Shown here: positions 1-30,162 of the stretch, one piece after another
Layout: every line of letters starts with the position of its first letter
Position numbering within the stretch: the stretch's first letter is position 1
IMG/VR virus record: IMGVR_UViG_3300031857_000959
Span: 1-30,162 of that record
DNA from: a virus
Strand: one strand, 5' to 3'
DNA: 30,162 nucleotides
Made by a program: the position numbers and the translations under genes
The notes under the pieces: model-generated
Told to the model about the DNA's origin: nothing
Database searches by the model: none
Seen by the model: only the letters and a program-made list of their open reading frames with translations

Positions 1-57
1 GCCAAGGAACGTGCCGCGATGGCGGCTGCGGGCCTCGACATCGAAGAGGACGAATAG
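1..57 (+). CDS. C-terminal end of an upstream gene (partial)
   Basis: An open frame runs in from the left edge and stops at TAG 55-57. Only 18 residues are visible: an alanine-rich stretch (AAMAAAG) and an acidic tail ending EEDE. The codons are GC-rich like the next genes. Nothing can be said about function. It ends 12 bases before a promoter, so it is probably the last gene of an upstream operon. Confidence 0.6.
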   Translation, partial: AKERAAMAAAGLDIEEDE

Positions 58-68
58 TCCTCGGGCCG

Positions 69-98
69 GTGCAAAGTTCCCCTCCAAAGTGGTAAGGT
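69..98 (+). promoter_or_regulatory. Phage promoter, leaderless type
   Basis: The 9-mer GTGCAAAGT (69-77; -35 box TGCAAA at 70-75) is followed by 15 bases and a -10 box TAAGGT (93-98). Six bases later comes the ATG at 105, so the predicted transcription start is the A of the start codon. This is one member of a repeated promoter family in this window. Confidence 0.8.
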
Positions 99-104
99 AA
101 CATC

Positions 105-311
105 ATGGACAACAACACCTCCTCCCTCTCCATCACCTTCTTCGACGGCCTCCAGCTCCTCCTCATCGGCCTGAAGCTCGGCCACGTGATCGACTGGTCG
201 TGGTGGCTCGTGGCCTCGCCCTTCCTCCTTACCGCCTTCACCGCCTTCCTCGTCCCGGCCGTCTTCCACCTCGTGACCCACGTCCGCCGCAACCGCCGCA
301 ACCGCCGCTGA
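105..311 (+). CDS. Small two-segment membrane protein
   Basis: This 68-residue protein has two hydrophobic segments (about residues 11-27 and 33-58) and a strongly basic tail (RRNRRNRR), which predicts an inner-membrane protein with its C-terminus in the cytoplasm. The start is set by the promoter whose -10 box ends six bases upstream; there is no Shine-Dalgarno sequence, so translation is probably leaderless. No family is recognised. A holin-like role is possible from topology but nothing specific supports it. Confidence 0.7.
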   Translation: MDNNTSSLSITFFDGLQLLLIGLKLGHVIDWSWWLVASPFLLTAFTAFLVPAVFHLVTHVRRNRRNRR

Positions 312-314
312 GGC

Positions 315-344
315 GTGCAAACTCCCGCTCGGGAGAGATAGGAT
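315..344 (+). promoter_or_regulatory. Phage promoter, leaderless type
   Basis: GTGCAAACT (315-323), 15-base spacer, TAGGAT (339-344), then six bases and the ATG at 351. The spacer contains the inverted repeat CTCCCG-CT-CGGGAG, a possible operator. Confidence 0.8.
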
Positions 345-350
345 CGTCAC

Positions 351-623
351 ATGTTCTACCTCAACTGGACCGGCAAGGCGCTCCTCGCCGACGCCGCCCT
401 CAAGCTCCTCAGCCACGCGGCCGACCGCTTCGGCGCCGTGACCTCGGGACCCACAGCGGCGCGCGACCCGCACCTCGGCCTTCCACCTGCCGTGTACGAG
501 GCGCTCGAGATGTACATCGACCTCGGCTCCCGCCGCGGCTTCGAGTCCCGCCTCGACGAGCTGGGAGCCCCCGACGACCCGTCCTTCCGCTCCGCCCTGT
601 GGCGCGCGATGGGTGGCTCCTGA
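351..623 (+). CDS. Hypothetical small protein
   Basis: A 90-residue soluble protein with a predicted helical N-terminus (NWTGKALLADAALKLLSHAADR) and an acidic middle. GC-rich third positions and its own well-placed promoter support it as real. It is not recognised as a family member. Other frames across 200-682 are long only because the region is GC-rich. It is the last gene before a 300-base non-coding stretch. Confidence 0.7.
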   Translation: MFYLNWTGKALLADAALKLLSHAADRFGAVTSGPTAARDPHLGLPPAVYEALEMYIDLGSRRGFESRLDELGAPDDPSFRSALWRAMGGS

Positions 624-927
624 CCCCACCGGGCGGGGGCCCTGTCTGGGGGCTCCGGAAGGGGGTAGGAGGGCCCCCCTAAAAAGGGCCCTAAAAGGGG
701 CCGGGGCCCCCCGGGGTCGGCAAGCTGTGTGGAGCTGCTGCCGGGGGCGCGGGCTAAGGCCCCTCACAAAAAATTCCCGGGAAATTTCCGGGTCCAAAAA
801 GTACTCCCACGACCCACAGTCCCACAAAAATTTCCGGAAAAATTTTTCACTCCGAGTCTACCATTAGTCCCGCGCGAACATACATACATACATGCATGTA
901 CCACCTCAAGCACACGGAGATTTTTAA
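624..927 (+). other. Non-coding region: G/C runs, then AT-rich palindromes
   Basis: No convincing gene. Bases 630-760 hold many G and C runs of 4-6 bases and several GGGCCC-type palindromes able to form nested hairpins or G-quadruplexes. Bases 770-850 hold short AT/GC palindromes such as TTCCCGGGAA and AAATTTCCGGAAAAATTT. Bases 880-900 hold a CATA tetranucleotide repeat running into the palindrome TACATGCATGTA. A CGGAG Shine-Dalgarno for the next gene lies near 917. Role unknown; termination or replication-related are the simplest ideas. Confidence 0.5.
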
Positions 928-1587
928 ATGAAGCTGACAGCATCGCAGTTACGGCAGATCATCAAGGAAGAAGTGACCCGAGCCCTTCGTGAGGCCGCTG
1001 GCACCAACAAATACGCCGCGGCAGCACGAGCACTCCTCGCCTCCGGAACGGACGACCTCGGGCCCGAGGACCTGGAGGCCTCGGGCCTCGCCTTCCTCGA
1101 GGTCTTCAAGGACGCCGTCGCCACCTTCGCAGACGACGCTGCCGCCGTCGAGGCCGAGAAAGCTGCCGCCCTCGGAGCCCTCCAGGCCGCGGGCGCCACG
1201 CCCGACGACTTGGAGAACGTCTCGGGTGCCCTCGACGTTCTCGCGATCATGGTCGCCGCCGACCTCCGTGACCAGGAAGACACGATCAACTACGAACTCC
1301 GCAACGACCAGCTCCGTGGCAAGATCGAGGCGGCGGAGGCCGCCCGCGAGGCGGTCATCGGGCGTCTCGCTGGTGACAGGTCCTTCATGGCGACCGTGGT
1401 TCCCCTCATGAACTCGAAGATCGCCGCCAAGTCGTCGAAGGACAAGACGGCCGCCTCCAAGGCCGTGACGGCGGCGATCGCCGCCGCGATGACCGACGAG
1501 GAGCTGGAGACCGTGGACCCCGTCCGCGTCCACGGAGCCATGTTCGACCGCCTCCAGTCGCACGCGCGCCGCAAGGCCGGCCGCTGA
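928..1587 (+). CDS. N-terminally tagged protein (MKLTASQLRQIIKEE), helical
   Basis: 219 residues beginning with the tag MKLTASQLRQIIKEEV that recurs at the start of five other proteins in this window. The rest is Ala/Glu/Asp-rich and mostly helical, without recognised domains. IKE within the tag fits the (L/I)xE pattern cut by T4-type prohead proteases, so a packaged, processed internal protein is one possibility; that is inference. The ATG is preceded by CGGAG and an AT-rich spacer. A strong terminator follows directly, making this a single-gene unit. Confidence 0.8.
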   Translation: MKLTASQLRQIIKEEVTRALREAAGTNKYAAAARALLASGTDDLGPEDLEASGLAFLEVFKDAVATFADDAAAVEAEKAAALGALQAAGATPDDLENVSGALDVLAIMVAADLRDQEDTINYELRNDQLRGKIEAAEAAREAVIGRLAGDRSFMATVVPLMNSKIAAKSSKDKTAASKAVTAAIAAAMTDEELETVDPVRVHGAMFDRLQSHARRKAGR

Positions 1588-1599
1588 CGGAAAGAAAAA

Positions 1600-1630
1600 G
1601 AAACGGCGCCTACGGCGCCGTTTCCCATTT
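1600..1630 (+). terminator. Intrinsic terminator
   Basis: An 11-bp perfect stem GAAACGGCGCC (1600-1610) and GGCGCCGTTTC (1614-1624) with a TAC loop, followed by CCATTT. It lies 12 bases after the stop of the tagged gene at 928-1587. Confidence 0.75.
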
Positions 1631-1667
1631 CGACATACCTACGACAGGAATATTCGGGAGAATTCGC

Positions 1668-2003
1668 ATGAAGATCACCGTGGGACAACTGAGACAGATC
1701 GTAGCCGAGGCCGTCGTGGCCGTCGACCCCAACTACCTGAAGCTGAAGGGCATCGCGGCGAAGGCGATCGCGATGTTCGCCGAGGCCGAGGCGGGCGGCG
1801 TCGAGCCGCGCAAGGCGGCCCCCGCCATCTACAAGTGGGTCGTCGAGGCCACGACCTACGACGACGACCCGCGCTTCGCGAAGGGATCCGTGCCTCCCCC
1901 GGGCCCGCTCCACAGGGGACTCGCCGTCGTCACACTCGTCACGAAGGAGGACGGCTGGTTCGGTGAGCTCCTCCGACGGGCGTCCGTCGTCTATCGTCCT
2001 TAA
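1668..2003 (+). CDS. N-terminally tagged protein (MKITVGQLRQIVAEA)
   Basis: 111 residues. Residues 1-16 (MKITVGQLRQIVAEAV) match the shared tag; this copy is the closest in form to the T4 internal-protein leader, which also has MK..., an I/F-I-A-E core and Ala after it. The body has a helical part (LKGIAAKAIAMFAEAEAGG) and a short basic C-terminus (LLRRASVVYRP). No domain is recognised. It starts after a terminator and the sequence GAATATTCGGGAGAATTCGC, which contains GGAG. Confidence 0.75.
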   Translation: MKITVGQLRQIVAEAVVAVDPNYLKLKGIAAKAIAMFAEAEAGGVEPRKAAPAIYKWVVEATTYDDDPRFAKGSVPPPGPLHRGLAVVTLVTKEDGWFGELLRRASVVYRP

Positions 2004-2043
2004 TCTCTCATAGAAGCGGGGCGTCCTGGCGGACGCCCTCCGA

Positions 2044-2073
2044 GTGTAAACTGGGGGCGCCTCGGTGTATGAT
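2044..2073 (+). promoter_or_regulatory. Phage promoter, leaderless type
   Basis: GTGTAAACT (2044-2052), 15-base spacer, TATGAT (2068-2073). The ATG at 2081 is seven bases downstream. This places the true start at 2081 and not at the in-frame ATG at 2069, which lies inside the -10 box. Confidence 0.78.
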
Positions 2074-2080
2074 TGAGAAC

Positions 2081-2317
2081 ATGAACGACACACCCGCACA
2101 ACTGGTACAACCGCCACCCCACGACCTGCCAGCGCCCACGACGACATACAACGGCTGGGCCATGACAGGCGTGTTCGTCTACGTCGGCGCCTTCGCTGCC
2201 ATCGCCGGTTCTCTCGCGTTGTGGCACGAGGTCCGCGCTCTCCGCCGCTCCGCCGAGGCGCTCCTCGTGAAGATCGGCGAGGTCCGCGCCTCTCTCCGCC
2301 CGGAGGCCCGCCGATGA
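2081..2317 (+). CDS. Small single-pass membrane protein
   Basis: 78 residues with a Pro/Thr-rich N-terminus, one transmembrane segment (about residues 28-48) and a basic amphipathic C-terminal helix. The start at 2081 is chosen from the promoter. The stop overlaps the next ATG in an ATGA arrangement, indicating translational coupling. No family recognised; the shape is compatible with a spanin- or holin-like accessory but there is no motif. Confidence 0.65.
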   Translation: MNDTPAQLVQPPPHDLPAPTTTYNGWAMTGVFVYVGAFAAIAGSLALWHEVRALRRSAEALLVKIGEVRASLRPEARR

Positions 2318-2634
2318 ACGACTCCTACGACCGTACCGACAGGTTCCGCGTCACCGTCCGCATGAAGAGCGGCGGCACCCTCGAGCTGGGCACCTTCGAC
2401 ACCCTCGGCGAGGCCGTCGCGGCCGCAGACGAGTTCAAGGAGGAGCGTGACGACGTGAAGTGGACCGTGAAGCAGCGCACGATGGGCGAGGCGAAGCACT
2501 CCTTCGTCGCCGCGATCGGATTCGACGGCGTCACCGATCCCTCCATCGTCGTCACGAGAGTCGAGGCCAAGGCGGCGCGCCGCGGCGGATCGAGCGAGTG
2601 GTACGCCGCGAACAAGCGCGGCCGGGAGCTGTGA
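2314..2634 (+). CDS. Hypothetical protein
   Basis: 106 residues; starts at ATG 2314 inside the previous stop codon. The N-terminal half reads as alternating strands (RFRVTVRMKSGGTLELGTFDTLGEAVAAADEF in outline), resembling small alpha/beta proteins that sense a residue field, followed by a basic tail. Not recognised. It belongs to the 2081-3585 run of tightly coupled genes. Confidence 0.7.
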   Translation: MNDSYDRTDRFRVTVRMKSGGTLELGTFDTLGEAVAAADEFKEERDDVKWTVKQRTMGEAKHSFVAAIGFDGVTDPSIVVTRVEAKAARRGGSSEWYAANKRGREL

Positions 2635-2641
2635 GGAGTCC

Positions 2642-2914
2642 ATGGCACTCAACGCATCCCGCCTCTCCGACGCAATGCACCGCGGCATCCGTGCCGCCGC
2701 GATCGAGGACCCGAAGGGTCAACTGAAGGCGTTCTGCGACGCCCTCGCCGCCGCGATCGTCACCGAGGTGACGACGAACGCGGAGATCCCGCAGCTGTCG
2801 GTCACGTCCATTCCCGTCGGAGCCGTCGCCGTCGGCGCGGGCGCCGCCGCGGCTCCCAATCCCGCCCCCATTCCTCTCTCGACCCCACCTCTTCCTCCCG
2901 GAAGGATCAGATGA
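2642..2914 (+). CDS. Hypothetical protein with Pro/Ala-rich tail
   Basis: 90 residues. The N-terminus MALNASRLSDAMHRGI followed by LKAFCDALAAAIVTEVT resembles short helical proteins frequent in myovirus genomes whose role is unknown to me; the C-terminal third is Ala/Val/Pro-rich and likely disordered. AGGAG lies a few bases upstream of the ATG. The end overlaps the next start (2911). Confidence 0.7.
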   Translation: MALNASRLSDAMHRGIRAAAIEDPKGQLKAFCDALAAAIVTEVTTNAEIPQLSVTSIPVGAVAVGAGAAAAPNPAPIPLSTPPLPPGRIR

Positions 2915-3201
2915 TGCTCAAGTACAGCTTCTCCGATCTCTCCTTCGCCACTCGAGCGTTCGACAACGGCGTCGCTGCACGTCTCAAGTTTCCCAACGGC
3001 TACGAGGCGTCCGTAGTGCGGGGCGACTTCACCTACGGCGGTGCTCGCGGTCTCTACGAGCTCGCCGTCCTCCACGACGGCGCTATAGTCTACGACACAC
3101 CTATCACGAACGACGTTCTGGGTCACCTCACCGAGGGCGACGTCACGGAGCGTCTCAACGAGATCGCGGCGTTACCGAAGCGTGGAGCGCCTTCCAACTG
3201 A
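2911..3201 (+). CDS. Conserved-looking phage protein of unknown function
   Basis: 96 residues. The pattern NGYEASVVRG...YGG.GLYELAVLHDG...YDTPIT.DVLGHL is one I associate with small uncharacterised phage proteins in many genomes, predicted alpha+beta. Tandem ATGATG at 2911; the preceding AAGGATC acts as a ribosome site. Its stop overlaps the next ATG at 3201. Confidence 0.75.
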   Translation: MMLKYSFSDLSFATRAFDNGVAARLKFPNGYEASVVRGDFTYGGARGLYELAVLHDGAIVYDTPITNDVLGHLTEGDVTERLNEIAALPKRGAPSN

Positions 3202-3380
3202 TGTCTCCCGGATCCACTGTGTACGTATTCGGCGTCCATCCGTTCGTCATCGACGCTGTGGACGAACGGATGGACGCCGTCGTAGCTCTCGGTCGACTCG
3301 ACGGTATCCACAGGGCATCTGTGGAACTCGAGTTTCTGACGACGCACGCAGTGGAGGAAGGAACGATCAGTGCTCCTTGA
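3201..3380 (+). CDS. Small SH3-like family protein
   Basis: 59 residues, starting at ATG 3201 which overlaps the previous stop. It begins MSPGSTVYVFG, a diverged form of the PGDLV-type strand pattern that repeats in about a dozen neighbouring genes, followed by a helical middle (VDERMDAVVALGRLDG). Its tail overlaps the next gene by 11 bases. The tight coupling on both sides supports it despite its small size. Confidence 0.65.
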   Translation: MSPGSTVYVFGVHPFVIDAVDERMDAVVALGRLDGIHRASVELEFLTTHAVEEGTISAP

Positions 3381-3585
3381 TCCCGTCTCGGGTGACCTCG
3401 TCCTGTGGCAGACGCCTGCAGGTTCCTTCGCCCTGGGAGTCGTCGTCGTCGAAGATTTCGGCCATGGCGGAGGTCGGACGGGATGGTTTCGAGTCCTCTC
3501 GACGCTCAGGGGTCACACCGCGACGTACCTGACTCGCGCGTCTAACGTCGAGATAGTGTCTCGTGTGGGCGCGACGACCACGTGA
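3370..3585 (+). CDS. Small SH3-like barrel protein
   Basis: 71 residues, GTG start at 3370 with AGGAAGGA just upstream. VSGDLVLWQTPAGSFALGVVVVEDFG...WFRVLSTLRGHTATYLTRASNVEIV shows alternating short strands ending in a final strand, as in SH3-like or KOW barrels. Compare the genes at 3760, 4108, 18290, 20278 and 20438. Ligand and role unknown. Confidence 0.7.
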   Translation: MLLDPVSGDLVLWQTPAGSFALGVVVVEDFGHGGGRTGWFRVLSTLRGHTATYLTRASNVEIVSRVGATTT

Positions 3586-3586
3586 G

Positions 3587-3691
3587 ATGCAGGAGGTGTC
3601 GCGCGAGTTTTCCTGGGAAAACTCGCAAGCGACACCGCTGACATCGTCGTGGATCGCAAAGAAAAGCTGCTTCCTGATCGCCTGTAAATAA
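3587..3691 (+). CDS. Possible 34-residue peptide over a long hairpin
   Basis: ATG 3587 lies one base after the previous stop and opens a 34-codon frame ending at TAA 3689-3691. Its first half is the large hairpin at 3595-3636. I recognise no family. It may be chance reading of a structured RNA element; the hairpin is the firmer observation. Confidence 0.25.
   Translation: MQEVSREFSWENSQATPLTSSWIAKKSCFLIACK
3595..3636 (+). repeat. Long stem-loop
   Basis: GGTGTCGC (3595-3602) pairs with GCGACACC (3629-3636), and inside it GAGTTTTC pairs with GAAAACTC around a CTGG loop. Sixteen base pairs in total with a small internal loop. There is no U-run after it, so it is not a standard terminator. A second hairpin, GGACCC-TTC-GGGTCC, sits at 3703-3717 in the same 175-base gap. 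Confidence 0.7.
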
Positions 3692-3702
3692 TTTTTCATT
3701 TC

Positions 3703-3717
3703 GGACCCTTCGGGTCC
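3703..3717 (+). repeat. Short GC hairpin
   Basis: A 6-bp stem GGACCC/GGGTCC with a TTC loop, preceded by T-rich and followed by A-rich sequence that could extend the stem. A-rich rather than T-rich sequence follows on the + strand, so termination is doubtful. Confidence 0.5.
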
Positions 3718-3759
3718 AAAAAATCGCTCACGAATTTACGATTCTTCGATACCTATTTT

Positions 3760-4077
3760 GTGGGAATCGTAGGAGAATCCAAGAAGAAGAAGCGTCCGAA
3801 CCCCGGAGACCTCGTCGCAGTCAACTCTGCAAACGACTTCATAAACGTCTACATGGCAGACCCGAACTTCTCGTTCGCGAAGATAAGCTTCATGGCGCTG
3901 AACGGCGAGATGGGCGTCGTCATCGACCACGCATCCGACGAGTCTGGATCGATATTGTTTCACTACGTGAAGGTCCTATTCCAGCGCGGCGCGGTCGGGA
4001 TCGCACACAGCGGTCTCTTGAGGGTTCTTGAAATTGACGAGGATGACGCAGAAGAATCTTGCGTCGCCGCCGTGTAA
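3760..4077 (+). CDS. SH3-like barrel protein, GTG start
   Basis: 105 residues. After a Lys-rich lead (GESKKKKRPN) comes PGDLVAVNSANDF, then strands around GEMGVVIDHA and FHYVKVLF, with a final strand before an acidic tail. This is the same architecture as the neighbouring PGDLV proteins. No clear Shine-Dalgarno precedes the GTG, so the start is uncertain by a few codons. The next promoter overlaps its stop codon. Confidence 0.65.
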   Translation: MGIVGESKKKKRPNPGDLVAVNSANDFINVYMADPNFSFAKISFMALNGEMGVVIDHASDESGSILFHYVKVLFQRGAVGIAHSGLLRVLEIDEDDAEESCVAAV

Positions 4078-4101
4078 ACTATGTCACTATTTTAGTAGAT
4101 T
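4072..4101 (+). promoter_or_regulatory. Phage promoter, leaderless type
   Basis: GTGTAAACT (4072-4080), 15 bases, TAGATT (4096-4101), then six bases to ATG 4108. The 9-mer overlaps the end of the upstream gene. Confidence 0.78.
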
Positions 4102-4107
4102 ATTTCT

Positions 4108-4350
4108 ATGATGTCGTACAAGGCAGGAGACACGGTAGAAGTCGTCAGAGACTCTGAGTCGTACTCTGACACGGGCCTCAACAAGGCGCTGACGAGATCT
4201 GCCAAGATACCAAGCGGATCTTTCGGATCTGTGGTCAGGGTCCTGACGAACACGGCAGGAGACGGTCGGGTCATTTGCGTTTCTTTCGACGGTAATGTGT
4301 CGTACTTGCCAGAAAACAGCTTGAAACCTGCCGCTCGCGAAGAAGAATAG
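4108..4350 (+). CDS. SH3-like barrel protein
   Basis: 80 residues. MMSYKAGDTVEVVRDSESY opens the barrel pattern; later strands are SFGSVVRVLTN, GRVICVSFDG and VSYLPENSLKPA, matching the usual 'gives V..V..., final strand with ..L.P' layout of KOW/SH3-like folds. Predicted to be leaderless from the promoter position. The first of a two-gene unit with 4362. Confidence 0.72.
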   Translation: MMSYKAGDTVEVVRDSESYSDTGLNKALTRSAKIPSGSFGSVVRVLTNTAGDGRVICVSFDGNVSYLPENSLKPAAREEE

Positions 4351-4361
4351 AAAGACACCGC

Positions 4362-4622
4362 ATGAATACTTCTCTCGACGCACTCGCAGCAATTCTATCG
4401 TCCTTGACAGCAAGCAGACGTGCTTCGATCCACTCAGTGACAGAGTCTCTTGTCAAACTTCGCCTCCCGCGCGAGACAATAGACACGATACTAGCGGTTG
4501 TCATACTGGAGTCCGCAGAGATTCAGTTCGTAGAGGACGGCGGTGCCTCTCCGCCGCAACGGGAATCGACGGTGGACATTTTTCGCTCCGCCTTTGAGAA
4601 GAAAAAACCAAAATGTAACTGA
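4362..4622 (+). CDS. Hypothetical helical protein
   Basis: 86 residues, mostly helical, with Ser/Leu-rich N-terminal half and a basic C-terminal end (FEKKKPKCN). No family recognised. It sits 11 bases after the upstream stop. Its TGA is directly adjacent to the stop of the reverse-strand protease gene, with no gap between the two converging genes. Confidence 0.65.
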   Translation: MNTSLDALAAILSSLTASRRASIHSVTESLVKLRLPRETIDTILAVVILESAEIQFVEDGGASPPQRESTVDIFRSAFEKKKPKCN

Positions 4623-4632
4623 CTAGTTACAT
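4603..4632 (-). terminator. Terminator for the reverse-strand protease gene
   Basis: ATGTAACT and AGTTACAT (4613-4620 and 4625-4632) form an 8-bp stem that covers both converging stop codons. Read on the minus strand, the stem is followed by TTTTGGTTTTTTCTTC, a U-rich tract typical of an intrinsic terminator. The plus-strand direction lacks a U tract. Confidence 0.5.
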
Positions 4633-5303
4633 CCTGCGGCTCTCTGCTCCTTGTTCTTCTTTCCGTGTATTTCGTAGACCTCTCTTAGGTCTCTTTTCGT
4701 TATGCACTCAGCTCCAGGCCACGATCCGTTCATGATAGACTTGCTTCCTTCTTTGTTGTCTTTCATTCCCCACATGTGGCCAAGCTCATGAAGCATCGTC
4801 GTGTACATCATTTTTTCATTAGACATTCTGTCCGCGACGACAGCGATGAATTTGTATGAGCAACCCGTAAATGTAAACGCCATTATTGACTTGTCTTCTC
4901 CGTCAAGAACTTTAACAACTGGGTGAGAAGACGTTATTCTCATTACATAGAACGTATGACGGCATTCTTTGGCCCACGGATTTTTGACTTTTGCGTCTGC
5001 AGTTAAATCCATTTCAAACACTGAAAATTCGGGGGAGTCTCCCTTCAAGAAGAACTTGTAGTACAGTCCGTCCTTTTCATCAGGCGGAAGTATCAGGATG
5101 TCACCTCTCGACTCGTTCATCCAACCCAGGAAAGACTTTACTATCAATGCGCTTTCTATTCCACTGAATTCATCTACGATCATCGCGTTTGTAGTTAGAA
5201 TGTGGGTCTTTTCGGGGTCTCTCTCGGACTCCGAAGCGCTTATTGCGCCAATGAATGACATTACAAGTGCTACTGTCATCGTATATTTGAAGAAATTACG
5301 CAT
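4623..5303 (-). CDS. Secreted metzincin-like zinc protease
   Basis: 226 residues on the minus strand. Residues 1-24 are a signal peptide (basic start, hydrophobic core, ending AISAS). The zinc site is HELGHMWGMKD (172-182): HExxHxxGxxD, with catalytic Glu173 and Asp182 as probable third ligand, and SIMNG (about 189-193) supplies the Met-turn of metzincins. Conserved cysteines suggest a disulfide-bonded exported protein. Start 5303 is chosen over an upstream in-frame ATG because AGGGAGG lies six bases before it. Its AT-richer codons and its opposite orientation mark it as an insertion or independently regulated gene. Substrate unknown; host envelope or extracellular protein is a guess. Confidence 0.75.
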   Translation of the reverse strand: MRNFFKYTMTVALVMSFIGAISASESERDPEKTHILTTNAMIVDEFSGIESALIVKSFLGWMNESRGDILILPPDEKDGLYYKFFLKGDSPEFSVFEMDLTADAKVKNPWAKECRHTFYVMRITSSHPVVKVLDGEDKSIMAFTFTGCSYKFIAVVADRMSNEKMMYTTMLHELGHMWGMKDNKEGSKSIMNGSWPGAECITKRDLREVYEIHGKKNKEQRAAGCN

Positions 5304-5402
5304 TGGCGACCTCCCTGAGCGTGTGCTAATTGTAACTAATGTTTCACACAATAATTTTTGATAAAGTAGAAAAATAAAAAACTGAAAAAGTGGCAGGTCA
5401 TT

Positions 5403-5942
5403 ATGACAGATGAAGATCTAAAAGTGAGATTATTCGATAATCTTTTGTGTGCCTACAGGATTTCGGAAGACACAATAAAGGCTTGGGGTGAAGAGGCTCA
5501 GCTGGACAAGACAATCGAAGAGTGTGCCGAACTCATAGTCGCGCTCCAGCATTCACGTTCGCGTACTTTGGACACTCGAGCGCTCGCTTCAGAAATCGCC
5601 GACGTTCTCGTTATGGTCGTGTGTTCTGCAAGGATCGTCGGCGTAGACCTCGTCTCTGACGAAATGAACAAAAAGCTAAGCAGGCTCAAAGGACGTCTAG
5701 AAAACATAAAACCGCGCCCCGACCTCGAAGAGAAATACAACAGAGCTGTTCAGATGAGCGCAGAGATGGAGAGCCGGTACCATAAAGAGCTTGCTCGCTC
5801 CGAGGAACTACGCAGACAGCTCCTTGAGATTCAGGACACTCTCCCCCGCGTCGATCCCCACGACGAGGCTGTTGTCTCTGAACTTCTAGAGAAGCGTCGC
5901 CAAAATGTTCGTAAGCAAAAATTAAGCAAACGAAAGAAGTGA
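5403..5942 (+). CDS. MazG-like nucleotide pyrophosphohydrolase with coiled-coil tail
   Basis: 179 residues. The N-terminal domain carries the all-alpha NTP pyrophosphohydrolase signature: IEECAELIVAL (E39, E40, E43) and SEIADVLVMV (E64, D67), the acidic residues that bind Mg2+ in MazG and dUTPase-like enzymes. The family hydrolyses (d)NTPs to monophosphates; phage versions may alter nucleotide or alarmone pools. From about residue 85 on the protein is a long charged coiled coil (MSAEMESRYHKELARSEELR), unusual for MazG-like enzymes, which are often about 100 residues, and suggesting oligomerisation or a partner. AGGTC precedes the ATG. Confidence 0.75.
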   Translation: MTDEDLKVRLFDNLLCAYRISEDTIKAWGEEAQLDKTIEECAELIVALQHSRSRTLDTRALASEIADVLVMVVCSARIVGVDLVSDEMNKKLSRLKGRLENIKPRPDLEEKYNRAVQMSAEMESRYHKELARSEELRRQLLEIQDTLPRVDPHDEAVVSELLEKRRQNVRKQKLSKRKK

Positions 5943-5955
5943 CATATTTAAGCGC

Positions 5956-6036
5956 GTGCTACACGTCACTCTCTTCTCATTAGGTCTCATCATAGGGTTC
6001 TTCTCTCTAGCAGCAGTCATCCACACCTTCAAGTAG
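5956..6036 (+). CDS. Possible 26-residue membrane peptide
   Basis: GTG 5956 to TAG 6034-6036 encodes MLHVTLFSLGLIIGFFSLAA plus a short tail, a single transmembrane segment. The ribosome site is weak. It fits the many tiny membrane peptides in this genome but could be chance. Confidence 0.3.
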   Translation: MLHVTLFSLGLIIGFFSLAAVIHTFK

Positions 6037-6069
6037 TGGATTTTTCCAAGTGAAAAAATTATTTGCATT

Positions 6070-6099
6070 GTGCAAAGTTGGTCTCCAAAGGGTTATACT
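6070..6099 (+). promoter_or_regulatory. Phage promoter, leaderless type
   Basis: GTGCAAAGT (6070-6078), 15 bases, TATACT (6094-6099), six bases, ATG 6106. TTTGCA-TTG-TGCAAA (6062-6076) is an inverted repeat covering the -35 box and may be an operator. Confidence 0.8.
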
Positions 6100-6105
6100 G
6101 AGACC

Positions 6106-6735
6106 ATGGCTACGAAGCAATCCGCAAAGAAGATCGTCCTCCCCGTCACCCTCGCTGACGTGCAGTTCGAGCTCGAAGCGGAGCGTGATAAGCTCTCTGC
6201 TTTCCTCAACGGCATCGCTGAGGATGTCAAGGCTTCTTTGGCGAAGTCCTTCGAGGCAGCCGGTGGGTGCCAGACCTGCTGGGGACGTGGCTGGGTCGTC
6301 GTCTGGGACACGATGGACATGATGGATGGGTCCTGTGCCGAATTCGGTTCGTGCACCAACCCTCAGTGCACTGAGGAATCTCGCAAAAAGTCAGGCCTGC
6401 ACCCTCGCCACAGCAAGTACGACTACCGCCGTGGCGTTCGTGACCCGCTGGGGTCAAGCGACGCATACCGCTGCATTGGTGGACCAATCGTCAAGCAACT
6501 CGACGAACTTCGTTCAGCAATCAGCGAGCTGGATTACCAGCGCCGCACCTTTATTAAAGGTGATCGCGTCGTCGTCGTTCGAGGTCGAAAAGTAGCTGTC
6601 GGCACGACCGGCCGCGCGGCGTGGGTATCTTCTAACACAGGCGGCATTCTAGTAAAAGACGAGGATAAGTGGCAAGATCGTTCACAAAATGGCGTCTGGG
6701 TCGATCCTCGAAACCTCGAGAAGCTCGCAGAGTAG
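6106..6735 (+). CDS. Zinc-finger protein with C-terminal SH3-like domain
   Basis: 209 residues from the promoter-defined start. Residues 1-50 form a charged helix. Then CQTCWGRGWVVVWDT, CTNPQC and a further Cys form a Cys-rich metal site resembling a DnaJ-type CxxCxGxG knuckle. The last 60 residues (FIKGDRVVVVRGRKVAVGTTG...ILVKDEDKW) are an SH3/KOW-like barrel. I associate this domain order with uncharacterised phage proteins. An apparent longer start at 6070 falls within the promoter and is rejected. Role unknown; nucleic-acid or protein binding is likely from the fold. Confidence 0.75.
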   Translation: MATKQSAKKIVLPVTLADVQFELEAERDKLSAFLNGIAEDVKASLAKSFEAAGGCQTCWGRGWVVVWDTMDMMDGSCAEFGSCTNPQCTEESRKKSGLHPRHSKYDYRRGVRDPLGSSDAYRCIGGPIVKQLDELRSAISELDYQRRTFIKGDRVVVVRGRKVAVGTTGRAAWVSSNTGGILVKDEDKWQDRSQNGVWVDPRNLEKLAE

Positions 6736-6764
6736 TGCAAACTTTAACCGCGGCGTGGTAATAT
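6735..6764 (+). promoter_or_regulatory. Phage promoter, leaderless type
   Basis: GTGCAAACT (6735-6743) starts on the last base of the preceding stop codon; 15 bases, TAATAT (6759-6764), six bases, ATG 6771. Confidence 0.8.
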
Positions 6765-6770
6765 AAGGCT

Positions 6771-7007
6771 ATGATCAATCCCAACCCAAAGACTCAGGTC
6801 ACAAACAAGTTTAACGAGCTCTTCGGGGAGGAGATTTCCTTCGAAGTTGTCGGTCGTCGGTCGTCTACTGGGAGACGCTATCTCACCTTGGTCCTCGTTG
6901 ACGGAGCTGTGGTCGCTACTGCAGAGCACGACGACTGGCGAAAGTCGTACAAGCTGCTTAGGATCGAAGTCGAAAAGCTATACGCCGACGGTCTTTCACT
7001 CGTGTAA
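6771..7007 (+). CDS. Hypothetical small protein
   Basis: 78 residues, alpha/beta: a helix (KTQVTNKFNELFG), strands (EISFEVVGRRS and YLTLVLVDGAVVATAEHD) and a C-terminal helix (WRKSYKLLRIEVEKLYADG). No family recognised. Predicted leaderless. Its end overlaps the next promoter. Confidence 0.7.
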   Translation: MINPNPKTQVTNKFNELFGEEISFEVVGRRSSTGRRYLTLVLVDGAVVATAEHDDWRKSYKLLRIEVEKLYADGLSLV

Positions 7008-7031
7008 AGTCAATAATCAAAAGTTTATAAC
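7002..7031 (+). promoter_or_regulatory. Phage promoter with a normal leader
   Basis: GTGTAAAGT (7002-7010), 15 bases, TATAAC (7026-7031). The ATG at 7064 follows about 26 bases of leader containing CGGAG, so this copy of the promoter drives a conventional mRNA for the MoxR operon. Confidence 0.78.
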
Positions 7032-7063
7032 ATAAATCTCAACTCAATCGGAGAATTCATCTC

Positions 7064-8200
7064 ATGTCGAACATGTCCATCAAGACCTTCCTCAACGTCG
7101 CTGAAGTCCTTCCGGTCGAGACCTCGGTCCTCCTCCGCGGTCCGCACGGTATTGGCAAGAGTCAGGTCGTCCGTCAAGTGGCAAAAACTTTCAATCTCCC
7201 GGTGATCGACCGCCGCCTCAGCCAAATGACCGAAGGCGACATGGTCGGTCTCCCCTCGACCGACGGTGAGGTGACTCGCTTCAATCCTCCGGATTGGTTC
7301 AAGCGTGCTTGCACTACTCCCGTTTGTCTCTTCCTCGACGAAATCAACCGTGCGACCCCCGAAGTCATGCAGGCGGCATTCCAGATTGTTTTGGACCGTG
7401 AGCTGAACGGTTGGATCCTTCACTCGGAGACCCGCGTCTTCGCGGCTGTAAACAACTCGGCGGCGTACACCGTCAACGAGATGGACCCCGCACTGCTCGA
7501 TCGTTTCTGGACGATTGACCTCGAGCCGACAGTCGAAGACTGGCTCATGTGGGCCCGAAGCGAAGATGCCGGCGGCGAAGCCCGCGTCTACAGCGTCATC
7601 TCTGACTTCATCGCCGGCAACGACAAGTGGCTTGACTCGCCCAAGGATGCCGAGCCTGGCAAGGTTTCTCCTTCTCGACGGTCCTGGGAACGACTTTCCG
7701 GCGCTCTCAACAAGTCTGGTATCACTCAGCTTGACGAGCCTGCAAGCCACCCGCTCTTCTACCCTATCTGCCTGGGATACATTGGCACAGAGGCAACTAT
7801 CGCTCTCAACGGATTTGCAAAGACTCTCGATGCCCAAGTCTCTGGTGAGCAGATTCTCAATGAGTATGACAAGGTGAAGCGAAAGGTCAAGAAGCTCGGT
7901 GCTGAAAAGCAGAACATTCTAATCGACAAGGTCACGACTTACCTCACGAAGGAGCTGAAGTCTCTTAGCGACAAGCAAGGTAAGAACTTGCAGAATTTCA
8001 TGAATGACCTGAGCGAGGAGCACAGGGTTGCTTGCTGGTCTAAGATGACGCAAGGCAGCGGCACAGAGAACCTCGAACTCGCAAAGTCGATTCACAAGTG
8101 GTGCGTCGAAGGAATTCTTGCTTCCTTTGGCGTCTCTGCTGATGCTGCAGTAAAGGCACTCTCCGCGCAGTCGACGAGCAAGAAGAAGGCAGAGAAATGA
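7064..8200 (+). CDS. MoxR-type AAA+ ATPase
   Basis: 378 residues. Walker A is GPHGIGKS (26-33), Walker B is VCLFLDE (87-93), a sensor-1 Asn lies in VFAAVNN (125-131) and LLDRFW (144-149) carries the arginine-finger region. RLSQMTEGDMVGLP (51-64) is typical of MoxR/RavA/YifB-like chaperone ATPases. These ATPases remodel partner proteins, often with a VWA or metal-binding partner; the next gene encodes an HExxH protein, so the two may work together. It has a Lys-rich helical C-terminal third. CGGAG precedes the ATG; Asp/Val codons are GAC/GTC-rich, unlike genes after 9.3 kb. Confidence 0.88.
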   Translation: MSNMSIKTFLNVAEVLPVETSVLLRGPHGIGKSQVVRQVAKTFNLPVIDRRLSQMTEGDMVGLPSTDGEVTRFNPPDWFKRACTTPVCLFLDEINRATPEVMQAAFQIVLDRELNGWILHSETRVFAAVNNSAAYTVNEMDPALLDRFWTIDLEPTVEDWLMWARSEDAGGEARVYSVISDFIAGNDKWLDSPKDAEPGKVSPSRRSWERLSGALNKSGITQLDEPASHPLFYPICLGYIGTEATIALNGFAKTLDAQVSGEQILNEYDKVKRKVKKLGAEKQNILIDKVTTYLTKELKSLSDKQGKNLQNFMNDLSEEHRVACWSKMTQGSGTENLELAKSIHKWCVEGILASFGVSADAAVKALSAQSTSKKKAEK

Positions 8201-8209
8201 GGCGGTGAC

Positions 8210-8752
8210 ATGGAGTTCGACGCCGAGATTTGGAAGCAGCGAGCATGGGCCCGGTATACCCGGGCCGTCCAATCCGGTCGCGCTCAAAAGATAGATGAAA
8301 CTAATTGGGCACTTGAAGTACTTGCAATTAGTGATCTCTCACAACTTATTGCCTGGTGTGCTGGACATAAACTCACGGTGGACTTTGTAAAAAAGTCAAA
8401 TGGTGAATATCGATCAAGAGACAAACAAATTATCGTAAGCTCTCACCTTGGACCCAGAAAACAGGTTATTGTTCTTCTTCATGAGTGCGGTCATCATCTC
8501 ATTGACGGACAAGACATACAAGACAGATTCGCTCTTGGCTATTCACAGGTAGATCCTGAAGTTATTAAGACATTTCCGCATCGACTTGCGTGTCTTGAAG
8601 AAGAAATTGAGGCGTGGCATCGTGGCTGGAAGCTTGCAAGACGTCTTAACCTTGTTGTTGACAGAGATTTCTTCGATGAGTATCGAATCAAATGTCTTAA
8701 TTCTTACATTAAATGGTCTCTCAATCCCAAGAAGTTTAAGGAGGCGGAGTGA
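8210..8752 (+). CDS. HExxH metal-dependent peptidase-like protein
   Basis: 180 residues. VIVLLHECGHHLIDG (87-100) is a gluzincin-type HExxH motif (H91, E92, H95) of the ImmA/IrrE or SprT-like kind, and EEEIEAWHRGW downstream can supply the third ligand Glu. No signal peptide, so it is probably cytoplasmic. In phages and mobile elements such proteins cleave repressors or act as fold-only partners. It sits 9 bases after the MoxR stop with GAGGCGGT before the ATG, and overlaps the next gene. Its first 25 codons are GC-rich; from about 8290 the gene is AT-rich, an abrupt change. Confidence 0.75.
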   Translation: MEFDAEIWKQRAWARYTRAVQSGRAQKIDETNWALEVLAISDLSQLIAWCAGHKLTVDFVKKSNGEYRSRDKQIIVSSHLGPRKQVIVLLHECGHHLIDGQDIQDRFALGYSQVDPEVIKTFPHRLACLEEEIEAWHRGWKLARRLNLVVDRDFFDEYRIKCLNSYIKWSLNPKKFKEAE

Positions 8753-9084
8753 AGCGCGATGTCATCACAATGTTCCTCATGGAAACCGTGTTCCATGAGG
8801 TGGGTCTCGCTCCCATCAAGACAATCCACCACGATTACAATCGAATCCTCATAGATCTTCCTCCCGAGGAGGCACGTAAGGCGAAGCGCAAGTTTCGCAA
8901 GGCGTGGCGAAAGACCGCCAAACACCTCATCGAGAAGAAGATCACGGGTAGGTACATCAAGCAAACGCTCGGCATCGGTTCCGATCGTCCAACACGTTCC
9001 CAGAAGAACTCTCGCAAGACGATCGTTCTGGGCCACATCCTCGACAAGGTGGTAGTTCCCATGCGAAGTAAGTTATGTAAGTAA
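8749..9084 (+). CDS. Hypothetical basic protein
   Basis: 111 residues, GTG start overlapping the previous stop, with AAGGAGGCG in front. It opens hydrophobic (MFLMETVFHEVGLAPIKTIH) and becomes strongly basic (EEARKAKRKFRKAWRKTAKHLIEKK and a Lys/Arg-rich tail), suggesting nucleic-acid binding. Third gene of the MoxR unit, ended by a terminator. No family recognised. Confidence 0.65.
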   Translation: MKRDVITMFLMETVFHEVGLAPIKTIHHDYNRILIDLPPEEARKAKRKFRKAWRKTAKHLIEKKITGRYIKQTLGIGSDRPTRSQKNSRKTIVLGHILDKVVVPMRSKLCK

Positions 9085-9086
9085 AA

Positions 9087-9115
9087 ATTCCCGCCCCGTG
9101 GGTTTGGGCGGAATT
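9087..9115 (+). terminator. Intrinsic terminator after the MoxR unit
   Basis: AATTCC-C-GCCC pairs with GGGC-GGAATT around a GT-rich loop, ending in TTTAAC. It begins 2 bases after the stop of the third gene. Confidence 0.6.
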
Positions 9116-9202
9116 TAACAGAGGATCTACTGCGTACCACGCGTTGGCTCCACTATATTATGCGCAGGTGAAATCCCCTAGGATCGTGGGGTCAGTAACC
9201 AC

Positions 9203-9250
9203 GAGGCCGGCCGCCCTGAAAATATGGGGGTCCGGCCTCACTCTTTTGCT
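9203..9250 (+). terminator. Second intrinsic terminator in the 9.1-9.3 kb gap
   Basis: GAGGCCGG (9203-9210) pairs with CCGGCCTC (9232-9239), followed by ACTCTTTTGCT. No gene lies between this and the terminator at 9087, so a small RNA may start near TATATT at about 9155, or this is a backup. The rest of the gap to 9311 shows nothing else. Confidence 0.6.
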
Positions 9251-9311
9251 CCCAGAATATTCGAAAAAAAGATTCCAAGGGGTTACACGATTCTCACAGA
9301 TGATTATCTCT

Positions 9312-9341
9312 GTGTAAACTGGTGAATCAAGGTGATAGGTT
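9312..9341 (+). promoter_or_regulatory. Phage promoter, leaderless type
   Basis: GTGTAAACT (9312-9320), 15 bases, TAGGTT (9336-9341), six bases, ATG 9348. Confidence 0.8.
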
Positions 9342-9347
9342 AGAACC

Positions 9348-9680
9348 ATGAACGAGAACACGAAGCACTCCGCAGCTGCACTCCTCGAAGAAGTAACGAA
9401 GCAACTCGAGGAGGCCTTCACGCTTCCCACAACTCCACTCCCCACCGATGAGATCATTCCCCACGTGGGTCTCACGATCGAGGTTGCGGAGGGTGAGTGG
9501 ATCCCCTCCACTCAAGTTCTGTGGCGATCTTGGACGGGCCGGAGGAAGGTGTGGGGCATGGAGTACCACGGACCCGTGTTCAATGTGGATCGCGATGATT
9601 CGGTGCCCTACGTGGGGAAGCGAGTGTGCACCTGCTCCAAGTGCCAAGAACATGTGGAATCTTCGATGAAACCCAACTGA
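9348..9680 (+). CDS. Hypothetical protein with CxCxxC motif
   Basis: 110 residues: a helical N-terminus, then strand-rich segments (GEWIPSTQVLWRSWTGRRKVWGMEYHG) and a C-terminal CTCSKC likely to bind zinc. No family recognised. From here on Asp is nearly always GAT and Val rarely GTC, unlike the genes to the left. Confidence 0.72.
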   Translation: MNENTKHSAAALLEEVTKQLEEAFTLPTTPLPTDEIIPHVGLTIEVAEGEWIPSTQVLWRSWTGRRKVWGMEYHGPVFNVDRDDSVPYVGKRVCTCSKCQEHVESSMKPN

Positions 9681-9710
9681 GTGTAAACTACACCTCCACC
9701 GTGGTAGGGT
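9681..9710 (+). promoter_or_regulatory. Phage promoter, leaderless type
   Basis: GTGTAAACT (9681-9689) directly follows the previous stop; 15 bases, TAGGGT (9705-9710), six bases (AGGAGT), ATG 9717. The AGGAG between -10 and ATG is too close to the predicted start point to be a leader. Confidence 0.8.
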
Positions 9711-9716
9711 AGGAGT

Positions 9717-10124
9717 ATGAGGAAGATTCGCAAGGTTAACTGGACCGCTGAGGCGAAGATGGAGAAGAAGATCACTCCTCCCCACCCCCTCGTTCCGGAG
9801 CGGCCCCTCGAGGAATACATCAACCATGAATCTCTAAAGGCGGCCATGTGCCAGGGTGCCTTGTGGTTCACCCACTGCCGGCTTTCGGAGGATAAGCGGT
9901 ATGTGAATGCAGGTTACACTCCCCACGAGTTCCCATACATCGCCTACTCCGCCTTCGATAAACCAATGTTTCCTCCACAGACTCCTGCCATCTACATGGG
10001 CACGGTGCGGGTGGAGGAGGAATCCCGTAACGGCAACCTCACACGTGTTCTTCGCCACTCCTTCCTCATCGGTGGGAAGCGGTACATCACATACGATATT
10101 GGAAAGTTCTTCTATCCAGCATGA
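9717..10124 (+). CDS. Hypothetical protein
   Basis: 135 residues: basic N-terminus (MRKIRKVNWTAEAKMEKK), Pro-rich linker, and a strand-rich C-terminal half (AIYMGTVRVEEESRN...LRHSFLIGGKRYITYDIG). Not recognised. First gene of a coupled series 9717-10865. Confidence 0.68.
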   Translation: MRKIRKVNWTAEAKMEKKITPPHPLVPERPLEEYINHESLKAAMCQGALWFTHCRLSEDKRYVNAGYTPHEFPYIAYSAFDKPMFPPQTPAIYMGTVRVEEESRNGNLTRVLRHSFLIGGKRYITYDIGKFFYPA

Positions 10125-10381
10125 GGCGGTTGAGAAGGTGGCTTCGATCTCTCCTTGGGCGTCTGAAGCGGTGGCACAAACCCACGATGAACCGGTGGCC
10201 GGTGTACGAGGGAGGTGAACTGGTGGAATGCAGGGGACGAGTTTTCGTGATCCTTCACCCGAGCCTCCTCATCGGTGGTCGTCCTGCAGGCGGTCGGGGT
10301 GGCCCCGCGAGCTACATGGCCCTCAATTCATTCGGCATGATGGAATCGATCAACAACTGGGAAACACGGAGACTACAGTGA
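10121..10381 (+). CDS. Hypothetical basic protein
   Basis: 86 residues starting inside the previous stop (ATGA). The first 25 residues are Arg-rich (MRRLRRWLRSLLGRLKRW), an amphipathic basic helix; after that VYEGGELVECRGRVFVILHP suggests a short beta unit. No family recognised; ends in a GTGA overlap with the next gene. Confidence 0.62.
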   Translation: MRRLRRWLRSLLGRLKRWHKPTMNRWPVYEGGELVECRGRVFVILHPSLLIGGRPAGGRGGPASYMALNSFGMMESINNWETRRLQ

Positions 10382-10740
10382 TTACAGTGATTGCAGAGTT
10401 GACTTTGGCGGCTTCCCTCGCAACCGCTGCAGGCGCATACGTGCTCCACCGGTGGGGATCAGTTGTTCAACCTACTCCACTGCAACCTTCTCCAACTGAA
10501 CCTGACATTGAAGTTGATGTTCTTGTGGATCGAAAGGTGGGTGAGGTGCTCATGTATCCTTTCGGTCCCCACGTGTGCTTCCACGATTGCTACGCAGTGA
10601 TCGTACTGGAAGATGTGAGCGGGGGTTTCTACCGTGTGCGCACCTTCCACGAGAATCCGAAAGAGCTTGTGCTTCACACCTCACAACTCTACACGAAATC
10701 GGAAATAGAGAGCAGATCCCGATTAGTTATCGGAGCATGA
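10378..10740 (+). CDS. Membrane-anchored SH3-like protein
   Basis: 120 residues from GTG 10378, which overlaps the previous stop. Residues 1-25 form a signal anchor (IAELTLAASLATAAGAYVLH). After a Pro/Thr linker comes a strand-rich domain (VGEVLMYPFGPHVCFHDCYAVIVLEDVSGGFYRVRTF) compatible with the small barrel family found elsewhere here. A longer start at 10228 is rejected because it would overlap the previous gene for 150 bases. Confidence 0.6.
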   Translation: MITVIAELTLAASLATAAGAYVLHRWGSVVQPTPLQPSPTEPDIEVDVLVDRKVGEVLMYPFGPHVCFHDCYAVIVLEDVSGGFYRVRTFHENPKELVLHTSQLYTKSEIESRSRLVIGA

Positions 10741-10865
10741 TTGTAAACGTGATCCAATCTCTTCTCATCGCATGCCTCGCGTACGCGATCTTCGCGGTGC
10801 CCGCAGTGTTTCTCATCAAGGAGGCCTACATCTCTAAGATCGGAAGGAAGAAGTACAAGCTTTGA
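10737..10865 (+). CDS. 42-residue membrane protein
   Basis: ATG 10737 overlaps the previous stop (ATGA). One transmembrane helix (about residues 5-28) followed by a basic tail ending GRKKYKL. No family recognised. It is the last gene of this operon; a long structured non-coding stretch follows. Confidence 0.65.
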   Translation: MIVNVIQSLLIACLAYAIFAVPAVFLIKEAYISKIGRKKYKL

Positions 10866-11105
10866 TACGCGCCAGAGATCGTTCACTGGCTAGTGCCTCC
10901 GGGCGCGAACGTAGGGGATGAACTCCCACCGGATCCTGTTCCCCGGGAATCAAAGGGGAGGCTACCCTGCGTGCCACATGTCCGTGAAAGTCGGGTGCAG
11001 GGAAGTGTTCCACCACGTTGTTAAGTGAAGCCACTTAGGGCCTGCACAGGTGGATAAGCTGCACCCCGTGGAATTTAGCTCCCACCGGGTGCAGTGATCT
11101 TTTTG
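10866..11105 (+). ncRNA. Candidate structured RNA, unknown class
   Basis: About 240 bases without a gene but with several perfect stems in order: CGCGCC (10868-10873) with GGCGCG (10902-10907); TCCCC with GGGGA (about 10940-10959); CCCTGC (10965-10970) with GCAGGG (10997-11002); TAAGTG-AAGC-CACTTA (11022-11037); and an intrinsic terminator at the end. It does not show the hallmark segments of RNase P RNA, tmRNA or 6S RNA. No promoter of the family described here lies just upstream, so it is probably cut from the operon transcript or is a 3' UTR. Confidence 0.4.
11059..11105 (+). terminator. Intrinsic terminator
   Basis: CTGCACCC (11059-11066) pairs with GGGTGCAG (11087-11094), with an inner GTGG/CCAC stem, followed by TGATCTTTTTG. 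It ends the operon and candidate RNA just before the next promoter. Confidence 0.75.
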
Positions 11106-11115
11106 AGAGAGAGAA

Positions 11116-11146
11116 GTGTAAAGGTTTACATCCGGTGTAGTATATT
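11116..11146 (+). promoter_or_regulatory. Phage promoter with palindromic -35 box
   Basis: GTGTAAAGG (11116-11124), 16 bases, TATATT (11141-11146). TGTAAA-GG-TTTACA (11117-11130) is a perfect dyad over the -35 box. The transcript has a normal leader with AAGGAG before ATG 11204. Confidence 0.72.
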
Positions 11147-11203
11147 AGAGAAGTTCCACACATGACATGTGGATCCCAACAAACAACCCGTAAGGAGTTA
11201 TTC

Positions 11204-11959
11204 ATGAATATCAAGAACATCATCATCGCAACCGCTCTCACCACCTCCCTCGCCCACGCAGATGTGTATGTGCATGGTAAGGGAACCAACACCTATCAAC
11301 GTGGCCTCACACAGGATTACGGTTACTGGGGTGGTTACGCAACCGCCAACGTTTCCGGTGCGAAGGCCGCATGGAACTGGGATGGCGATAGCGAAGTGAT
11401 CACCAACAATGCAGTGGTTTCTGCGTACAATACTGCACTCCCTGCCAAATCTGTGGTTCGTTGCCACAGTGCCGGCTGCCTCATCACGGCTCGTGCACTT
11501 TACCTCTACGGAACGGGTAAGTTCTCTCGCGTTGTTGCTGCTGCTTCTGCAGAGGGCGGCAGTGAGCTCGCATCCATCGGCTCGCTCGGTGGTGCAATCG
11601 GCGGCCTCAACAACTCTCTCCGCCCGAATGTTGCTCGCTCCTTCTCGCACAACACCACAGTTGCAACGTACCATGGTGGCGGTTCGAACTCATCGGCAGT
11701 ACCAACGTGGGGCCTGCTTCTCAGCCCAGTAACATCCGCAACACTTCCAGGTGAGGATGATGGTGCAGTTGCCTACCACTCCACCCTCGGTAAGGCAACA
11801 ACCGGCACCTGGTGTGATTCTGATTCTGCTTGGTGGAATCCTGCAAGCTACGGCTGCACTGCATGGAACAAGGGCGCACAGTACACCGGCCATGTTGCGA
11901 AGGAAATTCAATACTGGGGGCACTCGCCTTCCACAGCATTCGCAGCTCGCGGTTGGTGA
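11204..11959 (+). CDS. Secreted alpha/beta-hydrolase-like protein
   Basis: 251 residues. Residues 1-19 are a signal peptide ending AHA. The mature start VYVHGKG resembles the oxyanion-loop strand of lipases, and VVRCHSAGCLITARAL (84-99) has the nucleophile-elbow form with Ser89 and a following helix. GEDDGAVAYHS and the C-terminal GHSP give possible acid and His residues. Many Ser/Asn/Gly-rich loops follow. It could be an esterase or a host-surface enzyme; the substrate is unknown. A strong AAGGAG lies 8 bases upstream of ATG 11204. By eye there is no GAC or GTC triplet anywhere in this gene. Confidence 0.68.
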   Translation: MNIKNIIIATALTTSLAHADVYVHGKGTNTYQRGLTQDYGYWGGYATANVSGAKAAWNWDGDSEVITNNAVVSAYNTALPAKSVVRCHSAGCLITARALYLYGTGKFSRVVAAASAEGGSELASIGSLGGAIGGLNNSLRPNVARSFSHNTTVATYHGGGSNSSAVPTWGLLLSPVTSATLPGEDDGAVAYHSTLGKATTGTWCDSDSAWWNPASYGCTAWNKGAQYTGHVAKEIQYWGHSPSTAFAARGW

Positions 11960-11961
11960 AC

Positions 11962-12054
11962 ATGGTAACCTTCAACCTCTTCGTTTTGGGATTCGCGAAC
12001 ATCTTCGCATCGATCTTGGTGGGAGCGATATTTAGCCCCCATGAAGCTGGTTGA
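11962..12054 (+). CDS. Possible 30-residue membrane peptide
   Basis: ATG 11962 starts two bases after the hydrolase stop and encodes MVTFNLFVLGFANIFASILV plus a short tail, a single transmembrane helix. It overlaps the next gene by 14 bases. The ribosome site is poor, so it is tentative. Confidence 0.4.
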   Translation: MVTFNLFVLGFANIFASILVGAIFSPHEAG

Positions 12055-12271
12055 AGGAATAGATTACGAATGGGATGAGGAGGGGAACCTAGTATTCTCC
12101 TCCTCATTTCTTTTGACCCGAGGAAATTGTTGCAAAAATGGTTGCAGGAATTGCCCCTACGGATTCAAAGGATATAATTACCTGCATGAAGCTAACAGAG
12201 GAACAACTCCGATCGATCATACGGGAAGAGCTCGAAACGGAGCAGCTGAAGAACCTCCACTCGAAGCATGA
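12041..12271 (+). CDS. DUF5522-like cysteine-rich protein
   Basis: 76 residues. MKLVEGIDYEWDEEGNLVF followed by RGNCCKNGCRNCPYGF matches the compact Cys-rich DUF5522 pattern, probably a metal site; function unknown. The conserved part ends near residue 45. The remaining 30 residues lie over the start of the next gene in another frame and look like read-through into it. GGGAGCG precedes the ATG. Confidence 0.68.
   Translation: MKLVEGIDYEWDEEGNLVFSSSFLLTRGNCCKNGCRNCPYGFKGYNYLHEANRGTTPIDHTGRARNGAAEEPPLEA
12151..12178 (+). promoter_or_regulatory. Sigma-70-like promoter inside the preceding gene
   Basis: TTGCCC (12151-12156), 16 bases, TATAAT (12173-12178), then seven bases to ATG 12186. The -35 differs from the TGYAAA family, but the -10-to-ATG distance again implies a leaderless mRNA. 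Confidence 0.55.
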
Positions 12272-12467
12272 GGCCACGGTGGATTCGAAGCGGGTGCTCG
12301 AGATGATGGCGAAGAGCAAGGGCATCATGCAATTGATCAAGAAGATCGATAACACGAAAGAGCTGGCATCCCTTCTCGAGGCCCTCATCGATTCATCCGG
12401 TGTTGTTGACAAGGGAGCAGTGTTACAGGCACTCACGAAGGTGCAGGGCCACGAGAAGAAGGGTTAA
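12186..12467 (+). CDS. N-terminally tagged protein (MKLTEEQLRSIIREE)
   Basis: 93 residues. Residues 1-15 are the shared tag, with IRE as an (I/L)xE site. The rest is Lys/Glu-rich helix (LEMMAKSKGIMQLIKKIDNTKELASLLEALID). It begins inside the preceding gene in another frame and is followed 10 bases later by a second tagged gene. No other domain recognised. Confidence 0.75.
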   Translation: MKLTEEQLRSIIREELETEQLKNLHSKHEATVDSKRVLEMMAKSKGIMQLIKKIDNTKELASLLEALIDSSGVVDKGAVLQALTKVQGHEKKG

Positions 12468-12477
12468 GGGTTAAAAA

Positions 12478-12957
12478 ATGAAGATCACAGAGGCACAGCT
12501 AAGAGAGATCATACGCGAAGAAGTTATCAGGGAGCAGAAGGAAGCCATCCGTCAGGAGATGCTTCGCGAAGGTCTCCTCGATGCGATTAAATCTGCCATC
12601 AAATCGGGTGGGGGCGAAGATTCCGGTAGCAACGTGAAACCCTCTGCTGGGTTTGCTGCAATCGCGAAGTTATTTTCTGGGCTTGCAGAACGCATCTCAT
12701 CGGATGTCAACAAGATCCAGACTGCACTTCCTGCCTCTGAAGAACCCACAGATGCGGTGGGAATCGCTCACGCGATCATCAATGGATTCATCTCAGGCGG
12801 GCTCGGATCTCTTGGACAGATGAACAAGGATCTGGGGCTTATCGGCTCTGCCTTCGCGATCGCAGCAAAAACAGTTGATTCGGATCCTGATGGAACGAAG
12901 AAGAAGCTTTGGAGCACGATCAACAGCAATCTTGGCAAGGCAACTTCGGGTGGTTGA
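12478..12957 (+). CDS. N-terminally tagged protein (MKITEAQLREIIREE)
   Basis: 159 residues. The tag MKITEAQLREIIREEV carries two (L/I)xE sites (LRE, IRE) and continues into a charged helix. After a Gly/Ser linker (SGGGEDSGSN) comes a hydrophobic helical part with Gly repeats (IAHAIINGFISGGLGSLGQMNKDLGLIGSAFAIAAK) that could associate with membrane, as expected for an ejected protein; that is inference. Tandem with the tagged gene at 12186. Confidence 0.75.
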   Translation: MKITEAQLREIIREEVIREQKEAIRQEMLREGLLDAIKSAIKSGGGEDSGSNVKPSAGFAAIAKLFSGLAERISSDVNKIQTALPASEEPTDAVGIAHAIINGFISGGLGSLGQMNKDLGLIGSAFAIAAKTVDSDPDGTKKKLWSTINSNLGKATSGG

Positions 12958-12987
12958 GTGAATTGTTGCCCTCCGATGGTGTAGGAT
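12958..12987 (+). promoter_or_regulatory. Phage promoter, weaker match
   Basis: GTGAATTGT (12958-12966), 15 bases, TAGGAT (12982-12987), overlapping the previous stop region. A second possible -10, TATAAT, lies at 12996-13001. The gene at 13015 has GGAG in its leader. Confidence 0.5.
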
Positions 12988-13014
12988 GATACCTGTATAA
13001 TGCAGGAGTGAGCG

Positions 13015-13185
13015 ATGAGTTTCGATGATTTGATGATGATGTGTGCTGTGGGCGGTACCCTCGCGGTGTTCTATGCAGGACTCTACAAATTTGGAGTATT
13101 CTACCATGCCCGCCAGATTGAGAAGGCACGTGAGGAGTTTAAGGAGAATCTCCACAAGCCTCACTTCTTCGGAGATGGGCAGTGA
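13015..13185 (+). CDS. 56-residue membrane protein
   Basis: ATG 13015 with GCAGGAGTG upstream. One transmembrane segment (about residues 6-30, MMMCAVGGTLAVFYAGLYKF) and a charged cytoplasmic tail. Its stop overlaps the next GTG start (GTGA). Unknown family. Confidence 0.65.
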   Translation: MSFDDLMMMCAVGGTLAVFYAGLYKFGVFYHARQIEKAREEFKENLHKPHFFGDGQ

Positions 13186-13319
13186 AACGCCAGCATGCCG
13201 CACTCATCGTGATCGGCCTCGCAATGCTCGGAGGAGGCCTCGTGGAATCCTTCGATGGCAAGTATGCGATCCTGTGCGTATCCGCAGTGTCTTTGGGATT
13301 TCTTCACTCACTACCGTGA
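13182..13319 (+). CDS. 45-residue two-helix membrane protein
   Basis: GTG 13182 overlaps the previous stop. The protein is MKRQHAALIVIGLAMLGGGL, a polar turn (ESFDGKY), then a second hydrophobic helix to the end: a hairpin across the membrane. Coupled to the 13015 gene, so the pair may work together. Unknown family. Confidence 0.6.
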   Translation: MKRQHAALIVIGLAMLGGGLVESFDGKYAILCVSAVSLGFLHSLP

Positions 13320-13347
13320 TGTAAATCTCTTCAGCATAGTGTATATT
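13319..13347 (+). promoter_or_regulatory. Promoter for the tRNA-Tyr/tRNA-Ser unit
   Basis: TGTAAA (13320-13325), 16 bases, TATATT (13342-13347); the tRNA begins 12 bases later. This is the TGYAAA-type -35 in front of an RNA gene. Confidence 0.6.
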
Positions 13348-13358
13348 GTTTCTCACTT

Positions 13359-13441
13359 GGAGGGTTACCCAAGTAGCCAACGGGAGGAGACTGTAAATCT
13401 TCTGGCTTATGCCTTCGTAGGTGCAAATCCTTCACCCTCCA
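13359..13441 (+). tRNA. tRNA-Tyr (GUA)
   Basis: A class II tRNA of 83 bases. Acceptor GGAGGGT/ACCCTCC, D arm CCC...GGG, anticodon stem GGAGA/TCTTC around CTGTAAA (anticodon GTA), long variable arm with GGC/GCC, discriminator A. The T arm has one mismatch (GTAGG/CCTTC) and an unusual loop TGCAAAT instead of TTCGAAT. CCA is not encoded. Confidence 0.85.
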
Positions 13442-13451
13442 CTCATGTTCA

Positions 13452-13536
13452 GGAACGTTGGCCGAGTGGCTAATGGCAGCTGTTTACTAAACAGCCGTGG
13501 GTAAAACCACCGCAGGTTCGAATCCTGCACGTTCCG
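13452..13536 (+). tRNA. tRNA-Ser with ACU anticodon
   Basis: 85 bases, class II. Acceptor GGAACGT/ACGTTCC, D arm GCC/GGC, anticodon stem GCTGT/ACAGC around TTACTAA, variable arm GTGG/CCAC, T arm GCAGG-TTCGAAT-CCTGC, discriminator G; all stems are perfect. The anticodon reads ACT, pairing with AGU, where GCU is usual. No encoded CCA. Confidence 0.87.
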
Positions 13537-13553
13537 CAAAAAAAAGAGAAAAA

Positions 13554-13769
13554 ATGCTCATAGGAATCCTCTTCTACATGTTATACGCCCTCACGGCAGG
13601 ATGCACTGCAGTTGTCGCCCAAACAATCTTTTGGGCTCATCTCACTACACACCCCAACGTCCGGGATCGTGGTCTTGAGTGGACCTCGTGGCCTCTTGGA
13701 ATCCTCACAGGAATCACCTGGCCTCTCACCATCCCAATGGCAATCATCATCGCAGGAGTTGTAAAATGA
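13554..13769 (+). CDS. 71-residue membrane protein
   Basis: ATG 13554 follows a purine-rich stretch after the tRNA. Hydrophobic segments at about residues 2-24 and 45-68 flank a polar loop (HPNVRDRGLEWTS). An upstream in-frame start at 13497 is inside the tRNA and is rejected. Ends in an ATGA overlap with the next gene. Unknown family. Confidence 0.65.
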   Translation: MLIGILFYMLYALTAGCTAVVAQTIFWAHLTTHPNVRDRGLEWTSWPLGILTGITWPLTIPMAIIIAGVVK

Positions 13770-14029
13770 TAGGTTCGAGAGTTCCCAAGGAATCCATCAC
13801 CAAGGAAGACCGCGAGGAAGCGGCACGTTTCTACTTTCACTCCCTCACAGGCATGCAACGTGACTGGGTTGAACGTGGCGAGATGGAGGAGGCCATGGAT
13901 CCCGATGTGATCGCATTAGCGAGCGTGATCGCGAAGGTGCGCATGTACGCACACCGAGAGGGCTTCCTCTCTGGCACCGCGGCCCTCGTGAAATCCACGG
14001 AGAAGGTGAAGGAGCGAAGAACGGCATGA
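13766..14029 (+). CDS. Hypothetical soluble protein
   Basis: 87 residues starting at ATG 13766 within the previous stop; GCAGGAG provides the ribosome site. Mostly helical and charged (SITKEDREEAARFYFHSL; VIALASVIAKVRMYAHREG). Ends in ATGA overlap with 14026. Not recognised. Confidence 0.65.
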   Translation: MIGSRVPKESITKEDREEAARFYFHSLTGMQRDWVERGEMEEAMDPDVIALASVIAKVRMYAHREGFLSGTAALVKSTEKVKERRTA

Positions 14030-14298
14030 GTAAACCAGCCGATCACTGGGCCTGGGTCCGATCCGCGAGTGGCAAGAAACTGCACTGCGTACCAGATATT
14101 CTCGGAGCGGATGGAATGTGGCCCCTACCCTTCGTGGAGGAGGGTGGTGCTGATGCCACTGCTCTATGCGGCCGCTCTTCTCGATTTCAAGCCCCTGGAA
14201 TCTTCACGCGGTTGCGCGCGCAACGGTGCCACGGATGCTGTGATGTCCTCAGGATATCCTACGGATTTGGAACACCACGTAACGAAAATCACAAGTGA
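14026..14298 (+). CDS. Hypothetical Cys-rich protein
   Basis: 90 residues, coupled by ATGA overlap. An aromatic N-terminus (HWAWVRSASGKKLHCV), then ALCGRSS and RCHGCCDVLRI give a likely zinc-binding set of cysteines. I know the LCGR...C..C pattern from small phage and plasmid proteins but cannot name it. Function unknown. Confidence 0.65.
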   Translation: MSKPADHWAWVRSASGKKLHCVPDILGADGMWPLPFVEEGGADATALCGRSSRFQAPGIFTRLRAQRCHGCCDVLRISYGFGTPRNENHK

Positions 14299-14317
14299 GA
14301 GAGGGAGCAACATAGTT

Positions 14318-14596
14318 ATGGAAGCAGGTGGTAACATGCCAGATAACAACAAGATGCCAGAGAGGTTGGTTGAAGCTATCGCAGAGGGAATGTGGTACCT
14401 CATTCGGAGACAACACGATCACGACTGGAAGTGGTGTATTGTGAACGATGAGAGCACGGCCGCCGAGCTTCGGTACAGGGCTCGGTGCACCCTCGTAGCT
14501 GCTGAGTTCAAGGAGTACTACGAGGAACGCAAATCACTCTCGAGCTCTCTCGACCTCCGTTTCAAGGATGCCCTCATCAAAGGAGAGATGAAGTGA
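14318..14596 (+). CDS. Hypothetical protein
   Basis: 92 residues from ATG 14318; ATG 14336 is an alternative with a better-placed AGGTGG. Helical and charged: ERLVEAIAEGMWYLIRRQHD, then YRARCTLVAAEFKEYYEERK. An upstream start would run over the previous gene. Ends in a GTGA overlap with a 27-residue gene. Not recognised. Confidence 0.62.
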   Translation: MEAGGNMPDNNKMPERLVEAIAEGMWYLIRRQHDHDWKWCIVNDESTAAELRYRARCTLVAAEFKEYYEERKSLSSSLDLRFKDALIKGEMK

Positions 14597-14676
14597 CCGA
14601 ATCAGGATTACTGTGGATTCTCGCGGGAATTGCTGTGTTTGTGCTGGTTCACGCGAGAGTGCACTGGCGGAAGTGA
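14593..14676 (+). CDS. 27-residue membrane peptide
   Basis: GTG 14593 overlaps the previous stop and has AGGAGAG upstream. One transmembrane helix, LLWILAGIAVFVLVH, then a basic end (ARVHWRK). The next promoter overlaps its last codons. Good coupling makes it likely despite its size. Confidence 0.5.
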   Translation: MTESGLLWILAGIAVFVLVHARVHWRK

Positions 14677-14702
14677 AAAGTGCTTCCGGAGAGTGGTAGG
14701 AT
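14673..14702 (+). promoter_or_regulatory. Phage promoter, near-leaderless
   Basis: GTGAAAAGT (14673-14681), 15 bases, TAGGAT (14697-14702), nine bases to ATG 14712, so a predicted leader of about 3 bases. Confidence 0.72.
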
Positions 14703-14711
14703 GATCTCATC

Positions 14712-14969
14712 ATGGGAATATTCATCCTCCTCGGGCTCTCGCTCCTCACCTCGTTCCTTTTTCCGGGACTCGCCACCGTTCTTGCTTGGCTCATCACGTT
14801 GGGGTTCATCATTCCGTTCTTCACCTTCGCAGGCGGAACTCTCGCGTGGGCGTTCCTCAACGTTTTCACAGCAGGTGCATATTTCACAGGGGCGGCATGG
14901 TTCTCGTGTTGCACCTTCATCGGTTTCCCTGCGGGCCTCCTGATGGCCTGGTTCGTTCTCGCGGATTGA
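14712..14969 (+). CDS. Multi-pass membrane protein, holin-like size
   Basis: 85 residues that are almost entirely hydrophobic, with three probable helices (about 2-24, 28-50, 58-82) and almost no charge until the final Asp. Size and topology are compatible with a holin, but no lysis gene is adjacent and holins cannot be assigned on hydrophobicity alone. The next gene starts 2 bases after its stop. Confidence 0.65.
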   Translation: MGIFILLGLSLLTSFLFPGLATVLAWLITLGFIIPFFTFAGGTLAWAFLNVFTAGAYFTGAAWFSCCTFIGFPAGLLMAWFVLAD

Positions 14970-14971
14970 AC

Positions 14972-15277
14972 ATGATCATATACTCACGTGAACTTAAGCC
15001 TGGTGACATGTTCCTCGTGGATCCCATCGGGATTCCTCCCATCAATCGCGAGAATCTGAAGCTCGATCTCTACTTCGTGATCGATGTTCGGCAGGAGGGG
15101 CGGATCGCGGAGGCGTGGTATCACTTCAAGATCCTTCGTATGGATCACGGTGGATCACCGATGATCGTAGATCTATCTGCCGGGAGGAGCGAAGTGTTCT
15201 GCCGAGATGCCATCCCTCTCCGGTTCCAGGAAATGGGTCTGTACCTATCAGACCCCATCCCAGAATATTCTATTTAA
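14972..15277 (+). CDS. SH3-like barrel protein
   Basis: 101 residues. ELKPGDMFLVDPIG opens the barrel motif, followed by strands LDLYFVIDVRQEGRIAEAWY, FKILRMDHGG and a final LYLSD. Length and layout match the PGDLV family. Start ATG 14972; a longer reading from 14786 overlaps the membrane gene and is rejected. Confidence 0.68.
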   Translation: MIIYSRELKPGDMFLVDPIGIPPINRENLKLDLYFVIDVRQEGRIAEAWYHFKILRMDHGGSPMIVDLSAGRSEVFCRDAIPLRFQEMGLYLSDPIPEYSI

Positions 15278-15336
15278 TTCGTGTGAGGTTTCCACCATCC
15301 AACTCTACAATTAATTCTGTAAGATCATAGATGATC

Positions 15337-15373
15337 TCTCCCAGTGCAAAGTTGGGAGAGAATGTTATATCCT
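15337..15373 (+). promoter_or_regulatory. Phage promoter with -35 box in a hairpin
   Basis: GTGCAAAGT (15344-15352) is flanked exactly by TCTCCCA (15337-15343) and TGGGAGA (15353-15359), a perfect 7-bp inverted repeat with the box as loop. -10 TATCCT lies at 15368-15373. Leader of about 29 bases with CGAGG before ATG 15409. The rest of 15278-15336 holds only a small GATCAT/ATGATC dyad. Confidence 0.7.
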
Positions 15374-15408
15374 GTAGTTGTTCAACCCACCAACTCACGA
15401 GGTTTCTC

Positions 15409-15747
15409 ATGATCCGCGAATGCATCCACTGCGAAGGCACGTTCGATACCGATTCCCCTGCGAAGAAGCGTGCAGGTGGCCGGATCAACGAGTGCCCCGA
15501 GTGCACCGGTGAGGATGTTCCCCGGTATCTCGGTGTGGCCTCGGGCGATGGCAAGATGGCTTCCATCGCGATCCTGGCCTTTGGCAACAAATCTGAACGC
15601 GAGCAATATCGATCATTTTGGATGAATAATAGCGGAATGCACAAGGGAAAATCCTGCCAGCTCGGCTCCCACACCTCCGTGGATCCCGGCATCAACTTCC
15701 GCACCGTTACGCAATCTGGTGCCATGAACCACAAGGGCCGGCTGTGA
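15409..15747 (+). CDS. Zinc-finger protein
   Basis: 112 residues. CIHCEGTFDTDSPAKKRAGG...NECPECTGED forms a CxxC...CxxC zinc ribbon near the N-terminus; the rest, with MASIAILAFGNKSEREQYRSFW, is unrecognised. GTGA overlap with the next gene. A DNA- or RNA-contacting role is plausible for a treble-clef-like module, without further evidence. Confidence 0.7.
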   Translation: MIRECIHCEGTFDTDSPAKKRAGGRINECPECTGEDVPRYLGVASGDGKMASIAILAFGNKSEREQYRSFWMNNSGMHKGKSCQLGSHTSVDPGINFRTVTQSGAMNHKGRL

Positions 15748-15926
15748 GGGATTTTCTCCCAGGACAACTGATGTGGTTGCGCAATGTGGAGCCAAAGCCC
15801 ATGATCGTTACGATCATTCTCAAGACTCCTCACCCACATTTGGATTTTCTCTCTGCGTACAAAGTGCTGGGGGAAAATGGTAAAACGTATTCTGTTTCAG
15901 AATCATTTCTGGAGAGCTTGCGGTGA
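15744..15926 (+). CDS. Small SH3-like protein
   Basis: 60 residues, GTG start in the previous stop. FLPGQLMWLRNVEPKPMIVTIILKT then YKVLGENGKTYSVSESFLESL is the compact barrel pattern (opening PG.L, 'vLgenGk' hairpin, last strand with L). Ends by overlapping the next GTG. Confidence 0.65.
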   Translation: MRDFLPGQLMWLRNVEPKPMIVTIILKTPHPHLDFLSAYKVLGENGKTYSVSESFLESLR

Positions 15927-16645
15927 AACACTTCAACATAGATGAGTACGTTCCCACGTACGATCCACCCTTCAAACTCTGGCGGAAGGCAACGGGTGCA
16001 GATAAGATCCAGTACATGAAGGCCTGCCGCGTTCACACCACGGTTCACTCACACCGCTGTACGATTAGCCCACCTGGTGCAGATCCGAAGAAGGTGCTCG
16101 ATTGGCGAGCCCTCGAGCGCAGATCCTCTCAATTGTGGGTGCAGTGGCTCGATGCGAACAACAAGTTCTGGGATGCGATCCGTTCCGCTCGGCGGGAACG
16201 CGGCTTAACTCGAAACCAGGATCTCTACATCTTCGTGGAACCTCAGTGGGTGTTGCAGTGCCATGAGGATGGATTCTCCCACCAAGATGCTGTATATATT
16301 ACCAATGAACTCCTGGCGGGAAAACGGAGCAACCAAGAATTCGCGGTGATGCGGCTAGAAGAAGGTGGTAGAGAGATCGGCGTTCTCAACCGCAAGGCCA
16401 ACTTCCTGCAGAAGTGTGCAGGAGTTTATGAGAGAATCTTGGAACGTGCCCTTCGGGATCGCCTCCAACTGTACCTCGATTCCATTCGTGACGTGCAGGC
16501 ATCTCGCTCCTACTTTCCTCCGCAGATCTACATCATCGAGAACGAAGGGCGTGCTCGTGTTGCCCACTCCGATTCACTCGGGAGGCTCACGTGGATGAAC
16601 GGAGATGTATTGTGCACCTCGAAGGGTGTAGGATGTGAAGTATGA
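15923..16645 (+). CDS. Hypothetical 240-residue protein
   Basis: GTG start overlapping the previous stop. Soluble, mixed alpha/beta. Notable segments are KATGADKIQYMKACRV, RARRERGLTRNQDLYIFVEPQWVLQCHEDGF in outline, and a C-terminal KGVGCEV. I recognise no family. It is among the larger genes of this region and is coupled to the small zinc protein that follows. Confidence 0.65.
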   Translation: MKHFNIDEYVPTYDPPFKLWRKATGADKIQYMKACRVHTTVHSHRCTISPPGADPKKVLDWRALERRSSQLWVQWLDANNKFWDAIRSARRERGLTRNQDLYIFVEPQWVLQCHEDGFSHQDAVYITNELLAGKRSNQEFAVMRLEEGGREIGVLNRKANFLQKCAGVYERILERALRDRLQLYLDSIRDVQASRSYFPPQIYIIENEGRARVAHSDSLGRLTWMNGDVLCTSKGVGCEV

Positions 16646-16839
16646 AGAAGCAGAAGTTGGTTCGCAATGTGGCGCGGTGCGCCAAGTGCAACACCGTGAT
16701 CGAGTCTCGTTACACTCACGATTTCGTGTGGTGCGAGTGCAAGGCCATCTTCACAGATGGCGGCACCGAGTACATTCGTAGGGGTGGCGATCTCGATGCC
16801 CTCATCGATCTCAGCGAGTTCGTGGAGGTGGAGGAATGA
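16642..16839 (+). CDS. DUF7695-like zinc protein
   Basis: 65 residues. RCAKCNTVIESRYTHDFVWCECKAIFTDGG followed by EYIRRGGD matches the small phage/bacterial family with CxxC...HDFV.C.C...FVDGG.Y.RR (DUF7695, as I recall it). The four cysteines probably bind one zinc. Function unknown. Coupled by ATGA overlaps on both sides. Confidence 0.75.
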   Translation: MKKQKLVRNVARCAKCNTVIESRYTHDFVWCECKAIFTDGGTEYIRRGGDLDALIDLSEFVEVEE

Positions 16840-17729
16840 GCCTACAATCTCGAGAGAGCTCCTGGTTGCCCGAGGCACTCATCGGTGGAGGCATCACCTC
16901 CAAGCAGGCCACTGCCTTCAGGATCGTGTGGGATCACGGTGGTTACATTGCAGGCGGCTTCGCTCGGATGGTGACCACCCTCGATGCAACTTCTCGTGGG
17001 GAGCTCAGCACCTATCCCGCTTGGAGGCGGGAATCATCCTGGCGCGCCCTCAAGCTCTACACGGAGTTGGTGCACGCAGCTCCACCACATCCATCAGGCA
17101 AGGCATCCACGCACTGGCAGTGGAGGGGTACGGTGGGTGATGTTGATTTCTTCTTTCCCAACGAGGTTGCTGCACGAGCTGCACTTGGATCGGTGATGAA
17201 TGCCTTTGGAGAACGTGCGCACCGCGAAACCACCGCGGCAGGATACGCGGAGGAAGTAACCTACGATCGATGTAGGTACCAATTCATCACGAGGGTGAAC
17301 GGAGCACTCGAGGAGGTGTTGAGCGGTTTCGATCTCACCAACGCGAAGGTGGCACTCCTGCCCGAATCGATCCTCACTCCGCCCGAGTGGCTGGAGCTCG
17401 AGGAGGCACGTGCCATCGGAATCGATCTGTGGAACAAGCCTAACCTACTGTGGCGGGTGAAGAAGTGGGCTGCCAAGCACTCGTACCGCAAGCTTCGCAC
17501 GAGCGATGAGGATCGATTCGTGAACCTCGTGTTCGATGCCTTCGAGGCGGTGAAGGATGGCACCCTCAAGCGTTGGAATCGCCCCATCACGAAGCACGAG
17601 GTTCAGAGGTTCGCGAAGATGTTCATCCACAGCCTCGAGCCTGGGAGCGCCCTGAAGGCTTCAATGTTGCTCGATGATTATGATAGAATGAATGTGGTGA
17701 AGGATGTGATGAACAGAGGTGCCAAATGA
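16836..17729 (+). CDS. Putative nucleotidyltransferase-fold protein
   Basis: 297 residues. YIAGGFARMVTTL (about residues 32-44) and VGDVDFFFPN (about 103-112) form the GG/S...DxD signature of polymerase-beta-type nucleotidyltransferases, with a third strand in LSGFDLTNAKVAL (about 163-175), as in phage NTases of unknown substrate. The C-terminal half is helical and basic (VKKWAAKHSYRKLRTSDEDRFV). By eye it has one GAC and no GTC in 894 bases. Assignment is from motif layout only. Confidence 0.6.
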   Translation: MSLQSRESSWLPEALIGGGITSKQATAFRIVWDHGGYIAGGFARMVTTLDATSRGELSTYPAWRRESSWRALKLYTELVHAAPPHPSGKASTHWQWRGTVGDVDFFFPNEVAARAALGSVMNAFGERAHRETTAAGYAEEVTYDRCRYQFITRVNGALEEVLSGFDLTNAKVALLPESILTPPEWLELEEARAIGIDLWNKPNLLWRVKKWAAKHSYRKLRTSDEDRFVNLVFDAFEAVKDGTLKRWNRPITKHEVQRFAKMFIHSLEPGSALKASMLLDDYDRMNVVKDVMNRGAK

Positions 17730-18265
17730 TCAACGATAAGGAAGCTCCCATCGGAGATTTGAAGCTGTGCTACGTGTGCCCGCGGGATCGCTTCGCGTGG
17801 TTCACATCGATCGAACTGGAGGCTCAGTGGGGTGATGATTGGAATGATGCTCCCTATGAGCACAATGCGGGGGATCCCTATAGTGAACACAAGGAGGATG
17901 GAAAGTACGTGCCTCACCACCTCGTGAAGGTGGCCTGGGATGGCCCCTACAGTACTCCTGCGGATCTCGCGGGGAGCAACTCATCCTGGAGCGTGCAGGG
18001 TATCAACCGTGGTTGCGTGGCCTGGTTGGTGCCTGATGGTTGGGGTGCTTCAGATTCCGCCCGCCCCATTCCAGCCGGAACATCTCTGGTGGGTTTCATC
18101 GAGGCGATCGAGGGAGCAGGTGGGCATGCATACGTGCCCCGTGAGCTCGGGCCTGCCGTGCACATGGCAATGAGGGACGTGAAGATGAAGCGCTTGGGTT
18201 TCAATGAACCGAGCGCGGAACAACTGGCAGAGAACCGGCTCGTGAATCTCGGTATCGCAACCTGA
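17726..18265 (+). CDS. Conserved-looking hypothetical phage protein
   Basis: 179 residues, coupled to the previous gene. PYEHNAGDPY, LVKVAWDGPYSTPADLAGSN, WSVQGINRGCVAWLVP and IPAGTSLVGFIEAIEGAGGHAYVP form a pattern I have seen in uncharacterised phage proteins (an N-rich pocket, 'sV..IN.G..aWL', then a Gly-rich helix). No catalytic motif is clear. Confidence 0.7.
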   Translation: MINDKEAPIGDLKLCYVCPRDRFAWFTSIELEAQWGDDWNDAPYEHNAGDPYSEHKEDGKYVPHHLVKVAWDGPYSTPADLAGSNSSWSVQGINRGCVAWLVPDGWGASDSARPIPAGTSLVGFIEAIEGAGGHAYVPRELGPAVHMAMRDVKMKRLGFNEPSAEQLAENRLVNLGIAT

Positions 18266-18289
18266 AAGTGAGGATAGTTATATGTACCT

Positions 18290-18556
18290 GTGGCCACAAG
18301 AAGAAACAACAAGAAATTCTACCCCGGAGAGCTCGTACGCCCAACCTTCAACAACGAGTATGTGCTCCTCTTTCCGCGTGATCCCACTGCGGATGTGGCG
18401 GTGGGAGGGATCGTTGGAGAATTTGGGCCTACGTGGCCTCGCGAGGCTACCGGCATCGTTCTGGAAACGCGAGGAGAAGGAACCTGGGTGAGGATCCTCG
18501 TGCCCAACGGCAGCAGCGGTTGGATCGGTGAGTGGAACATCGAGCGAGTTGCGTGA
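18290..18556 (+). CDS. SH3-like barrel protein, GTG start
   Basis: 88 residues. KFYPGELVRPTFNNEYVLLF opens the barrel; GIVLETRGEGTWVRILVPNGSSGWIGEWNIERV closes it. It is the clearest of the family, sharing the vLvPnG..GWi end with 20438 and 18573. A weak promoter (TCGCAACCT 18255-18263, TATATG 18279-18284) would place the GTG 5 bases after the -10, so it may be leaderless. Confidence 0.7.
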   Translation: MATRRNNKKFYPGELVRPTFNNEYVLLFPRDPTADVAVGGIVGEFGPTWPREATGIVLETRGEGTWVRILVPNGSSGWIGEWNIERVA

Positions 18557-18572
18557 TACTTACCTCTAAGAG

Positions 18573-18851
18573 GTGAGATCGCACTTGAAGGTAGGATCGC
18601 TTGTTACATCGAGAACGAAGGTATACCTCGATCCGCCCGAGATGCTCGTGGGGGATGATGGTGAATCATCGTGGAGTGAGATCCTAGAGCGAGATTTTAC
18701 GGATGTTCCCTTTGGACCCAATCAGGTCGGGATCGTGGTTGCGATCCGCCCCACCAACATCATGAAACACGCCTTCTGGATCAAGGTTCTCACTCCCAAT
18801 GGGATGGGTGTCTGTTTCTCAGATGAACTAGAAGAAATCGTGGATGTGTAA
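18573..18851 (+). CDS. SH3-like barrel protein
   Basis: 92 residues from GTG 18573; TTG 18585 with AGGTGAG upstream is a good alternative start, giving MKVGSLVTSR. Barrel strands: GSLVTSRTKVYL, QVGIVVAIRP, FWIKVLTPNGMGVCFSDELEEIVDV. Compared with its relatives it has a longer acidic loop. A weak promoter-like pair GTGGAACAT (18532-18540) and TACTTA (18557-18562) lies upstream. Confidence 0.65.
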   Translation: MRSHLKVGSLVTSRTKVYLDPPEMLVGDDGESSWSEILERDFTDVPFGPNQVGIVVAIRPTNIMKHAFWIKVLTPNGMGVCFSDELEEIVDV

Positions 18852-18875
18852 TCCTTCCCGCGGATGGGATATAAA
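18846..18875 (+). promoter_or_regulatory. Phage promoter, near-leaderless
   Basis: GTGTAATCC (18846-18854), 15 bases, TATAAA (18870-18875), nine bases to ATG 18885. It rules out the in-frame ATG at 18864, which would lie within the promoter. Confidence 0.62.
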
Positions 18876-18884
18876 TGGAACAAC

Positions 18885-19334
18885 ATGCTTCCCAGTTACT
18901 CCGATATCACATCACGAATCCCTGAGAAACCCTTGTGGTACACGATGGGAGGTGTACCTAGGTACGTTCCCTTCGAACCTCGTATGAGATCTCTTCCCTA
19001 CTGTAGGGAGGTTGCGCTCCTCGAAATCGCATGTCAGGGTTGCGCAACGCGCTTCACTGTGGAGCTTGCTTGGGATGATCAGCCTGGGATCGCATCTGGA
19101 CGGAGAGATCGTGCTCTTTCGAAGAACCCAGATTTATTTCACTATGGAGATCCTCCCAACGTGGGGTGTTGCCCACCAGGCCACACGATGAACTGCATCG
19201 ATCTGCGTGTGCTACAGTTCTGGCGGAGTGAAGGTGGATCGTGGGCGCGGATTCCAGAACTAGAGATGGAGTTGGAGAAGCTCGAAGATTATTTTGATAT
19301 AAACGGCGGTTTCCTAGGAGGAGGAGATGAGTGA
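18885..19334 (+). CDS. Cys-containing hypothetical protein
   Basis: 149 residues. REVALLEIACQGCATRFTVELAWD gives a CxxC in a strand pair, and DLFHYGDPPNVGCCPPGHTMNC adds four more cysteines and His, a probable zinc-binding fold I associate with uncharacterised phage proteins. A short acidic helix ends it. The start follows from the promoter. Confidence 0.7.
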   Translation: MLPSYSDITSRIPEKPLWYTMGGVPRYVPFEPRMRSLPYCREVALLEIACQGCATRFTVELAWDDQPGIASGRRDRALSKNPDLFHYGDPPNVGCCPPGHTMNCIDLRVLQFWRSEGGSWARIPELEMELEKLEDYFDINGGFLGGGDE

Positions 19335-19644
19335 AATGAAGGGAGCTGAAGGAATCTCGGGTTCGTACCTACGGAGCGATGGCTTCCACAGGTTTGAGTG
19401 TACCTGTTCTACCTTCGATCACAACGTGCGGTTCGAAGTGGATGAGGAGATGGGGCACATCTCCATCTCCGTGCCCCTCAACCACTGGTTACCCTGGTGG
19501 AAGAGATTGATCCTCGCGGTGAAGTACGTGTTCAAACGCACCGAGAGGTACGGGCACTACGATACTGTGATGTTGAACCCGCACGATTACGATCGGATCC
19601 GGGCACTGTTGGATGATTCACTCGAGAAGATGAGGAAGTGGTGA
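19327..19644 (+). CDS. Hypothetical protein
   Basis: 105 residues overlapping the previous gene by 8 bases, with AGGAGGAG upstream. FECTCSTFDHNVRFEVDEEMGHISISVPL forms strands, then WWKRLILAVKYVFKRTERYGHYDTVMLNPHDYDRIRALLDD forms a helix and a final helix. I regard it as a common uncharacterised phage type. Not membrane-spanning. Confidence 0.7.
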   Translation: MSEMKGAEGISGSYLRSDGFHRFECTCSTFDHNVRFEVDEEMGHISISVPLNHWLPWWKRLILAVKYVFKRTERYGHYDTVMLNPHDYDRIRALLDDSLEKMRKW

Positions 19645-19645
19645 G

Positions 19646-19885
19646 ATGAAGTTCTACAAACTACGTGACATGAGCACGGGCAAGTACTCCACCGGTGGCA
19701 ACGATCCCAAATGGGATGAAGATGGTGGCAAGGTGTGGATGAAGTTGAAGGACCTGAAGGGCCACCTCACCATGTGGACAGAGAACAATAAGGCTCCCAT
19801 CTCACCCTTTTGGGAAGTGATCGAGATGGAGGTAACCGAGGTGCAGGCCTATCCTGCAGTTGCTCTTACGGGGAAGAAGAAATGA
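19646..19885 (+). CDS. Hypothetical protein
   Basis: 79 residues. KFYKLRDMSTGKYSTGGNDPKWDEDGGKVWMKLKDLKGHL then FWEVIEMEV: a pattern of 'fyklrd..tGkyStGG..pkw...Gk.W..l..lk.Hl', again seen in many phages without a known role. Ends in an ATGA overlap with the next gene. Confidence 0.72.
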   Translation: MKFYKLRDMSTGKYSTGGNDPKWDEDGGKVWMKLKDLKGHLTMWTENNKAPISPFWEVIEMEVTEVQAYPAVALTGKKK

Positions 19886-20265
19886 GTTTCACATCCAAGT
19901 TTCCGAACCTCTACAAGGGCCCATACTCTGAGGAGGCGGTGGCCACATGGCCCGATATCTCCGAGATCGAGGCTGTGCAACACCCGCATCCGCGGGATGC
20001 CTTCAACCTCGAGGTACCACTTCCCATTGGGAAGTTGAAGCCCACGCACTTCACAGTGAAGGTGCCGCCCAACACGCTCACCGTTTACTACCCGAATCCG
20101 GATGAGCACACCATCTTCTCGCACTTTCGGCCGGGTGAGATGGTGCTCTACCTCGGTGAACTGCAAGGCATGCCGAAACACGGTGTGTTTGTGGATCGGG
20201 ATGGGCGGATCCGAGATGGCTACCACACCTGGAGCTTTCGCGTGATTCCTCACGAAGAGTTGTGA
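19882..20265 (+). CDS. Hypothetical protein with SH3-like C-terminus
   Basis: 127 residues from ATG 19882. A Pro/Tyr-rich first half is followed by SHFRPGEMVLYLGELQGMPKHGVFVDRDGRI, a PGEMV-type barrel opening. Not otherwise recognised. By eye, no GAC or GTC in its 384 bases. Confidence 0.65.
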   Translation: MSFTSKFPNLYKGPYSEEAVATWPDISEIEAVQHPHPRDAFNLEVPLPIGKLKPTHFTVKVPPNTLTVYYPNPDEHTIFSHFRPGEMVLYLGELQGMPKHGVFVDRDGRIRDGYHTWSFRVIPHEEL

Positions 20266-20277
20266 TACTTATGGGGC

Positions 20278-20484
20278 ATGCGCCCCGGAGATCTCGTGCT
20301 CATCACTCAGCGGAGAACAGGCATCACTGAGTTGATGGTGTGCATCGATCCCTACAACGTTCCCGGCAGGATACACAACGGGCCTTGCACTTACTCGCTC
20401 TTCCTCAACATGGCGGGAAAGCTTGAGAGAGTACTCAATGAGCTCCACATCTACGAGATCACACAGGAATTTCCGAGCAGGTGA
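20278..20484 (+). CDS. Small SH3-like protein
   Basis: 68 residues. MRPGDLVLITQRRTGITELMVCIDPYNVPGR then LFLNMAGKLERVLNELHIYEI: the barrel begins at the first residue. TGATACTTA lies just upstream of the ATG and may be a -10 region; no Shine-Dalgarno is seen, so it may be leaderless. Its end overlaps the next gene. Confidence 0.65.
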   Translation: MRPGDLVLITQRRTGITELMVCIDPYNVPGRIHNGPCTYSLFLNMAGKLERVLNELHIYEITQEFPSR

Positions 20485-20740
20485 TCTCGTGATGCCGGAT
20501 CTCACCCACCTCCGCAGTGGGTGGTTTCAGCTGTGGAATCGCTCTGCAATCAGCGGTGATGAATCGAACCACTCCTACAGCCCGAACTCTCCCGACAAGC
20601 TCCACGTGGGAGAGATTGCCATTGTTCTAGGGACCACGGGCGAGGATGATTGGATGGTGCGTGTATTATCTCCCCGCGGTATTGTAGGATGGATCACACG
20701 GGGAAACCTGTTGCTCGTGGTGGCACGAGAAGATGTTTAG
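20438..20740 (+). CDS. SH3-like barrel protein
   Basis: 100 residues from ATG 20438 (an in-frame TTG lies at 20423). FRAGDLVMPDLTHLRSGW, then KLHVGEIAIVLGTTGEDDWMVRVLSPRGIVGWITRGNLLLV is the full barrel with the vLsPrG.vGWi ending also found at 18290. Overlap with the previous gene is 47 bases. Confidence 0.7.
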   Translation: MSSTSTRSHRNFRAGDLVMPDLTHLRSGWFQLWNRSAISGDESNHSYSPNSPDKLHVGEIAIVLGTTGEDDWMVRVLSPRGIVGWITRGNLLLVVAREDV

Positions 20741-20769
20741 AATATTCGAGAAAATTGGAGCCATATAAC

Positions 20770-21009
20770 ATGGGTGAGAATAAGAAGAAGATCAAGAAGA
20801 AGGAACTGTTGAGGCGTATCGAGGACCTGGAGTTTAAGCTCGGTGCACTCCGCGATAAGGTTGCTGGGCTCAGTTCACCTCCTCAAACCCTCATTAACCC
20901 GGATACTCTCCTCACCCAGCCGCGCTACAAGTGCTCTCAGTGCGGTGCACAACCCGGCGGAACGTGCATGAGCGTGAACTGCCCGTACGGCTTGAAGATC
21001 ACCTGCTGA
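20770..21009 (+). CDS. Coiled-coil protein with zinc knuckle
   Basis: 79 residues. A Lys-rich coiled coil (ENKKKIKKKELLRRIEDLEFKLGALRDKVAGL) is followed by KCSQCGAQPGGTCMSVNCPYG, four cysteines likely to bind zinc. TTGGAG precedes the ATG. Likely nucleic-acid or protein-protein contact; unknown family. Confidence 0.7.
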   Translation: MGENKKKIKKKELLRRIEDLEFKLGALRDKVAGLSSPPQTLINPDTLLTQPRYKCSQCGAQPGGTCMSVNCPYGLKITC

Positions 21010-21016
21010 GGCTGCA

Positions 21017-21280
21017 ATGAGCTGGAACCTTAGAGAAGCCAAACCTATTGTGGGTGATTTGATTCGCTCGAAGTACAGCCACGTGCACGTTTGGAAAGAG
21101 GATCTGGATGATGAGGTAGATGAACTCGGAAGAGGAGAGTTCATGATCGTTCTTGCGGCCGGGCATCCAAATCGCCCCAAGCGCCTCAATCCGGAATACT
21201 ATCGAAAAGTGCTCACTGCGAACCAGAAGATCGGTTGGGTGCACTTAGATAACTGCGAACCCGTGCGAAGATATAATTAA
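21017..21280 (+). CDS. SH3-like protein
   Basis: 87 residues. AKPIVGDLIRSKYSHVHVWKED, then GEFMIVLAAGHPN and NQKIGWVHLDNCEPV follow the barrel order with the GWv ending. Starts 7 bases after the previous stop with GAGGC upstream. Confidence 0.66.
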   Translation: MSWNLREAKPIVGDLIRSKYSHVHVWKEDLDDEVDELGRGEFMIVLAAGHPNRPKRLNPEYYRKVLTANQKIGWVHLDNCEPVRRYN

Positions 21281-21284
21281 GAGC

Positions 21285-21467
21285 ATGAAGATTCGGTTAT
21301 CAGAATTAAGGCGAATAATCCGTGAGGCAATCGTGGAGCAGGGATGGGTACCCGGCAGATGGTATCCGGGATCTGCAGAACCTGTCGATGATGAGGAAAT
21401 CCACTCGATGGAGCACGGTGGGATGGGTATAGAAGAAGAAGAGATCGATGAAGATTCGGATCTCTGA
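21285..21467 (+). CDS. N-terminally tagged protein (MKIRLSELRRIIREA)
   Basis: 60 residues: tag MKIRLSELRRIIREAIVEQ (sites IRE, IVE), then a short Pro/Gly segment and a very acidic tail (EEEEIDEDSDL). TATAAT at 21272-21277 lies seven bases before the ATG, as in the leaderless class, with no clear -35. It overlaps the next tagged gene by 20 bases. Confidence 0.7.
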   Translation: MKIRLSELRRIIREAIVEQGWVPGRWYPGSAEPVDDEEIHSMEHGGMGIEEEEIDEDSDL

Positions 21468-21765
21468 GCTGCGCAAGCTCATCAGGAGAGTGCTCGCAGA
21501 GGGGCCATCAGGCCCTGCGATCACCGCGGATCCCACCGACGTGAAGGGATTCTACCCGTGGGAGCTCGAACGCGGAACTGATATTTTTGGTTACTGGTAC
21601 AAATCTCCGGGCGACAAGGGAAGCAACGATCCCATGCGCCCTGAGGATCCCGAGGAATACATCGGTTTCAAGACGAAAGGCACCAAACCAGAGGATGCCG
21701 CTGCGGAGGCGAAACCAGAGGCAGATGAATCTCCTGCAGAAACAAAAGAGCTCTCGCCCGTCTGA
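21448..21765 (+). CDS. N-terminally tagged protein (MKIRISELRKLIRRV)
   Basis: 105 residues. Tag MKIRISELRKLIRRVLAEG (LAE before Gly-Pro), then a Pro/Gly/Asp-rich, probably disordered body and an Ala/Glu tail (AAEAKPEADESPAETKE). It begins within the previous tagged gene in a different frame. The low-complexity body suits a packaged internal protein; that is inference. Confidence 0.72.
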   Translation: MKIRISELRKLIRRVLAEGPSGPAITADPTDVKGFYPWELERGTDIFGYWYKSPGDKGSNDPMRPEDPEEYIGFKTKGTKPEDAAAEAKPEADESPAETKELSPV

Positions 21766-21769
21766 TTCA

Positions 21770-21799
21770 GTGTACTGTTGGATTTAGAGAGTGTATGGT
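21770..21799 (+). promoter_or_regulatory. Phage promoter, leaderless type
   Basis: GTGTACTGT (21770-21778), 15 bases, TATGGT (21794-21799), six bases, ATG 21806. The 9-mer is a looser match, but both spacings are exact. Confidence 0.68.
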
Positions 21800-21805
21800 T
21801 AGTGC

Positions 21806-21976
21806 ATGATGAGAAACATCAAGAAGAACCTCTGGGATGCCCTTCGATCGCCGCGAACAGTAGCGTTCCTCAAGTTAGGGGCGGCACTCGTTGGCGTGAT
21901 CCACGCGATCGATGAACTACGTGAAACTCCAACTGCGAAGAAACAGATCGGATTTCAAATCGACGAAGAGGGTTGA
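21806..21976 (+). CDS. 56-residue probable membrane-associated protein
   Basis: MMRNIKKNLWDALRSPRTVA then FLKLGAALVGVIHAI, a hydrophobic helix, and a charged tail ending DEEG. Start fixed by the leaderless promoter. Unknown family. Confidence 0.6.
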   Translation: MMRNIKKNLWDALRSPRTVAFLKLGAALVGVIHAIDELRETPTAKKQIGFQIDEEG

Positions 21977-22030
21977 TTTAACCGGTATAGCTACTTCCTG
22001 TATAATATAATTACATATAGGATTCTGCTA

Positions 22031-22702
22031 ATGCCCTCTAATAAAATTTGTCCAAAATGTAATTTTGATATTCATGCCGGTGGTTTCGACAGACACGTAG
22101 CTTGGTGCGATGGTCGAGGACCAAGAAGAAGAAGACCCTCACACAACGGAATCTGTCGTTATTGCGGAAAAGATGGTTTCGAATCTCTTGCACTTGGTGG
22201 ACACCTTGTTTCTTGCAATAAGAATCCAAAAAATGCAGAGACAAGAAAGAAAATCTCTGCTAGGAATAGAGGTAAAAAATTAACCCAAGAAGTCAAACAG
22301 AAGCTCTCTGAATCGATCATAAAGAAAGTTTCTGAAGGAACTTGGCATCTGTCTTTCTCTAAGACGAGATCACATGAATACAAGGGTGTAAAACTTCATG
22401 GCATGTGGGAAGTCAAATATGCCATATTCCTTGATGAACAAGGAATAAAATGGAGAAGACCCGATGAAAAGTTCAGGTATCGTTTCAACGAGAAAGATTC
22501 CTTCTACACACCAGATTTCTTTCTCGAAGATGAAGCCACCTACGTGGAGATAAAAGGTTATAAAACGCCTAAGGATGAAGCGAAGTGGGCACAATTTCCT
22601 CTGAAATTAAAAATCCTTGAAGGAAAAGACCTTATACAACTTGGAATACTTGATGTAGATTCAGTACGTGAAACAAAAACACATTCCGACTTAGCTCAGT
22701 AG
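22031..22702 (+). CDS. PD-(D/E)XK homing endonuclease with NUMOD3-like segment
   Basis: 223 residues. Two Cys/His finger-like units (C7-C10...H22-C26 and C42-C45...H58-C62) come first. KNAETRKKISARNRGKKLTQEVKQKLSES (68-94) is a NUMOD3-type DNA-binding repeat. FYTPDFFLEDEATYVEIKGYK (158-178) is the PD-(D/E)XK core (D162, E173, K175). The known I-Ssp6803I, a PD-(D/E)XK enzyme from a cyanobacterial tRNA intron, is a functional parallel. The gene is AT-rich unlike its neighbours. A TATAAT at 22001-22006 and AGGA before the ATG serve expression. Its last 18 bases lie inside the 5' exon of the intron-split tRNA-Asn, whose intron lacks any gene. Confidence 0.82.
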   Translation: MPSNKICPKCNFDIHAGGFDRHVAWCDGRGPRRRRPSHNGICRYCGKDGFESLALGGHLVSCNKNPKNAETRKKISARNRGKKLTQEVKQKLSESIIKKVSEGTWHLSFSKTRSHEYKGVKLHGMWEVKYAIFLDEQGIKWRRPDEKFRYRFNEKDSFYTPDFFLEDEATYVEIKGYKTPKDEAKWAQFPLKLKILEGKDLIQLGILDVDSVRETKTHSDLAQ

Positions 22703-22951
22703 GCAGAGCAGAGAGCTGTCAAAAAGGCAGCGTTTCGTAGGAATACGAAATGTAAAAGACCCGAACTTCAGGGAACCCTTCGTCGAAAGATATGGCAACC
22801 CTGAGCCAAGCCCGAAAGGGAAGGTGCAGAGACTATAATGGGTCCATCCAGAACGGATGATGGGATAGTCCAGACCACAAATCGAAAGAGCGGCGAAAGT
22901 CGAAGTGGTAAAGTAACTCTCGGGTCCCTGGTTCGATCCCAGGAGTCGGAG
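22685..22951 (+). tRNA. tRNA-Asn (GUU) interrupted by a group I intron
   Basis: Exons 22685-22719 (35 bases) and 22914-22951 (38 bases) join to a perfect 73-base tRNA: acceptor TCCGACT/AGTCGGA, D arm GCTC/GAGC, anticodon stem GAGAG/CTCTC, loop CTGTTAA, T arm CCTGG-TTCGATC-CCAGG, discriminator G. The anticodon GTT gives Asn; the intron falls between its second and third bases. Unspliced, it would be misread as GTC (Asp). CCA is not encoded. Confidence 0.9.
22720..22913 (+). other. Group I intron, IC3-like, 194 bases
   Basis: P1 pairs exon CTGT plus the first intron C with GGCAG (22726-22730), giving the U-G wobble at the 5' splice site. P2 is GTTTCGTA-GGAA-TACGAAAT. ATGGCAACCCTGAGCCAAGC is a P4/P5-J region and GGTGCAGAGACTATA is the P7 5' strand, closed by GATAGTCC. 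P9 contains GGCGAAAGTC. These segments closely resemble the self-splicing Azoarcus tRNA-Ile intron (about 205 bases). The last base is G (22913). No reading frame inside. Confidence 0.9.
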
Positions 22952-22964
22952 CAAAGGAATTTAA

Positions 22965-23207
22965 ATGCCAAGAGTAAACAACATAGATACGAAGGCGGAA
23001 ACTCCTCTCCCCGAACTTCAGCGTGCACTTGATGCCCTGAAGCCAGGGGAGAAAGTTCACTGCCCGAATACAAAAGCAGAGATTCTTAAAGTTCAAGAAA
23101 ATCTCATGCGGAGGAGGCATGAGATCCCAGGTGCTGATTCACATCTTGAGTACATAGAGGCAATGATTATTGCCGAGGCAAACGGTAACTTAGAGTTTAA
23201 GAAGTAG
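22965..23207 (+). CDS. Hypothetical protein
   Basis: 80 residues, charged and helical: LPELQRALDALKPGEKVHCPNTKAEILKVQENLMRRRHE...LEYIEAMIIAEANG. It starts 13 bases after tRNA-Asn, so it is likely co-transcribed and released by tRNA processing. AAGGAAT precedes the ATG. By eye there is no GAC or GTC. Not recognised. Confidence 0.65.
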   Translation: MPRVNNIDTKAETPLPELQRALDALKPGEKVHCPNTKAEILKVQENLMRRRHEIPGADSHLEYIEAMIIAEANGNLEFKK

Positions 23208-23221
23208 AGATACTTCGTCAT

Positions 23222-23307
23222 GGAAGTTTGGCCGAGCGGTTTAAGGCGTCAGTCTTGAAAACTGAAGTGGTTAACAGCCACCGCGGGTTCGAATCCCGCA
23301 GCTTCCT
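23222..23307 (+). tRNA. tRNA-Ser (UGA)
   Basis: 86 bases, class II. Acceptor GGAAGTT/AGCTTCC (one G-U), D arm GCC/GGC, anticodon stem TCAGT/ACTGA around CTTGAAA (anticodon TGA), variable arm GTGG/CCAC, T arm GCGGG-TTCGAAT-CCCGC. The discriminator base appears to be T, where bacterial tRNA-Ser normally has G. No encoded CCA. Confidence 0.87.
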
Positions 23308-23401
23308 CTCCAATCCTTGAAGGATTGGACACGCGTTCCTTCGTGTTAATTTCTTGTAGGTGAAAGCGATCAAGGAACATTGGGTCGTGAGTAACCAATC
23401 T
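23308..23401 (+). other. Non-coding, hairpin-rich spacer
   Basis: Between tRNA-Ser and the tRNA-like element lie CCAATCCT/AGGATTGG (23310-23328), GTTCCTT paired at a distance with AAGGAAC, and ATTGG/CCAAT. No gene seen. It may be a processing region or part of a larger RNA with the following element. Confidence 0.4.
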
Positions 23402-23461
23402 GGAACCGTAGCTCAAGAGGCAGAGCACGTAACGGTGTGGGATCGTTGCCCACCGGTTCCA
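23402..23461 (+). pseudogene. tRNA-like element lacking the anticodon arm
   Basis: A perfect 7-bp acceptor GGAACCG/CGGTTCC, TA at positions 8-9, D arm GCTC-AAGAGGCA-GAGC and T arm GTGGG-ATCGTTG-CCCAC with the conserved G53-C61 pair. Only 10 bases (ACGTAACGGT) replace the anticodon arm and variable loop. Discriminator A. Either a tRNA that lost its anticodon arm or a functional tRNA mimic. Confidence 0.55.
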
Positions 23462-23474
23462 CTGAGTGTATAAT
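23446..23474 (+). promoter_or_regulatory. Sigma-70-like promoter within the tRNA-like element
   Basis: TTGCCC (23446-23451), 17 bases, TATAAT (23469-23474), six bases, ATG 23481. The -35 lies in the T arm of the tRNA-like element. The spacing again implies a leaderless mRNA. Confidence 0.58.
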
Positions 23475-23480
23475 TGAGCC

Positions 23481-23675
23481 ATGCCAACATACGATTACAA
23501 GTGCAACGTTTGTGAGAAAGAGTTCGAAACGATTCAATCTATTCGGGATGAACCGCACGCTCCTTGTCCACACTGCAAGATGGAGTGCCACAACCGCCTC
23601 ATCTCAGGTGGAGGTGCCTTCGTGCTGAAGGGTGGCGGTTGGGCAGCAGATAACTACTCCTCCAAGAAGAACTAG
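23481..23675 (+). CDS. FmdB-like zinc ribbon protein
   Basis: 64 residues: MPTYDYKCNVCEKEFETIQSI...APCPHC....C is the FmdB/CxxC-CxxC zinc ribbon signature (C8, C11, C29, C32 area), normally of a putative regulatory family. The tail is Gly-rich. Its TAG shares the bases CTAG with the stop of the reverse-strand lysozyme gene. Confidence 0.8.
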   Translation: MPTYDYKCNVCEKEFETIQSIRDEPHAPCPHCKMECHNRLISGGGAFVLKGGGWAADNYSSKKN

Positions 23676-24370
23676 GATGCCTTGAGGGCATCGAGGAGTG
23701 CCGGTGGTGCTCCTCGCGAGAGATCTCCCACGGTGATTCCCTTCGATGCTGCGAAGGATGTGAGGGCCGACCCTGTGCGTGGCCCGAAGGATCCATCGAT
23801 CCGCCCCGTGTACAGCCCGAGCTTCGCGAGGCGGGTTTGAGCATCCACCAACCCGGGAGCGTTCCAGGGTATCACTGCACCTCCGCTCCACACGGGTGAG
23901 ATCCCGCTTCCCCTCAGGAACAGCTCTCCCTCATCCCGCCTCCGGGCGGTGAGGCCGGGAACCTCCACCTTTTTGCCGCCCACGGTTGCCTTGTTCCACT
24001 CCAGCAATCGTTCAGGAACACGGGCGAAGTTTCCTGCTGCGGTTTCACGGGCAACACCCGATTTGGAGTACACGCCCACTCCGCAGTTGAAACCGAAGGA
24101 TACGAGGGCATCGAACATGTTCTGGGTGAGTGCAACCTTGATGTTCTTCTTGATGGCAACCTCACACTTCTTCACCTCCTCTCGAAGGAGCTCGTAAGCA
24201 CGTTCCTTCGTGATGGCAACTCCATCGGGAAAGTTATCTCCCGACTTGATGAGGTAGCCGATCCCGATCGTTCTGAGGCCCGCAACATCCTTATAGGGAG
24301 TGAGAACGCAGCCCTCCCACTTCTCGATGAACTGCAGCCCGGCCAGTGATGTAACAAGTTTATCATTCAT
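23672..24370 (-). CDS. Endolysin: GH24 lysozyme with peptidoglycan-binding domain
   Basis: 232 residues on the minus strand. Residues 12-40 hold FIEKWEGCVLTPYKDVAGLRTIGIGYL, with the GH24 triad Glu19, Asp28 and Thr34; such enzymes cut the N-acetylmuramic acid-N-acetylglucosamine bond. DALVSFGFNCGVG is the second GH24 signature. Residues about 165-232 (LVDAQTRLAKLGLYTGRIDGSFGPRTGSALTSFAA) form a PG_binding_1-type domain. No signal peptide, so release probably needs a holin. It is one of only two reverse genes here. By eye it carries 2 GAC and no GTC. Confidence 0.9.
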   Translation of the reverse strand: MNDKLVTSLAGLQFIEKWEGCVLTPYKDVAGLRTIGIGYLIKSGDNFPDGVAITKERAYELLREEVKKCEVAIKKNIKVALTQNMFDALVSFGFNCGVGVYSKSGVARETAAGNFARVPERLLEWNKATVGGKKVEVPGLTARRRDEGELFLRGSGISPVWSGGAVIPWNAPGLVDAQTRLAKLGLYTGRIDGSFGPRTGSALTSFAASKGITVGDLSRGAPPALLDALKAS

Positions 24371-24392
24371 GATCTATAAATATCTCTTCGGG

Positions 24393-24420
24393 TGTACAAA
24401 GAGCCTGGGAGTGTTATAAT
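24393..24420 (+). promoter_or_regulatory. Possible promoter in the gap before 24516
   Basis: TGTACA (24393-24398), 16 bases, TATAAT (24415-24420). No convincing gene starts shortly after, only an ATT six bases down. It might give a longer leader to the next gene. The 24371-24473 stretch otherwise holds nothing recognised. Confidence 0.4.
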
Positions 24421-24473
24421 CACACTATTCGTCAGGAATTCTCCTCCGATGTTTCCCACAACTCGCCTGCCCA

Positions 24474-24503
24474 GTGTAAAGATCTCGCCGAGAGTGATAC
24501 ACT
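24474..24503 (+). promoter_or_regulatory. Phage promoter, near-leaderless
   Basis: GTGTAAAGA (24474-24482), 15 bases, TACACT (24498-24503), 12 bases to ATG 24516, so a leader of about 6 bases without Shine-Dalgarno. The spacer has the dyad TCTC-GCC-GAGA. Confidence 0.7.
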
Positions 24504-24515
24504 GAGAACATCCAA

Positions 24516-24875
24516 ATGGCATCAGATAAGAAGATCTTGAGCGAGGCTGCCTCTCTGGCGGTGAGCACGAAGGATAACAGGACTTTCCTCCTCGGAGCCA
24601 TTGGGCTACGGGCGGATGGAGTTTTTGTTTCCTCGCGGAACATTGCAGCTCCCGATGCAACCCTCTCCCGCCTCAACCACGCGGAGGCTCGATTGAGCCG
24701 AAAGCTCACTCCAGGTTCCACAGTTTGGGTTGCAAGAGTTTCTCGTCTGGATGGTTCCTGGGCCATGGCAAAGCCTTGTAAGGCCTGTGAGGTTCGGCTT
24801 CGTGGGGCGGGAGTTTCTCGCATCGTTTACACCATTGGACCCAGCGAATGGGGAGTTATTGCATGCGAATCTTGA
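24516..24875 (+). CDS. Cytidine-deaminase-like protein
   Basis: 119 residues. NHAEARL (54-60) and KPCKAC (86-91) are the zinc and catalytic motifs of the CDA fold: His55 and Cys88/Cys91 as ligands, Glu57 as the proton shuttle. The fold is complete (five-strand order) though short. Family members deaminate free cytidine, deoxycytidine or dCMP, and some act on nucleic acid. It overlaps the next gene by 13 bases. See the separate note on GAC/GTC depletion; any link to that is speculative. Confidence 0.78.
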   Translation: MASDKKILSEAASLAVSTKDNRTFLLGAIGLRADGVFVSSRNIAAPDATLSRLNHAEARLSRKLTPGSTVWVARVSRLDGSWAMAKPCKACEVRLRGAGVSRIVYTIGPSEWGVIACES

Positions 24876-25237
24876 TTCTCGATGATGAGGAGGTACGCCA
24901 CGAGGCTTTCTCCCGCAGGTACGATGGCCATGAGGTTGTAGGAGCAACCACCTACTTCCAGTTCATCCGGTACTTCTCTGAAGGATCTCCTTGGGATCTC
25001 ATACACCTCGATCATGATCTGGGTGAACCTCCTACGGCAGATTCCTACGTGGATGGCTGGGGCGGTGTACGCGCATACACCGGTATCCATGCGGCGCGCG
25101 CGATCTGCGATGTTGATGATAGCCAACTTCCCCGTGAGGTTATCGTCCACTCCCAGAATCCTCTGGGATCTCAGGCCATGGTGGCCGAGCTTCGTGCTCG
25201 AGGAGTCATCGCGGGCCGTCAACCGTTTGATCTATAA
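24863..25237 (+). CDS. cREC-like receiver-fold protein
   Basis: 124 residues from ATG 24863. MRILILDDEEVRHEAF (D7, D8), LIHLDHDLGE (47-55, D50/D52) and VIVHSQNPLGSQAM (93-106, His96) match the cyclic-phosphate-processing receiver (cREC) pattern, a receiver derivative linked in published comparative work to RNA end processing in conflict systems. Overlapping translation with the deaminase-like gene suggests one functional unit. Confidence 0.7.
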   Translation: MRILILDDEEVRHEAFSRRYDGHEVVGATTYFQFIRYFSEGSPWDLIHLDHDLGEPPTADSYVDGWGGVRAYTGIHAARAICDVDDSQLPREVIVHSQNPLGSQAMVAELRARGVIAGRQPFDL

Positions 25238-25255
25238 AGTGAAAGTGAGGTTTTC

Positions 25256-25387
25256 ATGGAAGTGCAAAGTGAATCACAACCTGATAAGATTACGAGGGCA
25301 CACATCATTATGGGTGTGCTCGGTTTGGCAACAACGATCGCAGTAGCATACGCAGTATTCAAGAACATCAACAACAAAGGCAAGTGA
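25256..25387 (+). CDS. 43-residue membrane protein
   Basis: ATG 25256 after GTGAGG. A polar N-terminus (MEVQSESQPDKITRAH), one transmembrane helix (IIMGVLGLATTIAVAYAVF) and a Lys/Asn tail. GTGCAAAGT inside its 5' end with TAAGAT downstream looks like the phage promoter but would start within the gene, perhaps at internal ATG 25313. Overlaps the next possible start. Confidence 0.55.
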   Translation: MEVQSESQPDKITRAHIIMGVLGLATTIAVAYAVFKNINNKGK

Positions 25388-25395
25388 GAACACAA

Positions 25396-25704
25396 ATGAA
25401 GAAGAACACGAAGAAGGCATTCGGCGGTAGCAATTTCGATCTCATCGACCAGAATCTTCCGCAAATTGTAGACATGGATTCTTTGTCGTCTTATGATGAT
25501 GAGCATCTCGATCGCTATCACAATCACCTCCAGTCTGAGAGAGAGAAGGTTCTTCACATCGGAAGCGATACGCATCCATGGGAAGTTGAAATCTGTTACG
25601 TTCAGAGGGAAATTAAGATTCGAAATTTCCGCCGAGTTGCACACGAAAAGTACGTTCGAACCAATCCAGAGCTCTTTCAGGAGAGTTTTACTTCGTTTGA
25701 ATGA
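25396..25704 (+). CDS. Hypothetical protein
   Basis: 102 residues from ATG 25396 (GTG 25384 is an alternative overlapping the previous stop). After a basic lead comes DMDSLSSYDDEHLDRYHNHLQSEREKVLHIGSDTHPWEVEICYVQREIKIRNFRRVAHEKYV in outline, a long charged helix pair. It is unrecognised. GC content falls here and stays low to about 28.4 kb. Confidence 0.65.
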   Translation: MKKNTKKAFGGSNFDLIDQNLPQIVDMDSLSSYDDEHLDRYHNHLQSEREKVLHIGSDTHPWEVEICYVQREIKIRNFRRVAHEKYVRTNPELFQESFTSFE

Positions 25705-25725
25705 AATTAACAAGACTTGTCTAGA

Positions 25726-26559
25726 ATGAAGAAGAAGATGTCTGCTAAACTCGGATCTACAGATTCAGGAGCTTTGAGCGCTTACTTGAGCGATCTACGA
25801 TCTCATCAACAGCTAAAGCATCCTGAGGTCGTTTCTCTTTTTCAGGACTATGAGCAAGGTGGGTCTACAGGAGAGAGAGCTAGGAAAAAGCTCGTAGAGA
25901 GCAATTTGCGTCTCGTCATTTCTATTGCAAAAAAGCAAAAAGGACACAATATTCCGCTTGAGGATTTAATCCAAGAGGGTAATTTAGGACTTCTTAAAGC
26001 TATCGAGAGATTCGATTACAAAAAAGGATTTAGATTTTCGACCTATGCAACATGGTGGATTAAACAGGCAATCAGCCAACACGTATTAAAGCATAAGCGC
26101 ATGATTAGGCTTCCTGCACATGTTGCAGGAATTCAGAGAAAACTCATGCAGGAGACTGAAAAATTTAGAAAGATGACCGGGGAGGATCCTACGCAAGAAG
26201 AGCTTCTTGCTTTAGTCGATGCTTCGGAGACGGTCATGAAGGCAACTATAGCTTCTGGCCACAGCATTGTCTCACTAGATCAGCCGTGGTCAGGAGGTAA
26301 TTCTGGGGATTCAGGAGAGACAAAAACTGTAGGTGACTATCTTGAAGATAGTGACAAAAGAAAAGATCCGTTCTATAACGTGTCCTCGAAAGAATTGATG
26401 GGTGTCGTAAGACATGTTCTTTCAAGCCTTTCAGAAAAAGAGGCTGCAATCCTTAGGCTCAGGTTTGGCCTCTTTGATGACGCTGAACTTAAAAACGATG
26501 AATACACATTAACTAACGATGAGTCCTTAAATCTTTCTAAAGGAATTACCTTGACGTAA
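25726..26559 (+). CDS. Sigma-70-like factor lacking region 4.2
   Basis: 277 residues. Region 1.2 is about 16-45. Region 2 holds [19 protein letters not shown] (core binding), [21 protein letters not shown] and [17 protein letters not shown] (-10 reading, about 52-115). Region 3 follows, and SLDQPW (about 188) is the 3.2 finger. [18 protein letters not shown] (about 236-253) is region 4.1. Then an acidic segment ends at KGITLT and stop: the -35-reading helix-turn-helix that should follow is absent in all frames. Start ATG 25726; 25738 also possible. It resembles phage sigma factors that rely on a partner. AT-rich codons. Confidence 0.82.
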
Positions 26560-26566
26560 GTTCTAT

Positions 26567-26767
26567 ATGTTTTATCACTTTTTCACACATTTTCTATTAA
26601 TTTTATTAATTTGGCAACAGCTTGCTTTAAGAAGAAGCATCGCTAGCCTCAAAAGTCTTTTTCAAGAGAATCAAAATCAAAAAAGTCTTGAAGCTGGTCT
26701 GAATAGGCGACTTTCTGAGCTACAGTCGATGAAATTTTCTTCAATGGGTAAAAATGAAAAAGAATAG
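26567..26767 (+). CDS. Small membrane protein with coiled coil
   Basis: 66 residues: one transmembrane helix (MFYHFFTHFLLILLIWQQLAL) followed by a charged coiled coil (ASLKSLFQENQNQKSLEAGLNRRLSELQ). It lies 7 bases after the sigma stop and overlaps the next gene. No family recognised. It is not the missing sigma region 4.2. Confidence 0.55.
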   Translation: MFYHFFTHFLLILLIWQQLALRRSIASLKSLFQENQNQKSLEAGLNRRLSELQSMKFSSMGKNEKE

Positions 26768-27038
26768 CAAGGACAAGAGTTCAGTTTACGCCACTGTGAC
26801 TTTTGATGAGGGCGTAAATTATAGGGAAATTGCCGAGACAATGACGGAAATTGGCTTCAAAATGAACCATTCTTCGGCAAGAAATTATGTTCTAAGAGTA
26901 ATGAGAAAATTTGCTGACGCATTGTGTGAAAGCTGGGATATAGATCTTTCTGAGCCTGAGCTAGATAGATTGGTAAAATCTCCTACTTTCCAAAAGGCTA
27001 TCTGCGAAATTTTACAAGAGTTTGAAGAAGAAAACTAA
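26754..27038 (+). CDS. Helix-turn-helix protein, sigma-region-4-like
   Basis: 94 residues. VNYREIAETMTEIGFKMNHSSARNYVLRVMRKFADAL (22-57 in outline) has the shape of a sigma region 4.2 HTH: a first helix (YREIAETM), turn, and a recognition helix (HSSARNYVLRVMRKF). The rest is acidic. It begins two genes after a sigma factor that lacks this very element, so it could supply -35 recognition in trans. Known parallels are SigO/RsoA of Bacillus subtilis and T4 gp55/gp33. That pairing is inference. Confidence 0.68.
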   Translation: MKKNSKDKSSVYATVTFDEGVNYREIAETMTEIGFKMNHSSARNYVLRVMRKFADALCESWDIDLSEPELDRLVKSPTFQKAICEILQEFEEEN

Positions 27039-27047
27039 GAGGTATAA

Positions 27048-27383
27048 ATGCGGCTTCAAAGAAAAAGTCTTTCCAAGATAAGTCTAACAGATCTTCTACG
27101 CAAGAAGAGGTCTAATCTCTCGACTTTCCTAAAAGAAACAGGCATCGTATCCTACGATCTATTGAAATCCAGGTGCGTCTTAATTGGAGTTCTTCCTCCC
27201 ACTGAAGAAGAGTTCTTTAAGATTAGGGGGAATAATCCGCCCGTTATTTCTTCTCCGACAGAAGGAATAGTAGTATTAGAACCAGACAATAGTTCTTCTG
27301 AAGATCTGCCGCAAGAGCCAGATCTTGACACAGAAAAATCCTCTCACAGAAGACGCAAGAAAAATCAAATTAAGTCAGATTGA
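27048..27383 (+). CDS. Hypothetical protein with basic ends
   Basis: 111 residues. Basic start (MRLQRKSLSKISLTDLLRKKR), a Pro/Glu-rich middle, and a strongly basic end (SSHRRRKKNQIKSD). Probably disordered in part. AGAGG precedes the ATG. Last gene of the sigma unit. Unrecognised. Confidence 0.6.
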   Translation: MRLQRKSLSKISLTDLLRKKRSNLSTFLKETGIVSYDLLKSRCVLIGVLPPTEEEFFKIRGNNPPVISSPTEGIVVLEPDNSSSEDLPQEPDLDTEKSSHRRRKKNQIKSD

Positions 27384-27457
27384 ATATATCGTTATACATA
27401 GATCTACACTTTACTATAGTAGGTTCTACCTCAAATAACAAAGAAGAAATGTAGATA

Positions 27458-28033
27458 ATGACTAATTTAGCTATAGCTCTATTGTTAGCATTGCAGTCAT
27501 CGTCAACAAATGTTGGCCAAGATAGACTTAGAGTAATATCAGAAGATATGGTTTCAGTGGTTGATAGAGAATTTTCTCTTCAAAAAATGAAGAGTACACT
27601 TTCTCAAGAACAGGCTCTCCCAGTCCTTGCAGCTGTCGCAACAGTTGAATCAGGTCTAAGACACGACATAGAACGATGTAAAACTACAGGAGATAGCGGC
27701 AGATCTGTCGGACTCGGTCAGGTAATGCGTGGCCCCAACTGGCGGGGGTTTACAAAAAAAGAAATTTGTGAAAGCAGGTATCTTCAACTAAAGTTGGCAC
27801 TTCATGTGATAGATGAATGCTGGTATAGATCTCCCCGAGCCGATGCCGCCCTAAGATGCTACACTTCCGGAAATCCAGATAAAAATTCTTATGTCGCTAG
27901 AAAAGAATACGAGACCTATCTAGCAATCAAACACAAGATTCACAGATCTATTGCAAGTCAGACATTGCAAGCTTGTCACGCAAGAAGCTTGTCTTACTTT
28001 TATGTTCGTGAAAGAACAAGTACACAACTTTAA
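27458..28033 (+). CDS. Lysozyme-like lytic transglycosylase
   Basis: 191 residues. A short hydrophobic N-terminus (MTNLAIALLLALQSS) is a probable signal or anchor. LPVLAAVATVESGLRHDIE (54-72) puts the catalytic Glu64 in the SLT/goose-lysozyme setting, followed by GDSGRSVGLGQVMRGPNWRGF (GLGQ motif) and an ALRCYTSGNPD segment with the 'Y..G' loop. These enzymes cut peptidoglycan glycan strands; in phages they act at entry or lysis. A TACTATAGTA palindrome lies in the upstream gap 27384-27457. Confidence 0.75.
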   Translation: MTNLAIALLLALQSSSTNVGQDRLRVISEDMVSVVDREFSLQKMKSTLSQEQALPVLAAVATVESGLRHDIERCKTTGDSGRSVGLGQVMRGPNWRGFTKKEICESRYLQLKLALHVIDECWYRSPRADAALRCYTSGNPDKNSYVARKEYETYLAIKHKIHRSIASQTLQACHARSLSYFYVRERTSTQL

Positions 28034-28034
28034 A

Positions 28035-28073
28035 TCTACTTTTGTGAAAAGTAGACTGATTTGTAGATAGACT
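28035..28073 (+). promoter_or_regulatory. Phage promoter fused to a hairpin
   Basis: TCTACTTTT-GTG-AAAAGTAGA (28035-28055) is a perfect 9-bp stem. It contains the 9-mer GTGAAAAGT (28044-28052), followed after 15 bases by TAGACT (28068-28073). Leader about 23 bases to ATG 28103, no clear Shine-Dalgarno. The stem could terminate the upstream transcript or gate this promoter. Confidence 0.6.
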
Positions 28074-28102
28074 ATCTAAAAACAGCTAACTCAGTTCTAC
28101 AA

Positions 28103-28816
28103 ATGCTATCTGAAGAAGTAGAAACAAAGAAAATTATCTCTCGACTTTTAATTCAGAAAATCTTGCAACATGAAGTATGCAAGTTTCTGGACCGATCCAA
28201 GTACGAAGATCTAAGCAAGCAATTTCTATCATCGGACCCTGATAGAGAACTTAAGCTTGATCTTAAGCTACAGAAAAACATCCAAGACAAGTACTATTCT
28301 AGTATTGCAGACGTAACTATCCGTTGGCTTACGGACGATCTAGAAAAGACAGATCCTGAAGGAAATGTCTGGAAGGTTTATCACTTGAAGATGTCGTCTG
28401 GTATTTCTTCCCGGTGGAATTCAAATGTGCACGAGCTCTCTGAGCGCGCCGAGTGTATTTCAGCTCTCGCTTCTATTCTCAGTGAACTCAACGAGATGGT
28501 AGGGAATCCTATTCAAGTTCAGGTCCTCAACAACGAGGAGAGAATTGCTCGTGATCTACAGCGAAAGTACAATGCAGCCTGCGACGAGATCTACAAGTTC
28601 GTCCGTTGGAATGCACCGGAACTTCGACGAGGACTACGCCTCGGAGGCAAGTCGCGCACTTTCCAGCGCGAGATCTTCTCTAAGATCAAGGTGGAACCCG
28701 GGAAGTACGAGTTCGAAGTGAACGACGGCTCCAGCAAGAAGCCTCACGTGAAGAAGTATTGCGTCACAATCCCCGATAATCCCGCATATCTCTGCGCCAT
28801 CAGGCGGGTCTCGTAG
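28103..28816 (+). CDS. Hypothetical 237-residue protein
   Basis: Soluble, alpha/beta, basic. LLIQKILQHEVCKFLDRS, KVYHLKMSSGISSRW and a C-terminal FSKIKVEPGKYEFEVNDGSSKKPHVKKYCV. No family recognised. Base composition changes within the gene: AT-rich to about 28,400, GC-rich after it, matching the ligase. The ligase promoter overlaps its stop. Confidence 0.65.
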   Translation: MLSEEVETKKIISRLLIQKILQHEVCKFLDRSKYEDLSKQFLSSDPDRELKLDLKLQKNIQDKYYSSIADVTIRWLTDDLEKTDPEGNVWKVYHLKMSSGISSRWNSNVHELSERAECISALASILSELNEMVGNPIQVQVLNNEERIARDLQRKYNAACDEIYKFVRWNAPELRRGLRLGGKSRTFQREIFSKIKVEPGKYEFEVNDGSSKKPHVKKYCVTIPDNPAYLCAIRRVS

Positions 28817-28845
28817 TGCAAAGTCGCACTCAGAAAGAGTATACT
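28816..28845 (+). promoter_or_regulatory. Phage promoter, leaderless type
   Basis: GTGCAAAGT (28816-28824) begins on the last base of the previous stop codon; 15 bases, TATACT (28840-28845), seven bases, ATG 28853. Confidence 0.8.
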
Positions 28846-28852
28846 GAGAGTC

Positions 28853-30162
28853 ATGGAATCCGTCATCGACATCCTCGAGTCCCTGGAATCTGACAACTCC
28901 CGCCTCTTCAAGGAGGAAGTTCTTCGAAACAACGCCGGTCGGAAACTCCTGAAGCAGGTCTTCGTCGCCGTCGGCGATCCTTATACCAACTTCTACGTGA
29001 ACAAGTTCAAGGCGCCGAAGCCGCTTCCTCAGGCTACCGTGTCCGACGACGGCGCAGTCATGGCGTTCCTCGACCTTCTCCACAATGATCTTGCTACTCG
29101 CAAGATCACAGGCAATGCTGCCAAGGCCGCCGTGGAATCGTTCTTCGCCGGACTCGATGCCCGTCAAGCCAAGTGGTGCACCCGAATCCTCATTCGCAAC
29201 CTTCGAGTAGGTGCCTCTGAATCGCTCGTGGAAAAGACGTGGCCCGGAGCGATCTCCAAGTTCTCCGTTCAGCTCGCAGAATCTCTCGAGTCCCGCCATG
29301 AATCTGGCAGGGGTATTGTGATTGCTGAAACCATCGAATATCCAGTTAGGGTTGAACCTAAGCTGGATGGGCTGCGTTGTGTTGCGATCAAGCGCAACGG
29401 TGCAGTTACCATGTTCACTCGCAGTGGTTCTCCCATCGAAACTCTTCCTACGATCAAGGCAGCCCTCGAGGCCGCACCGTGGGATGACTTCGTGCTCGAC
29501 GGCGAAGCAATGGGCAAGGATTGGAACGAGTCCGCATCGGTGGTCATGTCCCACAAGACCGCGAAGGATGATTCCGGCATGGTGTACAATGTGTTCGATG
29601 CGATGGTATTCGATGATTGGCGCGATCAGGCAAACGATTCGCCTCTCGAGGATCGCATCACTCTCGCGCAGGAGCTCGTGGCCCAGGTTGCCTCTGAACA
29701 CGTGGTTCAGGTTGGGGGCATCACAGCGGCGGATCAGGATGCCCTCCTCAAAGCCTACGGCAAGGCCATCGAGGGTGGTTTCGAGGGCATCATGGTGAAG
29801 AAGCTCGGTTCTCCCTACATCTTCAAGCGCTCCGATTCGGTGATGAAGTTAAAGCCGGTGAGCACCTACGAAGGTGTGATCGTTGGCCACTACGAGGGCA
29901 ACCGTGGCTCCAAGCGTGAAGGCCTGTGGGGTGGTTTCCTCGTGGTGATGCCCAACGGTGTGGTAACGAAGGTGGGTGGTGGTTACAACGATAAGATTCG
30001 TGCCGAGATCTCCATCGATCCTGATTCGTGGATCGGCAAGATCGTGGAGGTGGAAGGCCAACCCGATCCACTCACCCCCGATGGCCTAACTTCCGATGGC
30101 AAAGTACGCTTTCCTGTGTTCTGCCGAGTTCGCGATCCACGTGATGTGGATCCCAAGGTGAT
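28853..30162 (+). CDS. ATP-dependent DNA ligase (runs off the window)
   Basis: At least 436 residues, open at the right edge. VRVEPKLDGLRCVAIKR (165-181) is ligase motif I with the adenylated Lys170; FVLDGEAMG is motif III, GGFEGIMVKK motif IV and VMKLKP motif V. The N-terminal 150 residues are a helical DNA-binding domain as in T4-type ligases. It seals nicks in replication and recombination. ATG 28853 is set by a leaderless promoter. The first 710 bases hold about 23 GAC/GTC triplets by eye; the last 580 hold none. A long reverse frame over this gene is a shadow. Confidence 0.92.
   Translation, partial: MESVIDILESLESDNSRLFKEEVLRNNAGRKLLKQVFVAVGDPYTNFYVNKFKAPKPLPQATVSDDGAVMAFLDLLHNDLATRKITGNAAKAAVESFFAGLDARQAKWCTRILIRNLRVGASESLVEKTWPGAISKFSVQLAESLESRHESGRGIVIAETIEYPVRVEPKLDGLRCVAIKRNGAVTMFTRSGSPIETLPTIKAALEAAPWDDFVLDGEAMGKDWNESASVVMSHKTAKDDSGMVYNVFDAMVFDDWRDQANDSPLEDRITLAQELVAQVASEHVVQVGGITAADQDALLKAYGKAIEGGFEGIMVKKLGSPYIFKRSDSVMKLKPVSTYEGVIVGHYEGNRGSKREGLWGGFLVVMPNGVVTKVGGGYNDKIRAEISIDPDSWIGKIVEVEGQPDPLTPDGLTSDGKVRFPVFCRVRDPRDVDPKV

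Follow-up and report, generated by a model that had tools for sequence, protein, structure and literature searches.

A group I intron divides the anticodon of a phage tRNA-Asn gene next to a putative homing endonuclease gene

The window, the whole 30,162-base stretch of DNA analysed, is a virus record with phage genes, including those for a sigma factor, an ATP-dependent DNA ligase and a lysozyme (Table 1). Positions 22685-22951 hold a tRNA-Asn(GUU) gene that is split, between anticodon bases U35 and U36, by a group I intron of 194 nt, leaving exons of 35 nt and 38 nt that together make a tRNA of 73 nt with no encoded CCA. Directly upstream lies an ORF for a nuclease-like protein that overlaps the 5' exon, the final six codons and the stop codon being tRNA bases, and downstream the tRNA cluster continues with tRNA-Ser(UGA). 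Two further tRNA genes, tRNA-Tyr(GUA) and tRNA-Ser(ACU), stand side by side at 13359-13537, ~9 kb from tRNA-Asn.

Table 1. Features of the intron-bearing locus and its surroundings in the window
Feature	Position	Strand	Basis
Conserved small ORF (DELRETPTAKKQIGF...), left flank of the empty site	21818..21970	+	tblastn, all syntenic loci
Free-standing PD-(D/E)XK-like endonuclease ORF, 223 aa, immediately upstream of the interrupted tRNA	22031..22702	+	PHROG, motifs, AlphaFold, synteny
tRNA-Asn 5' exon, bases 1-35, the last two being anticodon G34 U35	22685..22719	+	Sequence; ARAGORN on joined exons
P1: exon GCUGU + intron C (22715-22720) pairs with GGCAGC (22726-22731); U22719.G is the splice-site pair	22715..22731	+	U.G invariant
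ORF-less group I intron, 194 nt, terminal G (omega-G) at 22913	22720..22913	+	RF00028; covariation on seven viral relatives; model R1
P3 5' strand GACCC, partner GGGUC at 22840-22844	22758..22762	+	5/5 pairs covary
P7 5' strand GACUAU, partner AUAGUC at 22865-22870; pseudoknotted with P3	22831..22836	+	Sequence; invariant 7/7
tRNA-Asn 3' exon, bases 36-73 (U36 to discriminator G73)	22914..22951	+	Sequence; ARAGORN
Conserved 80-aa ORF, right flank of the empty site	22965..23207	+	Homologues at 14 loci, which led to the intronless alleles
tRNA-Ser(UGA), next gene of the tRNA cluster	23222..23308	+	ARAGORN; RF00005 61.5 bits
Lysozyme	23672-24370	-	
Sigma factor	25717-26559		
ATP-dependent DNA ligase	from 28853		

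ARAGORN, run without introns, finds zero tRNA in the unspliced stretch, and when 22719 is joined to 22914 it returns tRNA-Asn(gtt), a cloverleaf with anticodon GUU and all stems kept; G73 and the U1-A72 pair are present in the joined sequence. The register was chosen by the rules of group I splicing, which require that a U of the exon face a G of the intron in P1 and that the intron end in G, and which set the intron at 22720-22913 and hence the anticodon as GUU. An earlier sequence-only reading had proposed the gene at 22685-22951, the intron at 22720-22913, the junction at 22719/22914, the split between bases 35 and 36 and a 73-base tRNA with anticodon GUU, and all of these are borne out by the exon lengths and by ARAGORN, which recovers the tRNA only from joined exons. 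As the anticodon bases are required for decoding and are identity elements for AsnRS, a usable tRNA-Asn would exist only after splicing.

The interruption matches the Rfam group I model RF00028 (Intron_gpI) at 22710-22894 on the plus strand with 56.3 bits (gathering score 50; E 6e-12; model positions 1-253), and every helix from P1 to P9 can be drawn. Its core is small, with a simple P5 hairpin and no P5abc, and with a length of 194 nt it has the size and core of subgroup IC3; at the level of the subgroup it may resemble the tRNA introns of Azoarcus and cyanobacteria. A scan of IMG/VR with the core motif returned over 120 contigs, in which eight loci, the window included, are directly readable as tRNA-Asn with the same split. 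Seven of the eight make up the covariation alignment, L038 being excluded because an extra insert after P7 caused MAFFT to misplace P3'. At the 5' splice site the U.G pair shows no variation in these viral tRNA-Asn introns (8/8) or in the covariation set (7/7). Across the seven viral relatives, 96.9% of pair cells in the drawn structure are standard, against 82.5 ± 1.3 in shuffled alignments and at most 45% for slid structures, and two-sided changes occur at 23 pairs, against 14.6 in shuffles. Covarying pairs make up 5/5 of P3, 6/8 of P2, 2/6 of P4 and 2/5 of P8; P7 is fully paired and invariant in 7/7, and is thus present and neutral as to covariation. A hairpin proposed by RNAalifold at alignment columns 202-213 competes with the 3' strand of P7 and was dropped. 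Model R1, built from the aligned viral tRNA-Asn introns, scores the window at 227 bits, as expected for a seed member, and its best matches outside the seed are L118 (233 bits), then L048 (222 bits). The sequence-only reading had named a group I intron with a U-G splice pair in P1 and with P2, P4/P5, P7 and P9 segments, and had offered the lack of a covariance-model match with P3-P8 and P7 as grounds for refutation; the search was run and gave a match above the curated threshold, with covariation besides, and each of these helices stands. That 22720-22913 is a group I intron in a phage tRNA-Asn gene is close to certain.

The ORF upstream of the tRNA matches endonuclease family phrog_15137 of PHROG (E 2.9e-15) and contains, in order, two Cys/His zinc-finger-like motifs, NUMOD3 (weak, below the cut-off) and E127...PD161-162...E173-x-K175, of which E127, P161-D162, E173 and K175 are invariant in five homologues. 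Its AlphaFold model has an alpha-beta-beta-beta-alpha-beta core, with pLDDT about 77-91 at residues 121-200 (mean 68.5), and several of the top matches in a PDB fold search are PD-(D/E)XK superfamily nucleases, all weak and none with E under 0.001; the best phmmer match is also weak (E 0.085). The motifs, the PHROG matches and the medium-confidence model point to a PD-(D/E)XK-like nuclease. Homologues at the same place are 83% (L345), 74% (L048) and 67% (L098) identical, and L304, whose intron is 98% identical to that of the window, retains just the final 57 residues of the protein (93%). For most other viral tRNA-Asn introns no homologue of the window nuclease was detected.

Nucleases also adjoin tRNA genes elsewhere. 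A distant homologue (28.6%) lies directly 5' of tRNA-Ser(UGA) at L559:2799-3398, on a contig with an intact tRNA-Asn, and the 5' flank of tRNA genes may be a preferred site of this nuclease family. In L015, a 361-kb contig, an HNH-type ORF, not PD-(D/E)XK, stands directly 5' of an intron-bearing tRNA-Asn (intron 4898-5096, minus strand). At L495:2433-2526, a phage tRNA-Asn, with a 50% homologue of the window nuclease directly 5' of it, has the same 35|36 site occupied by an 18-nt hairpin, GGTCCAAAAGGACAATAA; the insert may be an intron remnant, a repair scar or something else. This tRNA has the marks of tRNA-Asn (G73, U1-A72 and the loop ends CUGU...UAA), and ARAGORN calls it tRNA-Ile(aat).

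The relation between nuclease and intron was followed in a syntenic set of 15 phage contigs, comprising the window and 14 loci identified by means of the 80-aa ORF. Directly 5' of the tRNA, 5/5 of the intron-bearing contigs have the nuclease or its 57-aa relic, and 0/10 of those with an intact tRNA-Asn do. An exact test gives 1/3003 if the contigs are independent, a figure that overstates the strength of the association since the contigs are related and include the near-duplicates L561/L562 and L567/L568. In the empty alleles L559-L565 the left ORF is followed directly by the tRNA, and in the intron-bearing alleles the nuclease or its relic comes in between. The nuclease gene is associated with the intron and missing from intronless alleles, a pattern expected under collaborative homing.

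The most serious alternative accepts a real and splicing intron but holds that the nuclease is an unrelated homing gene with a preference for tRNA clusters, its co-occurrence with the intron reflecting the shared ancestry of one block. The homologue beside tRNA-Ser in L559, the intron retained in L304 next to a mere relic, the many viral tRNA-Asn introns with no detected homologue, and the part of the association that may come from shared descent and near-duplicate contigs all fit this account, whereas the split of 5/5 against 0/10 and the L495 homologue, likewise upstream of a tRNA-Asn with a change at 35|36, speak against it. We hold it to be possible, if doubtful.

The best reading, in our view, is that a free-standing homing endonuclease mobilises the ORF-less intron in trans. 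An intron without an ORF needs help to spread, and the adjacent nuclease is the obvious candidate. Upon folding of the transcript, exon GCUGU would pair with the intron guide GGCAGC, an external guanosine bound in P7 would attack after U35, and the freed U35 would attack after the terminal G of the intron, so that joining of the exons restores GUU and a chargeable tRNA-Asn, with release of the 194-nt intron. The adjoining PD-(D/E)XK-like endonuclease would cut, at or near 35|36, those tRNA-Asn genes of co-infecting phages that lack the intron, and repair would then copy endonuclease and intron together. Such collaborative homing is an established phage pathway (PMC3984707). An intron that splices and a nuclease with a role in its mobility, taken together loosely, have a probability of about 0.8; for collaborative homing by itself the odds are roughly even. 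The cleavage specificity of the nuclease and its homing are predictions.

Splicing would have been lost if the intron were degenerate and the tRNA-Asn of this phage a pseudogene. Spare tRNAs are common in phages, and the tRNA-Asn of the host would make up for the missing one; yet the core is intact, compensatory changes run across divergent copies, all exon stems are kept, and in L304, with its 98% identical intron, the exons fold too, which together make degeneration unlikely. It is far less probable still that the gene is a tRNA-Asp(GUC), as in the output of ARAGORN with its intron option (-i), which also finds a 194-nt intron but sets the register two bases later, after base 37: that register breaks the group I rules, with no exon U.G pair and no terminal G, and the syntenic intronless phages have tRNA-Asn(GUU) at the same locus with a loop, CUGUUAA, equal to the rejoined loop of the window. 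Calls of tRNA-Asp, -Thr and -His made by ARAGORN for intron-bearing loci were set aside in favour of the group I splice rules. An assembly chimera of bacterial tRNA and phage sequence, conceivable in a metagenomic virus record, can be put aside almost entirely, as the same gene order with an intron recurs in four other contigs from separate assemblies, one intron being 98% identical.

The reach of such introns was assessed with a 3'-junction pattern, in which omega-G and the 3' exon come after the 3' half of the core. It matches 39 viral contigs and 93 bacterial or archaeal contigs; the pattern presets omega-G and the start of the 3' exon, and only the 5' side is an independent check. With the 5' exon set by stem pairing, the viral loci, including the window, comprise 31 tRNA-Asn, 7 tRNA-Lys, 1 tRNA-Thr and 1 unplaced, and the 93 cellular contigs comprise 80 tRNA-Asn, 10 tRNA-Lys, 1 tRNA-Thr, 1 tRNA-Met (with masked bases) and 1 unplaced. 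Site and rejoined loop (CUGU|UAA) are the same in every one of the 31 viral tRNA-Asn loci from this pattern. The cellular hosts include CPR bacteria, Omnitrophota, Chloroflexota, Betaproteobacteria, Cyanobacteria and DPANN archaea, and introns that split tRNA-Asn at 35|36 thus form a class that is widespread in cells. Viral contigs were also searched with CTGTCAAAAAGGCAG alone and with GAGAGCTGT...GGCAGC, the second giving L304 and L345 among the matches listed; in plasmids there was no blastn match.

The descent of the window intron was examined in a tree of 126 introns, built from ~200 nt at the 3' end of each, in which the bootstrap had not settled and the root is not known. The window intron and 16 other viral tRNA-Asn introns form an all-viral clade of 17 rows (99/93), within a larger clade (40 rows, 100/96) made up of viral introns and ten introns of bacterial tRNA-Lys, and 79/79 bacterial tRNA-Asn introns fall outside the latter. 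In this tree the nearest cellular relatives of the window intron lie in tRNA-Lys, not in tRNA-Asn, a placement from which it follows that the window lineage is not a recent copy of any sampled cellular tRNA-Asn intron. A single clade of all viral tRNA-Asn introns is rejected (p-AU 1e-26), so the tRNA-Asn introns of phages arose more than once or moved. Since the same ribozyme lineage splits phage and bacterial tRNA-Lys at the same position, the intron lineage may have moved between tRNA species.

Four DPANN-titled contigs (L401, L426, L453 and L487; Pacearchaeota, Nanoarchaeota and Woesearchaeota) carry group I introns in tRNA-Asn. These group with Omnitrophota introns, and transfer or wrong binning is therefore possible. 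A 2018 survey found the group I introns of archaea exclusively in rRNA genes (PMC6125680), and a 2014 review noted that every phage intron seen by then lay in a protein-coding gene, though phages carry many tRNAs (PMC3984707). In the open-licence literature, a group I intron in tRNA-Asn or in any phage tRNA was not found, which is not proof of absence. The sequence-only reading had considered the case to be without known parallel: its view that phage tRNA introns had gone unrecorded agrees with the 2014 review (PMC3984707), but its case for rarity is weakened by same-site tRNA-Asn introns in 80 or more bacterial or archaeal contigs and ~30 other viral contigs. Besides the bacterial hosts that it listed (tRNA-Leu, -Ile, -Arg and -fMet), cyanobacterial group I introns have been reported in tRNA-Arg, -Gly and -Lys (PMC5733544). 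The reading passed over the endonuclease gene just 5' of the tRNA.

What is novel here is the phage tRNA as host gene, the ribozyme itself being ordinary, and intron and nuclease are probably the two parts of a tRNA-targeted mobile element. Bacteria are well known to have small group I introns in the anticodon loops of their tRNAs; the window intron resembles these introns in its ribozyme without P5abc and in an anticodon-loop site after a U that forms the P1 U.G pair, and differs in its phage host, its tRNA-Asn, the 35|36 split and the endonuclease gene outside the intron. The tRNA-Asn and tRNA-Lys introns of bacteria and DPANN archaea (80 and 10 contigs) have the identical site, U.G rule and omega-G, but the bacterial tRNA-Asn introns lie on other branches than that of the window, and many, at 500-626 nt, may hold an ORF of their own. 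Collaborative homing in phages, as in cyanophage psbA (PMC3984707), likewise couples an ORF-less group I intron with a free-standing endonuclease gene beside it; unlike the psbA type, the target is here a tRNA gene, the endonuclease ORF runs into the tRNA, and the homing is putative, read from DNA sequence.

The window case and its relatives, cultured phages included, contradict the 2014 view of phage introns as confined to protein-coding genes (PMC3984707). Intron-bearing tRNA genes of this kind also explain why standard tRNA annotation misses or mislabels them. Syntenic phages that differ naturally in having or lacking the intron and the nuclease allow a direct test of homing into tRNA genes, and a phage tRNA that would exist only after ribozyme splicing bears on phage control of tRNA supply.

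Several cultured phages and huge-phage records have tRNA introns of their own. Microcoleus phage My-WqHQDG (L497:926-1211) has an annotated 286-nt tRNA-Arg that is a tRNA-Arg(CCU) with a group I intron; it has in common with the window a phage tRNA bearing a group I intron of the same type, and differs in its tRNA and in the intron itself being unannotated. The nuclease just upstream of this tRNA-Arg was considered as support and set aside, as it reads as a different PD-(D/E)XK protein. Agrobacterium phage Atu_ph07 and two huge-phage records have group I introns in tRNA-Leu(UAA) (L501:917-1278; L499:892-1182; L359:817-1603), that of L359 containing an HNH-like ORF. In the Klebsiella jumbo phage phiKp_21 and a relative (L367:1447-1697; L368:1418-1719), a group I intron, unannotated in phiKp_21, follows U36 of a tRNA(CAU) that sits inside a tRNA cluster. 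Gordonia phage Daredevil (L358:1287-1598) has an unannotated group I intron in tRNA-Lys(UUU), placed after base 35 by ARAGORN and one base earlier by the exon U.G rule, with an integrase gene ~600 bases away.
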